Assembly: GCF_000069185.1 (NCBI RefSeq)
Contig: NC_010397.1
Location: forward strand, 3,534,001-3,598,000
DNA length: 64,000 nt
Origin: Mycobacteroides abscessus ATCC 19977
Lineage (GTDB): Bacteria; Actinomycetota; Actinomycetes; Mycobacteriales; Mycobacteriaceae
Direction: 5' to 3'
The notes below the pieces were generated by a model. It did not search any database. It was given only the letters and a program-made list of their open reading frames with translations, and had not been told where the DNA came from. Positions 1-64,000 of the stretch are shown here, piece after piece (positions within the stretch are counted from its first letter, which is position 1; each line of letters begins with the position of its first letter). Made by a program: the position numbers and the translations under genes.

Positions 1-312
1 GCCCGTCTGCTTGCCACCGCGGGCGTCCGGTTCGAAAACGGGGCACGGGTGATTCAGCAACTCGTCCCGCTGGGCCAGGAACCACCCGCAGAGAAGATGT
101 CGTTCACGCCAGGCGCGCAACGCACACTTGAACTGGCCGTGACCGCCTCGGAGAGCAGGCGGCACACGGAGATCTGCACCGGGCACCTACTTCTGGGCCT
201 CGTCGACGCCGCGGATCCCACCATCATCCAGATATGGGAGCGGCTCAGCGTCGATGTTCTCGACCTGTGGGACAACGTCCGGGCACACCTGGACGAGAAC
301 CTCGGCGACTAG
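1..312 (+). CDS. Clp N-terminal-domain protein, C-terminal part (5' end outside window)
   Basis: The reading frame is open from base 1 to the TAG at 310-312, so this is the last 103 residues of a longer protein. A GTG at 49 is possible as a start but not needed. The stretch FTPGAQRTLELAV...GHLLLGLVD resembles the second repeat of the Clp N-terminal domain, which helps ClpA/ClpC bind substrates or adaptors. No AAA+ ATPase module follows, so it is a stand-alone Clp-N protein, a type common in actinobacteria next to regulators. Its last 4 bases overlap the end of the convergent gene on the minus strand. The function is inferred from the fold only. Confidence 0.7.
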   Translation, partial: ARLLATAGVRFENGARVIQQLVPLGQEPPAEKMSFTPGAQRTLELAVTASESRRHTEICTGHLLLGLVDAADPTIIQIWERLSVDVLDLWDNVRAHLDENLGD

Positions 313-1064
313 GTGCGCACAGGTCGCGACTGCGCGATGCTTCGTTCGCCGGCGCTCGCGGCCCGTCGCAGCGCCCCGTATTCACCGATATACCCAGCCA
401 CACTGCCCACCGCGGGCAGCATGCCCAGGTACCGGAAGATCGGCTTGGGTTGTGGGCGTTTTTCCAGCTCGTCGCCGATCGCCCGCAGAATGCCCGCGAG
501 GTGCCACAGCGTGCGGGCCAGTGCGAACGGCGACCAATTGCGCGGCGTCTCCGGGGCCTGATCGTCGGCGCCCACCAGCGCCTCATCGCCGAGCGTGCGA
601 TTGCACAACACCTTCGCCAACAGGCGGACCTGCTCGCGATGATCGTTGATTCCTAGCTCACGGGCGATGGCGACCAGCACGATGGCCTGGTTGGAGAAAC
701 CGAGGAGGTCCTGCACCGGCAGCCGCGCCGCGAGCGCGCCGAAAATCCCTGGGAAGGCTACGAATACAGTGTTGACCGCACCGACGCGCTGCACCCACCA
801 ATGAGTCTTCCCCCGGGTGTCCAGCTTGTCCCACGCCTTTGTGCCCGGAGTGGTAGCGGTATTCAGCGCGCAGGCCAGAGCGTCCAGCGCCTTGTCGACA
901 ACACCTTCTCCGGCGCCCAGTTCGTAGGTGCGTTCCTTGAGGCCGAATGGGTCGGACTGCGCCAGCACCGTAAGCACAGGGTTGATCACCCGGACTGCCC
1001 GGCTCAGGGCGTCGGCGATATCGGCGTCGGACAGCACGGCAGTAGGCAGCGAGATGAGACCCAT
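309..1064 (-). CDS. EcsC-like protein
   Basis: 251 residues from the ATG at 1064. The frame is open further upstream, but that part looks non-coding (Cys/Arg-rich, no pattern). The middle contains a hydrophobic stretch around VNTVFVAFPGIFGALAARL followed by LPVQDLLGFSNQAIVLVAIARELG, which resembles the EcsC family (the third protein of the Bacillus Ecs ABC locus). No ABC transporter subunit is adjacent. No clear ribosome binding site precedes the chosen ATG, so the start is uncertain. It converges with the Clp-N gene, overlapping it by 4 bases. Family assignment is moderate and the function is unknown. Confidence 0.55.
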   Translation of the reverse strand: MGLISLPTAVLSDADIADALSRAVRVINPVLTVLAQSDPFGLKERTYELGAGEGVVDKALDALACALNTATTPGTKAWDKLDTRGKTHWWVQRVGAVNTVFVAFPGIFGALAARLPVQDLLGFSNQAIVLVAIARELGINDHREQVRLLAKVLCNRTLGDEALVGADDQAPETPRNWSPFALARTLWHLAGILRAIGDELEKRPQPKPIFRYLGMLPAVGSVAGYIGEYGALRRAASAGERSIAQSRPVRT

Positions 1065-1426
1065 GAACAAATCATCGCCCAGCCGCCGGCAGAGCGCGAG
1101 GGCACGCACGGTGCACACCGATCCGGCGGACTTCACGCGCTCCACTGTCGACTTCACAACCCGCCCCCGACTCGCGGCCAAACTCCGTGAAGGGCCGCAA
1201 CCGGGCATCGGCTGGCGCCTTTGCTTCCACATTCGTGAACACGGCGTTCGGAAATGCGGCCAGGCGTGGCCCGTGGTCACGACGAGGAGGGATTCCGCAC
1301 CAGAAGATCCACCAAAACACCACGAAGAGAGGCTGATTCGACGTACCGTTTGCCCAGCACAACAAGAAAAAAGGATGGGCAATGAAGCTCACGGTTTCGA
1401 TCCAACAGAGTTGCGAGGGCTGACCG
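1065..1426. other. 362-base intergenic stretch, no gene recognised
   Basis: This lies between the divergent starts of the EcsC-like gene and the MmpS-like gene and must hold both promoters. Open frames cross it on both strands, but none has a recognisable domain. A 14-codon open frame starts with ATG at 1381 just ahead of the MmpS-like gene and I do not regard it as real. I saw no strong inverted repeat or RNA gene. Confidence 0.5.
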
Positions 1427-1786
1427 ATGGCACTCACAGCAACTCTGATGACCGCTTGCACCGCCGCCGTCGGTGCCACTGCATTCGGCGCTTCACTCGC
1501 CATCACCCCACAGCCCCCGGACACTGTCCTCTACGTCATCAGCTCGGATCGGCCGATCACGGCGATCACCTGGAGAGACAGTCTTGGCCACATGCGCGAT
1601 CAGCCGGTTGACGGCGCCCAGCGCACTTGGACCTGGACCTTTACCAGCGACGTGGCGAACCCGCCGTACTTCGTCAGCGCTCAATCCGCTGGCGCCACCG
1701 TGACGTGCCGCTTGATCGTCAACGGCAAGGTCAAGGTCGAGGACACCACCACCGGCCACGCCTCGACGGCCACCTGCCACGGCTAG
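1427..1786 (+). CDS. MmpS-like small secreted or anchored protein
   Basis: 119 residues. The N-terminal 25 or so are hydrophobic and contain a Cys (MTACTAAVGATAFGAS), fitting a signal or anchor segment. The rest follows the MmpS C-terminal pattern: a strand pair around VLYVISSDRPITAITW, a WTWTFTS strand, then CRLIVNGKVKVEDT and a final Cys, the two cysteines being placed for a disulfide. MmpS proteins normally work with MmpL (RND) lipid transporters, but no mmpL is in the window. The gene converges on the cupin gene, 22 bases away. A second MmpS-domain protein is at 41846. Role unknown; secretion is inferred. Confidence 0.65.
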   Translation: MALTATLMTACTAAVGATAFGASLAITPQPPDTVLYVISSDRPITAITWRDSLGHMRDQPVDGAQRTWTWTFTSDVANPPYFVSAQSAGATVTCRLIVNGKVKVEDTTTGHASTATCHG

Positions 1787-1808
1787 ATCGCGGCGCTAGC
1801 CGTCAGTG

Positions 1809-2141
1809 CTAGCCACGGCGCTTGGCCACGGTGAGCAGGACCGCCGAGTCGGTCAGAGCCTGCAGCGAGTGTCGGGCATCGGGAATCTCGATCAGATCAC
1901 CCGCACGACCGTCCCAATGTTCGGCGCCTGCCACCAGACGCACCGAACCTCGGATGACGTAGATGGTGGCCTCGCCCGGGCTCTCGTGCTCACCCAGTTC
2001 GGCGCCTTCACGCAGGGCAATCACCGTCTGGCGCAGTATCCGTTCATGCCCGCCGACAACCGTGTCCGCGGCGTTGTGGCCGTTGTCGGCACGCTCGAAC
2101 AGCTGACGTATCACTGCGTCGATCGAGCGTTTCTGCATCAC
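1809..2141 (-). CDS. Small cupin-domain protein
   Basis: About 110 residues; adjacent GTG (2141) and ATG (2138) codons are both possible starts. The body is a single cupin barrel with motif-like segments at residues 45-75 (GAELGEHESPGEATIYVIRG) and 80-100 (GRAGDLIEIPDARHSLQAL), including the conserved Gly, Glu and His positions. The N-terminal 35 residues are polar. Such small cupins can be metal-dependent enzymes or sensors, and nothing here decides between them. It is divergent from the hemophore-like gene, with a 168-base shared upstream region containing an 8-bp inverted repeat. Confidence 0.75.
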   Translation of the reverse strand: MMQKRSIDAVIRQLFERADNGHNAADTVVGGHERILRQTVIALREGAELGEHESPGEATIYVIRGSVRLVAGAEHWDGRAGDLIEIPDARHSLQALTDSAVLLTVAKRRG

Positions 2142-2224
2142 TCCATTTCATGCCCCGGCGGCAGGCCCGTCAACCCTCCCGAACAACGCAGTCCGGGCTG
2201 TCCGATCGGCACCCTGCCGCGCAC

Positions 2225-2249
2225 TGCCATACCCTGGCACCGTATGGCA
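2225..2249. promoter_or_regulatory. Inverted repeat in the cupin/hemophore-like divergent promoter region
   Basis: TGCCATAC and GTATGGCA form perfect 8-bp arms separated by 9 bases. The repeat lies about 60 bases before the hemophore-like start and about 85 before the cupin start, so it could be an operator for either gene. It does not look like an IdeR iron box. No regulator gene is adjacent. Confidence 0.35.
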
Positions 2250-2309
2250 ATGTGGCCAACAGCGATGTAAACCAAATGCAGGGTCTGTTACTCACGAATA
2301 GGAGTCGGC

Positions 2310-2663
2310 ATGTCGTCCATACCAGGATTTGTGACCTATACAGGGATTGCCCTCGCTGCCCTGGGTGTGTCCACCTTTGGTGCGCCGTTGGCCGCGGCGG
2401 AAGACCCGCCCAACTGCACACCGGCAGATCTGCTGGGCGTGACCTCCGGTGTGGCGGCCTCCGAATCGGTCTACCTGCACACACACCCCGAGGTGAATGA
2501 TTTCTTCAACGGCTTCAAGGGCAAATCGAGAAGCGAAATACGTTCGGCGATTGACGGATACATGGCCGCCAACCCCGACGTTAAGGCAGACCTCGACGGC
2601 ATCCGCCAGCCGGTGACCGACTTCAAGGAACGTTGCGGTGTCGCGGTAAGTCCCATCAATTGA
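2310..2663 (+). CDS. Secreted heme-binding (hemophore-like) protein
   Basis: 117 residues with a signal peptide ending near AAAEDPPNC (residues 1-30), followed by a small all-helical domain with two cysteines (NCTPADL near residue 36 and ERCGV near 109) and a central SVYLHTHPEVNDFF segment. This pattern matches the mycobacterial heme-binding/hemophore-related family that includes M. tuberculosis Rv0203, in which a tyrosine contacts heme; a Tyr lies near residue 54 here. AGGAG lies 8 bases before the ATG. It is followed after 25 bases by another small secreted protein. Heme uptake is inferred from the family; the Rv0203 partners MmpL3/MmpL11 are not in the window. Confidence 0.7.
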   Translation: MSSIPGFVTYTGIALAALGVSTFGAPLAAAEDPPNCTPADLLGVTSGVAASESVYLHTHPEVNDFFNGFKGKSRSEIRSAIDGYMAANPDVKADLDGIRQPVTDFKERCGVAVSPIN

Positions 2664-2688
2664 ATTTAGGAAGTGGGGTGCAATCCCA

Positions 2689-2985
2689 ATGAGCACACAG
2701 TCCGCCTTCGCGCGGTTACTGATATTCGCCTTCCTGGGTGTGACCGCCGCCGTTGGTGTGGACCTTATGGACGGCACAAACATCCAGGGCGGCAAGGAGC
2801 CTGCCGTCACCTACAGCGCGGACCCCTGGGACGACGAGGTCGAGTTCCTCACCGGAAACGACGCGATGAACATCTACACGCCGGACTCCCGACAGATCAA
2901 CGGTCAGCCGCAGAACATCGGCGGTGCCCGCAACAGCAACGGGATCGGAAAATCCTGCAACAACCCTGGGGTGCGGTGCCGGTAG
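2689..2985 (+). CDS. Small exported or anchored protein of unknown function
   Basis: 98 residues. The first 25 form a hydrophobic export or anchor segment (FARLLIFAFLGVTAAVGVD). The remainder is polar and Asn/Gly-rich (INGQPQNIGGARNSNGIG) with two cysteines near the C-terminus. I recognise no domain. The gene follows the hemophore-like gene by 25 bases in the same direction and is followed by a hairpin at 3011-3040, so the two probably form one transcript. The codon pattern is compatible with a real gene. Confidence 0.55.
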   Translation: MSTQSAFARLLIFAFLGVTAAVGVDLMDGTNIQGGKEPAVTYSADPWDDEVEFLTGNDAMNIYTPDSRQINGQPQNIGGARNSNGIGKSCNNPGVRCR

Positions 2986-3010
2986 CTTCGACCTAATCGC
3001 CTCACGGGCA

Positions 3011-3040
3011 CGGGCCAGAGACTGAATTGTCTCTGGCCCG
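3011..3040 (+). terminator. Hairpin terminator after the small secreted protein genes
   Basis: CGGGCCAGAGAC, a 6-base loop and GTCTCTGGCCCG form a perfect 12-bp stem 25 bases after the stop codon at 2985. There is no T run after the stem, so it is a stem-only (actinobacterial type) terminator candidate. It ends 22 bases before the next start. Confidence 0.6.
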
Positions 3041-3062
3041 TGATGATTGGGGGCTTCGGCCT

Positions 3063-3806
3063 ATGTCACGATTACCGACGAATCAAAGGATTGTGGAGGC
3101 CGAGGACATCACCTACCTCGGTGCGAGCAGTGGAGGGGCCCGGCCGATGTCTCTTGTTGACCCATCCCGGTTCGCGCCCTGGCACTGCCCACCTCCCCTG
3201 TTCCGGAACGTCGAGCTGGGTCGGGTCGAGGTTTCCTCTGGCCGGCTGGCGATTCGGGACGTCTACGACCGCGATCATCCACAAGTAGTTCTGAACGTGG
3301 CACCCGGAAACTACCGCGTGTGGTCCACCGAGCTCGATCTGCGGACAAACCCCAGGGGCCCGTTGTTTCGGCCGGCGTATCTCTCGATCCAACTCTCTGA
3401 CGCGCCGCCTAGACGAATCGACTTCCCCGAAGACCTGTATGGAACACCTGCTCCCCCATACGGAATCGGTGTCTCGACCGACCTAGGCATGATTCTGCTC
3501 CACGACGCCGAAGCGCTCTCCCCTCATGAGTTCGAGGCTTTGGACCGCAGCTGGGAGCGTGCGTGGGAAAGCGATCGGGACTATTCGGATGTCTATACCG
3601 CGAGCGGTGCCACGGTCATCACCTGTAAAACGGTGATCGACAAGGCCCGTCACCCGATTGTGGCCAGTTACGATGCCAAGAACCAGCCCGTCGGAATCCA
3701 CGTCGACTTCGGTGTGCTCGGTGCTTCCCAAGCCGCACTGCGGAATTCGCGCGGTCGTCTCCGGCGTTGGGGCGCCGCCGCCGGACGGTTGTTGCGCCGC
3801 AAGTAG
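3063..3806 (+). CDS. DUF4241-like protein
   Basis: 247 residues from the ATG at 3063, which has a G-rich site about 9 bases upstream. The longer frame starting at 3027 would run back into the terminator stem. Features that resemble DUF4241 are SSGRLAIRDV followed by VAPGNYRV in the first half and YGIGVSTDLGMILLHD in the middle. The C-terminus is Arg-rich (RGRLRRWGAAAGRLLRRK). The molecular function of the family is unknown. It stands alone between a terminator and the tRNA terminator. Family assignment is moderate. Confidence 0.5.
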   Translation: MSRLPTNQRIVEAEDITYLGASSGGARPMSLVDPSRFAPWHCPPPLFRNVELGRVEVSSGRLAIRDVYDRDHPQVVLNVAPGNYRVWSTELDLRTNPRGPLFRPAYLSIQLSDAPPRRIDFPEDLYGTPAPPYGIGVSTDLGMILLHDAEALSPHEFEALDRSWERAWESDRDYSDVYTASGATVITCKTVIDKARHPIVASYDAKNQPVGIHVDFGVLGASQAALRNSRGRLRRWGAAAGRLLRRK

Positions 3807-3943
3807 AGCGGGCTCAGCCTCGGCACGGATATCGGCGATCACAAGCGGACCGGACGCGGGCGCCGACGCACGATGCCGCATCTCCAGTCCGCATCAGGGA
3901 GCACACCCCGGTGCCCTGTCTGCTCCGAGTGAGCCGCCTCAGG

Positions 3944-3992
3944 TCCAAAAAATGACGTAGGCCAGAGACTGACAGTAGTCTCCGGCCTACGT
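3944..3992 (-). terminator. Intrinsic terminator of the initiator tRNA gene
   Basis: A 16-base inverted repeat with one mismatch (3955-3970 and 3977-3992) around a 6-base loop lies 7 bases beyond the tRNA 3' end. On the minus strand it is followed by CATTTTTTGG, a clear T run, so this is a textbook rho-independent terminator reading in the tRNA direction. Confidence 0.85.
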
Positions 3993-3998
3993 ACCTAG

Positions 3999-4072
3999 TA
4001 GCGGGGACAGGATTTGAACCTGCGACCTCTGGGTTATGAGCCCAGCGAGCTACCGAGCTGCTCCACCCCGCG
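3999..4072 (-). tRNA. Initiator tRNA-Met (CAT anticodon)
   Basis: 74 bases fold as a cloverleaf: acceptor CGCGGGG with CCCCGCT, a D arm with AGCTCGGTAGCT, the anticodon arm CTGGG-CTCATAA-CCCAG, and a T arm containing GGTTCAAATCC. The unpaired first acceptor position (C1 opposite U72) and the three G:C pairs at the base of the anticodon stem are the marks of initiator tRNA. CCA is not encoded (ACTA follows). It is a single-gene unit with its own terminator. Confidence 0.95.
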
Positions 4073-4204
4073 GCGGTGAACACGAGGTTACCGGGCGCAG
4101 TGCGCTAGCGCCAAATCGTTTACCTGGCCTGCATGTTCTCGGCGCCCGGCGGTGGCTTTGTCCCTGCCACTTGCGCTTTCACACGGTGGCAGGGACCGGC
4201 CCTT

Positions 4205-7171
4205 CTACCTCGCTTGTGTGAACTTCGTCATGGCGTCGTCCAGCCCCTTGAGGGCCTGCCCGTACCGCGCGAAGTCTCCGCTCTTCTGAGCTTCCTTCAC
4301 CTCGCCAATGGCCCGCTGAACCTCCTGCAGCGCCGCTGCCTTCGCCGAGGACAGCTCGGCGGACCCTGTGGGCGGTGGCGTCACCGGCGGCACCACGGGG
4401 ACGTTCTGGCCACCCGGGGGAGCCGGCGGCATGGCGCCGGGCTCCACAGCCGGAGCGGTCGCCGTCGCACCCGCACCGGGGCCGAACACCATGTCGAGCG
4501 CGTCCCTGACGGTGGTCGCATAGCCGACCTTGCCGTTGTAGTACATGCCCACCCGGATCAGGCGCGGGTACGAGGACTGATCGCCCTGACCCGGCGATGC
4601 ATACAGCGGTTCGACGAACAGTAGCCCGCCGTTGGCCACCGGCAGCGTCAACAAGTTGCCCCATTTGAGGATGTTCTGGTTCTTGATGATGCCGACATGC
4701 GAGGACACCTGGTTGTCGGTGGTGATCGCGTTGTTCACCAGCTTGGGTCCCTGTACGGTCCCCGGCACGGTGAGCACCGTGATCTTGCCGTAGGTCTCGG
4801 GGTCTGAGCTGGCGCTGACGTAAGCGGCCAGGAAGTCACGCTGGAACCTGTTGAGCGCGCTGGTCAACTGGAACGACGCGGAATTATCGTTCTTCGTAAT
4901 GTCCTTCGCCACAATGTAGTACGGCGGCTGCGACCCGGTAGGTGCGTTCGGATCATCAGGCACCTGCCAGAAATCACTGGTCGAGAAGAACGTCACCGGA
5001 TCGTTGACGTGATAGCGGGCCAACAACGTCCGCTGCACCTTGAACAGATCCTCCGGGTAGCGCAGGTGGCGCTTGAGGTCATCCGAGATATCGGCCTTGG
5101 GCTTCACCGTTCCCGGGAAGATCTTCATCCATGCCTTGAGCACGGGGTCCTTCTCGTCCTGCTGATACAGGGTCACCGTGCCGTCATAGGCATCCACCGT
5201 CGCCTTCACCGAGTTCCTGATGTACGAGACCTGCTGGTTGGGCAGCGCTCCCCCGGTCCTGCCGACCTGGCTGTCAAAAGTGGCTTCCGACAACGACGTC
5301 TGCTGCGAATACGGGTAGTTGTCCAGCGTGGTATAGCCGTCGACAATCCACACCAGCCGCTTGTCGACGATCGCCGGATAGGTGCCACTGTCGACGGTGA
5401 GCCACGGAGCCACCGCTTCCACCCGACGACTCGGGTCACGGTTGAACAGGATCTTGCTGTTATCCCCAATCACGTTGGAGAACAGGAAGTTCCGTTCGGC
5501 GTATTTAAGACCGAAGACCGTGCGCGCCAGCGCACCGCCAACGGGAACACCGCCACTGCCGGTGTAGGTGCTGTTCTTGGTCCCGGCATTGTTCTCGTAG
5601 TCGTACTCACGATCATTGCCGTTCTTTCCGACGATCGCGTAGTCGTTGGTGTCGCTGGCGATGATCGGGCCGTAGTAGACGCGGGGCTGAGCCAGCGGCG
5701 CCGGGCCGTCGGAGAGCACCTTGCCGTTGTCGTCGACGGCGTTCACCAAGAACTCTGGGTAACCGCCGTTCTCGTCCGGCTTGTCGGCCACTCCCCGGAC
5801 GGTGTTGGCCGGAGCCGCGATGAATCCGTTGCCGTGGGTGTACACGGTGTGCCGGTTGATCCAGTCCCGCTGGTTGTCACGAAGTTTCGCCGGATCCAGC
5901 TCGCGCGCCGCGACCACATAGTCGCGCAGCGATCCGTTCTTGTCCTGATAGCGGTCGATCGACAACGCATCCGGGAAGGCGTAGAAGTTCTTACCCTGCT
6001 GCAGCTGAGTAAAGGCCGGGCTGATGATGTTCGGATCCAGCACCCGGATATTGGCGATCGTGGACCGGTCGGCCGCGACCTGCTTGGCCAACTGCTGGCT
6101 GCCTGCGGGCGACGAGGCCGTGCCGCTGTAGTCGCGGTAGGTCACCACGTCATCGGTCAGACCGTACGCGTCCCGCGTCGCCTTGATGCTGCGCGCGATG
6201 TACTCGCTCTCCTTCTGCGCCGCATTGGGTTTGACACTGAACTGCTCAACGATGAGCGGCCACCCGGCACCGACCACCAGCGATGACAGCAGCAACAGTG
6301 CCAGGCCGATCGCGGGAATCCGCAGATCCTTCAACACCAGCGCCGAGAACACGGCGACCGCGCAGATCACGGCGATGGCCAGCAGGATCAGCTTGGCCGG
6401 CAGCACCGCGTTGATGTCGGTGTAGCCGGCACCGGTGAACGGCTTACCGGCACGCGTGTGCGACAGCAACTCGTAGCGGTCGAGCCAGTACGCGGCCACC
6501 TTGAGTAGCACCAGGATTCCGGCGAAGGTAATCAGCTGGATGCGGGCGGGACGCGACAGGGTTCCAGAGCGCCCGGAAAGCCGGATGCCGCCAAAGATGT
6601 AGTGCACCAAGCCGTTGACGATCAGCGCGATAGACGCCGCGATGAACAGGTAGGTCAACACGAAGCGGTAGAACGGCAAGTCGAAGGCGAAGAAGCCGAG
6701 GTCCAATCCGAACTGCGGATCCTTGATACCGAAGTCCCCGCCTTCCAGGAACAGCTGCACAGGCATCCAATAGCTTTGGGCCACAACACCGGCCAGTACG
6801 CCGATAAGTATGGGAACACCGATGAGGAAGAGCCGCACCCGCGACAGAATCAGCGCCCGGTACTGCGCCAGCGCGTCACCCGGCCCCTTGGCGGGCACGA
6901 ACACGGGGCGAGCACGGTACGCCAACCCGAAGCCGGCGAAAACCACGGCAGCGACCAGTGTTCCAACGATCAAGAACAGCGCGAGACGAGTCAGCAGCAC
7001 GGTGGTGAACACACCGCGGAAGCCGAGCTCACCAAACCACAGCCAGTTGATGTAGGTGTCGACCAGGCGCGGCCCGATCAACAACAACACCACAATCACC
7101 AACGACGCGGCGACCAGTCGCCGGCTCCGTCGGGTCAATCGTGGCAGAGCCCCATTTGGCCGCATTCCCAC
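4205..7171 (-). CDS. UPF0182 family large membrane protein (Rv3193c type)
   Basis: 988 residues from the GTG at 7171, with GAGGAG about 10 bases upstream; the start then reads [19 protein letters not shown], as in other mycobacterial members. The N-terminal third carries about seven membrane segments (for example [18 protein letters not shown] and [16 protein letters not shown]), with the conserved [11 protein letters not shown] between the first two. A large domain of roughly 550 residues presumably outside the membrane follows. The tail is Pro/Ala-rich (about residues 885-930) and ends in a charged helix. No biochemical function is established for UPF0182. It is followed on the same strand by nothing until the tRNA. 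Confidence 0.9.
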
Positions 7172-7298
7172 GTCGCTACGCTCCTCGTCGAGTGTTACTG
7201 AGAGTGTCGAACCGCTCAATATTCGCTATAGAAAACCCAGGCCCCACTGTAGCCGCAGAAGGGCCGGACCTGTCCTGCATCGATGGTGGTGAGATTCG

Positions 7299-8321
7299 CT
7301 AACAACTGGGCGGTTGTTCACCGCGGTTGAGGGCATTAAGTCCATCCACCGCCTCGGTCAAGGTGCCCACCTTGACCAGAGTGAGCCCCTGCCCACCATC
7401 GGTCTTCGCCTCGGCACAGTTGGCCGCGGGCACCAGAAATACCGTCGCTCCAGCGTCTTTGGCGGCAAACATCTTGTGCGTGATACCACCGATGGGCCCC
7501 ACCTTGCCCTCGGCGTCGATGGTTCCCGTTCCGGCGACGAACTTTCCACCATCCAATTCGCCGGGTGTCAGCTTGTCGATCACGGCGAGGCTGAACATCA
7601 AACCGGCGGAAGGCCCGCCGATATTGGCCAGGTTGAAGTCGATGGTGAACGGCGCCCACGGCGCCTGTACCACGCCGACCCCCAGGAATCCGTAGTCACG
7701 ATCCCCGTTCTTGCCGAGCGTGATTTTCACCGTTCCGTTGGGTGCGTTCTTTCGCTTGTAATCAAGCATCACCTCGTCGCCCGGCTTCGTCAGCTTGAGC
7801 TGTCCGGTGAATTCGTCCAACGTCGCCACCGGATGACCGTTAACCGCCGTGATCGCGTCGTTCTGCTGCAGCTTGCCCTTGGAGGGCCCGTCGTCGCTGA
7901 TGGTGAGAACGGTGACCGCGGCGGGGTACTTGAGATATCCGAGCGCCGCGAACTCCGCGCTCTCCTCCGACTTCTTGAACTCGAGGTCGTTCTCCTTGTC
8001 CACCTGATCCTTGGACCGATCCGGCGGGTACACCACATCCCGCGGCACCAGCTGCTCGCTGCCACTTGCCCACAACCGCAACGCATCGGCCAAGGTCAGG
8101 CCGTCGCGCTGCGAAACGGTCGTCATGTTGAGGTGACCGGAGACCGGGTCGACCTTGGTGCCCTTGATGTCGACCACTTCCTTGCCCTCGACCTGCCCGA
8201 GGGTGTTGAAGGTGGGGCCCGGCCCCAGGGATACGAACGGCACGGTGATCACCGACATCAACAACCCGAAGACGACAATCGGGATCAGCGCGACCAGCAA
8301 CGTCGCAACGCGGCGATTCAT
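7299..8321 (-). CDS. PDZ-domain Lon-type (S16) membrane protease, YlbL/Rv3194c type
   Basis: 340 residues: one N-terminal membrane anchor (residues 6-30), a PDZ domain around residues 135-195 (VTVLTISDDGPSKGKLQQND...VNGHPV), and a C-terminal Lon protease fold with the Ser-Lys dyad, Ser near 238 in GGPSAGLM and Lys near 283 in GGITHKM. There is no AAA+ module, so it is an ATP-independent, membrane-tethered protease facing the outside. It lies 78 bases upstream of the end of its neighbour and has the same orientation as the UPF0182 gene, so the two may share a transcript. Substrate unknown. Confidence 0.9.
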   Translation of the reverse strand: MNRRVATLLVALIPIVVFGLLMSVITVPFVSLGPGPTFNTLGQVEGKEVVDIKGTKVDPVSGHLNMTTVSQRDGLTLADALRLWASGSEQLVPRDVVYPPDRSKDQVDKENDLEFKKSEESAEFAALGYLKYPAAVTVLTISDDGPSKGKLQQNDAITAVNGHPVATLDEFTGQLKLTKPGDEVMLDYKRKNAPNGTVKITLGKNGDRDYGFLGVGVVQAPWAPFTIDFNLANIGGPSAGLMFSLAVIDKLTPGELDGGKFVAGTGTIDAEGKVGPIGGITHKMFAAKDAGATVFLVPAANCAEAKTDGGQGLTLVKVGTLTEAVDGLNALNRGEQPPSC

Positions 8322-8383
8322 GCCTGCACCTTATGGCAACCGGCGATCGGCACCCCGCCGGTAGGCTCCGAGGCGGAGGTTCG

Positions 8384-8800
8384 ATGAACGAGCAAGCCCC
8401 TGTCCTGCTGTACGACGGCGTATGCGCGCTGTGCAACGGGGCGGTCAAGAAGATCCTGCGTGACGACAAGGTTGGGTCGATGCGGTTCGCCGCGCTGGAC
8501 AGCGAGTACGGCACCCAGGTGATCGATCGGCACCCCGAACTCGCCGGGGTCGATTCCTTCGTGATCGTCGACAACCCGGGCGGGCCGGACGAACGCACAC
8601 ACATCCGATCCGATGCCGTGCTCCGCGTCATCGATTATCTAGGCGGCGCGCGACGGGCCTCCCTCATAGGGCGCCTGGTCCCGCGCCCGATCCGTGACTC
8701 GCTGTATCGGCTCGTGGCACGCACCCGGTATCGCGTGTTCGGCCGCTACGACACCTGCCCGGTGCCGCCTCCCGAGGTCCGGGCGCGCTTCCTGGCCTAA
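8384..8800 (+). CDS. DCC1-like thiol-disulfide oxidoreductase family protein
   Basis: 138 residues from the ATG at 8384, preceded by GGAGG at an ideal distance. The signature YDGVCALCNGAV (D-x2-C-x2-C) near residues 9-20 defines the DCC/DUF393 family of thioredoxin-fold proteins. The central region MRFAALDSEYG and the C-terminal RYRVFGRYDTCP, with a further Cys, are also typical. Redox activity is inferred from the family and no substrate is known. It is divergent from the PDZ protease gene and sits 81 bases before the zincin-like gene. Confidence 0.85.
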   Translation: MNEQAPVLLYDGVCALCNGAVKKILRDDKVGSMRFAALDSEYGTQVIDRHPELAGVDSFVIVDNPGGPDERTHIRSDAVLRVIDYLGGARRASLIGRLVPRPIRDSLYRLVARTRYRVFGRYDTCPVPPPEVRARFLA

Positions 8801-8881
8801 ATCAGGCAAAAGTGAGTGGCGTTCTCTCCGATTACGCCGTCAGCGTGATCCGGCCGCCGCTACCAGCGGTACCGTGGAGAT

Positions 8882-10243
8882 ATGGCCGACCTACCCTTTG
8901 GATTCGCTGCTGGCGACGACCCCGACCGTGAACGGGGCGACGCCGGACGCGGCTCGTCGGGCTCCGGTTCGTCGGGCGCGGACCCCTTCGGCTTCGGATC
9001 TGGTGGATTCAATCCCGCCGACCTGGGCCAGATCTTCACGCAACTGGGCCAGATGTTCAGCGGTGCGGCCGCCGGCGCGGCCAGTGGCCAGCCCGCGGGC
9101 CCGGTGAACTACGACATCGCCCGGCAACTGGCCTCAAGTTCAATCGGTTTCGTTGCCCCCATCACCGCGAGCACCACATCGGCGATCACCGACGCGGTGC
9201 ACCTGGCCGATACCTGGCTCGACGGCGCTACCTCGTTGCCTGCCGGTGCCACCCGCACCGCGGCCTGGACCGCGACGGACTGGGTGGACAACACCTTGGA
9301 AAACTGGAAGCGGCTCGTCGACCCTGTCGCCGAACAGATCTCAGGCATGTGGGCGGCAAACCTCCCCGAGGAGGCTCAGAGCATGGCCGGCCCGCTGCTG
9401 GGCATGATGACTCAGATGGGCGGCATGGCCTTCGGCTCTCAGCTCGGCCAGGCCCTCGGTCAGCTATCCCGAGAGGTGTTGACCTCCACAGACATTGGGC
9501 TGCCATTGGGCCCCAAGGGCACCGCCGCCCTGATGCCTGCCGCAATCGAGACATTCTCGGAGGGCCTGGAACAGTCCAAGGGCGAGATCATGACCTTCCT
9601 GGCTGCCCGCGAAGCCGCACACCATCGGCTGTTCAGCGGCGTGGGCTGGCTGACCATCCGGCTGATGGACACCGTCGAGCAGTATGCCAAGGGTATCTCC
9701 ATCGATATGAGCGCCATCGAAGAGGCCGCACGCGGATTCAACCCCGCCGCGATGGGCGACCCATCAGAGATGGAACAGATTCTGTCCCAAGGTATTTTCG
9801 AACCGAAAACCACACCGCAGCAGGAACAGGCCCTGGAGCGGCTGGAAACCCTGCTGGCTCTGGTCGAGGGCTGGGTGCAGACCGTGGTGACCGACGCGCT
9901 CGGCGAGCGCATCCCGGCGACTGCGGCCCTCAGCGAGACATTGCGCCGGCGCCGCGCCACCGGCGGCCCGGCCGAACAGACCTTCGCGACCCTGGTGGGG
10001 TTGGAGCTGCGCCCGCGCAAGCTGCGCGAGGCGGCGGACCTGTGGCGCAGGCTGACCGATGCCGTCGGCGTCGACAAGCGCGACGCGGTCTGGGCCCACC
10101 CCGACCTGATGCCCGATGCCAGCGATCTGGACAACCCGGCGGCATTCATCGATCGCATCATCGGCGGCGACACCGATGCCGTCGATGACCCGATCGCACA
10201 GATCCAGAAGCTCGATCCCGGCACTCCCCCGACAGAGGACTGA
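8882..10243 (+). CDS. Zincin-like family protein (DUF2342/Rv3195 type putative hydrolase)
   Basis: 453 residues. The N-terminus is Gly/Ser/Asp-rich and probably disordered (to about residue 50). The body shows the family hallmarks LLGMMTQMGGMAFGSQLGQALGQ and FLAAREAAHHRLF. The family is annotated as zinc-dependent metallopeptidase-like (Zincin_2), yet no canonical HExxH is present here; AAHHRLF is the only conserved His block. The C-terminal third is helical with many Arg. The downstream neighbour at 10350 is on the same strand after about 100 bases. Catalytic activity is therefore only a family-level suggestion. Confidence 0.75.
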   Translation: MADLPFGFAAGDDPDRERGDAGRGSSGSGSSGADPFGFGSGGFNPADLGQIFTQLGQMFSGAAAGAASGQPAGPVNYDIARQLASSSIGFVAPITASTTSAITDAVHLADTWLDGATSLPAGATRTAAWTATDWVDNTLENWKRLVDPVAEQISGMWAANLPEEAQSMAGPLLGMMTQMGGMAFGSQLGQALGQLSREVLTSTDIGLPLGPKGTAALMPAAIETFSEGLEQSKGEIMTFLAAREAAHHRLFSGVGWLTIRLMDTVEQYAKGISIDMSAIEEAARGFNPAAMGDPSEMEQILSQGIFEPKTTPQQEQALERLETLLALVEGWVQTVVTDALGERIPATAALSETLRRRRATGGPAEQTFATLVGLELRPRKLREAADLWRRLTDAVGVDKRDAVWAHPDLMPDASDLDNPAAFIDRIIGGDTDAVDDPIAQIQKLDPGTPPTED

Positions 10244-10349
10244 AGAAACTCCCCGCGCGACCATTCATCGCTGGTCAGCACCTGAATCGGGCTGTGGATA
10301 AACGGCATTCGGCCGCCCGTCAGGCACGCGGGGCATGCCACAGTGGGTC

Positions 10350-11213
10350 ATGTCCAGCGAGCCGACGTTCACCCTCGACCCGGCTCGTCCCGTGCTGCCC
10401 CGCCCCGACGACGGCATCCAGATCGGTTGGACGCCCCGTCACGCGGTGGTGGTGCACACCGGCTCGGCCGCGCCCACTCACGCGGTGCGACAGCTGCTCA
10501 GCTCCTTGAGCGATGAGCTCAGCTGGGAACAGATCGTCAACCTGCGGTGTGCCAAGGACTTTCGTGATCCCGATGACATCCGTTCACTTCTTGAGGAATT
10601 GGTTGCCGCAGGCGCCGTCATCCGCCGCATCAGGCCCACCAACCCAGCCTCACCGGTGATCAGGCTCGTCGGCCGCGGCCCGCTGTCCGACGCCCTCGCC
10701 GAAGCACTGCGACATACCTCGGCACGCATCCAGCACACGACACATTCGGTCCACGGAAAGTCCTGGCAGCACGTGGATTTGGCGGTATTGGCCGATGACC
10801 TGATCGCCGATACCCGCTTGCTGCGCATGCTGGCCGACGCCGAGGTGCCGCATCTGTCCGTCCGCGCCCGCGACGGCACCGGCCTCATCGGGCCCATGGT
10901 GCTGCCCGGCATCACCAGTTGCCTGGAATGCGCCGACCGTCACCGGCACGACCGTGACGAACAGTGGCCCGCGGTCGCGGCTCAGCTCACCGGAACCGTC
11001 GGCGTCGCCGCGCCGGCCACTGTACTGGGCACCGTGGCGGTGGCTCTGGCACAGATCGACCGGGTGTTGTCGGCGATGCGCGGACAGCCGCCCGGCCCAC
11101 TCGCGACGCTCAACGCGACGCTCGAACTCGATCTGGCCACCCACGCGCTGACCGCCCGGCATTGGACCGCCCATCCCCTATGCCCCTGTGGCGCTTACTT
11201 TGCCGGAAATTGA
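10350..11213 (+). CDS. E1-like / TOMM cyclodehydratase-type protein (Rv3196 type), orphan
   Basis: 287 residues; an in-frame ATG at 10335 is an alternative start. Residues 1-95 look like a small winged-helix leader-binding (RRE, PqqD-like) domain. The rest resembles the Rossmann part of ocin-ThiF/E1-like cyclodehydratase partners: GPMVLPGITSCLECADRHR carries CxxC with the family LPG..(S)CL.C.D.HR.D spacing, and the C-terminus has CPCG, completing four cysteines for a structural zinc. In RiPP pathways these proteins bind the precursor leader and present it to a YcaO enzyme. No YcaO or precursor is visible in the window, so the role is open. Confidence 0.7.
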   Translation: MSSEPTFTLDPARPVLPRPDDGIQIGWTPRHAVVVHTGSAAPTHAVRQLLSSLSDELSWEQIVNLRCAKDFRDPDDIRSLLEELVAAGAVIRRIRPTNPASPVIRLVGRGPLSDALAEALRHTSARIQHTTHSVHGKSWQHVDLAVLADDLIADTRLLRMLADAEVPHLSVRARDGTGLIGPMVLPGITSCLECADRHRHDRDEQWPAVAAQLTGTVGVAAPATVLGTVAVALAQIDRVLSAMRGQPPGPLATLNATLELDLATHALTARHWTAHPLCPCGAYFAGN

Positions 11214-11262
11214 CGAAGCACCACTTTTTGTTAACTTCATCACGAGCGGGCATGATGTGCGC

Positions 11263-12612
11263 ATGGCAGAGATTCGTCGTGGCCGCGCCGCGCGCGCCGC
11301 AAAACTCGCATCGCTTCCGGCCGGTATTGCCGGTCGCGCCGCACTCGGTGTCGGGAAACGCCTGGCCGGGAAGTCCAAGGACGAAGTCAACGCCGAACTC
11401 GTGGAGAAAGCCGCCGAACAGCTCTTCCAGGTACTCGGCGAACTCAAGGGCGCGGCCATGAAGATTGGCCAAATGCTCTCGGTGATGGAAGCAGCCATCC
11501 CACCCGAATTCGGCGAGCCCTACCGCGAGGCCCTGACCAAGCTGCAAAGCGACGCCCCACCGCTGCCCGCGGACAAGGTCCACCGCGTCCTGGATGCCCA
11601 GTTGGGCACGAAGTGGCGTGAACGCTTCCAATCCTTCGACGACAAGCCCGTCGCCTCGGCCAGCATCGGCCAGGTACACAAGGCCGTCTGGAAAGACGGA
11701 CGCGTTGTCGCCGTCAAGGTGCAATACCCGGGCGCCGACGAGGCCGTCCGTTCGGACCTCAAGACCATTCAGCGCCTCTCGTCATTGTTCAAGCAGGTGG
11801 CACCCGGTGCCGATATCAAGGGCATCGTTGACGAGCTCATCGAACGCACCGAGGAAGAACTCGACTACCGCATCGAAGCCACCAACCAACGAGCCTTCGC
11901 CAAGGCCTTCAAAGGCGATCCCGAGTTCTACGTGCCCTCGGTAATCGCGTCCTCACCGAAGGTGATCATCACCGAGTGGTTGCAGGGCCGGAAGCTCTCG
12001 GAGATCATCGCCAGCGGTACCGAGGAAGAGCGCAGCAGATGCGCCCACCTGCTGCTGGAGTTCAGCATCAGCTCCCCGTACCGCTGCGGACTGCTGCACG
12101 CCGACACCCACCCCGGCAATTTCATGCTGTTGGAGGACGGCCGGTTCGGTGTCATGGACTTCGGCGCCTGCGCATCGCATGAGGGTGGGTTGCCCGCGGG
12201 CTTCGGGCCGATCCTGCGTCTGGCCCGCGACGAGAAATGGGAAGAGCTGACCGAGGTCCTCCGTTCGGAGGGCTTCATCCCGCCCAGCGCCACCTCGGTA
12301 TCCCATGAGGAGGTCAACTCCTACCTCGAGCCGTACATCGAGCCGCTCAACTACGACACCTTCCACTTCAGCCGCAAGTGGTTACAACGGCTCACCGCCA
12401 AGGCCACCGATTTCCGCAGTGAAGAGTTCCTGGAGTCGTTCAAGACCAGCCGGCAGATGAATCTGCCGCCGAACTATCTGATGTTCTTCCGGGTCCTCGG
12501 CGGCCTGATCGGTATCGCCGCACAGCTCGATGCCCCCGTGGACTACGCGGCCATCATCGACAAATGGGTTCCCGGCTTCCACGAGGACAGCAAGGCCCCA
12601 GCCGCCACCTAG
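11263..12612 (+). CDS. ABC1/UbiB (ADCK-type) atypical kinase, copy 1
   Basis: 449 residues from the ATG at 11263, the same start as in the two paralogues downstream. Motifs in order are KIGQ (67-70), the Ala-rich nucleotide loop ASASIGQVH (131-139), the VAVKVQYPG lysine (152), EELDY (198-202), HADTHPGN (279-286) and MDFG (298-301), so all catalytic positions of the ABC1 family are present. Family members support quinone or lipid metabolism through an atypical ATPase/kinase activity. This copy is in the Rv3197 position. It shares several long identical DNA blocks with copy 2, suggesting gene conversion. The partner and substrate are unknown. Confidence 0.9.
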   Translation: MAEIRRGRAARAAKLASLPAGIAGRAALGVGKRLAGKSKDEVNAELVEKAAEQLFQVLGELKGAAMKIGQMLSVMEAAIPPEFGEPYREALTKLQSDAPPLPADKVHRVLDAQLGTKWRERFQSFDDKPVASASIGQVHKAVWKDGRVVAVKVQYPGADEAVRSDLKTIQRLSSLFKQVAPGADIKGIVDELIERTEEELDYRIEATNQRAFAKAFKGDPEFYVPSVIASSPKVIITEWLQGRKLSEIIASGTEEERSRCAHLLLEFSISSPYRCGLLHADTHPGNFMLLEDGRFGVMDFGACASHEGGLPAGFGPILRLARDEKWEELTEVLRSEGFIPPSATSVSHEEVNSYLEPYIEPLNYDTFHFSRKWLQRLTAKATDFRSEEFLESFKTSRQMNLPPNYLMFFRVLGGLIGIAAQLDAPVDYAAIIDKWVPGFHEDSKAPAAT

Positions 12613-12668
12613 CCCAAGAGGAAAACCTGCGTTGTCAGAATCATCCGGGCCCCGGCATGATGTAACTC

Positions 12669-14021
12669 ATGGCTGAGATTCGTCGTGGCCGCGCCGCGCG
12701 CGCCGCAAAACTCGCATCGCTTCCGGCCGGTATTGCCGGTCGTGCCGCGCTCGGTGTCGGGAAACGGCTGACCGGTAAGTCCAAGGACGAGGTCAACGCC
12801 GAGATGATGGAGAAGGCGGCCGAACAGCTGTTCCAGGTGCTCGGCGAGCTCAAGGGCGCGGCCATGAAACTGGGCCAGGCGCTGTCGGTGTTCGAAGCCG
12901 CCATTCCCCCGGCCTTCGCCGAACCCTTCCGCGAGGCCCTGACCAAGCTGCAAAGCGACGCCCCACCGCTGCCCGCGGACAAGGTCCATCGGGTCCTCGA
13001 CGCGCAGCTCGGCACCAAATGGCGTGAACGCTTCCAGTCCTTCGACGACAAGCCGGTCGCCTCGGCCAGCATCGGGCAAGTGCACCGCGCCGTGTGGAGC
13101 GATGGGCGCGTGGTCGCCGTCAAGGTGCAATACCCGGGCGCCGACGAGGCGGTGCGCTCGGACTTGAAGACCATGCAGCGGCTCTCGTCATTGTTCAAGC
13201 AGATCGTGCCCGGCGCAGACGTCAAAAGCATCATCGATGAGCTGATCGAGCGCACCGAGGAAGAACTCGACTACCGCATCGAAGCCACCAACCAACGAGC
13301 CTTCGCCAAGGCCTTCAAAGGCGACCCGGAGTTCTACGTGTCACCGGTTGTGGCCTCGGCCCCCAAGGTCGTCATCAGTGAATGGATGCAGGGCCGGAAG
13401 CTCTCCGAAATCATCGGCAGTGGGACCGAAGACGAGCGCAATGAGTGCGGACGCCTGCTCCTTAAGTTCACCGTCAGCTCCCCCTATCGCTGCGGACTGC
13501 TACACGCAGACACCCACCCTGGAAACTTCATGCTGCTGCCCGACGGACGCCTCGGCGTCATGGACTTCGGCGCCTGCGCCACCCACGAGGGTGGATTCCC
13601 GCCCAACCTGGGGCCCATCTGGCGGCTGGAACGTGACGGAATGTGGGATGAACTGATCCCTCTCATGCGTGCGGAAGGATTCATCCCGCCGCACACCGAG
13701 GTGTCCCCCGAGGAGATCGACGAGTACCTCAAGCCATTCATCGATCCGCTCAAATCCGATGAGTTCCACTTCACCCGGAAATGGATGCAGCGGGTGGCTG
13801 CCAAATCCAGCGATGTGCGCGGCGCCCAGTTCCAGACGGGCCGGCATCTGGACCTGCCTCCCGTCTACCTGATGATGTTCCGGGTGCTGGGCAGCCTGTC
13901 CGGCATTCTGGCCCAACTCGACGCGACAATCCCCTATGCGCGAATCATCGGCGACTGGGTTCCCGGCTTCCGCGAGGATGAAGACCGAATGCCCGTGGCT
14001 CCCGGGGGCATTCGGTCTTAA
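12669..14021 (+). CDS. ABC1/UbiB (ADCK-type) atypical kinase, copy 2
   Basis: 450 residues, starting 56 bases after copy 1. It carries the same motif set as copy 1: KLGQ, ASASIGQVHRAVW, VAVKVQYPG, EELDY, HADTHPGN and MDFG. DNA identity with copy 1 is patchy; blocks of 68, 60 and 74 identical bases (12675-12742, 12929-12988, 13251-13324) alternate with diverged stretches. The C-terminal tail differs from both other copies and is encoded by a perfect inverted repeat that looks like a terminator (13981-14019). Copies 1 and 2 are probably one transcript ending there. Function as for copy 1; division of labour unknown. Confidence 0.9.
   Translation: MAEIRRGRAARAAKLASLPAGIAGRAALGVGKRLTGKSKDEVNAEMMEKAAEQLFQVLGELKGAAMKLGQALSVFEAAIPPAFAEPFREALTKLQSDAPPLPADKVHRVLDAQLGTKWRERFQSFDDKPVASASIGQVHRAVWSDGRVVAVKVQYPGADEAVRSDLKTMQRLSSLFKQIVPGADVKSIIDELIERTEEELDYRIEATNQRAFAKAFKGDPEFYVSPVVASAPKVVISEWMQGRKLSEIIGSGTEDERNECGRLLLKFTVSSPYRCGLLHADTHPGNFMLLPDGRLGVMDFGACATHEGGFPPNLGPIWRLERDGMWDELIPLMRAEGFIPPHTEVSPEEIDEYLKPFIDPLKSDEFHFTRKWMQRVAAKSSDVRGAQFQTGRHLDLPPVYLMMFRVLGSLSGILAQLDATIPYARIIGDWVPGFREDEDRMPVAPGGIRS
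13981..14019 (+). terminator. Terminator-like hairpin inside the 3' end of ABC1 copy 2
   Basis: AAGACCGAATGCCC (13981-13994) and its exact reverse complement (14006-14019) form a 14-bp stem with an 11-base loop. The stem lies within the last 13 codons and ends at the first base of the TAA. The gene convergent from the other side ends at 14031, so the hairpin is placed to separate the two transcripts. Confidence 0.7.
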
Positions 14022-14030
14022 CTGCACCCG

Positions 14031-14429
14031 CTAGGCGCTCGCCAAGCGAGCGAGTTCGGCGTCCTGTTCGGGCGATCCACCGGAAGCTCCGAGCCCGCCG
14101 ATCAACGCGCCGGCTTGGTCGAACAGCGGAACTCCGCCGCCGACCAGGAGTAGTCCGCCGGCATGGATGTGATCGAAATGTAGTGCGGGCTGGCCCAATT
14201 GCAGTGGTGCGGCCAGGCCCTCAGTAGGAGCTTGGAACATCACCGAAGTGCGCGCCTTGGCGATGGCCAGTTCGTTGGAGGCCAGCCAAGCTCCATCCAT
14301 GCGTGCGAAGGCGACTAGATTGGCGCCGCTGTCCAGGATCGCGAAAACCGCTTTCATTCCGGCCTTCTCCGCGGCCGCGAGGCCGCGGGCCACCAGCTGG
14401 TTCGCGTGCTCCAAGGTGATATCAGGCAT
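14031..14429 (-). CDS. GlcG/HbpS-family protein
   Basis: 132 residues from the ATG at 14429, which lies inside the end of the SDR gene (8-base overlap). The upstream extension of the frame is non-coding in appearance. The sequence has the family's N-terminal helix (LEHANQLVARGLAAAEKAG), then FAILDSGANLVAFARMDGA and the C-terminal GGGVPLFDQAGALIGGLGASGG. GlcG/HbpS proteins form octamers and several bind heme or act as extracellular redox accessories. No signal peptide is visible, so it is probably cytoplasmic. It is translationally coupled to the SDR. Confidence 0.85.
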   Translation of the reverse strand: MPDITLEHANQLVARGLAAAEKAGMKAVFAILDSGANLVAFARMDGAWLASNELAIAKARTSVMFQAPTEGLAAPLQLGQPALHFDHIHAGGLLLVGGGVPLFDQAGALIGGLGASGGSPEQDAELARLASA

Positions 14430-15198
14430 TTTGCGTCCACTCAGTTTCCTGCCAGCCCTTAGCGACGTCGATCGTGGCCAGCGGGCGCATGGTGCGGTAG
14501 AGGTGCTCGTCGGCGGGGATGATCTCGACCATCGCATCGATCATTTCCTGCGGATCGAACTGATCGGCGAGCGTGTCTCCGAACGAAGGCATGGGCACCA
14601 CGGCACGTTCGGGGTCGTACCACTGCACGTGGCTCTCGGCACCCGTGTCGTTGAAGCCGGTACCGAACAAACCGGGATTCACGGTGGCGACCTTGACGCC
14701 ATGCGGTTCCAGCTCGGCCTTCATCGAACCCGCGATCGCTTCGATGGCGTGTTTGGTGGCGCAGTACACCCCGACGAACGGAATGACCAGGATTCCGCCC
14801 ATGGAAGACGTCCACACCACTTTGCCTGATTTGCGTGCGACCATTTTCGGAACAATGCCCTGTGCCAGCTGAATGTGTCCAAAGACGTTGATATCGAACG
14901 ATTCCCGAACACGCGCCAGTGGGATATCGATGATCGAACCGCTTTCCATCACCCCTGCGTTGAGCACCAGTACGTCAGGGTCGTAGCCGGCGGCGTGCGC
15001 GATGTCGATCTCATCGAGCAGGTTGAGCTTGATGACCTCCAGGTCGACACCCGCCTCAGCGGCATCAGCGCGCAGGGTGCGTACCTGTGGCCAGGTCTCC
15101 GCGGTGGCAACCACCTGGTGCCCACGGCGTGCGAGTTCGATGGCAGCCCCTCGGCCAAACCCAGAACTTGCACCGGTGATCAGGATCTTCTTCGACAT
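14422..15198 (-). CDS. Short-chain dehydrogenase/reductase (SDR)
   Basis: 258 residues from the ATG at 15198, preceded by GAAGGG 7 bases upstream. It has the classical SDR cofactor motif TGASSGFG near residue 8, NAG at the expected mid-position (LVLNAGV), catalytic Ser in VVWTSSMGG and the YCATK active-site motif. The residue after the second strand is unremarkable (ATAETW), so NAD versus NADP preference cannot be told. Substrate unknown. It forms an operon with the GlcG-like gene downstream. This pair is inserted, in the opposite orientation, between ABC1 copies 2 and 3. Confidence 0.9.
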   Translation of the reverse strand: MSKKILITGASSGFGRGAAIELARRGHQVVATAETWPQVRTLRADAAEAGVDLEVIKLNLLDEIDIAHAAGYDPDVLVLNAGVMESGSIIDIPLARVRESFDINVFGHIQLAQGIVPKMVARKSGKVVWTSSMGGILVIPFVGVYCATKHAIEAIAGSMKAELEPHGVKVATVNPGLFGTGFNDTGAESHVQWYDPERAVVPMPSFGDTLADQFDPQEMIDAMVEIIPADEHLYRTMRPLATIDVAKGWQETEWTQNA

Positions 15199-15250
15199 GC
15201 ATTTCCCTTCAGAGGTATCAGAAGTGCCCCTTGACGACACCGAGCTTGCC

Positions 15251-15264
15251 TACTGGGGCCAGTA
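15251..15264. promoter_or_regulatory. Short palindrome upstream of the SDR gene
   Basis: TACTGG and CCAGTA arms around GG lie 53-66 bases before the SDR start, in the divergent region shared with ABC1 copy 3. An AT-rich patch (TTGTCAATAAACAGTTAG) follows immediately. This could be an operator and promoter; no regulator is nearby. Confidence 0.3.
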
Positions 15265-15478
15265 TTGTCAATAAACAGTTAGTTACATGCGGCGCTATCC
15301 GCTGCCCGCCTCTTGCCCCGTCCGGCAACACCCCTACCGGATCGACCTACCGCGGCGAGTCTGCCCCGCCACACAAGAGGTCCTGACCGGGAGCGTATTC
15401 ACGCCACAGCATCGGCACGGCTACTCTTCCGAGAGGACGTCACGGCAACGATGCCGGACCGAGAGGGTACGAGGTGAC

Positions 15479-16828
15479 ATGGCAGATATTCGCCGCGGCG
15501 GACTCAGCCGAATGACCAAACTGGCAAGCCTGCCCGCCGGCATGGCAGGACGGGCCGTCCTTGGTGTTGGCAAACGGCTGACCGGGACGTCGGCCGACGA
15601 GGTCAACGCCGAACTCTTGGAGAAGGCGGCCGACGAGCTGTTCAAGGTGCTCGGCGAACTCAAGGGCGGCGCCATGAAAGTGGGGCAGGCATTGTCGGTG
15701 ATGGAGGCCGCGATACCGCCCCAATTCGCCGACCCGTTCCGCGAGGCGTTGGTGAAACTGCAGAGCGAGGCACCGCCGCTGCCGACACCCAAGGTGCATC
15801 GCGTGCTCGACGCACAGCTCGGCACCAAATGGCGCGAACGCTTCCAATCCTTCGACGACACTCCCGTCGCTTCGGCCAGCATCGGCCAGGTGCACAAGGG
15901 AGTATGGAAGGACGGCCGCGAGGTGGCCGTCAAGATCCAGTACCCGGGCGCCGACGATGCCTTACGCGCGGATCTCAAACTCATTCAGCGGATGACACCG
16001 TTGGCCAAACAGATTGCGCCCAAGGCAGATATCGACAGGCTGGTGGCCGAGATCAGCGACCGCATCGAAGCCGAGCTGGACTATCGCCTGGAGGCGTCCA
16101 ATCAGCGCGCGTTCGCAAAGGTCTTCGCCAGCGATCCGAAGTTCTTTGTACCGGCGGTTGTCGCCAGCGCTCCCAAGGTGATCATCGCCGAGTGGATGGA
16201 AGGACGCCGGATCTCAAAGATCATCGCCGAGGGCACCCGCGAGGAGCGTGACTCCGCGGGCGCCTTGATGCTCGAATTCACAGTGAAGTCACCGGAAAGC
16301 GTGGGGCTGGTGCATGCCGATCCGCACCCCGGAAACTTCATGCTGTTGCCCGACGGACGTTTCGGCATCATCGATTTCGGTGCGGTCTCGGAGCACCCTG
16401 GCGGCATTCCGCCGGAGTTCGGCGAGGTGCTGTGCTGGGCGCGCGATGAGCAGTGGGACCAGGTGATCCGTCTGATCAAGCAGCTCGGCTTCATGCCGCC
16501 GGACGTTCAGCTGTCCGGGGATCAGGTGATGGATTACATCAGACCGCTTTGGCCCTATGTCGATCCGCTGCGCGCGGGTGAGTTCCATTTCACCCGCGAG
16601 TGGTTCCAGCAGGCCGCAGTCGCGTCGACCGACCTGTTGGACGAGGGATTCGCGGACCGATTCAAATTGGCGCGTCAGATGACGGTGCCGCCGGGTTACG
16701 TCATGCTGCTGCGCACTCTCGGCGGCATGATCGGGGTTCTGGTGCAACTCGATGCGCATGTGAACTACGCGGCGATCGCCGAACAATGGATGCCGGGATT
16801 CTTCCCGCCTAACTCCACATCGGCCTAA
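15479..16828 (+). CDS. ABC1/UbiB (ADCK-type) atypical kinase, copy 3
   Basis: 449 residues. The ATG at 15479 follows GAGGTGAC and gives the same N-terminus as copies 1 and 2 (MADIRRGG); the open frame further upstream is not needed. Motifs are KVGQ, ASASIGQVHKGVW, VAVKIQYPG, EAELDYRLEA, HADPHPGN and IDFG. It has the commoner HADPHPGN where copies 1 and 2 have HADTHPGN, and it is the most diverged of the three. It is transcribed on its own from the region divergent to the SDR and ends at a long hairpin before whiB7. Function as for the family; substrate unknown. Confidence 0.9.
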   Translation: MADIRRGGLSRMTKLASLPAGMAGRAVLGVGKRLTGTSADEVNAELLEKAADELFKVLGELKGGAMKVGQALSVMEAAIPPQFADPFREALVKLQSEAPPLPTPKVHRVLDAQLGTKWRERFQSFDDTPVASASIGQVHKGVWKDGREVAVKIQYPGADDALRADLKLIQRMTPLAKQIAPKADIDRLVAEISDRIEAELDYRLEASNQRAFAKVFASDPKFFVPAVVASAPKVIIAEWMEGRRISKIIAEGTREERDSAGALMLEFTVKSPESVGLVHADPHPGNFMLLPDGRFGIIDFGAVSEHPGGIPPEFGEVLCWARDEQWDQVIRLIKQLGFMPPDVQLSGDQVMDYIRPLWPYVDPLRAGEFHFTREWFQQAAVASTDLLDEGFADRFKLARQMTVPPGYVMLLRTLGGMIGVLVQLDAHVNYAAIAEQWMPGFFPPNSTSA

Positions 16829-16832
16829 ACGC

Positions 16833-16870
16833 ATTGCTCCCCATCGCCGAATGACGATGGGGAGCAATGG
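16833..16870. terminator. Bidirectional terminator between ABC1 copy 3 and whiB7
   Basis: A perfect 15-bp stem (16833-16847 and 16856-16870) with an 8-base loop starts 5 bases after the stop of ABC1 copy 3 and lies 34 bases beyond the stop of whiB7 on the other strand. There is no long T run in either direction. It is placed to serve both convergent genes. Confidence 0.75.
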
Positions 16871-16904
16871 TTATCAGGCCCTACAACCTTCTTGGCCGGC
16901 GGCG

Positions 16905-17189
16905 TCATGCCGCGGCGGTGTCGGCGTCGGGCAGTGGGTTCTTGCGCGGGCGTCCACGCGGCCGCTTGCGCGCCACAATGGTCCCCTGCTCAAGAATCTC
17001 ACCGCCCCACACTCCCCACGGCTCTGCGCGGTCCAGCGCAGCGGCCAGGCACTGCGACCGGATCGGGCAGTCCGCGCACAGCGCCTTCGCCCGCTCCAGG
17101 TCGGCGGGGCTTTCCGCGAACCACAGGTCCGCGTCCGCGACGTGGCACGGCAGCGCGAGTCTTCGGGCCTCCACTTCAACGGTCATCAT
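16905..17189 (-). CDS. whiB7: WhiB7 transcriptional activator of intrinsic antibiotic resistance
   Basis: 94 residues from the first of two adjacent ATG codons (17189, 17186). Four cysteines (LPCHV, CADC and RSQC) bind the [4Fe-4S] cluster. EPWGVWGGE contacts the principal sigma factor, and the C-terminal RPRGRPRK is the AT-hook that distinguishes WhiB7 from other WhiB proteins. In mycobacteria it activates resistance genes for ribosome-targeting antibiotics and its own gene. The open frame extends another 35 codons upstream but that lies in the leader. A regulated leader of about 450 bases precedes it (see the entries at 17291-17680). Confidence 0.97.
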   Translation of the reverse strand: MMTVEVEARRLALPCHVADADLWFAESPADLERAKALCADCPIRSQCLAAALDRAEPWGVWGGEILEQGTIVARKRPRGRPRKNPLPDADTAAA

Positions 17190-17290
17190 GTGTCCGTTCA
17201 CCTGCTTCCTCTTCGGTTCCTCGTAAAACTGCTGGTCTCGTATCGGTGTCTTATCGATCGAGATCCGGAACCACGCTTGAGGTTTGGGGC

Positions 17291-17336
17291 TCAAACAAAT
17301 GTGGCCACGGATCCCGGTGGTGTCGGGTCCGTGGCC
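17291..17336 (-). terminator. whiB7 leader attenuator (intrinsic terminator)
   Basis: A 13-14 bp stem with one bulge (17303-17316 and 17324-17336), followed on the minus strand by ACATTTGTTTGAG, lies between the upstream ORF and whiB7. Transcription arriving from the whiB7 promoter would stop here unless another fold forms. This is the expected attenuator of the known whiB7 leader mechanism. Confidence 0.8.
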
Positions 17337-17350
17337 TGGGAGGCGGTTGT

Positions 17351-17372
17351 GGGGATACCTAGATGTATCCCC
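17351..17372 (-). promoter_or_regulatory. Hairpin enclosing the stop codon of the whiB7 upstream ORF
   Basis: GGGGATAC and GTATCCCC are perfect 8-base arms around a 6-base loop, and the loop contains the TAG stop of the upstream ORF. A ribosome finishing or stalling near the end of the ORF would cover this stem and change which downstream structure forms. Confidence 0.6.
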
Positions 17373-17571
17373 TATTCACGGACGCGACATTCGCGGCTGC
17401 GACGGCGGCGCGGTGCTTAATCGCGGAAGCCGAGCCGGCCATCAACACGGCAGCTACCGCCGGCTTGGCGGCGGCACGCGTCTGGAGCGACGGCGGAGCG
17501 ATCGGCAACACGACAAAGGCACCATGGGCATCACGCCACAAGGTGTCTCCGTAATTGGTGGGTGTGTTCAT
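17359..17571 (-). CDS. Alanine-rich leader ORF (uORF) of whiB7
   Basis: 70 codons from the ATG at 17571. The Shine-Dalgarno stretch GGAAGGAGGAG, 4 bases upstream, is among the strongest in the window. Eighteen residues are Ala, fifteen of them between residues 33 and 63 (RAAAKPAVAAV...RAAVAAANVA). It begins about 65 bases downstream of the predicted transcription start and ends in a hairpin just ahead of the attenuator. In mycobacteria whiB7 is controlled by translation of such an upstream ORF, and induction by alanine shortage has been reported, which fits this composition. It probably works as a sensor, not as a product. Confidence 0.8.
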   Translation of the reverse strand: MNTPTNYGDTLWRDAHGAFVVLPIAPPSLQTRAAAKPAVAAVLMAGSASAIKHRAAVAAANVASVNRGYI

Positions 17572-17642
17572 TTCGCTCCTCCTTCCGTCTACTCGCACGT
17601 GAACAGGTCTTGGTTTGGAATCCTCGCGAATTCCTGAAGCCC

Positions 17643-17680
17643 AGAGTAAAAGGTCACCTATCGGTTGACAAGTTATTTTT
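17643..17680 (-). promoter_or_regulatory. whiB7 promoter of the WhiB7-activated type
   Basis: On the minus strand the order is AAAAATAA (17673-17680), one base, -35 TTGTCA (17666-17671), a 17-base spacer and -10 TACTCT (17643-17648). An AT-rich block directly upstream of the -35 is the known WhiB7 target that its AT-hook reads. The predicted start is near 17636. Confidence 0.8.
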
Positions 17681-17781
17681 GACCTGCGGCGATACTTCAA
17701 AACCAGTTTCGTCGAACTGGCATCTTTTCTCGGTGAGACATGGCCGAAGATCAGCGGTGGCCCACCCTGGCACCGAAATCA

Positions 17782-17822
17782 ACGTTGTGCAGATGCGCAC
17801 TCACACTTTCCCTGCACAACGT
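17782..17822. terminator. Inverted repeat between the hydrolase gene and the whiB7 promoter
   Basis: ACGTTGTGCAG and its exact complement CTGCACAACGT form 11-bp arms separated by 19 bases. It lies 20 bases beyond the stop of the dienelactone hydrolase-like gene and about 100 bases upstream of the whiB7 promoter. It could be a terminator protecting the leader from read-through or an operator; there is no strong T run. Confidence 0.4.
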
Positions 17823-17842
17823 CGATCTAGACATACTGGGCT

Positions 17843-18667
17843 CTACACGGAAGTGAGCAGCCGCGAGCGGAAAAGATCCAACACCTGGTCGAGGGCCGCC
17901 CGTGTGGGCTGCCCGGGCTCATCGATGAGATGTTCGGTCACCACCGAGTGCGGCGGCATCGGCGAACCAGGACGAGCGGACTCACCGGGCAGCTCGATTG
18001 CAATGAACGCGTCCCCCAGTTCGTCGCGCAGGAACTGAAAACGCTCGGCGGGCACCAGTTTGTCGGTGGTGAAGCGCATGCCGATCACCTTGAGCCCCTC
18101 ATGCTGGCAGCGGTGCTTGACCTTGCTCAGGTCCTCCGGAGAGATATCGATGTTGTACCGGGCCTTCTTACTGAGGCCGAACGGTAGCGAGGGCTGCGAC
18201 AGCACCGGTGCGAGCAGCCTGTCGTCTGCCGCCATGGCCAGCGCGTATCCACCGGTGAAACACATGCCGATGGCACCGACCCCCGGGCCGCCGTTGCGCT
18301 CATGTTCGTTCTGCGCCAGCGCCCGCAGCCAGTTGATCACCGACGAGGTCTTCCCCGTCGCCAGCACCGTAAATTCGCGGCTCACGCATCCCCGGAACAT
18401 CGAAGACGCCATGTAGGTGCTGGTACGCAGCCAACCATCGGCCTTCGGGTCGACGCTTTGGCCGGGATTCCCGAAGAGGTGCGGCATGACGGCGGTGCAA
18501 CCGATATCAGCCACCTTGCGCGCGAAGTCGGCGACCCTGGGGCTGATTCCGGGCATCTCGGCGATGACGATCACCGCCGGTCCGCTGCCCTTTCGCAATA
18601 CGATCTTGGTTTCACCCTCGTGAGTGAAGGTGCCTGCTTCGAAATCGCGGAGGTCATCATCGGCCAT
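17843..18667 (-). CDS. Dienelactone hydrolase family protein
   Basis: 274 residues of alpha/beta hydrolase type. The nucleophile motif is GMCFTGG (G-x-C-x-G-G) near residue 134, with Cys as in dienelactone hydrolases. The acid and His are presumably in the C-terminal third (for example PPHSVVTEH). The early segment VIVIAEMPGISPRVADFARKV is also typical. Substrate unknown; these enzymes cleave lactones or small esters. It lies upstream of the whiB7 leader on the same strand and is not in the M. tuberculosis order as I remember it. The start ATG has only a weak ribosome site. Confidence 0.85.
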   Translation of the reverse strand: MADDDLRDFEAGTFTHEGETKIVLRKGSGPAVIVIAEMPGISPRVADFARKVADIGCTAVMPHLFGNPGQSVDPKADGWLRTSTYMASSMFRGCVSREFTVLATGKTSSVINWLRALAQNEHERNGGPGVGAIGMCFTGGYALAMAADDRLLAPVLSQPSLPFGLSKKARYNIDISPEDLSKVKHRCQHEGLKVIGMRFTTDKLVPAERFQFLRDELGDAFIAIELPGESARPGSPMPPHSVVTEHLIDEPGQPTRAALDQVLDLFRSRLLTSV

Positions 18668-18722
18668 GGGCCGAGCCTAGGACGAGATCGCGATCCGCGC
18701 TAGACACGTGTTCAACAAGCGA

Positions 18723-20792
18723 TCACGAGGATCTGGCACGCACCAGACGCAATACGTCGGGGCCGTACTGCTCCAGCTTGCGCGCACCGATCCCGGGAAT
18801 GGCGACCAGAGCGGCATCGTCGCCGGGAAGCAGTTCGGCGATGGCGATCAACGTGTTGTCGGTGAAGACCACGAACGCCGGAACCTTCATTTCCTTGGCC
18901 GTCTTGAGCCGCCAATCCTTCAGTGCGACAAGCAGTTCCTCGTCGATATCGGACGGGCAGCTCTCGCAGCGCCGCAGCAGCACTGCGGCGGGCGTGCTCA
19001 GCGCCGCATTGCAGACACGGCAGCGCGCGCCACCGCCGCGGCGCCTGGGCGTGGCAGAAGCGGGAAGTTGCGCGGTCGGGGCGATTCCGTTGAGGAATCG
19101 TGAATGCTTACGCGACTTACGCCCGCCGGCGGCGCGCGACAGCGCCCAGCTCAAGTTCAAATGCACACGGGCGCGAGTGATTCCCACGTACAGCAGGCGG
19201 CGCTCTTCCTCCACCGGCTCGATATCACCGGCGCGCGACAGTGCATGCGAGATGGGTAGGGTGCCGTCGGCGAGCCCCACCAGGAACACCGCGTCCCATT
19301 CCAGGCCCTTGGCCGCGTGCAGCGACGCCAGCGTCACGCCCTGCACGGTCGGTGGATGGCGCGCCTCGGCGCGTACCCGCAGCTCGCGCACGAGCCCGGG
19401 CAGATCCAGCTCCGGCTGACGAGCACACTCCTCGTCGGCAAGTTCGACAAGTGCCCGCAGCGATTCCCACCGTTCGCGCGCCTGGGTTCCGTGCGGCTCT
19501 TCCTGCGACAATCCCAACGGTTCCAGAATCTCCCGCACCTGTTCTGGCACAGGCATTCCCGCATCCTCACGGCCGGCTGCGCGTTGCAGCGCCACCAACG
19601 CCTGCCGCACCTCCTGCCGCGTGAAGAACCCTTCGCCGCCACGCACTTGAAACGGGATGCCGGCCTCGGTCAGCGCCTCCTCGTACACCTCAGACTGTGC
19701 GTTGATGCGGTACAACACCGCGACCTCGGAGGCGGGGGTTCCGGATTCAATCAGTGCCGCAATGGATTTCGCAACAGACTTGGCCTCTGCCGCCTCGTCG
19801 TCATGCTCGGAAAACCTGGGGGCAGGCCCCTGTGGCCGCTGACCGATCAGTTGCAGCTTGCTGCCGGCCACCCGGCCCTGCGCGGCCGAGATCAACCGAT
19901 TGGCCAGCGAAACCACTTGCGGCGTCGAACGATAGTCGCGTTCCAGACGGACCACCGTCGCATCGGGAAATCTGCGCGAGAAGCCAAGCAGGTACTGCGG
20001 AGTGGCACCGGTGAACGAGTAGATGGTCTGGTTGGCGTCGCCCACTACCGTCACGTCATCGCGCGGCCCCAGCCACGCGTCGAGCACCCGCTGCTGCAGC
20101 GGGGTCACGTCCTGGTACTCGTCGACGACGAAACAGCGATAACGGTCCCGGAACTCCTCGGCGACGGCTGCCGAGTTCTCGATGGCGGCCGCGGTATGAA
20201 GCAGCAGGTCGTCGAAGTCGAGAAGGGTGGACCCATCGGGCCGGGCCTTGAGTTTTTCGTAGCCCGCGTAGACCTTGGCCACCTGTTCGGCCGGCACCGG
20301 CGCGTCCCTGCCGAACTTGGCGGCGGCGGCCGGATATGTCTCCGGGCTGATCAAAGACGCCTTGGCCCACTCGATTTCACCGGCGAGGTCACGCACGGTG
20401 TCGGTGGTGGTGCTCACCTTGGCGCGGTTCGCGGCCTGCGCGACGAGGGTGAACTTGCTGTCGATCAGCTCCCAGCGGGTATCGCCGACCAACTGCGGCC
20501 AGAAATACCGGAGCTGCCGTAGACCGGCCGCGTGAAATGTGACGGCCTGCGCGGATCCGACACCCAGGTCACGCAGCCGACCCCGCATCTCCCCCGCCGC
20601 CCGCTGGGTGAAGGTGACAGCCAGAATCTGGCCCGCGGCGACATGGCCGGATGCGACCAAATAGGCGATGCGATGGGTAATTGTGCGCGTCTTGCCTGTT
20701 CCGGCCCCAGCGAGCACGCAGACGGGGCCGCGCGGAGCGGTGACGGCGGCACGCTGCTCGTCATCGAGACCATCGAGAAGAGAGCGCGCCAC
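18723..20792 (-). CDS. uvrD2: UvrD-like DNA helicase with HRDC domain, UvrD2
   Basis: 689 residues from a GTG at 20792. The superfamily 1A helicase motifs are present: [17 protein letters not shown] (Walker A, near 30), VDEYQDV (motif II), [13 protein letters not shown] (motif III), LERDYRST (motif IV) and [13 protein letters not shown] (motif V). A tetracysteine patch (CRVC and CESC) lies near residues 590-615 and an HRDC domain forms the last 80 residues. Mycobacterial UvrD2 is reported to be essential. It is divergent from the mycoredoxin gene. Confidence 0.95.
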
Positions 20793-20883
20793 CCAGCCAT
20801 CCTCTCAGCAACGGCCGACAACACACCGCCCCCACCCCGCTGTTGACAGATCTCACACCCCCGGCGGAACACCCCCTCGGGGT

Positions 20884-21156
20884 ATGACGTTGAATGCCAA
20901 TGTGACTACAGCGAGCGATACCGGCCTCATCATGTACTCCACCACCTGGTGCGGATACTGCCGTCGGCTTGAAACGCAACTGAAGGCGGCCGGCATCGAC
21001 TACACCAAGGTCGACATCGAACAAGACCCGGCCGCAGCCGAATACGTCAGTGGAGTCAACGGAGGCAACCAGACGGTGCCGACCGTCAAGTTCCCGGATG
21101 GCAGCGCGCTGACCAATCCGTCGCTGGCCCAGGTGAAGGCCAAGCTCGGCCTCTAA
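20884..21156 (+). CDS. mrx1: Mycoredoxin-1 (glutaredoxin-like)
   Basis: 90 residues from the ATG at 20884. A glutaredoxin fold with the active site WCGYC near residues 22-26 and the cis-Pro segment TVPTVKF near 65. Mycoredoxin reduces mixed disulfides with mycothiol, the actinobacterial replacement for glutathione. The frame extends upstream but that part is antisense to uvrD2 and not conserved in type. It is followed by the convergent nudC gene after only 7 bases. Confidence 0.92.
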   Translation: MTLNANVTTASDTGLIMYSTTWCGYCRRLETQLKAAGIDYTKVDIEQDPAAAEYVSGVNGGNQTVPTVKFPDGSALTNPSLAQVKAKLGL

Positions 21157-21163
21157 TCGTTGG

Positions 21164-22096
21164 CTACGGTCTTCCCGCAGGCGGCTCCTCGCCGGCATAC
21201 GCCCAGGACTCCACGATCTCCCGGGCGATGGAGATCGACCCCGGCAACATCAGCCGTGAGTCGGACGCAGTGGTCCAATCCCCCGCTTCCAGGGCGGAGC
21301 GCACCTCCGCACGGGTGAACCAGTCTGCCTCGGCAATTTCGCCGTCATTGAACGCGAAGGGCTGCGAGGGATCGCCGATCGCATGGAAGCCCAGCATGAT
21401 CGACCGCGGGAAAGGCCACGGCTGGCTACCCAGATACTGCACATCGGTGACAGTGAGGCCGACTTCCTCAGCCACCTCGCGGGCCACGCATGCTTCCAGT
21501 GATTCGCCCGCCTCGACGAATCCGGCAAGCAGCGAGAACATCCGCTCCGGCCAGAACTTCTGACGGCCGAGCACCGCGCGATCGCCGCCGTCATGCACCA
21601 GACAGATGATGGCCGGATCAGTGCGGGGAAATTCTTCTTGCCCCGTGGCCGAGTTGACCCGAACCCAACCACCCTTGGCCGGAATGGTCGGCGATCCGTC
21701 GACGGGGCTATAACCGGCGTTGTCATGCCAGGCCAGCATGGCCATGGCGGTGGCCAGCAGCGCTGCGCTGGTGTCGTCGAACAACTGACCGGAGCGGCGC
21801 AGGTCCAGCAGCGGCGCGCTGTCCTCGTCGAGGTCGGCGCGCACCGCCCATACGTGACGGCCGCCCGGGATCCGTCCGAGGAACACGGCGTGCTCGGGCG
21901 GCTGATCGCCGATGCGGGCGGCGTCTTCGATCACCACCTGCCCGTCGACGATGTTCACCCGGCCACGCACATCCAGGGTGATCAGGCCCGCCTCGGCCCA
22001 GCCCTTGGCCAATTCCTCAGGGTTTGAACGCAGTTCATCGGCACGGTCCAGCCCGACGCGCGACAGCAAGGGAATGTTGCGAAGGCGGAAGGTCAT
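21164..22096 (-). CDS. nudC: NADH pyrophosphatase / RNA decapping Nudix enzyme NudC
   Basis: 310 residues. The Nudix box GFVEAGESLEACVAREVAEEVGL lies near residues 190-212 and is followed after about 14 residues by SQPWPFPRS, the NADH pyrophosphatase signature. The N-terminal domain is present, but the four cysteines of the zinc ribbon seen in E. coli NudC are absent; the region around HDNAGYSPVDGSP has none, which I believe is shared by mycobacterial members. It hydrolyses NAD(H) and NAD caps on RNA. One base separates its start from the stop of the upstream channel gene, so the two are co-transcribed. Confidence 0.93.
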   Translation of the reverse strand: MTFRLRNIPLLSRVGLDRADELRSNPEELAKGWAEAGLITLDVRGRVNIVDGQVVIEDAARIGDQPPEHAVFLGRIPGGRHVWAVRADLDEDSAPLLDLRRSGQLFDDTSAALLATAMAMLAWHDNAGYSPVDGSPTIPAKGGWVRVNSATGQEEFPRTDPAIICLVHDGGDRAVLGRQKFWPERMFSLLAGFVEAGESLEACVAREVAEEVGLTVTDVQYLGSQPWPFPRSIMLGFHAIGDPSQPFAFNDGEIAEADWFTRAEVRSALEAGDWTTASDSRLMLPGSISIAREIVESWAYAGEEPPAGRP

Positions 22097-22097
22097 A

Positions 22098-23183
22098 TCA
22101 GGCTCCGGCGTTGCGGACGTAGAGCAGGCGGTCGGTTGCCTCGATGGAATCTACCTCGGGGGCGTCGACCCGGTGCAGGATGCCGTCGCGCACCACCCCC
22201 AGCACGATGTCGGACAGATGGCGCGGTGAGCCGCCGACCTCGCTGCGCTCCACCTCGCGTTCCGCGATCGCGAATCCCGCCTCCGGAGTCAGCAAGTCCT
22301 CGATCATCTCGACGACCCGCGGTGTCGTAGTGGCGATGCCGAGAAGCCGACCCGCGGTTTCGGAGGACACCACGACCGAGTCGGCACCGGACTGGCGCAG
22401 CAGATGCACATTCTCCGCCTCGCGGATCGCGGCAACGATCTTGGCGTTGGGAGCCAGTTCGCGGGCGGTAAGTGTGACGAGCACCGAGGTGTCATCCCGG
22501 TTCGCGGCCACGATGATCGACTTGGCGTTCTGCACCCCAGCCAGGCGCAGCACATCAGATTTGGTGGCGCTGCCACGCACGGTCACCAAGTCGGCGGCGG
22601 CCGCAGCGTCCAGGGCCATCTGGTCTTCGTCAACGACCACGATTTCGGACGGGGCGGCGCCGTCGGAGAGCATCGCCTGCACGGCGGTCTTCCCCTTGGT
22701 GCCGTATCCGACGACAACGGTGTGGTTGCGCACGCGGGCCCTCCATCGCTGGATCTTCAGTGCTTGACGTGAACGTTCGGTGAGCGCTTCCACCGTGGTA
22801 CCGACCAGGACAATCAGGAACAGCAGGCGCAGCGGCGTGATCACAAGGATGTTCACCAGCCGCGCACCCTCGGTATATGGGGTGATATCGCCATAGCCGG
22901 TGGTCGAGAGCGACACGGTGGCGTAGTAGAAACAGTCCAGGAAGCTGAGCGGATCGCTCTCCTCCGGCGTCGATGCGACATCGCGATAGCCACTGCGATC
23001 CGCGTACACCACGAGCACGGCGGCGAAGAGTGTCCCGACCGCGATCAGGATGCGCTTGCCGATGGCCCGCCATGGGCTGGCCGCGTTTTCGGGGATGCGC
23101 AGCACACCGACCAACGCGTGGTCTGGCTGTGCTGTCAGCGCCTGATCAATACCGCGAAACCGCTGGCGGAGCTTACCTGCCAT
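22098..23183 (-). CDS. Potassium channel with cytoplasmic TrkA-N (RCK) domain, Rv3200c type
   Basis: 361 residues. There are two membrane helices (about 30-50 and 105-125) with the selectivity filter STTGYGDITP between them. An RCK domain follows with the Rossmann motif VVVGYGTKGKTAVQ near 155 and a TrkA-C-like end. It forms a ligand-gated K+ channel subunit of MthK architecture. It is directly upstream of nudC with a 1-base gap. The pairing with an NAD-hydrolysing enzyme is notable because RCK domains often bind NAD(H) or nucleotides, but a functional link is only inference. Confidence 0.92.
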   Translation of the reverse strand: MAGKLRQRFRGIDQALTAQPDHALVGVLRIPENAASPWRAIGKRILIAVGTLFAAVLVVYADRSGYRDVASTPEESDPLSFLDCFYYATVSLSTTGYGDITPYTEGARLVNILVITPLRLLFLIVLVGTTVEALTERSRQALKIQRWRARVRNHTVVVGYGTKGKTAVQAMLSDGAAPSEIVVVDEDQMALDAAAAADLVTVRGSATKSDVLRLAGVQNAKSIIVAANRDDTSVLVTLTARELAPNAKIVAAIREAENVHLLRQSGADSVVVSSETAGRLLGIATTTPRVVEMIEDLLTPEAGFAIAEREVERSEVGGSPRHLSDIVLGVVRDGILHRVDAPEVDSIEATDRLLYVRNAGA

Positions 23184-23287
23184 ATGCCGATCGCGTCCGA
23201 GTCACCGGTTGCACGGGTGTCAATCTACTCATAGGGCGGCCGGGCTTCGCGTTGGCCAGCGAGATAGCCGGGAAGTCCGAGCGAATA

Positions 23288-26200
23288 TCAATCCCGGGTC
23301 AGCTCCGCGAGCTCCTCCGCGTGCGGCAAATCGGGCAGCTCTGTGGGCGCCACCGTACGACCCGAGCGCACGTAATGGAACACGGCACGCACCCGCGCGG
23401 GATCGATTTCCCGTAACGACGCCCACGCGCGCCGGTACACGGCCAGCTGCAGCGCGGCGGCCTTCATCTCATCACCCGCCGGCTCGTGACCCGTCTTCCA
23501 GTCCACGACCGTCCACGTGTCCTCGGCGCTGTCGGGTCCGAACACGGCGTCGATGCGACCACGCACGACGATCCCCGCCACCGAAATCTCGAACGGCACC
23601 TCAACCTCTACCGGGGTTCGGTCGGCCCATTCGGACTCCAGGAACGCCGACTGCAGCGCCGCCAGGTCCTCGGCGTCCTCGAAACTTCCGTAGCCGTCGC
23701 CAGGCAAGTCTTCGAAATCGATGAGCCGCACCGACCCGTAGTGACGCTGCACCCAGGAGTGGAACGCGGTGCCCCGACGAGCGTCCAGGTCCGGACGGGT
23801 GGGGCGCGGGCGAGCCAGCCTGCGGGCCAGGGCCTGCGGATCCTGCCGCAGCTCCACCAAACTGGTCACCGAAAGGTGCTGAGGAAGGGTCATTTCCGGG
23901 CGGCGATGGCCCTGCTCGCGTTCCCGTAGCAGCGCGTCGACATCGGCCTCCCAGCCGTCGGTATCGTCATCGTCCTCCATGGTCAGGGCCGCCCCGTCGG
24001 CGAGCGCTGCGCGCACCAGCCGGGCGCCGGCCTCAATGTCATCGCGTCTGCCCGCGAGCGGGTCAGCGGGCCACTGTGCTTCGACGGTCTGATCGAGCAT
24101 GGGATTGCGCTCGCCCGCTGGCGGCTCGGGGGCCCACCGTTCGACGGTTCCGCACGGAACGCCTTCGGCGGCAGCGGACTCAATGACATCGCGTAGTTCG
24201 ACCAGAAAGTCCGACGGCCCCTTCGGTTTGAGCCCGGTCTGACCCCAATGGTGCCCCGAGACGAAAAGCTGCTCAGCGCAACGGGTAACCGCCACGTACA
24301 ACAGCCGCCGCTCCTCGTCGATCCGGCGCGTGGCCAGGCTGTCCTTATGCCGGGCGATGGCGTCGGCGAGCTGTTTGCGATTGGTGATGCCCTCGGTGTC
24401 CAGCTGGGGCACCCCGAATTGATCTCCCTGGCTGGCGCGATCACCGCGGACCAGCGGGGGCAGTTCCGTGGCGCTGGTCAGCCAGGTCGGTGCGGCCACT
24501 CCGGACGGGAACACCCCGGCGCTCAGATGCGGGACGGCCACCACATCCCATTCCAGCCCCTTGGCCGAATGCACGGTCAGAATCTGCACCCGGCCCGGGC
24601 TTGCGGCCACTTCCACAGGCGCGAGGCCTTTTTCGATCTCCCACGCAGCGTCCAGGTATTGCAGGAACGCGGAGACCACCCCGACCGGATCGCTCTGGTC
24701 GGCGGACTCGGCGAATCCCGCCGCAACGTCGGTGAAAGCGCGCAGCTGATCCAGGCCCTCACCGCGTCGCCCTGCGACAAGCTCGACGTCCAAGGCGAGC
24801 ACTCGCTGCACCTCGGCGATCAGGTCGGTGAGCGGCATCCCGAGTCGCGCGCGCAACGCCGACAGTTCCCGTCGCAGTGCGGTCAAGCGCTTCCAGCCCT
24901 CCGGCGAGTATTCATCGGGCGTACCGGGATCGCTGATGGCATCGGCCAGACACGGAATATCGGCTTCCTCTCCCACGTCTGGGCCGACCGCCGGCGCGCC
25001 GCCGCGACCGAATCCCGTCGCCCGCCGCCACAGCACCACCAGATCGTGGGCGCCAAGACGCCACCGGGGTCCGGTCAGCACGCGCAGGGCGGCGGGGCCA
25101 GCGGTCGGGTCGGCGACAAGACGCAGCATAGCCACGGTGTCGGCGACCTCCGGAAGTCCGAGCAGACCGGTAAGTCCGACCACCTCGGCCGGAACACCTT
25201 GGGCGGCAAGAGCCTCGGCCATGGGCGCGGCGTCACTGTTTCGCCTGACCAGCACCGCCGACGACGGAGGGCGGTTCCCCTCGCGATGTGCCTGCTCATA
25301 TACCGCGGCCAGTTGCGTTGCGACCCATTCTCGCTCGGCAGCGATGTCGCCCAACAATGCGCACGCGATACGCCCGGAGGCGGCGTCCGGCCGGGGCAGC
25401 AGCGGCCGGACGGCCACCGAACGCCGACGCGCCTCCTCCGAGACCGAGTTGGCCAGGTGCAGGGCCTCGGGTGGGTTGCGCCAGCTGGTACGCAGTTCCC
25501 TGGTCGGCGCCGGTGATCCATCCGGAAGCGGAAAGTCGGTGGTGAATCGGGGCAGATTGGTCGCCGACGCACCCCGCCAGCCATAGATCGACTGGATGGG
25601 ATCGCCCACGGCGGTCAACGCCAGGTCCGGGTCAACGCCCCGACCGAACAAGGACGACAACAAGATGCGTTGGGCATGCCCCGTGTCCTGGTATTCGTCC
25701 AACAGCACCACTCGGTAGCGCTCTCGCTGAGTCTGTCCGACGATGGGATGATCGGCGGCCAACCGCGCCGACAACGCCATCTGTGCACCGAAATCGAGAA
25801 CACCGCGGGTACGCATCAGCGCAATCAGCTGCTCCACGATCGCCATCAGCTGCGTTCGCTCACGCTGTGTTTCGATCAATCGCAGCAGCCAGGCGCTCGG
25901 CCCACCCTCACGCTGGCGCGGGCCGGGAGGCAGCGTGAGGATCAGCCGCTCGAGCTCATCGTGCGATGACAACAGATCGGTGGTGTTCACCAGATGCTCG
26001 GAAAGCTGCCCCGCCAGCGCCAGCACCTGAGCGGTGACAGCGCCGGGCGTCTTCTCGGTGTCCAGGTCTCCATCGAAATCACAGACCAACCGGAAGGCCA
26101 GCTGCCATAACTGTGTTTCGGTCAGCAGACGCGCATTGGGTTCCATGGGCAGCAGCAGCCCGTGCTCGCGCAACAACGTTCCGGCATAGGCGTGATAGGT

Positions 26201-26524
26201 GGCAATGACGGGATCGGGCTCGTCGGCGGCGACGGGAGCCAGGATCCCGCTTCCCGCCAGCCGGGCGAGCCGAGATCTGACACGGCGCAGCAACTGGGCC
26301 GCGGCCTTGCGGGTGAACGTCAACCCGAGCACCTGACCGGGGGTGGCATAGCCATTCGCCACCAGCCACACCACCCGAGCGGCCATCGTCTCGGTCTTAC
26401 CCGCACCGGCGCCGGCGATCACCACCATCGGGCCGGGAGGTGCCCCGATAACGGCCGCCTGCTCATCGGTGGGTTCGAAAAGCCCCAAAACCCTCGATAG
26501 CTCGGCGGGCGAGTATGCATTCAC
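23288..26524 (-). CDS. adnB: AdnB subunit of the AdnAB helicase-nuclease
   Basis: 1078 residues from the GTG at 26524, which overlaps the adnA stop as GTGA; an ATG at 26581 in the same frame is an alternative. UvrD-type motor: VIAGAGAGKTETMAARV (Walker A), LLDEYQDTGH, VGDPIQSIYGWRGA and VHSAKGLEWDVVAVP. The C-terminal RecB-type nuclease has GTAFHSWVQRHYG, RGRIDAVFG and VVDWKTG with the catalytic Asp and Lys. AdnAB resects double-strand breaks in mycobacteria and AdnB supplies the main motor. It is transcribed after adnA. Confidence 0.93.
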   Translation of the reverse strand: MNAYSPAELSRVLGLFEPTDEQAAVIGAPPGPMVVIAGAGAGKTETMAARVVWLVANGYATPGQVLGLTFTRKAAAQLLRRVRSRLARLAGSGILAPVAADEPDPVIATYHAYAGTLLREHGLLLPMEPNARLLTETQLWQLAFRLVCDFDGDLDTEKTPGAVTAQVLALAGQLSEHLVNTTDLLSSHDELERLILTLPPGPRQREGGPSAWLLRLIETQRERTQLMAIVEQLIALMRTRGVLDFGAQMALSARLAADHPIVGQTQRERYRVVLLDEYQDTGHAQRILLSSLFGRGVDPDLALTAVGDPIQSIYGWRGASATNLPRFTTDFPLPDGSPAPTRELRTSWRNPPEALHLANSVSEEARRRSVAVRPLLPRPDAASGRIACALLGDIAAEREWVATQLAAVYEQAHREGNRPPSSAVLVRRNSDAAPMAEALAAQGVPAEVVGLTGLLGLPEVADTVAMLRLVADPTAGPAALRVLTGPRWRLGAHDLVVLWRRATGFGRGGAPAVGPDVGEEADIPCLADAISDPGTPDEYSPEGWKRLTALRRELSALRARLGMPLTDLIAEVQRVLALDVELVAGRRGEGLDQLRAFTDVAAGFAESADQSDPVGVVSAFLQYLDAAWEIEKGLAPVEVAASPGRVQILTVHSAKGLEWDVVAVPHLSAGVFPSGVAAPTWLTSATELPPLVRGDRASQGDQFGVPQLDTEGITNRKQLADAIARHKDSLATRRIDEERRLLYVAVTRCAEQLFVSGHHWGQTGLKPKGPSDFLVELRDVIESAAAEGVPCGTVERWAPEPPAGERNPMLDQTVEAQWPADPLAGRRDDIEAGARLVRAALADGAALTMEDDDDTDGWEADVDALLREREQGHRRPEMTLPQHLSVTSLVELRQDPQALARRLARPRPTRPDLDARRGTAFHSWVQRHYGSVRLIDFEDLPGDGYGSFEDAEDLAALQSAFLESEWADRTPVEVEVPFEISVAGIVVRGRIDAVFGPDSAEDTWTVVDWKTGHEPAGDEMKAAALQLAVYRRAWASLREIDPARVRAVFHYVRSGRTVAPTELPDLPHAEELAELTRD

Positions 26525-29500
26525 GACTGACACACTGCCTGTCCATCGGTCTGGGCCGGGCAGCACGTCCGCAAGGGACAATGCCCGCAGCCATCGTTGA
26601 CCCGCGCGACGAATATCGGCCCTTGTGTGCTCGCCGCCGCGTTGTGGATGCTCTCGCGCCAGGCATCCTGGGCCGCCGGGGTCAGCGGATCCTGATGACG
26701 TTGCGTCGCGCCGTCATCGAGATTGGGCTTGGCGATGTAGACCAAGCGGCCACCACCGGGCGCACCCGCCGGTTCCCCCTCGATGAGCCCCTCGGCGGCC
26801 GCGACCTGATACGCGGCAAGCTGAGCGTGTTGTTGCGCATCGTCTTTGGTGGCAGGGCTTTTCCCGGTCTTGATGTCGATGACAACCGGACGACCCTCGG
26901 CGTCACGTTCCAGGCGGTCGATGCGGCCGACCAGGCGCACCTGCGGTTGACCAGCGCGGGAAAGAACTCCATCGACACCGATCTCGCGACCGACCTCGGT
27001 GAGCTCACCACGCGTTGACGCACGCCACGTGGTGAACGCTTCCAACAGCTCGTGATGGCGTCGCAGCTCGTTGCGTGCGTACCACTGCGACTCGAATGGC
27101 ATTGATTCCCAGGCCTTGTCGAGCGCCCGGCACATCGCGTCAGAATCCTCAGCGTGGACGCCGACCAGCTCATGGACCAAAGTGCCCAGTGCCCGACGCG
27201 GATCGGTGAGGTCGGTGCCGCCATGCCGCTCCAGCATCCAGCGCAGCGGGCAGGCCATCAGGGTCTCTACGTTGGACGGCGACACTCGGACCGGACCATC
27301 TTCGGCCAGCCACAACGGGCGCTCATCGCTGACATCGCCGAGGCCATACCAGGATTCCGGGTCGGCGCCGGGCACTCCGGCAGCCGCGAGCCGGGCCAGT
27401 TGCCGGGCGGCGGCGCGGCGACGAGCATCAGTCACGGCTTCGACCGGTGCCGTGACGACTGCACGCAGTTCACCGACAAGGTTCGCGGCGGTCAACACTC
27501 GTGACTGCGCCGCACCCGGGCGATATTCAGATATCACCCATTCCGGGTGTGCGGCCATGAGTTCGGTGAGAAAACGCGATGCCATCGCGGGCCCACCGCC
27601 CATGTCTGCGTTTTCGTTCTCGACTGCGGTAATCAGCACGCGGCGTGCCGCCCTACCCACGGCCAACAGCAATAGCCGACGTTCCTCGGCAAGTGCCACC
27701 GCAGACCCGTCGACATGGGCGGCGTGCTCGATACCGGCCAACACATCCATCAGTTCCTGGGTGCGCAGCACGCCGCCCCGCACCGCGGTATTGGGCCACA
27801 AGCCTTCCTGTACACCAGGAATCGCTACCACATCCCATTCACGCCCCACCGCGGCGTGCGCACTGACGATGGCGACGGCATCGGGTTCGAGTCGCGTCGT
27901 GCGCTGGCCGACCAACGCCAATGACCGAATGTGGTCGATCAGGCCCGTGACGCCGATGCCGGGTGTGCGTGCCACATGCTCCGAGGCGAGGTCGAATAAC
28001 GACGATACGGCGTCCAGATCGCGGTCAGCCTGCGCACCCAATGGGCCGCCGCGTTGCGACAAACCATCCCAGCGCCGCTGCAAGCCGGACCGCGTCCACG
28101 CGGCCCACAGCACGTCAAGAACGCTCGCACCGGATGCGGTGGCCTCGCGGGCGGCCCCGATCACCGCCCGCACCCGCCGCAGGGGCGCGGCCTGGATGTC
28201 GGTAAGCGCCGCGAGATGCGTCTCATCGGCCTCGACCAGGACCGCACGCAGCAGCTCCGCACTGCCCCTTTCGCCGCCCGCGGCTTCCTCAGCGCGCAGC
28301 AATTGTCGTCGTAACCGCCTGAGCGCCACCGGATCCACCCGCCCGAGCGGACCCGTCGCCAGTGTCACCGCGTCCTCATGTGTCACACCGCCCTGAGCGG
28401 CCGACACTGCCAGCAGTAAGGCGTGCACAGCGGGAACCGAGGCGACGGGGCCATCGTATGACTCCGCATGCACGGGAACACCAGCCGATTGCAGGGCCCG
28501 GCACAGGGCCGCTCCGCTGCGCGGCACCGAACGTACGATGACCGCCATGCGCGACCATGGCACGCCGTCTATCAAATGAGAGCGCCGCAGTAGGTCCACG
28601 ACCAGCGACGCCTCCGCCGTCTCGGTGGGTACGGCGGCAAGACGAACGGCGGCCGGCCCGTTCTCGACCCCGTGGATTACCCGAGCCGGCGAACTCCCGG
28701 GCAGCCGCCGAGCCACCGAGTTCGCCAGTTCGGCGATTGGTGCCGCGCAGCGATGCGAACCATCGAGTTCGATCATGGTGGTCCTGCTGTCCGCACTGAC
28801 CTGCAGCAGTTGCGTATCGGCACCGCGAAATCCGAATACGGTCTGGTTGGGGTCACCCGCGATGACACAGAAACCGGCCCTTTCCGCGAGCAGCCGGACC
28901 AGCAGCGCCGCCTGCGGATCAAGATGCTGAGCATCGTCCACGAGGAGCAGTTCGATGCGATCACGCTCCGCGGCTAGCATTCCCGGCTCCACGGCAAAGG
29001 TCTCCAGCGCCGATCCAACCAGCTCCGCGGCGCCCAGTGCGGGCACTGTGGCCTGCGGTGCCGCCATGCCCACCGCGGACCGTAGCAGCATGACTTCCTC
29101 GTACTCCCGCGCAAGACCAGCGACCGCGATCCACTCCGGGCGGTTGTGCCGCCGCCCGATCGCACGTAGCTCGCGCGCGTCCACCCCGCGCTCGGTGCAT
29201 CGAGCCATGAGATCGCGCACACCGGTGGCGAAGCCCGCCGTGGCCAAGGCCGGCCGCAGTGACGCGGGCCACGATCCGCTGTTGTCTTCCGCGTTGCCGC
29301 ACAACAATTCCCGCACAATGCTGTCCTGCTCGGCCGCGGTGATGAGTCGCGGCGGCGGATTCCCTTGACACGCCGCGTGGGCGGCAAGAACAGCGAAGGC
29401 ATACGAATGCACGGTGCGGACCATGGGCTCGCGGATAGCGACACCGGCGCAGCGCTCGAACACCGCCGCCGAGATCCGGTTTCGCAGCTCGGCGCTGGCC

Positions 29501-29697
29501 CTGTTGGAACCGGTGAGCACGAGAACTGAGGCCGGGTTCACGCCAGCTGCGGTGTGGGCCGCCACGATATCGACCAGCAGGCTTGTCTTTCCGGTGCCGC
29601 TGCCACCGACGACCACGAACCGGCCCGTGCGGTCGGGATCCAGCAGGCATGCGGCAGCACCGTCCCAGTATCTGCTCGAGGGGGGCGGTGCCGACAT
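26521..29697 (-). CDS. adnA: AdnA subunit of the AdnAB helicase-nuclease
   Basis: 1058 residues. The N-terminal motor-like domain has VVGGSGTGKTSLLVD and GDPNQTVFGFRGAD. The C-terminal nuclease has LGTLVHELVG, LVGRIDRLERD and VIDIKTGKSP. An iron-sulfur cluster of the AddB type is indicated by ACPLRW near residue 850 and CGHCPLRTCCP close to the C-terminus. In studied mycobacteria AdnA contributes the nuclease while its motor is dispensable. It precedes adnB with a 4-base overlap and is divergent from the lipase gene. Confidence 0.93.
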   Translation of the reverse strand: MSAPPPSSRYWDGAAACLLDPDRTGRFVVVGGSGTGKTSLLVDIVAAHTAAGVNPASVLVLTGSNRASAELRNRISAAVFERCAGVAIREPMVRTVHSYAFAVLAAHAACQGNPPPRLITAAEQDSIVRELLCGNAEDNSGSWPASLRPALATAGFATGVRDLMARCTERGVDARELRAIGRRHNRPEWIAVAGLAREYEEVMLLRSAVGMAAPQATVPALGAAELVGSALETFAVEPGMLAAERDRIELLLVDDAQHLDPQAALLVRLLAERAGFCVIAGDPNQTVFGFRGADTQLLQVSADSRTTMIELDGSHRCAAPIAELANSVARRLPGSSPARVIHGVENGPAAVRLAAVPTETAEASLVVDLLRRSHLIDGVPWSRMAVIVRSVPRSGAALCRALQSAGVPVHAESYDGPVASVPAVHALLLAVSAAQGGVTHEDAVTLATGPLGRVDPVALRRLRRQLLRAEEAAGGERGSAELLRAVLVEADETHLAALTDIQAAPLRRVRAVIGAAREATASGASVLDVLWAAWTRSGLQRRWDGLSQRGGPLGAQADRDLDAVSSLFDLASEHVARTPGIGVTGLIDHIRSLALVGQRTTRLEPDAVAIVSAHAAVGREWDVVAIPGVQEGLWPNTAVRGGVLRTQELMDVLAGIEHAAHVDGSAVALAEERRLLLLAVGRAARRVLITAVENENADMGGGPAMASRFLTELMAAHPEWVISEYRPGAAQSRVLTAANLVGELRAVVTAPVEAVTDARRRAAARQLARLAAAGVPGADPESWYGLGDVSDERPLWLAEDGPVRVSPSNVETLMACPLRWMLERHGGTDLTDPRRALGTLVHELVGVHAEDSDAMCRALDKAWESMPFESQWYARNELRRHHELLEAFTTWRASTRGELTEVGREIGVDGVLSRAGQPQVRLVGRIDRLERDAEGRPVVIDIKTGKSPATKDDAQQHAQLAAYQVAAAEGLIEGEPAGAPGGGRLVYIAKPNLDDGATQRHQDPLTPAAQDAWRESIHNAAASTQGPIFVARVNDGCGHCPLRTCCPAQTDGQAVCQS

Positions 29698-29786
29698 GTG
29701 CAGATCACAGCACGAGGGTCCGACAAGTAGATCTGACCTGGGAACCCGTCATGAGGCGGTGGGCGAATGATGGCAGGATTCGGCGA

Positions 29787-30569
29787 GTGACACCGACGCT
29801 GAACATCCATCGATACGGCCCAGTGGAACCCGCACGCCTGCTCGCGTTGCATGGACTGACCGGACACGGCAGACGCTGGGCGCCGCTGTTCGACGAGTAC
29901 CTCGCCGATGTGCCGGTGCTGGCGCCCGACCTGCTAGGACACGGGCGCTCCCCCGCGACCGCACCCTGGTCGTTGGAGGCACACGCCGATGCGGTAGCTG
30001 CCGAGCTGGACACGGCCGAGACCGGACCGATCGTGGTGGTGGGGCACTCGTTTGGTGGTGCCATCGCACTGCACCTCGCGGCGCGCAGACCAGACCTGGT
30101 GAAGTCGCTCGTCCTGCTGGACCCGGCAATTGGATTGGACGGGGACTGGATGCGTCAGATCGCCGACCAGATGGTGACCTATCCGGACTACACCGATCGG
30201 GCCGAAGCGAAATCGGACAAAGTAGCCGGGGCATGGTCAGACGTACCAGACCATGTCATCGAAGCCGAACTGGACGAGCACCTGATCCAGTTATCCAACG
30301 GCCGGTGCGGCTGGCGGATGAACCTACCCGCGGCGGTCACCGCATGGAGTGAACTTGCTCGCGATATTGTCCTACCTGTCAACGTCATTCGTACCACGTT
30401 GTTACTCGCGACCCGCACCTCACCGCCCTACGTGCTACCCAAGCTTCTGGACGCACTCCAGGCCACGCTCGGCAGCCAATTCGAGCTGATCGACATCGAC
30501 TGCGACCACATGGTGTCACAATCCCGGCCCGCCGAAACCGCCGCCGCGATACGGTCGCACCTGGAGTAA
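29787..30569 (+). CDS. lipV: Alpha/beta hydrolase, LipV type
   Basis: 260 residues from the GTG at 29787 (AGGA about 9 bases upstream); upstream ATG codons would extend it into the adnA promoter. It contains the oxyanion segment LHGLTGHGRRW, the nucleophile GHSFGG near residue 95, LDPAIG, and DCDHMVSQ near the C-terminus, giving the catalytic His. It corresponds in position to Rv3203 (LipV). It is co-transcribed with the alkyltransferase-like gene 2 bases downstream. The substrate is likely a lipid ester. Confidence 0.88.
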   Translation: MTPTLNIHRYGPVEPARLLALHGLTGHGRRWAPLFDEYLADVPVLAPDLLGHGRSPATAPWSLEAHADAVAAELDTAETGPIVVVGHSFGGAIALHLAARRPDLVKSLVLLDPAIGLDGDWMRQIADQMVTYPDYTDRAEAKSDKVAGAWSDVPDHVIEAELDEHLIQLSNGRCGWRMNLPAAVTAWSELARDIVLPVNVIRTTLLLATRTSPPYVLPKLLDALQATLGSQFELIDIDCDHMVSQSRPAETAAAIRSHLE

Positions 30570-30571
30570 AC

Positions 30572-30868
30572 ATGGCCGCAGTCACCGAGGAACAAGTCGA
30601 GCTGGTGCGCTCGCTGGTCGCATCCATACCGGCCGGGCGAGTAGCCACATACGGAGATATCGCCGATGCGGCAGGACTTGCCAGCGCGCGAATCGTGGGC
30701 TGGATCATGCGCACCGACTCCGCGGACCTGCCCTGGCATCGCGTCATCGGCGCGAGCGGCCGCCCCGCGCCGCATATCCGGACCCGTCAGCTCGAATTGC
30801 TCAGGGCCGAGGGCGTGCTCGCCGTGGACGGGCGAATCGCGCTACGCGACGTCCGCCACGGCTTCTAG
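30572..30868 (+). CDS. Alkyltransferase-like (ATL) DNA repair protein
   Basis: 98 residues, only the C-terminal DNA-binding domain of the O6-alkylguanine methyltransferase family. It keeps IPAGRVATYGDIADAAGL (winged helix), but the active-site PCHRV is replaced by PWHRV, the defining change of ATL proteins. ATLs bind alkylated guanine without repairing it and flag it for nucleotide excision repair. Rv3204 is the expected counterpart. The start is 2 bases after the lipase stop. Its last 27 bases overlap, antisense, the end of the chelatase gene. Confidence 0.92.
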   Translation: MAAVTEEQVELVRSLVASIPAGRVATYGDIADAAGLASARIVGWIMRTDSADLPWHRVIGASGRPAPHIRTRQLELLRAEGVLAVDGRIALRDVRHGF

Positions 30869-31540
30869 CTCACCCGATGCCGCCGTGACCGAGGCAAAGC
30901 GCTGCACCAGCAGATCCACGATCTGCGGGTGTACCCCAAGCGGTTGCGCGACGCCGTCGGCACCGCACTCCGCGAGACGTTGCTGAAAAAGACCTTGTGC
31001 CAACAGATACGACGCGATGAAGACCCGTCGGCCCGTCGCACGCGCCTCTCTGACCACGTCGGCCACCCGCGGTTCCCCGGTAGCGATGTACCCCACCCGC
31101 ACGGGGCCGGTATGCCGAGCGAGCAGGCTCGCCGCGGTGTGAACCTCATGGCGGGCACGCGCGTCAGAGGATCCCGCCGCCGCGAGCACAACCGCATCAC
31201 CACGGCGCCATCCGGCCGCACGCAACCGCCCCGCCAGCACCGAGGCCAGTACAGGATCGGGCCCCAGCGTTTGCGTGATAGCGACCTGCGGATGCCCGCT
31301 GAGCGCTACGTGCTCCGGAATGTCGTGGTGCACATGGTATCCCGACGCCAAGAAGGCCGGAAGTAACACCGCGGGTCCGTCAATGGTGGATAACACTTCC
31401 GACGGGGTAGGTCCCAGAACATCCACGAAAGCGGTGCGCACCGAACCGACGCGCCGCGACACCGCCTCGGCGAGCGCCGCGATGTTCTCCACACCGGCTG
31501 CCGAACGGGTGCCATGGGCCACCAATACGAACTCAGCCAT
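30842..31540 (-). CDS. CbiX/SirB-type sirohydrochlorin chelatase
   Basis: 232 residues from the ATG at 31540, overlapping the end of the upstream HemD fusion gene by 8 bases. The family motifs are VLVAHGTRSAAGVENI at the N-terminus with the metal-binding His, and SGYHVHHDIPEHV near residue 85 with further His. The second half repeats the chelatase fold. As the last gene of the nir operon, its likely role is Fe2+ insertion into sirohydrochlorin to make siroheme for NirB. Cobalt chelation for cobalamin is the alternative. Similar to Rv0259c by memory. Confidence 0.88.
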   Translation of the reverse strand: MAEFVLVAHGTRSAAGVENIAALAEAVSRRVGSVRTAFVDVLGPTPSEVLSTIDGPAVLLPAFLASGYHVHHDIPEHVALSGHPQVAITQTLGPDPVLASVLAGRLRAAGWRRGDAVVLAAAGSSDARARHEVHTAASLLARHTGPVRVGYIATGEPRVADVVREARATGRRVFIASYLLAQGLFQQRLAECGADGVAQPLGVHPQIVDLLVQRFASVTAASGELEAVADVA

Positions 31541-32735
31541 GACATTCCCCAATCGTGGTCGGATCGATCGCCAACCGGTAACCCCGCTTGACCACTGTCT
31601 GAATAACTTTCGGCGCGCCGAGTGCCGCACGCAACCGAGTCATCGCCGTCTCGACGGCATGGGTGTCGTCACCGCCACCCGGCAGTGCGGCCAGCAGATC
31701 CTCACGGGACACCACCTGACCGGGGCGCACCATCAGACGCTTCATCAACGCCATTCCCGCCGGCGAGATCTGGCGAGTTTCACCATCAACCGCGATCCCG
31801 CAGCTGCGCACGCTGACGATATGCCCGCCGGCGTGGAACCGTGGCGCCCGCCTGGTCAGTTCATCGGCAATGTGTCTGGCCAATGCACCCAGCCGCGCCC
31901 GCTCGGGCTGCGTGGTGGGCACACCGAGTACCTCCAGCGGAGCCGCGGTCACCGGCCCAACACACAACGGCGCCACCCGGGCCCGCAACGCGGCCAGCAG
32001 CTCATCCAAACGGCCGGTCGCCTTGGCACGCCCCAACATCGAGGCCACCGCGGGCGCACTGGTAAAACTGATCCCGTCCAGCTCGGCGTTGATCGCCATG
32101 GAGATCAAGCGGTCCATCGGCCGCTGGTCCTCCGGAGGCTCCCAACGGTACACCGGCACCCGGATCACTTGCGCGCCAGCGATGGTCAGCGCCTCGCATA
32201 GGTCAGCGATGGGCTCCCATTCGGTGGCGGCGCCGTGTAGTTGCACGGCGATACGCCGGCCCTCGACACCTTCTTCGAGCAGGCGATCCAATACCTCTGC
32301 CGACGATTCCGATGCGGGCGACCATTCTTCACGCAACCCCGCCTGACGGATCGCTCCGGTGGCCTTGGGTCCACGAGCGACCAAACGCCCGGACTCCAGC
32401 GCCGACTTGAGACCGTCGGCCACACCCCACTCATCGGCAGCCTCGATCCAGCCGCGGAAACCGATGCCGGTGGTGGCCACGGTCAGATCCGGCGGGTTGG
32501 CGATGACGAGTTCGGTCGCGTCCCGAAGTTCGGCATCGTCGGCCAGCGGGATGATCCTGATGGCCGCGGCATGCACAACAGCGGCCCCGCGACGCTCCAA
32601 CAGCGCGATCAGTTCCTCCGAACGGCGCGCGGCGGTGACACCGATCGTGAACCCGTCGAGCCGACGTTCTGGCTCGTTACGCGGCAACCGCGTTCCGGTG
32701 TCGGCTCCTGAGCATTCCGATTTCGACGTTTCCAT
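31533..32735 (-). CDS. Uroporphyrinogen-III synthase fused to a winged-helix regulator domain
   Basis: 400 residues. Residues about 30-285 are HemD-like (TIGVTAARRSEELIALLERRGA, then SFTSAPAVASMLGRAK). The last 100 residues form an OmpR-type winged helix (LMKRLMVRPGQVVSREDLLAALPGGG...VETAMTRLRAALG, then VVKRGYRLAID). This is the Rv0260c architecture. The enzyme part makes uroporphyrinogen III, the branch point to siroheme; the DNA-binding part may regulate nitrate/nitrite genes, as reported for NnaR-type proteins in other mycobacteria. The start at 32735 overlaps nirD by 59 bases, so a shorter start is possible. Confidence 0.9.
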   Translation of the reverse strand: METSKSECSGADTGTRLPRNEPERRLDGFTIGVTAARRSEELIALLERRGAAVVHAAAIRIIPLADDAELRDATELVIANPPDLTVATTGIGFRGWIEAADEWGVADGLKSALESGRLVARGPKATGAIRQAGLREEWSPASESSAEVLDRLLEEGVEGRRIAVQLHGAATEWEPIADLCEALTIAGAQVIRVPVYRWEPPEDQRPMDRLISMAINAELDGISFTSAPAVASMLGRAKATGRLDELLAALRARVAPLCVGPVTAAPLEVLGVPTTQPERARLGALARHIADELTRRAPRFHAGGHIVSVRSCGIAVDGETRQISPAGMALMKRLMVRPGQVVSREDLLAALPGGGDDTHAVETAMTRLRAALGAPKVIQTVVKRGYRLAIDPTTIGECHG

Positions 32736-33075
32736 TGATCACCCGCACCTCGAAGACTGGCAACCGGCGCGACGCATCATCGAGACAACGCCCGTCAATT
32801 AGCGAGAAGACCTGCTTGAGCAGCGGCGATGCCACAGTGGGCTCCCCGCCACGGTCACCGGTCAAACCGCGTGACATCACGGCGGCCTGGCCGAATGGAT
32901 CGATGTTACCGACCGCGTACAACTCCCCGCTGGGCATGAGGAACAAGGCGGCCTGTACGTCGTCGGCCAGGAGCACCGCAGCACCCCGGCCCGGGGTAAG
33001 CGAATCCACCGCACAGACCGTTGACCACACGTACTGGTACCGCCTCAGTCGAGGGCGAGCGTCCAGGATTGTCAT
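32677..33075 (-). CDS. nirD: Nitrite reductase [NAD(P)H] small subunit NirD
   Basis: 132 residues. A Rieske-type beta fold with QYVWSTVCAVDSLTPGRGAAVLL at the start and AVGNIDPFGQAAVMSRGL in the middle, without the cluster-binding Cys-His pairs, as is normal for NirD. It associates with NirB for reduction of nitrite to ammonium. AAAGG lies 6 bases before the ATG. It follows nirB after 93 bases that contain a hairpin (33144-33160). Confidence 0.93.
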   Translation of the reverse strand: MTILDARPRLRRYQYVWSTVCAVDSLTPGRGAAVLLADDVQAALFLMPSGELYAVGNIDPFGQAAVMSRGLTGDRGGEPTVASPLLKQVFSLIDGRCLDDASRRLPVFEVRVINGNVEIGMLRSRHRNAVAA

Positions 33076-33143
33076 CTCCGGCCTTTCTTCTCGTTGTTTC
33101 CTGCGTTTTCACGCGATATGTCATGTGTACCGACGTTGTGTTA

Positions 33144-33160
33144 CCCCGGTATTACCGGGG
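33144..33160. promoter_or_regulatory. Hairpin in the nirB-nirD intergenic region
   Basis: CCCCGGTA, one base, TACCGGGG: perfect 8-bp arms located 8 bases after the nirB stop. It may stabilise the nirB mRNA, partly attenuate nirD, or be an operator. There is no T run on either side. Confidence 0.4.
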
Positions 33161-33168
33161 CCGATGCG

Positions 33169-35682
33169 TTATGTTGCGGCCTCGGCGGCGGCCCGGAAAC
33201 CGGGCGTACCCAGCAGCACCGGCACCTTGCGCGGGCCACTTTCGTCGAATGCGATGGTCGAATCGGGCTGATCGGGCGCGTTGACGAAGGAAACAAACCG
33301 TCGCAGCTTGTCCGGGTCGGCCAGGACCGCTGCCCATTCGTCCTGGTAGCCCTGCACGTGACGAGCCATCGCCGCTTCCAGCTCGTCGGCGATGCCCAGC
33401 GAGTCCTCGCACACGACCGCCCGGATGTGATCCAGGCCGCCCTCGATGGCCTCCTGCCAGGGCGCGGTGCGCTGCAGCCTGTCCGCGGTGCGGATGTAGA
33501 ACATCAGGTACCTATCGATGTACCTGATCAGCGTCTCCGAGTCCAGGTCGCCGGCAAGCAATTTGGCATGTGCCGGCGTCGCGCCGCCATTACCGCCCAC
33601 GTAGAGATTCCAGCCATTCTCGGTGGCGATGACGCCGACGTCCTTGCCACGCGCCTCGGCACATTCCCGAGCACACCCGGATACGCCCATCTTGAGCTTG
33701 TGCGGCGAACGCAGTCCGCGATAACGCAATTCAAGCTCAACGGCCATTGCGACCGAGTCCTGAACCCCGTATCGGCACCAGGTGGACCCGACACAGCTCT
33801 TCACCGTGCGCAACGACTTGCCGTAGGCGTGCCCCGATTCCATGCCGGCATCGATGAGCCGCTTCCAGATCAGCGGGAGCTGCTCGACGCGAGCACCGAA
33901 CAGATCGATGCGCTGACCACCGGTGATCTTGGTGTACAAACCGAAATCCCGGGCGATCTCGCCGATGACGATGAGCTTCTCCGGAGTGACCTCACCGCCG
34001 GGCAGCCGCGGCACTACCGAGTAGGTGCCGTTCTTCTGCATGTTGGCCAGGAAGTGATCGTTGGTGTCCTGCAGCCCGGCCTGCTCGCCTTCCAGGATGT
34101 GATCGCTGGACGTCGAGGCCAGGATGGACGCCACGGTGGGCTTGCAGATATCGCAACCAGTGCCCTTGCCGTGCTTGGCAATGAGCTCGGAGAAGGTCCG
34201 GATTCCGGTCGCCTGCACCACCTGGAACAGCTCGGCGCGCGACTGCTCGAAGTGCTCACACAGCGCCTTGGACTGCTCGACGCCCTGGGCCGCAAGAATC
34301 TGCTTGAGCATGGGAATGCAGCTACCGCAAGAGGTTCCGGCACAGGTTGCCGACTTCAGAGCGGGCACATCGGTGGCGCCCTCACAGATGGCTGCGCATA
34401 TCGCCCCCTTGGTCACGGCGTTGCACGAGCAGATCTGCGCATCGTCGGGCAGCGCGCCCACGCCGATCTCCGCACCCGATGGGGCGATGAGCGAGGCCGG
34501 ATCCGCGGGCAGCTCCCTGCCGAGCATGGGCCGCAGGGTCCCGTAGGCACTAGCGTCACCGACGAGGATGCCGCCCAACAGAGTTCGCGCATCGTCGGAA
34601 ACCACGAGCTTGGCGTAGGTGCCCTTGGTGGCGTCATTGAAAACGACCTCGAGCGCACCATCGGCGGTGGCGTGCGCGTCTCCAAAGCTGGCGACGTCGA
34701 CCCCCAGCAGTTTGAGTTTGGTGGACAGGTCGGCCCCGGGGAACTGAGCACTGCCGCCCAGTAGCCGGTCCGCGACGATTTCCGCCGTGGTGTACCCGGG
34801 CGCGACCAGACCGTAGCAGCGGCCTTCTATCGCGGCGACCTCACCGATCGCGTAGATGTGCAGATCACTTGTCTGACAGCCCAGGTCGGTGAATATGCCG
34901 CCGCGCTCGGCCAGCTCCAGTCCACACTCGCGGGCCAGCTCATCGCGTGGCCGGATACCGGCCGAGAACACTAGCACCGAGGCATCGATCGTCGACCCGT
35001 CCGACAGCTGCACCGACAGTGTGCCATCGGCCGCCTTCTCGATGGCCTGTGTGGACACGCTGGTGTGCACGGTCAACCCCAGGTCGGTCACCAGCCGGGT
35101 CAGCAGGGCCCCGCCGCCCTCGTCGACCTGCAGGTGCATGAGGCGGGGATTGAGCTCCACCACGTGCGGGGCCAATCCCATGAGCCGCAGCGCATTGGCG
35201 GCCTCCAGCCCCAGTAGCCCGCCACCGATCACAACACCAGCTGAGCCGGGCGACTTGTCCGCGGTGGCCTTGATGGCATCGAGGTCATCCATGGTGCGGT
35301 ACACAAAGCAGCCCTCAGCGTCCCCACCGGGCACCGGCGGCACGAACGGGTAAGACCCGGTGGCCATCACAAGCGCGTCATAGTCCAGCACGGTGCCCGC
35401 CGCAGTGCTGACCGTCTGATTGGTCCGGTCGATGCCCACCACCGGGTCGCCGAGGTGAAGTGTCACCATCGGGTCTTCCGCGTAGTCGTTTCCGGTGAGC
35501 GCCAGCGTATCCCGGTCCCAGCTGTCGATGTACGAGGACAACGCCACCCGGTCATAGGCGGCATCGGCTTCCTCACCCAGAACCGTCACCTGCCACTGAT
35601 CGGTGGCATCGCGCTCACGCAGCACCTGGACAAATCGGTGACCGACCATTCCATGGCCGATGACGACGACTTTCTTGTTCAT
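33169..35682 (-). CDS. nirB: Nitrite reductase [NAD(P)H] large subunit NirB
   Basis: 837 residues from the ATG at 35682, 5 bases after the narK stop; the frame runs further upstream inside narK. Order of parts: FAD/NAD domain (VVVIGHGMVGHR at the N-terminus, VVIGGGLLGLEAANALR near 150), BFD-like [2Fe-2S] region (CSCNAVTKGAIC, CAGTSCGSCIP), then the siroheme/[4Fe-4S] module with CVGSTWCRYG and GVSGCARECAEA. It reduces nitrite to ammonium in the cytoplasm. Neighbours supply transport (narK), the small subunit (nirD) and siroheme synthesis. Confidence 0.96.
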   Translation of the reverse strand: MNKKVVVIGHGMVGHRFVQVLRERDATDQWQVTVLGEEADAAYDRVALSSYIDSWDRDTLALTGNDYAEDPMVTLHLGDPVVGIDRTNQTVSTAAGTVLDYDALVMATGSYPFVPPVPGGDAEGCFVYRTMDDLDAIKATADKSPGSAGVVIGGGLLGLEAANALRLMGLAPHVVELNPRLMHLQVDEGGGALLTRLVTDLGLTVHTSVSTQAIEKAADGTLSVQLSDGSTIDASVLVFSAGIRPRDELARECGLELAERGGIFTDLGCQTSDLHIYAIGEVAAIEGRCYGLVAPGYTTAEIVADRLLGGSAQFPGADLSTKLKLLGVDVASFGDAHATADGALEVVFNDATKGTYAKLVVSDDARTLLGGILVGDASAYGTLRPMLGRELPADPASLIAPSGAEIGVGALPDDAQICSCNAVTKGAICAAICEGATDVPALKSATCAGTSCGSCIPMLKQILAAQGVEQSKALCEHFEQSRAELFQVVQATGIRTFSELIAKHGKGTGCDICKPTVASILASTSSDHILEGEQAGLQDTNDHFLANMQKNGTYSVVPRLPGGEVTPEKLIVIGEIARDFGLYTKITGGQRIDLFGARVEQLPLIWKRLIDAGMESGHAYGKSLRTVKSCVGSTWCRYGVQDSVAMAVELELRYRGLRSPHKLKMGVSGCARECAEARGKDVGVIATENGWNLYVGGNGGATPAHAKLLAGDLDSETLIRYIDRYLMFYIRTADRLQRTAPWQEAIEGGLDHIRAVVCEDSLGIADELEAAMARHVQGYQDEWAAVLADPDKLRRFVSFVNAPDQPDSTIAFDESGPRKVPVLLGTPGFRAAAEAAT

Positions 35683-35687
35683 GGGTT

Positions 35688-37133
35688 TCACACCGCCACT
35701 TCGTTTTTGGAGCTGGAGATCGCCGGAACCGATACGGTCATGGGCCGCCGCACGTACGCGTACCAGGTGACCGCCGCGCAGATGACATAGAAGACGAGAA
35801 ACACCCAGAACGCCATGGTCGCCGACTTGGCCGCGCTGAGATACGAGGCGCGAAGTACCAGGTTGATGGCGACACCACCGAGGGCGCCGATCGCTCCCGC
35901 CACCCCGATCAATGCGCCCGACATGGTGCGCGACCATGTCTCGTCGAGTCCTGCACTACGCGCCTTAGCCGCAAAGACCGACGGAATCATCTTGTACACC
36001 GAGCCATTGCCTATTCCGGAAACCACAAACAAGATGATGAATCCGATGACGTAGGCCGTCATGATGCTTCCGGACGGCGCACCAGCGCCGCGGTCGCTGA
36101 TCGTTCCCGCGGCCACCAGAATGCCCGCGCCGAAGATCATGGCAATGAACGCGTACAACGAGATCTTGCCGCCACCGGTGCGGTCCGACAGCCAACCACC
36201 GAACGGACGGGCTAGTGAGCCCAGCAAGGGGCCGATGAACGCGATCTGAGCGGCGTGCAGCGATGCCTGCGCCGCGGCCTGCGCAGGCGTCACGCCACTG
36301 TGCGCCAGCCCGGCAAGGAAGTTCAGCTGCAGCACCTGACCGAACGCGAAGCTGAATCCGATGAAGGAACCGAAGGTGCCGATGTAGAGGAAGGCGATGA
36401 TCCACGAGTCCCGGTACTTCATGACATCGATCAGAGAGCGACCGTCGGTCTTCTGGTCGGCCAGGTTGTCCATGAACAGCGCCGCCCCCACCGCCGCGAA
36501 GGCGATCAGCACGAGGTAGATGGCGGCTACCCAGTGTGGCGACCGGTTCCCGACGGTGGCAATGACCAACAGGCCGATCACCTGAATGACCGGCACGCCG
36601 ATGTTCCCGCCGCCCGCATTGAGACCCAGCGCCCAGCCCTTGAACCGTTGTGGGTAAAAGGCATTGATGTTCGTCATCGAGGAGGCGAAGTTTCCACCGC
36701 CGAATCCGGCGACTGCGGCCACGATCATGAACGTGGTGTACGAGGTTTCCGGATGAGCCATGAAATACAGGGTCAACGCGGTCGGCACCGCCAGCACCAG
36801 GGCGCTGAAAACGGTCCAGTTACGGCCGCCGAACCATGCGGTGGCGAAGGTATAGGGCAAGCGCAGCACCGCACCCACCAGAGTCGGCATGGCCACCAGG
36901 AAGAACTTCCCGGCGGCATCGATGTGGTAGACGTTCTGCGGCATGAACAGCACCATCACCGACCAGATGGACCACACCGAGAATCCGACGTGTTCGGCCA
37001 CCACGGACCAGATCAGGTTGCGGCGCGCGATTTTCGCGCCACCGTTGTCCCACGCGACGACGTCCTCGGGATCCCAGTTCTCAATCCAGCGTCCGCGCCG
37101 TGCAATTGGGGCTGTTGCCGTGTTGTTCGCCAT
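35688..37133 (-). CDS. narK: Nitrate/nitrite transporter, NarK family
   Basis: 481 residues with 12 predicted membrane helices of the major facilitator type. The nitrate signature is present twice in form: AGFGGGNFASSMTNINAFYP near residue 140 and GWALGLNAGGGNIGVP just after, and SGIGNGSVYKMIP in the second half. It is the first gene of the nir operon, so nitrite or nitrate import (or nitrate/nitrite exchange) for assimilation is the likely role. No strong ribosome site precedes the ATG. The promoter should lie in 37134-37267; I could not identify a convincing GlnR box there. Confidence 0.93.
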   Translation of the reverse strand: MANNTATAPIARRGRWIENWDPEDVVAWDNGGAKIARRNLIWSVVAEHVGFSVWSIWSVMVLFMPQNVYHIDAAGKFFLVAMPTLVGAVLRLPYTFATAWFGGRNWTVFSALVLAVPTALTLYFMAHPETSYTTFMIVAAVAGFGGGNFASSMTNINAFYPQRFKGWALGLNAGGGNIGVPVIQVIGLLVIATVGNRSPHWVAAIYLVLIAFAAVGAALFMDNLADQKTDGRSLIDVMKYRDSWIIAFLYIGTFGSFIGFSFAFGQVLQLNFLAGLAHSGVTPAQAAAQASLHAAQIAFIGPLLGSLARPFGGWLSDRTGGGKISLYAFIAMIFGAGILVAAGTISDRGAGAPSGSIMTAYVIGFIILFVVSGIGNGSVYKMIPSVFAAKARSAGLDETWSRTMSGALIGVAGAIGALGGVAINLVLRASYLSAAKSATMAFWVFLVFYVICAAVTWYAYVRRPMTVSVPAISSSKNEVAV

Positions 37134-37267
37134 ACAAGCACGGTAGGAAAAGCTTGTTGCAGGGGCGCTGCTGCCGATGACCGAGCCATCACATCTCGCT
37201 CACTCAGTCTGTCAGGTGGCGGTGAGCAATCCGATCACGTCACATCCACGACATGGAGTGATGCGCG

Positions 37268-38122
37268 TTACAGCGTCAGTCGCACGAGTGCCGCTGTCCG
37301 CGCCAATCCCGGGAAGGACTGAGCCGAGGAACGCGGATGCAAGGCGTGCACCGCCAGTCGGAAGATCAACGCCCGCAACAGCATCTGGGGCCACTCCGGC
37401 AGTGTCGCCCACCGCTCGATCAGACCGTCGTCGGCGTCGCCCCACGACAGCGCGTCCACCACGGCCACACCGGCCGCCCAGGAGGCGGGACGCCAGTAGG
37501 GGGTGATGTCGGTGATGCCGGGTGCCGCGGCACCTGCGAAAAGCACAGTGCCGTAGAGATCTCCGTGCACCAATTGCGGCGGGCTCTTGGTCGGTCGACG
37601 CAAGCTTGCCAGCTGGTTGATCAGATCGATCGATCGCTGACCGTCGGGCGAGCCGGGCGATACCCGCGCCGCCGAGGGCCAGGACTGCAGCGGCCGGTCC
37701 TCCCATGCCGCCCGATCGGCGGCGATGAAGACGTCGACATCCGCCCACGGCGCGACCGGAGGCTGGGTGAGGAATCGGGGACGTTCCAGCTTTGACGTCG
37801 CCTCATGGAGACGCACCGACAGTGATACGACCTCGTCATGTCGAGGCTCAGGCGCACCCGCGACGAATGTGTCCGCACGCCAACCCGATACGACATAGCG
37901 CCCGTCGGTGGAGCGAACCGGCCGCGCCAGCCGCACCCCGTCGACGAACAGAGTGTCGCGCACCTTGGCCGACCACGCGGCACGCGCATGGTCAGCTACC
38001 AGGGACAACACCACTTCACCGCACCGCCAGCCGCCCTCCCATGTCGGGCCGAGCTGGACTGGTTTGACGCCGCTGAGCCCGTATGTCGCGAGCACGTGCT
38101 CGGGTGGGCGGTCCACAGTCAC
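37268..38122 (-). CDS. Actinobacterial conserved protein with phosphotransferase-like fold (Rv3205c type)
   Basis: 284 residues from the GTG at 38122 (a second GTG is at 38116). The long upstream frame is unlikely to be coding. The segment LVHGDLYGTVLFAG, followed by GITDITPYWRP about 15 residues later, resembles the HGD..N/DxD active-site arrangement of aminoglycoside phosphotransferase-type kinases, although Asn is replaced. The family is restricted to actinobacteria (TIGR02569-like). Function unknown. It sits between narK and moeZ on the same strand; in M. tuberculosis its counterpart directly precedes moeZ. Confidence 0.75.
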   Translation of the reverse strand: MTVDRPPEHVLATYGLSGVKPVQLGPTWEGGWRCGEVVLSLVADHARAAWSAKVRDTLFVDGVRLARPVRSTDGRYVVSGWRADTFVAGAPEPRHDEVVSLSVRLHEATSKLERPRFLTQPPVAPWADVDVFIAADRAAWEDRPLQSWPSAARVSPGSPDGQRSIDLINQLASLRRPTKSPPQLVHGDLYGTVLFAGAAAPGITDITPYWRPASWAAGVAVVDALSWGDADDGLIERWATLPEWPQMLLRALIFRLAVHALHPRSSAQSFPGLARTAALVRLTL

Positions 38123-38232
38123 GCGGGATACGTTACCGCCTGCAATGAACTGGGTTGTGTTCGCTCGCCGTTCGTGTCGGCAGTCACAGGTGGCACGTCC
38201 GTAACGTGTGGCTGTTGCTGGTGCCCAGTCGG

Positions 38233-39408
38233 TCAGTACATGACCATGTCGGGGTCCACCTGCTTGGCCCAGGCGGCGATACCGCCCTGCAGATGCACCG
38301 CATCCGAGAAGCCCGCCTTTTTCACGGCCACGAGCGCCTCTGCCGACCGAATACCCGTCTTGCAATACAGCACCGCCTGCCGGTCCTGTGGCAGCTTGGC
38401 CAGGCCGTCTCCGGACTCAAGGGTCGACTTGGGCACCAGCTCGGCACCGTCGATGTGGACGATGTCCCATTCGACCGGCTCACGTACGTCGATCAGTGCC
38501 ACCTTCTTGTCGGTGTCGAGCAGCTCACGCAGCTCACGCGGCGTGATGGTGGAATCGGCGACAGCGGCCGAGGCCTCGTCGCTGATCACACCGCAGAATG
38601 CCTCATAGTCGATGAGCTCGGTGATCTTGGGCGTGGCCGGATCCTTGCGGATCTTTATGGTGCGGTAGGTCATGTCGAGTGCGTCGTACACCATGAGGCG
38701 GCCCAGCAGCGAGTCACCGATGCCGGTGATCAGCTTGATCGCCTCGGTACCCATCACCGAGGCGATGGAGGCGCACAGGATGCCCAGAACCCCACCCTCG
38801 GCGCAGGAGGGCACCATGCCCGGCGGCGGCGGCTCGGGGTACAGATCGCGGTAGTTCAGGCCGAGCCCGTCCGGGGCGTCCTCCCAAAAGACCGAGACCT
38901 GCCCCTCGAAGCGGTAGATGGAGCCCCACACATAGGGCTTGTGCGCAAGCACCGCGGCATCGTTGACCAGGTAACGCGTCGCGAAGTTGTCGGTACCGTC
39001 CAGGATCAGGTCGTACTGCGCAAAGAGCTCGACCGCATTTTCCGGATCCAGACGCAACTCATGCAGCCGCACCTCGACCAGCGGGTTGATCTCCAACACC
39101 GAATCGCGCGCGCTCTGTGCCTTGGACCTGCCGATATCGGACTGGCCGTGGATGATCTGGCGCTGCAGGTTGGACTCGTCGACCACATCGAACTCGACGA
39201 TGCCGATGGTGCCGACACCCGCAGCGGCCAGGTACAGCAGCGTCGGGGATCCCAGCCCGCCGGCGCCGATGACGAGCACCTTGGCGTTCTTGAGGCGTTT
39301 CTGCCCGTCCACACCCAGGTCGGGAATGATCAGATGCCGGCTGTACCGGGCGACTTCTTCGCGGGTCAGTTCCGCGGCGGGACGTACCAACGGCGGCAAT
39401 GTGGGCAC
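38233..39408 (-). CDS. moeZ: Adenylyltransferase/sulfurtransferase MoeZ
   Basis: 391 residues from the GTG at 39408 with CAGGAG 6 bases upstream. The N-terminal E1-like MoeB/ThiF domain has VLVIGAGGLGSPTLLYLAAAGVG (ATP/nucleotide binding) and catalytic positions around SCAEGGVLG. The C-terminal rhodanese domain has the persulfide Cys in VLYCKTGIRSAEA. It activates small ubiquitin-like sulfur carriers (for molybdopterin and CysO-dependent cysteine synthesis) and thiolates them. It is a stand-alone gene in the same direction as its neighbours. Confidence 0.95.
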   Translation of the reverse strand: MPTLPPLVRPAAELTREEVARYSRHLIIPDLGVDGQKRLKNAKVLVIGAGGLGSPTLLYLAAAGVGTIGIVEFDVVDESNLQRQIIHGQSDIGRSKAQSARDSVLEINPLVEVRLHELRLDPENAVELFAQYDLILDGTDNFATRYLVNDAAVLAHKPYVWGSIYRFEGQVSVFWEDAPDGLGLNYRDLYPEPPPPGMVPSCAEGGVLGILCASIASVMGTEAIKLITGIGDSLLGRLMVYDALDMTYRTIKIRKDPATPKITELIDYEAFCGVISDEASAAVADSTITPRELRELLDTDKKVALIDVREPVEWDIVHIDGAELVPKSTLESGDGLAKLPQDRQAVLYCKTGIRSAEALVAVKKAGFSDAVHLQGGIAAWAKQVDPDMVMY

Positions 39409-39489
39409 CGTGACTCCTGATGGTTGAGGGCTACAGCAGCATCAACAGTATCGGGATGCCAACCCTTCCCGGAGCCAGACCAGTGACCG

Positions 39490-40545
39490 CTACGGAATCG
39501 GGTACGGCCAGGGGTTGGTGCGGCATGTCTTGCCGTCGGGCTTGATCGAGTCGGGATCGAACTTCGCGGCGACATCATTGCTGGTGCTGAACGTCTGCTG
39601 CATCATCACCGGCGCCAGCTGCTGGTCCTGCTCGCAGGGTTCATGGCTTCGATACCCGATCGCATGTCCGACTTCGTGGTTGATGACGTATTGGCGATAG
39701 GAGGTGATATCGCCCTGGAACGGGACCGCGCCGCGCACCCAGCGTGCCTCGTTGATGAACACGCGCTGCTCGCCATTCTCGCCGTACCTCGGGTTGTAGC
39801 AAGAGGATTCGAGTTGGATCTCGTATCCGCAGCCCTCCCGGACGGTGTCTGGCGAGGTCAGCGAGATCCGAAAATCGGGTGTACCGGCATCGATCCGGAC
39901 AAACGCGAATTGAGGGTTGTGCGTCCAGCTCTTCTGGCTGGCCAGGGTCTGGGTCGCCATCCGCGCGAACGCCTCGTCGCCTCCGAAACCCATTGTGTCG
40001 ATGCCGTCCTCGACCTCGATGGTGTAGGAGAAGACCTTTGCGGCGCCCTGCCCGACCTGGGGCGTGGTGCCCGGCACTATGTGCCAGGTCCGGGCACCCT
40101 GGGCGGTGAAGGGCTCGCCTTCGGGCAGCACCCCGTCGGGCAGACTCGCGTCGAACTGGGTAAGCCCCTTGGGCGGCGCACCGATGATGGCGTCGCCCAG
40201 CGCCCCGATCGATGGCGGATCGGCCACGGGCTCGTTGGGCCCGTCGGCACCCCCATGCACGTGTTCACGCTGCGTGACGGTCTGGTAGCCGACAAAGACG
40301 GTCAGCGCCACCAGCAGCGGGATCGCATACGCACGCCATCCATATGTGGAGATGAAGCGCCCGAGCCAGGTCTGCTTGCGCCAGCGGTCGCGGTCACGCC
40401 TATCGGAGCGGATGCGGCCGCTTCCCTCGGCCAGCGGATCGCGCTGGGCACGCAGCGGCTCGTAGCGTTCGGAGGACTCCTGTACCGGGAGTCGACTCAT
40501 CGACGAGCCGCTTGCGCGAAGGGAATCATCCATAGTTTCTGGCAT
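39490..40545 (-). CDS. DUF3152 membrane-anchored metallopeptidase-like protein (Rv3207c type)
   Basis: 351 residues from the ATG at 40545 (a second ATG at 40533 is possible). The N-terminal 75 residues are charged and Arg-rich, followed by one membrane helix (AYAIPLLVALTVFVGYQTV). The rest is extracytoplasmic and contains VINHEVGHAIGYRSHEPC, a zincin-type HExxHxxG motif near the C-terminus. Members are usually left as DUF3152. A secreted-face zinc peptidase is a reasonable inference. The N-terminus DDSLRASGSS is shared with the ferritin-like gene at 43381. It is divergent from the TetR gene. Confidence 0.8.
   Translation of the reverse strand: MPETMDDSLRASGSSMSRLPVQESSERYEPLRAQRDPLAEGSGRIRSDRRDRDRWRKQTWLGRFISTYGWRAYAIPLLVALTVFVGYQTVTQREHVHGGADGPNEPVADPPSIGALGDAIIGAPPKGLTQFDASLPDGVLPEGEPFTAQGARTWHIVPGTTPQVGQGAAKVFSYTIEVEDGIDTMGFGGDEAFARMATQTLASQKSWTHNPQFAFVRIDAGTPDFRISLTSPDTVREGCGYEIQLESSCYNPRYGENGEQRVFINEARWVRGAVPFQGDITSYRQYVINHEVGHAIGYRSHEPCEQDQQLAPVMMQQTFSTSNDVAAKFDPDSIKPDGKTCRTNPWPYPIP
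40508..40527. repeat. 20-bp coding repeat, copy A (in the DUF3152 gene start)
   Basis: This 20-base sequence, encoding DSLRASG on the minus strand, is identical to 43350-43369. The next ten bases differ at only a few positions. Both copies sit within the first 12 codons of unrelated genes. Confidence 0.8.
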
Positions 40546-40697
40546 GGACCTACGATTATGCGCCCATTGGTGCCGGTCGTAGGTCACCGAGCAAGAATGG
40601 CATAGCGACAAGCCATCCCGCCTCGGGCACGCCGCCAGGGGCCAGGAGTACTGTCTGTAGTTCGGGTCCAAGCGGATTTGAATAGCCGCTTGAGTGA

Positions 40698-41432
<735 letters not shown>

Positions 41433-41453
41433 CTTCCGCCGGCCGTTAGGGCC

Positions 41454-41678
41454 TTAGCTTGAGAAGCCGACGCGACGCGCGTCGGCAACACCGATCTCCA
41501 CGTAGGCGATCCGGGCTGCGGCGATCAGGTACTTGCGGCCCTTCTGGTCGGTGAGGTTGAGCACATCCGATTCCTTGGACAGCGCCGCCGTGACGACCTT
41601 TTCGACGTCAGCCGGGGCCTGATCGCTAGAAATGACCAGCTCGCGCGGGCTATCTGTGACACCGATCTTGATCTCCAC
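41454..41678 (-). CDS. DUF3107 small conserved protein (Rv3208A/TB9.4 type)
   Basis: 74 residues from the GTG at 41678, with AAAGGTG upstream; this gives VEIKIGVTDSPRELV, the conserved family N-terminus, whereas the longer frame adds seven unconserved residues. It is a compact alpha/beta protein ending ARIAYVEIGVADARRVGF. The molecular function is unknown. It is convergent with the TetR gene 21 bases away. Confidence 0.88.
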   Translation of the reverse strand: MEIKIGVTDSPRELVISSDQAPADVEKVVTAALSKESDVLNLTDQKGRKYLIAAARIAYVEIGVADARRVGFSS

Positions 41679-41845
41679 CAGGACACCTTTCCACGTCATC
41701 GAGCCGACATCGAACTCGTATCGACGAGGTTAGCCGACGCCGATTGCGCCGACACACCTCGCATGATCGCGGGCGCCCGTTAATCACAGCAGTAACATCG
41801 GCATCAGGTTTCACATTGAATTGGGGCTGAGAGGAAGCGCTGATC

Positions 41846-42580
41846 ATGGTCGGTTATCGCGGAGATTCTCGGTACTCGAGCGACTACGAGCCCTACGACG
41901 ACCCGTACAACTCCGAGACTGCCCCGCAGTCCACCGAGTACTCGGGTCTTGACGAGGACTTCGAGTACCGGCCGCCGGGCTCCAACGAGAACTGGAAATG
42001 GGTCGCGTCGATAGCCGGGGCGGTGTTCGCCATCGCCGTGATCGCGACGGCCGTTGTGCTCAGCGGCGGCAACGACAAGCCGCCAGCTGCTGCGGTGACC
42101 ACGCCCGTGCCCGCGCTGACACCCGTCACCACCACCACCGCGCCTCCACCACCCCCGTCGGCGACGTCTCCGGCCAAACCGTCGACAACCACCGTGACGA
42201 GCACGCCCGCGCAAGAGACGCCGACCGCGGAGCCCTCCACCGAGGCTCCCCCGCCCGAGCCGCCACCGTCGAACCCGATGCTGCCGCCGGAGGGCCAGCG
42301 GCCGATCACGCCGGCGGCATTCGCCTACTACGTGACCGGTAACCAAACGCCGGGCGATCTGCTGACCATCACCTACACCGACGGCAACGGCATGACACGC
42401 ACCGTGCTCGGCGCCTCGCTGCCGTGGACGATGATCGTGACCCCGAGCCCCGGGATCACCGGCGGCTCGATCACCGCGACGAGCTTTGCAAGCCAGGTCA
42501 ACTGCTCGATCACCAACAGCGAGAACCAGATGCTCGCGGTGCAGAACAGCAACAGCATCATCGCCCGCTGCGCCAAGTAG
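41846..42580 (+). CDS. Membrane-anchored protein with MmpS-like domain (Rv3209 type)
   Basis: 244 residues; GAGGAAGC precedes the ATG. Residues 1-50 are acidic and Tyr-rich, residues 51-75 are one membrane helix (VASIAGAVFAIAVIATAVVLSGG), residues 76-145 are a Pro/Thr linker, and the last 95 residues form an MmpS-type beta domain (AYYVTGNQTPGDLLTITYTDGNG ... PWTMIVTPSP) with a Cys pair. No mmpL is adjacent. The domain probably faces the periplasm. Role unknown. Confidence 0.75.
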   Translation: MVGYRGDSRYSSDYEPYDDPYNSETAPQSTEYSGLDEDFEYRPPGSNENWKWVASIAGAVFAIAVIATAVVLSGGNDKPPAAAVTTPVPALTPVTTTTAPPPPPSATSPAKPSTTTVTSTPAQETPTAEPSTEAPPPEPPPSNPMLPPEGQRPITPAAFAYYVTGNQTPGDLLTITYTDGNGMTRTVLGASLPWTMIVTPSPGITGGSITATSFASQVNCSITNSENQMLAVQNSNSIIARCAK

Positions 42581-42697
42581 CTGCCGCCTGCGCGTTCCCC
42601 ACAGGTAACCGGTACACAGACTCAATCGGCTGATTCTGTTGTCCCACAATCGGTATGGCTAGCGACATGGGGAATACCGCGTGTGCCCGCCAAACCC

Positions 42698-43381
42698 TCA
42701 GCCGAGCCCGAGGACAGCCATCCGCTCGGCATGCGCGCTTTGCAGCCGCTCGAAGAACTCGTTGAGATTCCCCAGCCCGGCGCCACCTGACATCACCAGT
42801 TCCGCGAGCTCATCGTGGCGCGCGAGCACGTGCTGGGCCTGAGTGATGGCCTCACCGAGCAGTCGCCTCCCCCACAGGGTGAGGCGGTTACGCTGCTGCG
42901 AGTTCTCCTTGACCGCATCACGCACCTGGGCGATGACGAACTCCGAATGACCCGTGGTGCCCAACACCGACTTGAGCACGGCGGCCGATTCTCCGGACAA
43001 CGAGTCGACAACCTCGCCATAGAAGTCGGCCGCCAGGGAGTCGCCGATATACGCCTTAACCATCGCCTCCAGCCACGTGCGCGGCAAAGTCAGCGAATGG
43101 TAATTCTCCAGCGTCTTGACGTACGGCTCCATGGCCGCCAGTACGTCAATACCCTTGGCCTCCATCGCATCCCGGAGCACCTCGTAATGGCGCATCTGTG
43201 ATGCGGCCATACTGGCGATGGCGATCTTGCTCGCCAAATCGGGCGCCATCCTGGACTCATCGGTCAGCCGGTAGAAGGCCGCGACCTCGCCGTACGCAAT
43301 CACCGCGAACAGCTGATTGACACCGGGAGGATCGAGGTCCGTCGATGACCCGCTTGCGCGAAGGGAATCGGGCTCCGTCAT
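42698..43381 (-). CDS. Ferritin-like / MiaE-like protein (Rv3210c type)
   Basis: 227 residues from the ATG at 43381. A four-helix ferritin-like body carries carboxylate and His positions in AYGEVAAFYRLTDE, SQMRHYEVLRDAME, DFYGEVVDSL and TTGHSEFVIAQVRD, which could form a di-iron site. It is annotated in relatives as ferritin-like or tRNA-hydroxylase-like, but no activity is proven. It is divergent from rhlE. Its first 13 codons contain the 20-bp repeat shared with the DUF3152 gene. Confidence 0.8.
   Translation of the reverse strand: MTEPDSLRASGSSTDLDPPGVNQLFAVIAYGEVAAFYRLTDESRMAPDLASKIAIASMAASQMRHYEVLRDAMEAKGIDVLAAMEPYVKTLENYHSLTLPRTWLEAMVKAYIGDSLAADFYGEVVDSLSGESAAVLKSVLGTTGHSEFVIAQVRDAVKENSQQRNRLTLWGRRLLGEAITQAQHVLARHDELAELVMSGGAGLGNLNEFFERLQSAHAERMAVLGLG
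43350..43369. repeat. 20-bp coding repeat, copy B (in the ferritin-like gene start)
   Basis: Identical to 40508-40527 and in the same reading frame, encoding DSLRASG at residues 5-11 of the ferritin-like protein. The two host proteins are otherwise unrelated. Confidence 0.8.
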
Positions 43382-43641
43382 GTCTGGAACTCTAGTCGGG
43401 CGACCGCAGGAGAACTCCGATCCGCACGGCAAACCATGCCGAATCGGAAAATCGCAGCTCACCCGCTACCATGGACTCGAGACGACCATCCTGACCATGA
43501 ATTACCCAGGAAGTCCTCTCATACGAAATGTGCGTGCACGTGGCGCCCTCGCCGCTCGCTGCGAGCCGGCCCCTTGGAATCCTAGGAATCCGACCTACCG
43601 ATCGTGCGCGCTGAGCGAAACACGAAAGGCACGTACCACAC

Positions 43642-45114
43642 ATGAGCCACATCGAACACACCTTTGCCCAGCTGGGCGTGCGCAAGGAAATAGCCCGGGC
43701 ACTGCGCGAGGCCGGGATTGAGCATCCGTTTGCCATCCAGGAACTGACACTCCCCCTTGCCCTGGCCGGCTCCGACCTCATCGGGCAGGCCCGCACCGGC
43801 ATGGGCAAGACGTACGCGTTCGGCGTCCCACTGCTGCACCGCATCGCCACCGGTGTCGAAGACCGGCCGCTCAACGGCACCCCGCGGGCCCTGGTCGTGG
43901 TGCCCACCCGCGAGCTGTGCATCCAGGTTTACGAAGACCTGACCAAGGCCTCCAAGTACCTGTCCGCGGGCGACCGCGACTTCACCGTCGTCTCCATCTA
44001 CGGAGGACGGCCCTACGAGCCTCAGATCGAGGCGCTGCGCGCCGGAGCCGACGTAGTCGTCGGAACCCCGGGCCGCCTGCTGGACCTGGCCCAGCAGGGG
44101 CACCTGCAGCTCGGCGGATTGGCCATGCTGGTCCTCGACGAAGCCGACGAAATGCTGGACCTGGGCTTCCTGCCCGATATCGAACGCATCCTGGCCCTGG
44201 CGCCGTCCGCCGATGCGGGCCGCCAGTCGATGCTGTTCTCGGCGACCATGCCGGACCCGATCATCACCTTGGCTCGCACCTTCATGAACCGCCCGACGCA
44301 CATTCGCGCCGAGGACCCGCAGGCCTCCTCGGTGCACGACTCCACGGAGCAGTTCGTGTACCGCGCGCACGCGCTGGACAAGATCGAATTGGTCAGCCGG
44401 ATTCTGCAGGCCGACGGGCGGGGCGCCACCATGATCTTCACCCGCACCAAGCGCACCGCCCAGAAGGTTTCCGACGAGCTGGCCGAGCGTGGCTTCGCGG
44501 TCGGCGCTGTGCACGGTGACCTTGGACAGATCGCTCGGGAAAAGGCGCTGACATCTTTCCGGTCCGGTCAGATCAACGTGCTGGTGGCCACCGACGTGGC
44601 CGCCCGCGGAATCGACATCGACGACGTCACGCACGTCATCAACTACCAGTGCCCCGAGGACGACAAGACCTACGTGCACCGCATCGGCCGCACCGGCCGC
44701 GCCGGCCGTACCGGTATCGCGGTCACCCTGGTCGACTGGGACGACATCGCACGCTGGCAGCTGATCGACAAGGCCCTCGGCCTCGGTGTACCCGAGCCCG
44801 ACGAAACCTATTCCACCTCGCCGCATTTGTTCACCGAGCTGAACATCCCGGCCGACGTCACCGGCTCAATCGGCGAGAAGTTCTCCGGCGGCCCGAAGCG
44901 TCGCGAGCCACGCGGTGAGCGCGCCGAGGGCGAGAAACCCAAGCGCACCCGGACCCGCCGCCGTACCCGCGCGGGCCAGCCCACCGACGAGTCGGCTGCC
45001 GAGGCACCCGCACCAGAGGCGGCCACCGCGGACGGAGATCAGCAAGCCCCCGCTCGCCGTCGTCGCCGTCGTCGCCGCCCCAACGCCACCGCCGCGACCA
45101 CCGCCTCGGCGTGA
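43642..45114 (+). CDS. rhlE: DEAD-box RNA helicase RhlE
   Basis: 490 residues. Q motif [12 protein letters not shown], Walker [19 protein letters not shown], the DEAD box [12 protein letters not shown], and the C-terminal motifs [12 protein letters not shown] and [10 protein letters not shown]. The last 80 residues are a basic tail ([14 protein letters not shown], then [10 protein letters not shown]) typical for RNA-annealing helicases. It takes part in RNA remodelling and degradation. The downstream gene starts inside its stop codon (GTGA overlap). Confidence 0.95.
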
Positions 45115-46331
45115 TCGCACCGGAGCGGCGCACCCGAGCCGACATCATTGCCGCGGCGGTGATCGCCGTCGTGGTAGCCGTTACCGGCACAACGATTTGG
45201 TGGACCAGCGACGCCCGCGCCACCGTCAGCCGCCCCGCCGCCGGGGATATCAAACGGCCGATGAGCGCCACCCGCGTCCCCGACTCGGTACGTGAGCTGT
45301 GGTCCACCGCCAGTGCGGCGACCAAGGGCCCCGTAATCGCAAGTGGCGCGGTCGTGAGCGCCGACGGACACGATGTGGTGGCCCACGACCCGGCAACCGG
45401 CGCGCAGCTGTGGTCCTATGCCCGCAGGAACCTCGATCTGTGCGGGGCAATCGGCTTCATCGATGACGCGGTGGCGGTCTACCGCGACGCACGTGGGTGC
45501 GGTCAGGTCACCATGATCGACGGCCAGACCGGCCGCCGAGGTGCGTTGCGCAGCAGTGCAAATGACTCAAAAGTGTCGCTGTCGACCGACGGCACCTACG
45601 TGTTGGCGCTCGGCAGTACGCGCCTCGAGCTGTGGCGTTCGGACATGGTTCGCACCCTCGAATACGGGCGGGTGGTGGCTCCCCTGAACGCCAATAGCCA
45701 GCCGCGCGTCGACTGCACGCTGAAGTCGGGTGCCGTCGGGGCAAGCGTGCTCGCGGTGCTGGAAACCTGCCCGCAGGATCCCACCCTGCGGCTGACACTG
45801 CAGAAGCCGACACCCAAGGACAACGACAAGCCGGAGGAGCTCTACTCGGCAGTGCTTCCCGGAGTGGAACGCGGTTCGGCGGCCAAGGTGCTCGCGGTCG
45901 CGGACACCCGATCGGCCGTCTACCTGCCGGGCACCCGTAACGAACTCGTGGTGTTCGACGACCGTGGCATGCGGGTGGGCGCGACGGTGCTGCCGGGCGA
46001 GATCGCCCAAACGAACGCCGCCGCCCAGGCCGGCGATGTCATCACCTGGTGGACGGGCAGTCAGGTGCTGGTTCTCAGCGCCTCGGACCTGAGCTACAGG
46101 TTCGTCCTGCCCACCACCACAAAGCCCCTCGGCCCCGGCACGAACATGGCCGGCGAATTGTTGATACCGGTCGAGGGCGGTATCGACGTGTTCAACATGA
46201 CGACCGGCGAGTTCCGTAAAAGTATTGTGGTACAACGGAATACGGCCGACGAGAAGAGCCCTGTGATCAGTGCCGTCGTCGGTAATACGCTAGTGGAGCA
46301 ACGCGGTTCACGAATCTTCGCCCTGGGGTAG
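45111..46331 (+). CDS. Membrane-anchored PQQ-like beta-propeller protein (Rv3212 type)
   Basis: 406 residues from the GTG at 45111, overlapping the rhlE stop by 4 bases. One N-terminal membrane helix (ADIIAAAVIAVVVAVTGTTIWW) is followed by repeated propeller blades such as HDVVAHDPATGAQLWSY and GQVTMIDGQTGRRGAL. Cysteines at LDLCGAIGF and RGCGQ suggest a disulfide outside the membrane. It probably scaffolds envelope proteins; no enzyme motif is visible. Strictly co-transcribed with rhlE. Confidence 0.82.
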   Translation: MIAPERRTRADIIAAAVIAVVVAVTGTTIWWTSDARATVSRPAAGDIKRPMSATRVPDSVRELWSTASAATKGPVIASGAVVSADGHDVVAHDPATGAQLWSYARRNLDLCGAIGFIDDAVAVYRDARGCGQVTMIDGQTGRRGALRSSANDSKVSLSTDGTYVLALGSTRLELWRSDMVRTLEYGRVVAPLNANSQPRVDCTLKSGAVGASVLAVLETCPQDPTLRLTLQKPTPKDNDKPEELYSAVLPGVERGSAAKVLAVADTRSAVYLPGTRNELVVFDDRGMRVGATVLPGEIAQTNAAAQAGDVITWWTGSQVLVLSASDLSYRFVLPTTTKPLGPGTNMAGELLIPVEGGIDVFNMTTGEFRKSIVVQRNTADEKSPVISAVVGNTLVEQRGSRIFALG

Positions 46332-46349
46332 CTGCGCGCCCGGGCGAAA

Positions 46350-47153
46350 TCAGTCGACCGGCGGGGTGAAGGTCGGCATCGCCTTACCGCTCTTCCAGTG
46401 CTTCACCAGACTCTGTGCCAGCTCGCGATAGGCCAGCGCACCTTTGTTCTTGCGGCCCGCCAGCACCGAGGCACCCGAGGCACTCGCCTCCGCGAACCGC
46501 ACGGTCCTGGGAATCGGCGGTGCCAACACCGGCAGCTGGTACCGATCGGCCACGTCCAGCAGCACGTCGCGGCTGTGTGTGGTCCGCGAGTCGTACAGCG
46601 TGGGCAGCGCACCCAATAGCGTCAGCCGCGGATTGGTGATCTGCTGGACATCGGTCACCGTCCGCAGGAACTGGCCAACGCCCCGATGCGCCAGCGTCTC
46701 GCACTGCAGTGGCACCATCACCGAGTCGGCAGCCGTCAAACCGTTCAGTGTCAGCACGCCCAGCGAGGGCGGGCAGTCGATGATCACCACGTCGAACTGA
46801 TCCCCCAGTGATTCCAGAGCCCGCTTCAGCGCGTATTCACGTCCGGCGCGCATCAGCAGCATCGCCTCGGCACCCGCCAGGTCGATATTGGCGGGTAGCA
46901 GCGTCAAATCCTCGGTGGTGGTGAGCAGCGCTTCCTTGATATCCGCCTGCCCCAGCAGCACCTCATGCACCGAAATTCCCAGCCGGTCCGGATCTTGCCC
47001 CAGCGAGAACGTCAGGCAACCCTGCGGATCCAGGTCGACCAGCAGCACTTTCTTGCCGGCCTGCGCCAACGCCGCGCCGAGCGACGCGACCGTCGTGGTT
47101 TTGGCCACCCCACCCTTTTGATTGGCTACCGCCAGCACACGAGTCACGTCCAC
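46350..47153 (-). CDS. ParA/MinD-family ATPase (Rv3213c type, Soj-like)
   Basis: 267 residues from the GTG at 47153. The deviant Walker A motif is NQKGGVAKTTTVASLG near residue 12, with LLVDLDPQG and VIIDCPPSLG (Walker B region). There is no ParB or centromere partner adjacent, so it is one of the orphan ParA-type ATPases that position proteins or structures in the cell. The start is weakly supported because no clear ribosome site precedes either GTG. It is divergent from gpm2. Confidence 0.92.
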   Translation of the reverse strand: MDVTRVLAVANQKGGVAKTTTVASLGAALAQAGKKVLLVDLDPQGCLTFSLGQDPDRLGISVHEVLLGQADIKEALLTTTEDLTLLPANIDLAGAEAMLLMRAGREYALKRALESLGDQFDVVIIDCPPSLGVLTLNGLTAADSVMVPLQCETLAHRGVGQFLRTVTDVQQITNPRLTLLGALPTLYDSRTTHSRDVLLDVADRYQLPVLAPPIPRTVRFAEASASGASVLAGRKNKGALAYRELAQSLVKHWKSGKAMPTFTPPVD

Positions 47154-47208
47154 ATACTGGCATGCCGGACACGATCACGACGGAAGTCGGTACGGCACAA
47201 TCAAGTGT

Positions 47209-47820
47209 GTGTCCGCGCTCCTGAACCGAATGTTGTTGTTACGCCACGGCGAAACCGAATGGTCAAAAATCGGGAGACATACCGGGCGCACTGATCTTGA
47301 TCTCACTGAAATCGGGCGCGCCCAAGCGGTGGCGGCCCGCGAGGTGCTCAAGGACCTCGACCTGAATGACCCGCTGGTTCTCAGCAGCCCGCGCCGCCGC
47401 GCGCTTCAGACGGCGGAGCTGGCAGGTCTCACCGTCGACACTGTCGACGAGCAGCTCGCCGAATGGGACTACGGCGACTACGAAGGCCTGACCACACCGC
47501 AGATCCGCGAGAATGACCCAGGCTGGTTGGTGTGGACGCACGGCTGCCCGGGTGGCGAGTCCGTGGCGCAGGTACAGGCGCGCGCCGATCTGGTGATCAC
47601 CAAGATCGCCGCGGAGCTGACCCAGCGCGATGTCCTGCTGGTGGGCCATGGCCATTTCTCACGTGCCCTGATGACCCGGTGGATCGATCTGCCACTCGAA
47701 GAGGGCACCCGCCTGGGCATGGCCACCGCTTCGATCGCTATCGGCGGCCACGAGCACGGCCAGCGCCAGGTCGCCGCACTTGGCCTAACCGGGTACCAGC
47801 ACCCGGTACCGTCAAGCTGA
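47209..47820 (+). CDS. gpm2: Histidine phosphatase superfamily protein (Gpm2/Rv3214 type)
   Basis: 203 residues from the GTG at 47209, matching the length I recall for the M. tuberculosis counterpart; an ATG at 47230 is inside the first strand. The phosphohistidine motif is LLLRHGETEW at the N-terminus, with a second catalytic His in LVGHGHFSR near 145 and Glu in EWDYGDYEGL. Although named phosphoglycerate mutase 2, the M. tuberculosis protein was reported to be an acid phosphatase. It is 1 base from entC. Confidence 0.9.
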   Translation: MSALLNRMLLLRHGETEWSKIGRHTGRTDLDLTEIGRAQAVAAREVLKDLDLNDPLVLSSPRRRALQTAELAGLTVDTVDEQLAEWDYGDYEGLTTPQIRENDPGWLVWTHGCPGGESVAQVQARADLVITKIAAELTQRDVLLVGHGHFSRALMTRWIDLPLEEGTRLGMATASIAIGGHEHGQRQVAALGLTGYQHPVPSS

Positions 47821-47821
47821 C

Positions 47822-48928
47822 ATGACGGCCACCGACTCTCCCGCCCGCCCACATTTCGTGATGTCGCGAGCCGCCGACGCGCTGTACGCGTATGGCCGCG
47901 ATGCGACCTATGACGACGTCTTCACCGCGGCGGAAGCCTTGCGCACCGGCCGTCATCACATGTTGGTGGGTGCCCTGCCGTTCGACACCTCCCGTCCCGT
48001 CGCACTGACGGCTCCAGTCACGGTCCAACGCGGACTGCCCCAAGAGTTCTACGGCGCAATGCCGAATACTCAGGTGACACAACAGGTACCGGCGCCCTCT
48101 GAGCATCTGCGACGGGTCACCGAGGCGGTCGAGGTGCTGCGCAGCGACGCAGGGCTGGCCAAGGTTGTCTTGGCGCGGGTGTTGGAGCTGCGGGCCGAGT
48201 CGCCCGTGGACCCATTGGTGCTGACACACCGATTGATTCGAAACGACCCCGACGCCAACAGCTTTTGCGTGGACCTCTCCCCCGCCGGCAACCGATTCCG
48301 CGGACACACCATGGTGGGATGCAGCCCAGAATTGCTGGTGGAACGCCGAGGCGACATGGTGATCTGTCATCCCTTCGCCGGTTCCGCACCGCGGTCCAGT
48401 GACCCATCCCAGGATCGGCGCACGGGCGAAGATCTAGCGGGTTCACACAAGAATCGCCACGAGCACTCCGTCGTGATCGACCAGCTACGCGAGGATCTCG
48501 CGTCCCTGTGCGTTGATGTCCAGGTCCCCCCGGAGCCGACGTTGAGCCGCACCGCGGCACTCTGGCACCTGAGCACGTCCATCAGCGCCCGCCTCCGCCA
48601 AAGTTCAACCACAGCACTCGATTTGGCCTTGGCGCTGCACCCCACGCCCGCCGTGTGCGGCACCCCGACCGAGGCCGCTGCCGACCTGATCTCACGCATT
48701 GAGGGTGATCGCGGTTTCTACGCGGGTGCGATCGGCTGGTGTGACCGCAATGGGGACGGCCGCTGGGCCGTCACCATCCGCTGCGCCGAACTGTCGGCAG
48801 ACGGCACCGCGATTCGCGCCTACGCCGGCGGCGGCCTCGTCGCCGAATCGGACCCGCAGGACGAACTTTCAGAGACCACAGTCAAATTCCGGACCGTGTT
48901 GGCAGCGCTAGGAGCCAAAATTGACTAA
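47822..48928 (+). CDS. entC: Isochorismate synthase family enzyme (EntC)
   Basis: 368 residues of the chorismate-binding family. Diagnostic segments are VGCSPELLVERRGDMVICHPFAGS, HKNRHEHSVVIDQLREDL, HPTPAVCGTPTEAA and the C-terminal RIEGDRGFYAGAIGW ... RAYAGGGLVAESDP. The enzyme converts chorismate to isochorismate; in mycobacteria this feeds menaquinone or, with MbtI, salicylate pathways. It follows gpm2 directly, and the acetyltransferase gene begins inside its last codons. Confidence 0.92.
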   Translation: MTATDSPARPHFVMSRAADALYAYGRDATYDDVFTAAEALRTGRHHMLVGALPFDTSRPVALTAPVTVQRGLPQEFYGAMPNTQVTQQVPAPSEHLRRVTEAVEVLRSDAGLAKVVLARVLELRAESPVDPLVLTHRLIRNDPDANSFCVDLSPAGNRFRGHTMVGCSPELLVERRGDMVICHPFAGSAPRSSDPSQDRRTGEDLAGSHKNRHEHSVVIDQLREDLASLCVDVQVPPEPTLSRTAALWHLSTSISARLRQSSTTALDLALALHPTPAVCGTPTEAAADLISRIEGDRGFYAGAIGWCDRNGDGRWAVTIRCAELSADGTAIRAYAGGGLVAESDPQDELSETTVKFRTVLAALGAKID

Positions 48929-49412
48929 CACCCTTATTCGCCGCGCCACCGAAGCCGACATCCCGGCCATTGTCGGGCTCATCGAGGACCTCGCGGAGTA
49001 CGAGCACGCCCGCGATGAGTGCCTCATCACCGAAGAGCAGCTTCACCAGGCGCTATTCGGCTCACACCCCGCCCTTTTCGCCCACGTCGCCGAGAGCGGC
49101 GGCGTGGTCTGCGGTACCGCGGTCTGGTTCCTGAACTTCTCGACCTGGACCGGCCACCACGGCATCTACCTCGAGGACCTGTACGTCAGGCCAGAACAGC
49201 GCGGCGCCGGCCTGGGCAAGGCGCTGTTGTCGGCGCTGGCCGCCGAGTGTGTGGCCAACGGCTACACCCGGTTGGATTGGGCTGTGCTGGACTGGAATAC
49301 ACCGTCTATTAAGTTCTACGACTCACTCGGCGCCCACCCGCAATCGGATTGGATCACCTACCGTTTACAGGGTCCGGCGCTGGCGGAGTTGGCCTCGGAC
49401 CGCTCAGACTAA
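48921..49412 (+). CDS. GNAT acetyltransferase (Rv3216 type)
   Basis: 163 residues starting at TTG 48921, with AGGAG 8 bases upstream; the start overlaps the entC stop by 8 bases, so translation is coupled. The acetyl-CoA binding motif is LYVRPEQRGAGLGKALLSALA near residue 90, followed by DWAVLDWNTPSIKFYDSLGA. The family resembles diamine or small-molecule N-acetyltransferases. Substrate unknown. It converges with the next gene, overlapping its end by 4 bases. Confidence 0.9.
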   Translation: MTNTLIRRATEADIPAIVGLIEDLAEYEHARDECLITEEQLHQALFGSHPALFAHVAESGGVVCGTAVWFLNFSTWTGHHGIYLEDLYVRPEQRGAGLGKALLSALAAECVANGYTRLDWAVLDWNTPSIKFYDSLGAHPQSDWITYRLQGPALAELASDRSD

Positions 49413-49816
49413 TCCGATTCGTCGGCACCGGCTTCATCGCCGCCGGCCCACATTTGGGCGGTGGGGCTGAATAACAACACCAGCGCGGCAACCGCGACAA
49501 TCGCGAGGGGCACGCCCAGAGCCAGCTGGTGTGACCCGACGGCCGCGTACCACGCCACGGGGAGCAGCAGCAGCTGCATCATCACGGCGATCCCCCTGCC
49601 CCAACGCCTGCCCGAGATGAGTGCCAAGCCCGCGGCAAGCACGGCGGTACCGAACACCGAGAACCATGCTGCGGTGCCGTACCCGTTGACCACATGCTGA
49701 TCGGCGCCGCTAGCCGCGCGCACAACCAGAACCAGCGCGATCACCAATCCCACGGCACCTTCCCCGGCAACGATCATTCCGGCGCGGCGAACGGTGTTCG
49801 GGGCGGTTGTGGTCAC
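49409..49816 (-). CDS. Small integral membrane protein (Rv3217c type)
   Basis: 135 residues from the GTG at 49816. Four hydrophobic helices (for example GAVGLVIALVLVVRAASG, FGTAVLAAGLALISG, MMQLLLLPVAWYAAVG and PLAIVAVAALVLLFS) are followed by an acidic tail (GGDEAGADESD). No known domain. It is convergent with the acetyltransferase gene and divergent from the lipid kinase gene. Confidence 0.8.
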   Translation of the reverse strand: MTTTAPNTVRRAGMIVAGEGAVGLVIALVLVVRAASGADQHVVNGYGTAAWFSVFGTAVLAAGLALISGRRWGRGIAVMMQLLLLPVAWYAAVGSHQLALGVPLAIVAVAALVLLFSPTAQMWAGGDEAGADESD

Positions 49817-49893
49817 CAGACAAGCCTAGGCGGCCTCATCACCGCGGTGATGAGCAGCTTGCGTGGAGCAACATCCGACTAGGCTCATGCCCC

Positions 49894-50871
49894 GTGCGTG
49901 CGGTCCTCATCGTGAATCCCAATGCCACCTCGACAACAGCGGCCGGGCGTGACCTGCTGGCTCATGCGCTGGAAAGTCGTGTGCACCTACAGGTTCTGCA
50001 TACCGATCACCGGGGGCATGCCAGCGAGCTGGCCCGTCGCGCGGCCGACGAGGGGGCGGCGGTCATCGTCGTGCACGGCGGCGACGGCACGGTCAGCGAG
50101 GTGGTGAACGGGCTGCTGGGGCAGCCGGGGCACCCCGCGCCGGGCCCGCTGCCCGCCGTGGCAGTGGTGCCGGGTGGTTCGGCCAATGTGTTCGCCCGAA
50201 CACTGGGCATTTCCGCGGACCCCGCACAGGCCACCAATCAGGTTGTCGACCTGCTGGACGAGCACCGGCGCGAGCAGCGGCGATGGCGCCGCATCTCCCT
50301 GGGGCACTGCGGCGAGCGCTGGTTCATCTTCAACGCGGGCATGGGGTTGGACGGCGAGGTGGTCGCCGCGATGGAAGCCCATCGCAATAAGGGCAAGCAG
50401 GTCACCGCGGGACGCTACGTGGCGCGTTCGGTACTCGCCTTCTTCCGCGCCGCGCGGCGCCAGCCGACGCTGACCGTAGAACTGCCTGGCCACGAGCCAC
50501 AAGCGGGGATCCATTTCGCCTTCATCAGCAATTCGAACCCGTGGACCTACGCCAACGAGCGCGCCATCTGGACCAATCCAGGCACCGGCTTCGAGAGCGG
50601 TTTGGGCATCTTCGCGTCCAAGAGCATGAACGTGGTGGCGAATCTCGGCCTGGTGCGCCACATGGTGGGAACACCGAGGGCCGACCGTCCGGCCGCCAAG
50701 CATCTGCTGCGCGAAGACGACATCCCATGGGTACGCGTGCGTGCGTCGGCACCGATCGCAACGCAGGTCGACGGCGATTTTCTCGGGCTGCGCAGCGATC
50801 TGACGTTCACCGCCGTACCCGACGTTCTGGACGTCGTTGCCCCGGCAAAACCCGCCGGAAAACAATCTTGA
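49894..50871 (+). CDS. Diacylglycerol/lipid kinase family protein (Rv3218 type)
   Basis: 325 residues from the GTG at 49894, which begins VRAVLIVNPNATST as in relatives. The catalytic-domain signature is VVHGGDGTVSEVVNGL near residue 60 and VVPGGSANVFART near 90, and the C-terminal part has QVDGDFLG. Enzymes of this fold phosphorylate diacylglycerol, sphingosine or related lipids at the membrane face. The specific lipid is unknown. A 417-base gap separates it from whiB1. Confidence 0.9.
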   Translation: MRAVLIVNPNATSTTAAGRDLLAHALESRVHLQVLHTDHRGHASELARRAADEGAAVIVVHGGDGTVSEVVNGLLGQPGHPAPGPLPAVAVVPGGSANVFARTLGISADPAQATNQVVDLLDEHRREQRRWRRISLGHCGERWFIFNAGMGLDGEVVAAMEAHRNKGKQVTAGRYVARSVLAFFRAARRQPTLTVELPGHEPQAGIHFAFISNSNPWTYANERAIWTNPGTGFESGLGIFASKSMNVVANLGLVRHMVGTPRADRPAAKHLLREDDIPWVRVRASAPIATQVDGDFLGLRSDLTFTAVPDVLDVVAPAKPAGKQS

Positions 50872-51288
50872 GCCGTGCACACGGCGCAATAGTGTTGAGC
50901 GCCAGTCCGTTCCGGATACAGGCGACTCACAGGTCCAACGCGGCGCACGTCACATTCCGACCCGGATCGGATGTACTACTTCACGTAGTCGAGTCTCGGC
51001 GGGCCGTGATGTTACTCACGAGTAGCGGCTTACCACCTGGGAAAATGAGGGAATCTCGCCAGATTCAAGGCGCAGATCGATCTAGTGTAGTACAAACGAA
51101 TGTGGCGCTTGAACACGCCACCCCCGAGTGAGATTGACCACGTGTTAACTCACGCTATTGACTTCTGCTGAGCTTGTGAAACGATCGGAAGCAACAGTGC
51201 AGAAACATTTGGTACGCACGCGTTAACAGCCGAAAAACATTAATCTCGTGCGCTTGTGGCGCGCACGATGCAAAAGGAGTGCACAACT
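50872..51288. other. 417-base region upstream of whiB1
   Basis: No gene is recognised. It holds the whiB1 regulatory region: a CRP-type site at 51127-51142, an AT-rich stretch after it, and the AAAAGGAG ribosome site before whiB1. A short hairpin (ACTAC and GTAGT arms) lies near 50970. An open frame of 40 codons starts at the ATG near 51008 but has no ribosome site or domain. Confidence 0.6.
51127..51142. promoter_or_regulatory. CRP (Cmr-type) binding site upstream of whiB1
   Basis: AGTGAGATTGACCACG fits the pattern GTGA-N6-CCAC, a good match to the mycobacterial CRP consensus TGTGA-N6-TCACA, and overlaps a possible -35 TTGACC. In M. tuberculosis whiB1 is controlled by CRP (Rv3676) through such a site. 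Distance to the start codon is about 150 bases, consistent with a long leader. Confidence 0.6.
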
Positions 51289-51543
51289 ATGGATTGGCGC
51301 CATAAGGCGGTCTGTCGCGACGAGGATCCCGAACTGTTCTTCCCCGTCGGGAACAGCGGACCGGCCCTTGCCCAGATCGCTGACGCGAAGCTCGTCTGTA
51401 ACCGCTGTCCGGTGACGACCGAATGCCTTACCTGGGCGCTCGAGTCGGGGCAGGACGCCGGTGTGTGGGGTGGCCTCAGTGAGGATGAGCGCCGCGCCCT
51501 GAAGCGTCGCAACGCCCGCGCTCGCGCCCGCAGCGCCGTATAA
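51289..51543 (+). CDS. whiB1: WhiB1 iron-sulfur transcriptional regulator
   Basis: 84 residues from the ATG at 51289 with AAAAGGAG upstream; the in-frame upstream codons are leader. Cysteines in AVCRDED and CNRCPVTTEC bind a nitric-oxide-sensitive [4Fe-4S] cluster. GVWGGLSEDERRALKRR is the sigma-factor contact and basic tail. WhiB1 is an essential regulator in M. tuberculosis. It has its own terminator and apparently a CRP-dependent promoter. Confidence 0.97.
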   Translation: MDWRHKAVCRDEDPELFFPVGNSGPALAQIADAKLVCNRCPVTTECLTWALESGQDAGVWGGLSEDERRALKRRNARARARSAV

Positions 51544-51558
51544 CGCCGCAGCACCTGA

Positions 51559-51590
51559 GAACCCGGCACAGTTTGGTGCCGGGTTCTTTG
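51559..51590 (+). terminator. whiB1 intrinsic terminator
   Basis: GAACCCGGCAC, a 6-base loop, GTGCCGGGTTC, then TTTG: a perfect 11-bp stem starting 16 bases after the whiB1 stop. It also lies beyond the convergent pdtaS gene. Confidence 0.85.
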
Positions 51591-51618
51591 CTGCGCAAGG
51601 GCTTTCGGTCGACGTTGA

Positions 51619-53109
51619 CTAGGCCATCAGCCGGGCGCGTCGGCCCAGGGGAACCCGCAATACCGCGTTTGTTCCGCCCTCGGGATCGCTACGCATGTCC
51701 AGCGATCCATCGATCTCGGCCGACACCAGCGTCCGGACAATCTGCAGTCCCAATCGATCCGAGGTCTCCACGCTGAATCCCTCGGGCAATCCCCGCCCAT
51801 CGTCGTGTACCACGACGTCGAGCCAGCGTGCCGACCGCTCGGCCCTGATGACCACTTGACCTTGAGCGCCCTCGTCGAAGGCGTGCTCGATGGCGTTTTG
51901 CACCAGCTCGGTGATCACCATGATCAGCGGTGTGGCCCGGTCCGAGTCGAGCACACCCAGCGCGCCCTCCCGTGACACACGCACCTTGGTGTCGACGGTA
52001 GCGACGTCCGTCATGATCGGCATGATCCGGTCGATCACCTCATCGAGGTTTACTTCCTCATCCACCGACATCGACAACGCGTCGTGAACCAGCGCGATGG
52101 AAGACACCCGGCGAACCGATTCGAAAAGTGCTTCGCGGGCTTCGTCATTGGGTGTGCGGCGCGCCTGTAGGCGTAGCAGCGCAGCCACCGTCTGCAGGTT
52201 GTTCTTCACCCGGTGGTGGATCTCACGGATCGTGGCGTCCTTGGACAACAGTGCCCGGTCGCGACGCTTGACCTCGGTCACGTCGCGGGTGAGCAGTAAT
52301 GCCCCCTCCGACGCACCGCGCGCGATGAGCGGCAGCGTGCGGATCAACACCGCGGCACCGCCCGCATCGACCTCCATACGCATGCTGGGACCGCCTGCGA
52401 GCACATCACGAATGTGCGCCGCCAGCTCCTGGCCCTCAAAGGGGTCAGAAATCAGCGGTTTCGTGACGTCCATCAGATTGTGGCCCTGCAGATCGCTGGC
52501 CAAACCCATGCGGTGATAGGCCGACAATGCGTTGGGGCTGGCGTATTTGACTCCGCCGGAGACGTCGAGACGTATGAACCCGTCCCCAACGCGCGGACTG
52601 GACCGGGACATCGCCTGGTCTGCGACGTTCGGGAAGGTGCCCTCCGTGAGCATCAGCAGCAGATCGCCGGCACATTCCAGATAGGCGCGCTCGAGCGTGC
52701 CTTTCTTGAGCCTGGAGGCCAGGGCGGTTTGGTGAGTCAGCACCGCGACTGTCCGGTCGCCACAGCGCACCGGAACCGCCTCTACGTTCAGCTCGGAAGC
52801 GTGCTCGGTCAGGTCCGAGTCGCTCTCGCGCTCGATGGCACCAGAGGCAAACGCCGCCTCCACCAGGGGTACGTCGGCGATCTTGGCGATGGTGCCGACA
52901 GCGTCATTATCGATGATGGTCGGCGCGGTATTGGGTCGGCACTGAGCCACGCAGACGAAGGCATCGTCGTCGCGGTGCACCCACATCAGGTAGTCGGCGA
53001 AAGAGAGATCGGCCAACAATTGCCACTCGGCGACCACGGCGTGCAGGTGATCGACGGCATCACCGGGCAGCATGGTGTGCTCGGCAAGCAGATCACCGAG
53101 AGTCGACAT
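51619..53109 (-). CDS. pdtaS: Sensor histidine kinase PdtaS
   Basis: 496 residues. It has an N-terminal GAF-like region (1-150), a PAS-like region (about 170-285) and a HisKA_2/HWE-type dimerisation segment with the phospho-acceptor His in EIHHRVKNNLQTVAALL near residue 300. The C-terminal HATPase has ELVQNAIEHAF, DDGRGLPEGF and GLQIVRTLV. There is no membrane segment. PdtaS phosphorylates the RNA-binding antiterminator PdtaR, encoded elsewhere. It is followed on the same strand, upstream in sequence, by the small biotinyl protein gene (11-base gap). Confidence 0.95.
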   Translation of the reverse strand: MSTLGDLLAEHTMLPGDAVDHLHAVVAEWQLLADLSFADYLMWVHRDDDAFVCVAQCRPNTAPTIIDNDAVGTIAKIADVPLVEAAFASGAIERESDSDLTEHASELNVEAVPVRCGDRTVAVLTHQTALASRLKKGTLERAYLECAGDLLLMLTEGTFPNVADQAMSRSSPRVGDGFIRLDVSGGVKYASPNALSAYHRMGLASDLQGHNLMDVTKPLISDPFEGQELAAHIRDVLAGGPSMRMEVDAGGAAVLIRTLPLIARGASEGALLLTRDVTEVKRRDRALLSKDATIREIHHRVKNNLQTVAALLRLQARRTPNDEAREALFESVRRVSSIALVHDALSMSVDEEVNLDEVIDRIMPIMTDVATVDTKVRVSREGALGVLDSDRATPLIMVITELVQNAIEHAFDEGAQGQVVIRAERSARWLDVVVHDDGRGLPEGFSVETSDRLGLQIVRTLVSAEIDGSLDMRSDPEGGTNAVLRVPLGRRARLMA

Positions 53110-53120
53110 ACGGTCGCGAT

Positions 53121-53339
53121 CTAGTCGTCGATGACGGCGATCAAATCGCCGGCCTGGATCACGTCGCCCACCGAAACGCTGACGTCTCCGATGGTTCCCG
53201 CCACCTCGGCCAGCACCGGAATCTCCATCTTCATGGACTCCAGCAGGACAATGGTGTCGCCTTCAGCGATCGCGTCACCCTTCTTGACGAGCACTTCCAG
53301 CACGCTGGCCACGATCTCGGCGTGTACTTCCTCGGCCAC
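53121..53339 (-). CDS. Biotinylated small protein TB7.3 type
   Basis: 72 residues from the GTG at 53339. It is a complete biotinyl/lipoyl domain with the biotinylation motif ESMKMEIPV (Lys near 37) and the symmetric second half GTIGDVSVSVGDVIQAGD. It has no carboxylase attached, as in Rv3221c. The carboxylase partner is unknown. It is probably co-transcribed with pdtaS (11 bases downstream). Confidence 0.92.
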   Translation of the reverse strand: MAEEVHAEIVASVLEVLVKKGDAIAEGDTIVLLESMKMEIPVLAEVAGTIGDVSVSVGDVIQAGDLIAVIDD

Positions 53340-53530
53340 CTGCGCGCCACCTCGCTCTCGTCAACATCCGGTTACCGGTCCCCAGTATCGAACCACACCT
53401 ACGGCATCCACGCTTTCAACCACCCGTACCGGCATGAGAGACTGGATACACACACCGGCGCGCATCACGCGCAGCTGGCTTGTCAGCCGGGTCCGGACCC
53501 GGAACCCATTTGATCACTAAGGAGATTCCC

Positions 53531-53605
53531 ATGGCCAAGCGTGGTCGTAAGAAGCGCAGCCGCAAGCACAACGCCGCCAACCACGGCAAGCGTCCCAACA
53601 GCTAG
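53531..53605 (+). CDS. Ribosomal protein bL37 (24 residues)
   Basis: A 24-codon gene starting ATG 53531 behind TAAGGAG. The product MAKRGRKKRSRKHN... ends HGKRPNS; 10 of its 24 residues are Lys or Arg. It matches the mycobacterial large-subunit protein bL37 found in ribosome structures (also labelled AURKAIP1/COX24-like). Its stop codon directly abuts the stop of rshA on the other strand with no base between. Too short for ordinary gene callers. Confidence 0.88.
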   Translation: MAKRGRKKRSRKHNAANHGKRPNS

Positions 53606-53914
53606 CTAGGAGTTCTCGGCCCGCTGCTGGATAACAGTGGTCTGGCTGATCTTCAACTTAAGACGCTCACGTAGCCCGTCAGGTGCCTTTTCTCCACCGC
53701 ACTTGCGGGCTACGAGTGTTTTGATCTGCTCTTCAATGCCGTAGTGCTGCAGGCAGCCCGGGCACTCTTCCAGATGATGCCTCAACCGCGCACTGCTTTC
53801 GGGGCTGCATTCACCGTCGAGGAGGGTCCACACTTCCGCGATCACCTCAGCGCAACCCGATACCTCGCAGTTGCCACTCTTGTCGACACTCTTCTTGAGT
53901 TCACCGTCGGTCAT
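53606..53914 (-). CDS. rshA: Zinc-binding anti-sigma factor RshA
   Basis: 102 residues. The ZAS motif HHLEECPGC (H-x3-C-x2-C near residues 46-54), with further cysteines upstream (NCEVSGC) and downstream (KCGG), is a redox switch that releases SigH on disulfide stress. The start ATG overlaps the sigH stop by 4 bases (ATGA), so the two are translationally coupled. Confidence 0.95.
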
Positions 53915-54549
53915 GCCCGGCCCTCCGCCAACTCATTGTTGCGCAGGAATCCGCGGTCCTTGGCCACTTCAGACAGCAAGTCGCGCAGCTGACGACGGCC
54001 GCGGTGCAACCGCGACATAACAGTGCCGATCGGGGTGTCCATGATCTCGGCGATCTCCTTATAGGGGAAGCCTTCGACGTCCGCGTAGTACACGGCCATC
54101 CGGAATTCTTCCGGCAGCTTATTCAACGCTTCCTTGATTTCGTCGTCAGGTAACCCGTCAAGGGCTTCGATCTCGGCCGACCGCAGCCCCGTGGAGGTGT
54201 GCTCGGCGTTCGCCGCCAGCTGCCAGTCAGTGATTTCCTCGGTCGGATACTCCGCTGGCTGACGCTGCTTCTTGCGATAAATATTGATGTACGTATTGGT
54301 CAGAATCCGGTACAGCCACGCCTTGAGGTTGGTGCCCTCTTTGAAGGTCCCGAACCCGGCATATGCCTTGACCATCGTCTCTTGCACCAGGTCCTCGGCG
54401 TCCGCGGGATTTCTGGTCATCCGCAAGGCAGCGCCGTAGAGCTGGTCCAGCAGCGGTAACGCATCACGTTCGAACCGCGCGACCCGCTCGGCCTCGGTTT
54501 CGACGTGAACCAGACCCGGGAGTTCTGCAGCGCTGTCCATGCTTGTCAC
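53911..54549 (-). CDS. sigH: ECF sigma factor SigH
   Basis: 212 residues from the GTG at 54549, chosen because GAAAGGA lies 6 bases upstream; an ATG 9 bases further in and an upstream ATG at 54624 are alternatives. Region 2 is [16 protein letters not shown] and [22 protein letters not shown]; region 4 is [27 protein letters not shown]. SigH directs the thioredoxin, heat and oxidative stress response in mycobacteria. A SigH-type promoter lies upstream (54682-54709), so it is autoregulated. Confidence 0.95.
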
Positions 54550-54681
54550 GGCGGTCCTTTCGGTAGCGACACCGACCATACGGATCGGCACCGACATCGG
54601 ACGTTCGAGGCACGCCATTGTCACCTGCTATACCCCTTCCGTGTTGAGGACCACAGTCCGCACACCGCGGACAGACTTCTC

Positions 54682-54709
54682 AACACCGACGCATGCCGGG
54701 GTATTTCCC
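54682..54709 (-). promoter_or_regulatory. SigH-dependent promoter of sigH
   Basis: On the minus strand GGGAAATA (-35, 54702-54709), a 17-base spacer and GTT (-10, 54682-54684) match the SigH consensus GGAAYA-N16-20-GTT. The predicted start is about 125 bases before the sigH start codon. Confidence 0.75.
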
Positions 54710-54758
54710 AAAGTATCTCGACTGTCAACCGGAAATTCAGTGGACCCGGGGCGTTACT

Positions 54759-55274
54759 GTGCCTCTCGTGGGTTCCAAGGCCGTCAAAGCTGCTACTCCG
54801 GCCGTCGCCGCGCTGATCGCGGGAGGCGCCGAATACGAACTACTGCCCTACGAGCACCGTGCCGGGGAACACGCGTTCGGCGAGGAAGCGGTGCGCGCGC
54901 TGGCGGGCTCCGGCCTGGTTCCCGAGCAGATCTTCAAGACCTTGCTGATCTCGTTGGATCGCGGATCAGATCTAGCCGTCGCGGTCATTCCGGTGCCCGC
55001 CACACTCTCGCTCAAGGCCGCCGCGGCTGCGCTGGGTCGTGCGAAGGCGACAATGGCCGACCCCGCGGCCGCAGAACGCAGCTCCGGCTACGTGGTCGGT
55101 GGGATCTCTCCGCTCGGGCAACGCAAGCAGCTTCCCACCGTGATCGATGCCTCGGCACTGACCTGGGAGCGCATTCTGTGCAGCGCGGGAAAGCGCGGCC
55201 TACAGATGGCGCTGGCCCCGGAAGATCTGGTCCGGCTCACCGGCGCGGTGACGGCGCCCGTCATAGCAGGGTGA
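54759..55274 (+). CDS. YbaK/EbsC family Cys-tRNA deacylase
   Basis: 171 residues from the GTG at 54759 (GTG 54768 also possible). Typical of the family are ATPAVAALIAGG at the N-terminus, the basic residue in the QIFKTLLI segment, VPATLSLKAAAAALG and GGISPLGQRKQLPTVID. The protein hydrolyses mischarged Cys-tRNA(Pro). It is divergent from sigH. Its final 14 bases overlap the end of the convergent SRAP gene. Confidence 0.92.
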   Translation: MPLVGSKAVKAATPAVAALIAGGAEYELLPYEHRAGEHAFGEEAVRALAGSGLVPEQIFKTLLISLDRGSDLAVAVIPVPATLSLKAAAAALGRAKATMADPAAAERSSGYVVGGISPLGQRKQLPTVIDASALTWERILCSAGKRGLQMALAPEDLVRLTGAVTAPVIAG

Positions 55275-56016
55275 TCTGCTCCCCCACCGCCGCAGCTCCA
55301 TCATCCGGAACGAGCAGCTCCGGCCCGTTGTTCGCAACGCTGTTGACCAGCGACGACACCCGGCGAGTTTCGATGCCGGCCGCGCTGCCCGGGGCCCGCA
55401 GCAGACCCGGATCCAGCTCGCGGTCGGGGTCCAACCAGCTGTCCCACGAGTCGGCACCGAGCATCAACGGCATCCGATCGTGAATCTCCCGCAGCGGGCC
55501 GACCGCGTCGGTCGTGACGATCGTGCAGCTCAGCAGCGGTACAGCACCTTTAGCAGGCTTCCATACCGACCACAGCCCCGCCGCGAACAACCGTTTCCCC
55601 TCGCCGGCATTCATATAAAAGGCCGTCTTGGCACCTTCCTGCTTGCGCCACTCGTACCAGCCGTCCATCGGCACGAGACACCGCTTGGACTGGGCCGCCG
55701 CGCGGAAGGTCGCGGCGGTGGTGAGGGTTTCCGCCCTGGCGTTGATCAGCGGAGCACCCTTGGACTCCGGTCGGCCGTCCTGACGTGCCGTGGCCCAGTT
55801 GGGCACCAAACCCCAGCGCATAGCGCGGATCCTGCGTGTGGGGACGTCACCGGGCTGGTGGTGCCGCGCCACCACGGCCAGCACCGGGTCGGTGGGAGCG
55901 ACATTGTAGTTAGGGATGGTGGGCGACTGCACGGCGCTGGTCGCGGTTTCGTCTACCGCGTCGATCTCCGCGGCGAGCAGCGCCGGGTCGATTGTCACCG
56001 CGTACCGTCCGCACAT
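55261..56016 (-). CDS. SRAP domain protein (YedK/HMCES type)
   Basis: 251 residues from the ATG at 56016, which places the catalytic Cys at position 2 (MCGRYAV) as the mechanism requires; upstream ATGs would bury it. Further signatures are [40 protein letters not shown] and HDRMPLML with the active-site His. SRAP proteins cross-link to abasic sites in single-stranded DNA. It is divergent from aroA (58 bases). Confidence 0.95.
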
Positions 56017-56074
56017 ATCGCCATGGTGCCACCCGGGGCTGACAGCGAAACCGCCCGTCCGGGACAATAGGGCG

Positions 56075-57370
56075 GTGACGAGCGGACTGTGGCAGGCACC
56101 GACGATCGATGGTTCCATCTGCGCGACCATCACCATGCCCGGCTCAAAATCTCAGACCAATCGGGCGCTCGTGCTTGCCGCCCTGGCTGCGCGTGAGGGC
56201 GGCACCTCCACGGTCTCCGGCGCATTGCGCAGCCGCGATACCGATCTCATGATCCGCGCACTGCGCTCACTCGGGTTTGACATCATCGGCGACGGCACCG
56301 ACCTCACGGTCTCCCCGGGAGCCGGAGACGATGACGCATCCACGGTTGACTGCGGGCTCGCCGGAACGGTGCTGCGGTTCCTGCCACCGGTGGCCGCACT
56401 TCGCCACGCCCCCACTGTCTTTGACGGCGACGAACAGGCACGCGCCCGGCCCATCGCTCCGCTGTTGGACGCATTGCGGTCAACCGGAGTGGGCATCGAC
56501 GGGCAACATCTGCCATTCACCGTCACCGGTACCGGCCAGGTACAAGGCGGCGAGGTGGGCGTCGATGCTTCCGGCTCCTCCCAATTCGTCTCTGGTCTTC
56601 TACTTTCCGGTGCCGCGTTCAGCGCCGGTCTGACCGCCATGAACACCGCGGACGTACTGCCTTCGGGTCCGCATGTGGTCATGACGGTGACAATGCTGCG
56701 CGAGGCGGGAATCGCGGTGGACGATTCAGTGCCCGGGCGCTGGCGTATCGATCCGCAGCCGATTCCGGCGCACCAGTGGGTGATCGAACCCGACTTGTCG
56801 AATGCGTTGGCCTTCATCGCGCCGGCACTGGCTACCGGCGGCACCGTGCGCATCACCGGCTGGCCGCGGCAGTCCACCCAGCCTGCACGCCAAATCGAAG
56901 ATGTAGTGCGCCAATTCGCACAAACCGTCTCATTGACCGACACTCATCTGGAGGTGACGGGCCAGAGCGGCTATGGCGGTGTCGACCTGGACCTCAGCGA
57001 GGTCGGCGAGCTCACCCCCACCGTTGCGGCGCTGTCCGCTCTCGCCGAGTCCGGGGCCGTCTCCACGTTGCGTGGGATCGCGCATCTACGTGGGCACGAG
57101 ACCGATCGACTCAAAGCCCTCGCCCACGAGATAAATGCTCTCGGCGGGCGCTGCGAAGAGACCCAGGACGGATTGCGAATCGTCGCCACCGACCTGCGCG
57201 GCGGCGTTTGGGGATCGTATGCCGATCACCGGATGGCCACCGCTGGAGCACTTGTCGGGCTGAAGGTGCCAGGAGTTTCTGTCGACGACATCGCCACCAC
57301 CAGCAAGACACTGCCGGACTTCCCCGGAATGTGGGCCGACATGATCGCGCAGTCAGAGCGCGCCTCTTGA
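56075..57370 (+). CDS. aroA: 3-phosphoshikimate 1-carboxyvinyltransferase (EPSP synthase)
   Basis: 431 residues from the GTG at 56075. Signatures are [18 protein letters not shown] (PEP/S3P binding), [18 protein letters not shown], and near the C-terminus [18 protein letters not shown]. It catalyses the sixth shikimate-pathway step, forming EPSP from shikimate 3-phosphate and PEP. Its stop overlaps the rsgA start by 4 bases (TTGA). Confidence 0.96.
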
Positions 57371-58347
57371 GCCCACGCGAGTACGACGAGTCCGACGCCC
57401 GCATCCGTCCGGGTCGGCGCTCGCGGCCTCGCACCAAAATCCGGCCGGATCATGCCGATGCGGCGCCCGCGATGGTGGTCACCGTGGACCGCGGACGCTG
57501 GGGATGTGTACTCCACGATGACCCTGCCCAACAGGTCACCGCGATGCGAGCGCGCGAGCTCGGCCGTACCCCGATTGTGGTGGGCGATACTGTCAGCCTG
57601 GTGGGCGATCTTTCCGGGCGCCCCGACACCCTGGCACGCATCGTCCGGCTGGAGGAACGGCGAACAGTGTTGCGCCGCACCGCCGATGACACCGATCCGT
57701 TCGAGCGGATCTTCGTGGCCAATGCCGATCAATTGCTCATCGTGGTGGCGGTCGCCGACCCCCCGCCGCGCACTGGCCTGGTGGAACGCGCACTGATCGC
57801 CGCCTATGCCGGCGGCCTCACTCCCATCCTGGCGCTCACCAAAACCGATCTGGCAGATCCTGATTCATTCGCGGCGCAATTCGCAGACCTCAACATACGG
57901 GTCATCGGGGCGGGACGCGATGAACCACTCGCACCCATCATCGAGGTGCTGACGGGTCGCCTCACCGCGCTGCTCGGCCACTCCGGGGTCGGCAAGTCGA
58001 CCTTGGTGAACCGTCTTGTTCCCGAGGCTGGTCGTGCGACCGGCGAGGTGACGGGAGTCGGTAAGGGCCGTCACACCTCCACCCAATCGGTGGCGCTGCC
58101 GCTGTACCCGTCGGGCTGGGTCATCGATACCCCCGGCATCCGATCCTTTGGCCTGGCCCACATCCGGCCCGACGACGTCCTAGCCGCATTCAGCGACCTG
58201 TCCGAGGCCATCGAAGACTGCCCGCGCGGCTGTCAGCACCTCGGCCCACCTGCCGACCCCGAATGCGCCCTCGATGAGTTGGAGGGAGCATCGGCCAAAC
58301 GGGTAACCGCTGTTCGCCAGTTACTTTCTGTGTTAACAACGGCCTAA
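57367..58347 (+). CDS. rsgA: Ribosome small-subunit-dependent GTPase RsgA
   Basis: 326 residues from the TTG at 57367, overlapping the aroA stop. The N-terminal OB fold ([13 protein letters not shown]) is followed by a circularly permuted GTPase (LTKTDLAD before [12 protein letters not shown], then [10 protein letters not shown]). The C-terminal zinc finger has [16 protein letters not shown]. It acts in 30S subunit maturation. Co-transcribed with aroA. Confidence 0.95.
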
Positions 58348-58453
58348 CTCTTGGTTGCGGGGGCCCTCTCGAATCGCGCTATCAGCATCCGCCGATTAGC
58401 GTTTCCACCAGTGGCTGCGACGGAGACAGCCAATGAGGGTCAGGGGTTAACAG

Positions 58454-58555
58454 ATGACGAGCTACGTTCGTAGAATCGCCAGTGTGGCAGCCGTTTTCGC
58501 CTGCGGTGTCGCCGCTTGGGCCACCATGTGGATCTCCGTATCCGGCCGCGGATAA
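58454..58555 (+). CDS. Putative 33-residue single-span membrane peptide
   Basis: ATG 58454 to TAA 58555, preceded by AGGGG 8 bases upstream. The peptide has a basic start (MTSYVRRIA), one hydrophobic segment (VAAVFACGVAAWATMWIS) and a short GRG end. A 22-bp perfect hairpin follows 17 bases after the stop. The arrangement of ribosome site, membrane peptide and terminator makes a real small gene likely. No family is known to me. Confidence 0.5.
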   Translation: MTSYVRRIASVAAVFACGVAAWATMWISVSGRG

Positions 58556-58572
58556 ATCCCGGCCGCTACCGA

Positions 58573-58618
58573 ACGTAAAGGGTGCCCCCGCCGAAGTCGG
58601 CGGGGGCACCCTTTACGT
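58573..58618. terminator. Very long perfect hairpin
   Basis: Arms 58573-58594 and 58597-58618 are exact complements over 22 bp with only 2 bases between them, and include a GGGTGCCCCCGCC core. Downstream bases are TTTACG. It terminates the rsgA or small-peptide transcript and would also work for minus-strand transcripts. Confidence 0.8.
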
Positions 58619-58916
58619 CGAGATGACATATAGGCACACCAGTCCTGGGCAGATAGGTCTTCGAATGTCCTTTCACCGCACCAGTCGGCCGACCGAGGGA
58701 CTGCAGTTCTGCATACCGTTCGATGTCTTTGGCGCGCTAGGCGGAATCGGTCCAGTGTTGCGCCCCATCGAATTCGACACCGACCGCCGGAACTCGCAGC
58801 GTGTGACGTGCCCAGCGGCTAGCGCTTCGCGCGCAAGAAACAGCCCTCCATGCGCGCAGCCTGACATAGGTCACTGACCTGGCTCGCCCACACCCACGGG
58901 GCGAGATGACATCTAG
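58619..58916. repeat. 15-bp direct repeat flanking the DUF559 remnant
   Basis: CGAGATGACATATAG at 58619-58633 and CGAGATGACATCTAG at 58902-58916 differ at one base. The decayed DUF559 gene lies between them. They may mark the borders of a deletion or of an inserted segment. The rest of 58556-58996 holds only the hairpin and the remnant. Confidence 0.5.
58692..58867 (-). pseudogene. DUF559 (PD-(D/E)XK-like) protein remnant
   Basis: On the minus strand the N-terminal part GLFLAREALAAGHVTRCEFR (frame from the ATG at 58867) matches the start of mycobacterial DUF559 proteins. It is followed directly, after a +1 frame change near 58787, by AVGVEFDGAQHWTDSA, a TAG stop (58737-58739) and RAKDIERYAELQSLG, which is the C-terminal nuclease-like core of the same family. 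About two thirds of the gene is missing between the two parts and the 3' end is lost too. A decayed gene with internal deletion, frameshift and nonsense mutation. Confidence 0.8.
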
Positions 58917-58968
58917 AGACGCGTTTCCCGAGAAGCGCTGTACTTAAATGTCCTCTCGCGGCCGGCGA

Positions 58969-59003
58969 TTTAGACCTTTAGACCGCGACCGATGGTTTAG
59001 ACC
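58969..59003. repeat. Three copies of TTTAGACC at the 3' end of desA3
   Basis: The octamer occurs at 58969-58976, 58977-58984 (tandem) and 58996-59003; the last contains the desA3 stop codon. It looks like small duplications of the gene end. Confidence 0.6.
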
Positions 59004-60220
59004 TTGTGACGGGCCTTGCGCCGCGCCCGCACCGCGGCGAACGCGGACTTCAGCCCGCGCCGCTCGTGCGGTTCCAACTCGTCGAACATCTTGACGCTGC
59101 GCGTCTCCTGCGCGTTGTCGGCCGTGTATGTCAGGTACTTGTCCGGCAGCGACAACTTGGCGATGGTTCGCCATGCCTTCGCGTATTGCACCAGGAATGG
59201 ACCCGAGGTGTACGGCAGGTCGTACTTGTCGCACAGCTCACGCACCCGCACCGATACCGCCGACAGCCGGTTGCTCGGCAGATCCGGGAACAGGTGATGC
59301 TCGATCTGATGGCACAGATTGCCACTCATGAAGGCCATCGCGGGGCCCGCGTCAAAGTTGGCACTGCCCAGCATCTGTCGCAGGTACCACTGTCCTTGCG
59401 TCTCGTTCTCCAGGTCCTGCTTCGTGAACTTCTCGGCACCGTCCGGGAAGTGACCGCAGAAGATGACCGCGTTGGACCAGATGTTGCGAATGACATTGGC
59501 CAGCAGGTTGGCGGTGACCGTCTTGCGGTAGCTGCCCGCGGGCGAGAGCGCGCTGAGCGCCGGGAAGGCCACGTAGTCCTTGGCGACCTGCTTGCCCATC
59601 TTGGTCAATGCCGCCTGACGCTTGACCCGGAATTCTTCCTTGTCGGCCCGCCCCTGCGCCACCTTTCCCAGCTCCAGATGCTGTGTGCCAACACCCCATT
59701 CGAAGAGCAGCATCAGCAGCGTGTTGTAGAGCAGGTTGCCCAGGTTGAATGGCTTCCACTTCTTGTCGCGTGTGACGCGCAGCAGCCCGTAGCCCACATC
59801 GTCGTCCATGCCGAGCACGTTGGTGTATTTGTGGTGGATGTAGTTGTGAGTCTGCTTCCAGTGCTCGGCCGGATCCACCATGTCCCACTCCCAGCTGGAG
59901 GAGTGAATCTCGGGATCGTTCATCCAATCCCACTGGCCGTGCATGACGTTGTGGCCGATCTCCATGTTCTCGACGATCTTGGCCACACCGAGCGTCACCG
60001 CGCCCGCCCACCAGGCGGAGCGCTTCTTGCTCGCCGCCAGCAGGATGCGGCCGGTGAGCTCCAGTGTGCGCTGGGCAGCGATGGTGCGACGGATATAGCG
60101 GGCGTCGGCAGCGCCGAGCGATTCCTCGACATCCCGACGGATCGCGTCCAACTCGTGCCCGAGCGCCTCAACATCAGCCTCGGTGAGGTGCGCGAATTCC
60201 TGGATATCCGAAATCGCCAT
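58997..60220 (-). CDS. desA3: Membrane fatty acid desaturase DesA3
   Basis: 407 residues; AGGGAG lies 8 bases before the ATG. The three His boxes of acyl-lipid/acyl-CoA desaturases are present: HNVMH (near 90), HNYIHH (near 125) and HQIEHH (near 308), with hydrophobic spans around LLYNTLLMLLFEWG. In mycobacteria it is the delta-9 stearoyl-CoA desaturase making oleate, working with the Rv3230c-type reductase encoded just upstream. A 24-bp operator-like palindrome lies 38 bases upstream. Confidence 0.95.
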   Translation of the reverse strand: MAISDIQEFAHLTEADVEALGHELDAIRRDVEESLGAADARYIRRTIAAQRTLELTGRILLAASKKRSAWWAGAVTLGVAKIVENMEIGHNVMHGQWDWMNDPEIHSSSWEWDMVDPAEHWKQTHNYIHHKYTNVLGMDDDVGYGLLRVTRDKKWKPFNLGNLLYNTLLMLLFEWGVGTQHLELGKVAQGRADKEEFRVKRQAALTKMGKQVAKDYVAFPALSALSPAGSYRKTVTANLLANVIRNIWSNAVIFCGHFPDGAEKFTKQDLENETQGQWYLRQMLGSANFDAGPAMAFMSGNLCHQIEHHLFPDLPSNRLSAVSVRVRELCDKYDLPYTSGPFLVQYAKAWRTIAKLSLPDKYLTYTADNAQETRSVKMFDELEPHERRGLKSAFAAVRARRKARHKV

Positions 60221-60257
60221 CCGTGAGCTCCCTTCGCCGGTTCGTGCCTACGATAGC

Positions 60258-60281
60258 GTAACTTACGGGACCGTAGGTTAC
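60258..60281. promoter_or_regulatory. 24-bp operator-like palindrome upstream of desA3
   Basis: Left half GTAACTTACGGG and right half ACCGTAGGTTAC are near-perfect complements (two mismatches in 12). The right half is identical to that of the site at 61510-61533. It is placed 38-61 bases before the desA3 ATG, in the 74-base gap after the reductase gene. Confidence 0.7.
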
Positions 60282-60294
60282 TAGGCCGTTAACC

Positions 60295-61467
60295 TCACAC
60301 GTCGAGAACGCAATCCCCCGATGCCGCGGAGACGCAGGTCTGAATGCGCGTTCCCGGCTCGTATTCGGCACCCGTTCGCAGGTCACGGGCATGCCCCTGC
60401 ACCAGCGACACCACGCAGGTCTGACAGATTCCCATGCGGCAGCCGAACGGCATCTGCACTCCGGCCTCTTCCCCCGCCTCCATCAGCGAGGTCGCCGCGT
60501 CGGCCGCGCGCTGCTTACCGCTGCGCGCGAACGTGACCAGCCCACCCTGCCCGTGCGGCGCAGCCCGCGACACCGCGAATCGCTCCAGATGCAGCAGCTC
60601 GGCAAGACCGGCGTCCGCCCACGTCCGCTGCGCGTCGTCGAGCATGCCCTCGGGCCCGCACGCCCACGTTTGGCGCCGCGCCCAGTCGGGGACCTCGGCG
60701 GCCAGCGACGAAAAGTCCAGGCGTCCCTGAGTTTTCGTGGTCCGTAGCCGGTAGTGATACGAAGGGTGGGCCTCGGAGAACGCCGCGAGCTCCCCGGCGA
60801 ACATCACGTCCCCGGCCGTGGGTGCCGAGTGCAGGTGCACCACATCAGGCAGCGGCAAGCCCGCCGCGGCCGAGCGCCGCACCAAGGTACGCAGCATCGA
60901 CATGATCGGGGTGATGCCGCTTCCCGCGGTGAGGAACAGGATCGCGGGCGGTGCCGGATCGTCGAGCACGAAGTTTCCCTGCGGGGCGGCGAGGCGCACG
61001 ATCGTGCCCGGCTCCAGGCCGTTGACCAGGTGGGTCGAGAGGAATCCTTCGGGCATCGCCTTGACGGTGATGGTGATGGTGCGCGCCGAACCTCCGGCAT
61101 GCAGGGCCCGGCGTTCTTCGCGCGAGCCGCTCATCGCCGGCGCTGACGTCAGCGAGTAGGAGCGCCAGCGCCAGCGGCCATCGATCAGCACGCCGATGCC
61201 GACGTACTGACCGGGGTGGTAGTCGAAATGAAAGCCCCAGCCCGGCTTGATTTCCAGGGTGGCGGAGTCGCTGGTCTCCTTGCGCACGCTGACCACCCGC
61301 CCCCGCAGCTCCCGGGCCGACCAGAGCGGATTGGCCAGACTCAGGTAGTCGTCCGGCAGCAGCGGCGTGGTGATACGGGAAGCCAAGCCGCGCAAGATGT
61401 TTACCGCCGCATGGCGTGACTTGGGTGCGCCCGGCGCGGACGCGTCGAGCCAGGAAGCCAGTTTCAC
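60295..61467 (-). CDS. Ferredoxin reductase electron donor to the desaturase (Rv3230c type)
   Basis: 390 residues from the GTG at 61467 (GGAAGG about 12 bases upstream); the longer frame crosses the operator. Domain order: FAD domain with [14 protein letters not shown] domain with [18 protein letters not shown] and WACGPEGM, then a C-terminal plant-type [2Fe-2S] ferredoxin with [13 protein letters not shown] and a last Cys in IQTCVS. It passes electrons from NAD(P)H to DesA3. It has its own copy of the 24-bp operator 43 bases upstream. Confidence 0.93.
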
Positions 61468-61509
61468 AGCCGATGACCTTCCATTGATGAAGCAGGCGCT
61501 CACGGTGGC

Positions 61510-61533
61510 GCAACCTACGCTACCGTAGGTTAC
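61510..61533. promoter_or_regulatory. 24-bp operator-like palindrome upstream of the reductase gene
   Basis: Left half GCAACCTACGCT and right half ACCGTAGGTTAC. Together with 60258-60281 the sites give the consensus GTAACCTACGGT joined to its complement. It lies 43-66 bases before the reductase start, the same position relative to the gene as the other site to desA3. A TetR-type repressor would suit; no regulator gene is adjacent. Confidence 0.7.
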
Positions 61534-61569
61534 CGGCCGGGAACAGACCAATTGGCCATGCCGGCCCGC

Positions 61570-62076
61570 CTACAGCAGATCAAGCAGGAACGGTAGTTCT
61601 TGCGTCGCGTACCAGGCCAGATCGTGGTCCTGTGCGTCGCCGACGACCAGCTCGGCATCCTCGTCACCCAGGTCCGCGGCATCGATCACCCCGGCCGCCC
61701 GCACCACGTCCGGCTCGGCCTGAGCCAGGTCGATATGCGCGGCCACCACCGCCGACATCGGTATCGCGCCCGGCAGCCGCACCACGGCGTCATCCAGATC
61801 GGGGCGCAGCTTCGCCTCCTCGGCGTCGGCAACCAGCACCGCCCGCCGGGCCGGCAGCCCGTCGTCGCCGTCCTCGGTAGCCAGCAGCCGCAGCGAGGCC
61901 AGGGCGGCCTCGCGCATCGCGACCTCGGACAGCTCGTCCTCATCGCCCGCGGAATAGGCCTCACGCAGTGCCGGCGTCACCGCGAAGGCGGTGCCGTTCA
62001 CCGGCCACAGTTCACCGTCGGCCACCAGGCCGCGCAGCATCGACAGCGTCACCGGGATGTAGACCTGCATGGGCAT
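61570..62076 (-). CDS. Conserved hypothetical protein (Rv3231c type)
   Basis: 168 residues; ATG at 62076 overlaps the TAA of the upstream acyltransferase gene by 1 base, so the two are coupled. It is acidic, with AYSAGDEDELSEVAMREAALASLRLL and repeated Asp/Glu clusters, begins QVYIPVTLSMLRGL and ends LAWYATQELPFLLDLL. No catalytic motif is seen. Function unknown; the coupling suggests a link with lipid storage or with the following reductase/desaturase genes. Confidence 0.8.
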   Translation of the reverse strand: MPMQVYIPVTLSMLRGLVADGELWPVNGTAFAVTPALREAYSAGDEDELSEVAMREAALASLRLLATEDGDDGLPARRAVLVADAEEAKLRPDLDDAVVRLPGAIPMSAVVAAHIDLAQAEPDVVRAAGVIDAADLGDEDAELVVGDAQDHDLAWYATQELPFLLDLL

Positions 62077-63485
62077 TACTGCGCAGCCTCCAATAATTCG
62101 TCGAGCGCCTCGGTGATCAGCAGCGGAAGCATGTCGGCATCGGGCATCGCCTCACGGTCGGCGTTGATTCCGTAGTAGACGGTGCCGTTGTACGAGGTCA
62201 GCCCGATCGACAGCACCTGGTTACGCAACAGCGGAGGCACCGGGTAGATCTCCGCCAGACGCGCGCCACCCAGATACATCGGGGCCTGCGGCCCCGGCAC
62301 GTTCGTGACCAAGAGGTTGAACAAGCGGTTCGGCAGTGTGCTCGCCACACGGGCAGCCAACGCATGCAGGGTCGGCGGCACAAACCCGGAGAGCGCCGCC
62401 ATGTTCGGGACATCCACCAAACTGAATGCCGCAGAATGCGATTCGGTAGCGTGGGCGATCTGCGATAGCCGCACCACGGTGTTGCCCTCACCCACGGGAA
62501 GGTCGACGAGGAATGGCGAAACCTCGGTGGTCGCGGCACCCTCGCCGCCCACATCCAGGTCGCCGTCCCGGTACACCGACATGGGCACCATGGCCCGAAT
62601 GGTCGAGGCGGTGGTCACCGGCTCTCCCCTGCTCATCAACCAATTCCGCAGTGCTCCAGCGATTGTCGCCAGCACCACATCGTTGACGTCGCAGTCGTAC
62701 TTGGCGCGCACCCGGCGATAATCGGCCAGCTTGGTGCTCACCACGCCGAACCGCCGACTACGTGACACACGTTGATTGAGCGGTCCTCGGGGCGCGGCAC
62801 CGCGAGCCGCGGTGCGCACCACCTTGACCATGCGCTCCCCCAACTCTCCGATCTCACCGGTCAGCGACGCAACATCGGCCACCGTGTTGCGCACTGCCTC
62901 CAAACGGGCGCCGGGTCGCGCCAGCCATTCGGAGACCGCCCCAGCCACCAGCTCGCTGGTGCTCGGTTCATGTTCCGGCACCCAGATGTCCTCCCCGAAA
63001 TCTGGTGTGCGCGCCGTTCTGTCGAAGATGACCTGGCCCAGGCTAAGCGCGGAATTCCCATCCACCAGCGCCTGATGCGTCTTGGTGTAGATGGCCAGCC
63101 GGTTCTTGGACAACCCCTCCACCAGATACATCTCCCACAATGGTCGCGACCGATCCAGTGGACGAGATGTCAAGCGGGCCACAAGGTCTTGCAGTTGCCC
63201 GTCGCTACCCGGGGACGGCAGGGCCGAGCGCCGAATGTGATAGGTGATATCGAAGTCGACATCATCTAGCCAGACCGGGCGCGCCAACCCGAACCCGATC
63301 TCCTTGACCTTCTGCCGATAGCGGGGCACCTGGGGAAGGCGGCTTTCCACCAGCGCCAGCAGCTCCTCATACGTGAAGCCCCCACGAGGCCTACGGATGA
63401 TCGCTAGCGAGCCGACATGCATCGGCGTGGCGCTGTCCTCGCTGGAGTAAAAGGATGCGTCGAGCGCGGACAACCTGCTGACCAC
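62076..63485 (-). CDS. Wax ester synthase/diacylglycerol acyltransferase (WS/DGAT) family protein
   Basis: 469 residues from the GTG at 63485 (a TTG at 63506 is possible). It begins VVSRLSALDASFYSSEDSATPMHVGSL, typical of mycobacterial triacylglycerol synthases. The active-site motif reads KTHQALVDGNSAL: His and Asp-Gly are kept, but the first His of the canonical HHxxxDG is Thr. NDVVLATIAGALRNWL and VTNVPGPQAPMYLGG are family C-terminal signatures. It probably makes triacylglycerol or wax esters from acyl-CoA. It is next to the desaturase pair, fitting lipid storage. Confidence 0.9.
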   Translation of the reverse strand: MVSRLSALDASFYSSEDSATPMHVGSLAIIRRPRGGFTYEELLALVESRLPQVPRYRQKVKEIGFGLARPVWLDDVDFDITYHIRRSALPSPGSDGQLQDLVARLTSRPLDRSRPLWEMYLVEGLSKNRLAIYTKTHQALVDGNSALSLGQVIFDRTARTPDFGEDIWVPEHEPSTSELVAGAVSEWLARPGARLEAVRNTVADVASLTGEIGELGERMVKVVRTAARGAAPRGPLNQRVSRSRRFGVVSTKLADYRRVRAKYDCDVNDVVLATIAGALRNWLMSRGEPVTTASTIRAMVPMSVYRDGDLDVGGEGAATTEVSPFLVDLPVGEGNTVVRLSQIAHATESHSAAFSLVDVPNMAALSGFVPPTLHALAARVASTLPNRLFNLLVTNVPGPQAPMYLGGARLAEIYPVPPLLRNQVLSIGLTSYNGTVYYGINADREAMPDADMLPLLITEALDELLEAAQ

Positions 63486-63646
63486 TATCCGCGCCGCCTT
63501 CCCCAAAGAATCTCGCCACTCGCACCCAGCGGCGCCGCTGCGCCAACATTACCTGGCGCCCAAGACGCAGGCTGTGCAATCATGATCGGCAAGGTCTGCA
63601 TCTCTCCAGCAGAGCACATGAGGGGGCTCATTCACTGGAGGGGAAC

Positions 63647-64000
63647 ATGTCTCATCGCTATATCAGCCGGGTCGCCGACTATGAACCCGCGCCCGTGCTG
63701 GCCAGCCTGCCTGCGGCCTGCCAGGCGCCGCGGCCCGCGAGATTGCACCAGTCCCGGACCCGGCCGACGGGTATCGAACGTCAGACGCATCTGCGCGAAC
63801 AGTCTCCACCGCCTCAGGCAGTCGCGTTCGCCGACGCCGCAATGCGCCGCGTCCTGGAAGTCATGGACCGGCGCCGGCCGATAGCGCAGCTGCGCCCATT
63901 GCTCGGCGACGGCCCGCTCAGCGCGGTGCTGGCGCGGTCATCGCGTGTTCCGGCCACCACCGCGGCTCGGCTCAGCAAGATCCGGGTGCGCCGGTGCGCG
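63647..64000 (+). CDS. Rv3235-type protein, N-terminal part (3' end outside window)
   Basis: 118 codons are visible from the ATG at 63647 (GGAGGGGAAC just upstream). The sequence begins MSHRYISRVADYEPAPVLA and is rich in Ala, Arg and Pro, with a later helical part ADAAMRRVLEVMDRRRPIAQLRPLL that matches the Rv3235 family (DUF6459-like). The gene position after the acyltransferase also fits Rv3235. Function unknown. The frame is still open at the window end. Confidence 0.8.
   Translation, partial: MSHRYISRVADYEPAPVLASLPAACQAPRPARLHQSRTRPTGIERQTHLREQSPPPQAVAFADAAMRRVLEVMDRRRPIAQLRPLLGDGPLSAVLARSSRVPATTAARLSKIRVRRCA

What the first reader, a model, noticed from the sequence alone, without database searches (positions are those of the whole stretch)
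16905..17680. Complete whiB7 attenuation leader with a 70-codon alanine-rich sensor ORF
Every part of a translation-dependent attenuator can be read: a WhiB7-type promoter with an AT block next to the -35, a very strong ribosome site, an ORF with 15 Ala in residues 33-63, a hairpin whose loop is the ORF stop codon, an intrinsic terminator with T run, then whiB7. Alanine starvation and ribosome-targeting drugs are reported inducers of mycobacterial whiB7, and this leader gives a direct structural reason.
Basis: partly seen in the sequence, partly recalled or inferred. Interest (0 to 1): 0.7.

Follow-up and report, generated by a model that had tools for sequence, protein, structure and literature searches.

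The report
Known whiB7 attenuator, possible macrolide motif

Summary
Observation confirmed; the system is already known. The window matches Mycobacterium (Mycobacteroides) abscessus ATCC 19977, where this ORF is MAB_3509c, 'uORF of whiB7', and a published WhiB7 ChIP peak falls on the promoter seen here.

Every listed part exists. The antiterminator pairs uORF codons 62-65 (17377-17388) with the terminator's 5' arm (17322-17333). It is predicted in 116 of 117 comparable leaders of the genus before the terminator is complete; the terminator in 117 of 117. A ribosome on the last codons hides codons 62-65; one stalled earlier leaves them free.

Ala is the commonest residue in 124 of 124 genus uORFs, but starvation for other amino acids is also reported to induce whiB7, so Ala is not the only sensor.

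Possibly new: a Lys/Arg-X-Lys/Arg motif, a known ketolide/macrolide arrest signature, precedes the antiterminator in 107 of 116 anchored uORFs (13 expected from shuffles), usually by 8 or 9 codons, where a stall still frees the switch. That suggests, but does not show, a composite drug and alanine sensor. The three main papers on this leader were not available to me.

The parts
17643..17680 (-). Promoter: AT block AAAAATAAC, -35 TTGTCA, 17-nt spacer, -10 TACTCT
   Evidence: Sequence. The same pattern upstream of 122 of 124 genus uORFs, 0.0016 per shuffled leader. Published WhiB7 ChIP peak at genome 3551647 = window 17647 (PMC10727445; offset).
17578..17584 (-). Shine-Dalgarno AAGGAGG, 6 nt before the ATG
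   Evidence: Sequence. AAGGAGG stands before 75 of 124 genus uORFs.
17359..17571 (-). uORF, 70 codons, ATG to TAG (MAB_3509c in the literature)
   Evidence: a conserved uORF at this place in 124 of 141 fetched genus leaders.
17383..17475 (-). Ala-rich stretch, codons 33-63 (15 Ala)
17410..17418 (-). Basic motif Lys52-His53-Arg54 (+X+), 10 codons before the anchor Ser64
   Evidence: +X+ in 107 of 116 anchored genus uORFs.
17377..17388 (-). Antiterminator 5' arm GTCGCGTCCGTG = codons Val62-Ala63-Ser64-Val65
   Evidence: The inner TCCGTG is nearly invariant; the outer pairs are not.
17351..17372 (-). Stop hairpin, stop codon TAG in the loop, inside the antiterminator loop
   Evidence: conservation.
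17322..17333 (-). Antiterminator 3' arm CACGGACCCGAC, overlapping the terminator 5' arm
17303..17336 (-). Terminator hairpin GGCCACGGACCCG ... CGGGATCCGTGGCC
   Evidence: 8 of the 9 pairs of its outer helix standard in 124 of 124 leaders, the ninth in 123.
17290..17302 (-). T-rich tail ACATTTGTTTGAG
   Evidence: Sequence.
17259..17316 (-). Alternative hairpin of the freed terminator 3' arm with a downstream element (read-through state)
   Evidence: Minimum-energy fold; not tested further.
16905..17186 (-). whiB7, 93 codons from the ATG used by the search (an upstream start is possible)

Best explanation
It is the known whiB7 transcription attenuator. A promoter that WhiB7 itself binds makes the uORF RNA. 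A ribosome that translates to the end covers codons 62-65 while the polymerase makes the terminator arms; the terminator forms and transcription stops before whiB7. A ribosome that stalls at about codon 59 or earlier leaves codons 62-65 free; they pair with the terminator's 5' arm as it emerges, and whiB7 is transcribed. Stalls come from ribosome-targeting drugs and from lack of charged tRNA, alanyl-tRNA above all because of the many Ala codons. Shown here by computation: the parts, their conservation, the mutually exclusive pairings and the stall-position cut-off. Inferred: the order of folding in the cell, the actual stall sites and what is sensed.
For: Antiterminator core predicted in 116 of 117 and terminator in 117 of 117 comparable genus leaders. 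The core lies 19 nt from the end of the stop in 87 of 117. With a simulated ribosome in 112 leaders, 95-100% of core antiterminator pairs form before the terminator 3' arm is made when the A site is 5 or more codons before the anchor Ser, 79% at 4, 2% or less from 3 on. In the window 16 of 18 Ala codons are in the permissive zone. Ala is the commonest residue in 124 of 124 genus uORFs, mean 0.298 against 0.121 in the window's long ORFs and 0.093 and 0.082 in the other frames. Held papers state uORF, terminator, antiterminator and induction by stalling.
Against: No covariation support: the arms are nearly invariant; paired cells 0.740 against 0.725 (max 0.732) in shuffles for the antiterminator and 0.913 against 0.912 for the terminator, and 19 of 22 double-change cells come from one outer pair. 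Only the inner core of the antiterminator is conserved; the outermost pairs form in 20 of 121 and 45 of 123 leaders. Once the terminator is complete it is the minimum-energy fold for all 44 stall positions tried in the window's sequence, and with 70 nt more the antiterminator wins at 4 of 44 (codons 36, 37, 56, 57); the switch must be kinetic. 12 of 141 fetched genus leaders show no uORF by the rules used, one of them cut short.
Confidence: 0.9

Rival explanations
1. Composite sensor (an extension, not an exclusion, of the best explanation): macrolides or ketolides arrest the ribosome at the conserved basic +X+ motif (Lys52-His53-Arg54 here), phenicols and oxazolidinones arrest it in the Ala run, and the Ala run also reports alanine starvation.
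For: +X+ within 20 residues before the anchor in 107 of 116 genus uORFs, shuffled mean 13.4, max 24 of 300. Nearest +X+ has its second basic residue 6-11 codons before the anchor, 8 or 9 in 91 of 107, all in the permissive zone. Within the basic patch -12 to -8 the spacing +X+ beats shuffles of the same residues (101 against 73.7, max 84) while ++ (75 against 81.0) and +XX+ (44 against 63.8) do not. In other genera of the family 19 of 25 anchored uORFs (null 4.2, max 9). +X+ is an arrest signature used in erm leaders (PMC8298421); chloramphenicol stalls after Ala, Ser or Thr (PMC12121999).
Against: Not every +X+ stalls, erythromycin is less strict than telithromycin, and Arg-X-Arg is stronger than Lys-X-Lys. 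In the genus the motif's nucleotides are also similar (AAGCGCCGC, AAGCACCGT and others), so an RNA constraint is not excluded. 7 of 124 genus uORFs have no +X+ anywhere. Spacing is looser outside the genus, and 19 of 44 family uORFs could not be anchored. whiB7 also answers to many non-macrolide stresses.
Confidence: 0.3
2. The Ala richness is a by-product of base composition or RNA structure, and any stall works equally well.
For: A serine-tRNA toxin gives the strongest induction of whiB7 in M. abscessus (PMC10287673). Ala content falls to a mean of 0.259 in 44 family and 0.171 in 34 class uORFs, so the mechanism does not need it.
Against: Other frames of the same uORFs have 0.093 and 0.082 Ala, Gly and Pro are not enriched, and all four Ala codons are used. 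AAA occurs before the anchor in 106 of 116 against 48.7 in shuffles.
Confidence: 0.12
3. The stop hairpin is the regulatory element, as the finding implies.
For: A stem around the stop is more frequent than chance (116 of 117 against 69%) and the spacer folds better than shuffles (mean z -1.5).
Against: It does not overlap the terminator and is compatible with both states; the apical-loop form is in 72 of 117 against 41%.
Confidence: 0.04
4. The uORF product acts as a small protein in trans.
For: Its C-terminal part (K-[RH]-R ... A-S-V-[DN]-R-G) is well conserved.
Against: 36 to 101 residues long with a variable N-terminal half; no Pfam or NCBIfam family; the Ser-Val codons coincide with the antiterminator arm, whose TCC is invariant in 124 of 124 aligned leaders.
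Confidence: 0.03

Closest known systems
whiB7/wblC uORF attenuator of actinobacteria (Burian & Thompson 2018; Lee et al. 2022; Poulton et al. 2024; not held, known here through held papers that cite them)
   Same: Same gene, same order of parts, and this species' own uORF is named in PMC10727445, which also states an antiterminator from overlapping uORF and terminator sequences
   Different: Nothing in the anatomy; the +X+ motif and the codon-resolved cut-off are points I could not find in the held papers, while the three main papers were not readable
Amino-acid biosynthesis attenuators with sensor codons (e.g. ilvB1 leader of M. tuberculosis, PMC13236596)
   Same: uORF rich in one kind of residue, terminator and antiterminator exclusive, stall position decides
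   Different: The controlled gene is a regulator of drug response, and many drugs and stresses induce it
erm-type macrolide leader peptides such as ErmDL (PMC8298421)
   Same: Basic +X+ motif in a uORF ahead of a drug-response gene
   Different: In ErmDL the motif is at residues 6-8 of the leader and arrest is shown; here it is at codons 52-54 of 70, control is of transcription termination, and arrest is untested

Membership tests
whiB7 uORF attenuator | Translated uORF with Shine-Dalgarno upstream of whiB7 | tested here: met
   124 of 141 genus leaders. Translation itself only from literature: ribosome-protected small ORFs near whiB7 in M. abscessus (PMC4974804, passages).
whiB7 uORF attenuator | Rho-independent terminator between uORF and whiB7 | tested here: met
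whiB7 uORF attenuator | Antiterminator from uORF and terminator sequences | tested here: met
   Predicted by folding; no covariation support.
whiB7 uORF attenuator | WhiB7-dependent promoter (AT block beside the -35) | tested here: met
   Pattern in 122 of 124; published ChIP peak at 17647.
whiB7 uORF attenuator | Induction by ribosome stalling | not testable with these tools
   Literature only.
Alanine-sensing attenuator | Enrichment of the sensed residue upstream of the antiterminator arm | tested here: met
   16 of 18 Ala codons in the permissive zone.
Alanine-sensing attenuator | Response to that amino acid alone | tested here: inconclusive
   Not run here; reports of induction by loss of a serine tRNA speak against it (PMC10287673).
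Macrolide-arrest leader (erm type) | +X+ arrest motif at a place where arrest changes the RNA fold | tested here: met
   107 of 116, all at permissive distances by the model.
Macrolide-arrest leader (erm type) | Drug-dependent ribosome arrest at the motif | not testable with these tools
   PMC12121999 says stalling in the whiB7 uORF had not been tested.

The most novel reading that the evidence does not exclude
The whiB7 uORF is a composite ribosome-stress sensor: a conserved basic +X+ motif placed 6-11 codons (mostly 8 or 9) before the antiterminator arm is a dedicated macrolide/ketolide arrest site, and the Ala run ahead of it serves alanine starvation and phenicol/oxazolidinone arrest.
Probability: 0.3. 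Interest if true: 0.5.

Novelty: already known. Interest (0 to 1): 0.28.

Why it matters
The leader controls intrinsic drug response in mycobacteria and its mechanism is largely published. The useful additions are position-resolved predictions: which codons can switch whiB7 on (up to about codon 59 here), and a conserved basic motif that could explain macrolide induction. They turn a general 'stalling' model into a test at single codons.

Tried and rejected
Rejected: the stop hairpin as the switch (no overlap with the terminator). Rejected as proof: covariation.

Rows dropped: 7 of 148 genus genomes had only weak WhiB hits and were not fetched. Of 141 fetched loci, 3 (L135, L136, L140) were left out by hand before the uORF choice; of the 17 not used, 3 show an ordinary uORF with a weaker SD (L042, L063, L119), 2 a doubtful one (L122, L140), 12 none, one of them cut short at 93 nt (L139). 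7 of 124 had no TCCGT within 45 nt of the stop. 8 of 124 had no in-frame anchor. In one search, 112 of 124 were used. Outside the genus I examined 46 loci of 114 matching genomes of other genera of the family and 36 of 150 of other families, partly the best-scoring ones, with a slightly looser SD rule; 2 of 46 and 2 of 36 gave no uORF, and 19 of the 44 family uORFs had no anchor. The anchor (in-frame TCC before GT) was chosen by me, so Ser and Val at the anchor are true by definition.

Full report
Where it is. The window is bases 3534001-3598000 of contig C2 of its assembly, a contig of 5,067,172 bases, which I recall as the size of the M. abscessus ATCC 19977 chromosome. A paper that worked with that strain lists a WhiB7 ChIP-seq peak at 3551647 upstream of MAB_3509c, 'Hypothetical protein (uORF of whiB7)' (PMC10727445, passages). 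That position is window 17647, inside the promoter's -10 box. The closest named match found is Mycobacteroides franklinii, 97% in WhiB7. The locus is therefore taken as the published whiB7 leader of M. abscessus. The downstream ORF is WhiB7 (Pfam Whib E 7e-16; solved M. tuberculosis WhiB7 E 3e-37).

What was checked. Promoter, SD, 70-codon ORF, Ala counts, stop hairpin and terminator are as described, on the minus strand. The ORF has 18 Ala, 15 of them in residues 33-63. None of 18,543 windows of 31 residues in 55 long ORFs of the window reaches 15 Ala, but 42 of 16,398 windows of 70 residues reach 18. The T run after the terminator is interrupted.

Folding the stretch that begins 30 nt before the end of the stop codon gives another structure: uORF codons 62-65 (GTCGCGTCCGTG) pair with the terminator's 5' arm (CACGGACCCGAC), and the freed terminator 3' arm pairs with a downstream element. 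The stretch 17390-17322 alone folds at -34.4 kcal/mol (z -5.5), stop hairpin included; the terminator stretch 17350-17290 folds at -26.8 (z -5.1). With 48 nt instead of 30 nt of uORF included, the minimum-energy fold of the whole is the terminator. The stop hairpin sits inside the antiterminator loop and does not overlap the terminator.

Comparison within the genus. Of 148 genomes searched, 148 had some WhiB match; 141 leaders were fetched and 124 gave a uORF by the rule used. The terminator's outer helix and the antiterminator core are almost invariant, so covariation says nothing either way. In 117 comparable leaders the antiterminator core pairs in 116 before the terminator 3' arm is made, and the terminator forms in 117 when the RNA up to 9 nt past the stop is hidden. 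The core lies at one fixed distance from the stop, 19 nt, in 87 of 117. The stop codon is enclosed by at least 5 pairs in 116 of 117 against 68.6% in shuffles; it lies in an apical loop in 72 of 117 against 41%. The promoter pattern is present in 122 of 124 against 0.0016 per shuffled leader.

Which stalls work. A simulated ribosome, covering 12 nt beyond the first base of its A-site codon, was moved along the uORF (the footprint is my assumption). In 112 leaders 95-100% of the core antiterminator pairs form before the terminator 3' arm is made when the A site is 5 or more codons before the anchor Ser (codon 64 here), 79% at 4, and 2% or less from 3 on. In the window this means stalls up to about codon 59; 16 of the 18 Ala codons are in that zone. 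Against a simple equilibrium switch: once the terminator is complete, it is the minimum-energy fold for all 44 stall positions tried in the window's sequence; with 70 nt more the antiterminator wins at 4 of 44. Across the 112 leaders the antiterminator share at permissive positions is 3-46% at the terminator's end and 25-54% with 70 nt more. The decision must be kinetic, as is usual for attenuators; that step is inferred.

Alanine. Ala is the commonest residue in 124 of 124 genus uORFs (mean 0.298, range 0.172-0.449), against 0.121 in the window's long ORFs and 0.093 and 0.082 in the other two frames. The mean is 0.259 in 44 uORFs of other genera of the family, where Ala is the commonest in 44 of 44, and 0.171 in 34 of other families, where it is the commonest in 26 of 34; no proteome background was computed for those. 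This fits induction by alanine starvation, reported by Poulton et al. 2024, which is not held and which I saw only as cited. It is not exclusive: amino acid starvation in general is cited as inducing, and whiB7 was the most induced transcript after the VapC5 toxin removed a serine tRNA in M. abscessus (PMC10287673, passages).

The basic motif. 107 of 116 anchored uORFs carry Lys/Arg-X-Lys/Arg within 20 residues before the anchor, against a shuffled mean of 13.4 and maximum of 24 in 300. The second basic residue of the nearest one is 8 or 9 codons before the anchor in 91 of 107, and 6 to 11 in all 107; in the window it is Arg54, 10 before. Within the 5-residue patch -12 to -8 the +X+ spacing is favoured over shuffles of the same residues (101 of 116 against 73.7, max 84), while ++ (75 against 81.0) and +XX+ (44 against 63.8) are not. 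Seven of 124 uORFs have no +X+ at all. In other genera of the family it is in 19 of 25 anchored uORFs (null 4.2, max 9), for instance as Arg-Leu-Arg, with looser spacing. In the genus the nucleotides of the motif are similar too, so an RNA constraint is not ruled out.

+X+ is a known ketolide and macrolide arrest signature used in erm leaders; not every +X+ stalls and erythromycin is less strict (PMC8298421, abstract and passages). Chloramphenicol is reported to stall after Ala, Ser or Thr (PMC12121999, passage); linezolid is said to stall by a defined nascent-chain residue in the abstract start of PMC8987054 (listing only), and that the residue is Ala is recalled. PMC12121999 (2025) says that stalling within the whiB7 uORF by antibiotics had not been tested. 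My searches on whiB7 with alanine codons, stalling motifs, nascent peptides and leader peptide with arginine showed no title or abstract start that names the motif, and I did not read those papers in full; the three main papers on this leader are not held. So I do not claim that the motif is unpublished.

What is in print. Held papers, seen as passages, describe the uORF and terminator (PMC4128351), the antiterminator, drug induction and this species' uORF (PMC10727445), the model in reviews (PMC11550727; PMC9618640), termination and ribosome tracks on the M. tuberculosis leader (PMC13236596, legend), and feed-forward control in M. smegmatis (PMC13393426). PMC4974804 reports up-regulated small ORFs from ribosome profiling near whiB7 in M. 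abscessus. The finding itself is therefore already known; the basic motif is the one point I rate as a possible addition.

Noticed in passing
15287-16828 (+): The gene next to whiB7 is an ABC1-type kinase that matches the NCBIfam model of macrolide-binding ATPase MABP-1 at E 1.2e-188 but with 627 bits, below the curated cut-off of 800.
   Followed up: no
17703-17720: A terminator-like hairpin lies between the end of the dienelactone-hydrolase-like gene (17843-18667, minus) and the whiB7 promoter (scored on the plus strand; the minus strand also has a T run after it).
   Followed up: no
L062, L100, L104, L113, L123, L127, L130, L135, L137: Nine genus leaders without a uORF by my rules still hold TCCGTG upstream of GGCCACGG; in L100, L127, L130 and L137 the GGCCACGG lies only 31-54 nt before the estimated whiB7 start. 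Unexplained: missed starts, or another form of control.
   Followed up: partly
L140, L141: Two genomes of about 3.2-3.3 Mb have only partial WhiB7 matches (E 1.8e-17 and 1.6e-14), yet their upstream regions still hold TCCGTG and GGCCACGG.
   Followed up: no
G156, G185, G197, G203, G219, G281: Six genomes of other genera of the family carry a second WhiB7-like match (E 1e-33 to 1e-31); the leaders of these second copies were not examined.
   Followed up: no
L170-L189, L212, L216, L220, L230: In many leaders of other families the uORF ends in a different motif, such as AWSPPV or WGPPV before the stop, so the end of the uORF has changed with lineage while the layout is kept.
   Followed up: no
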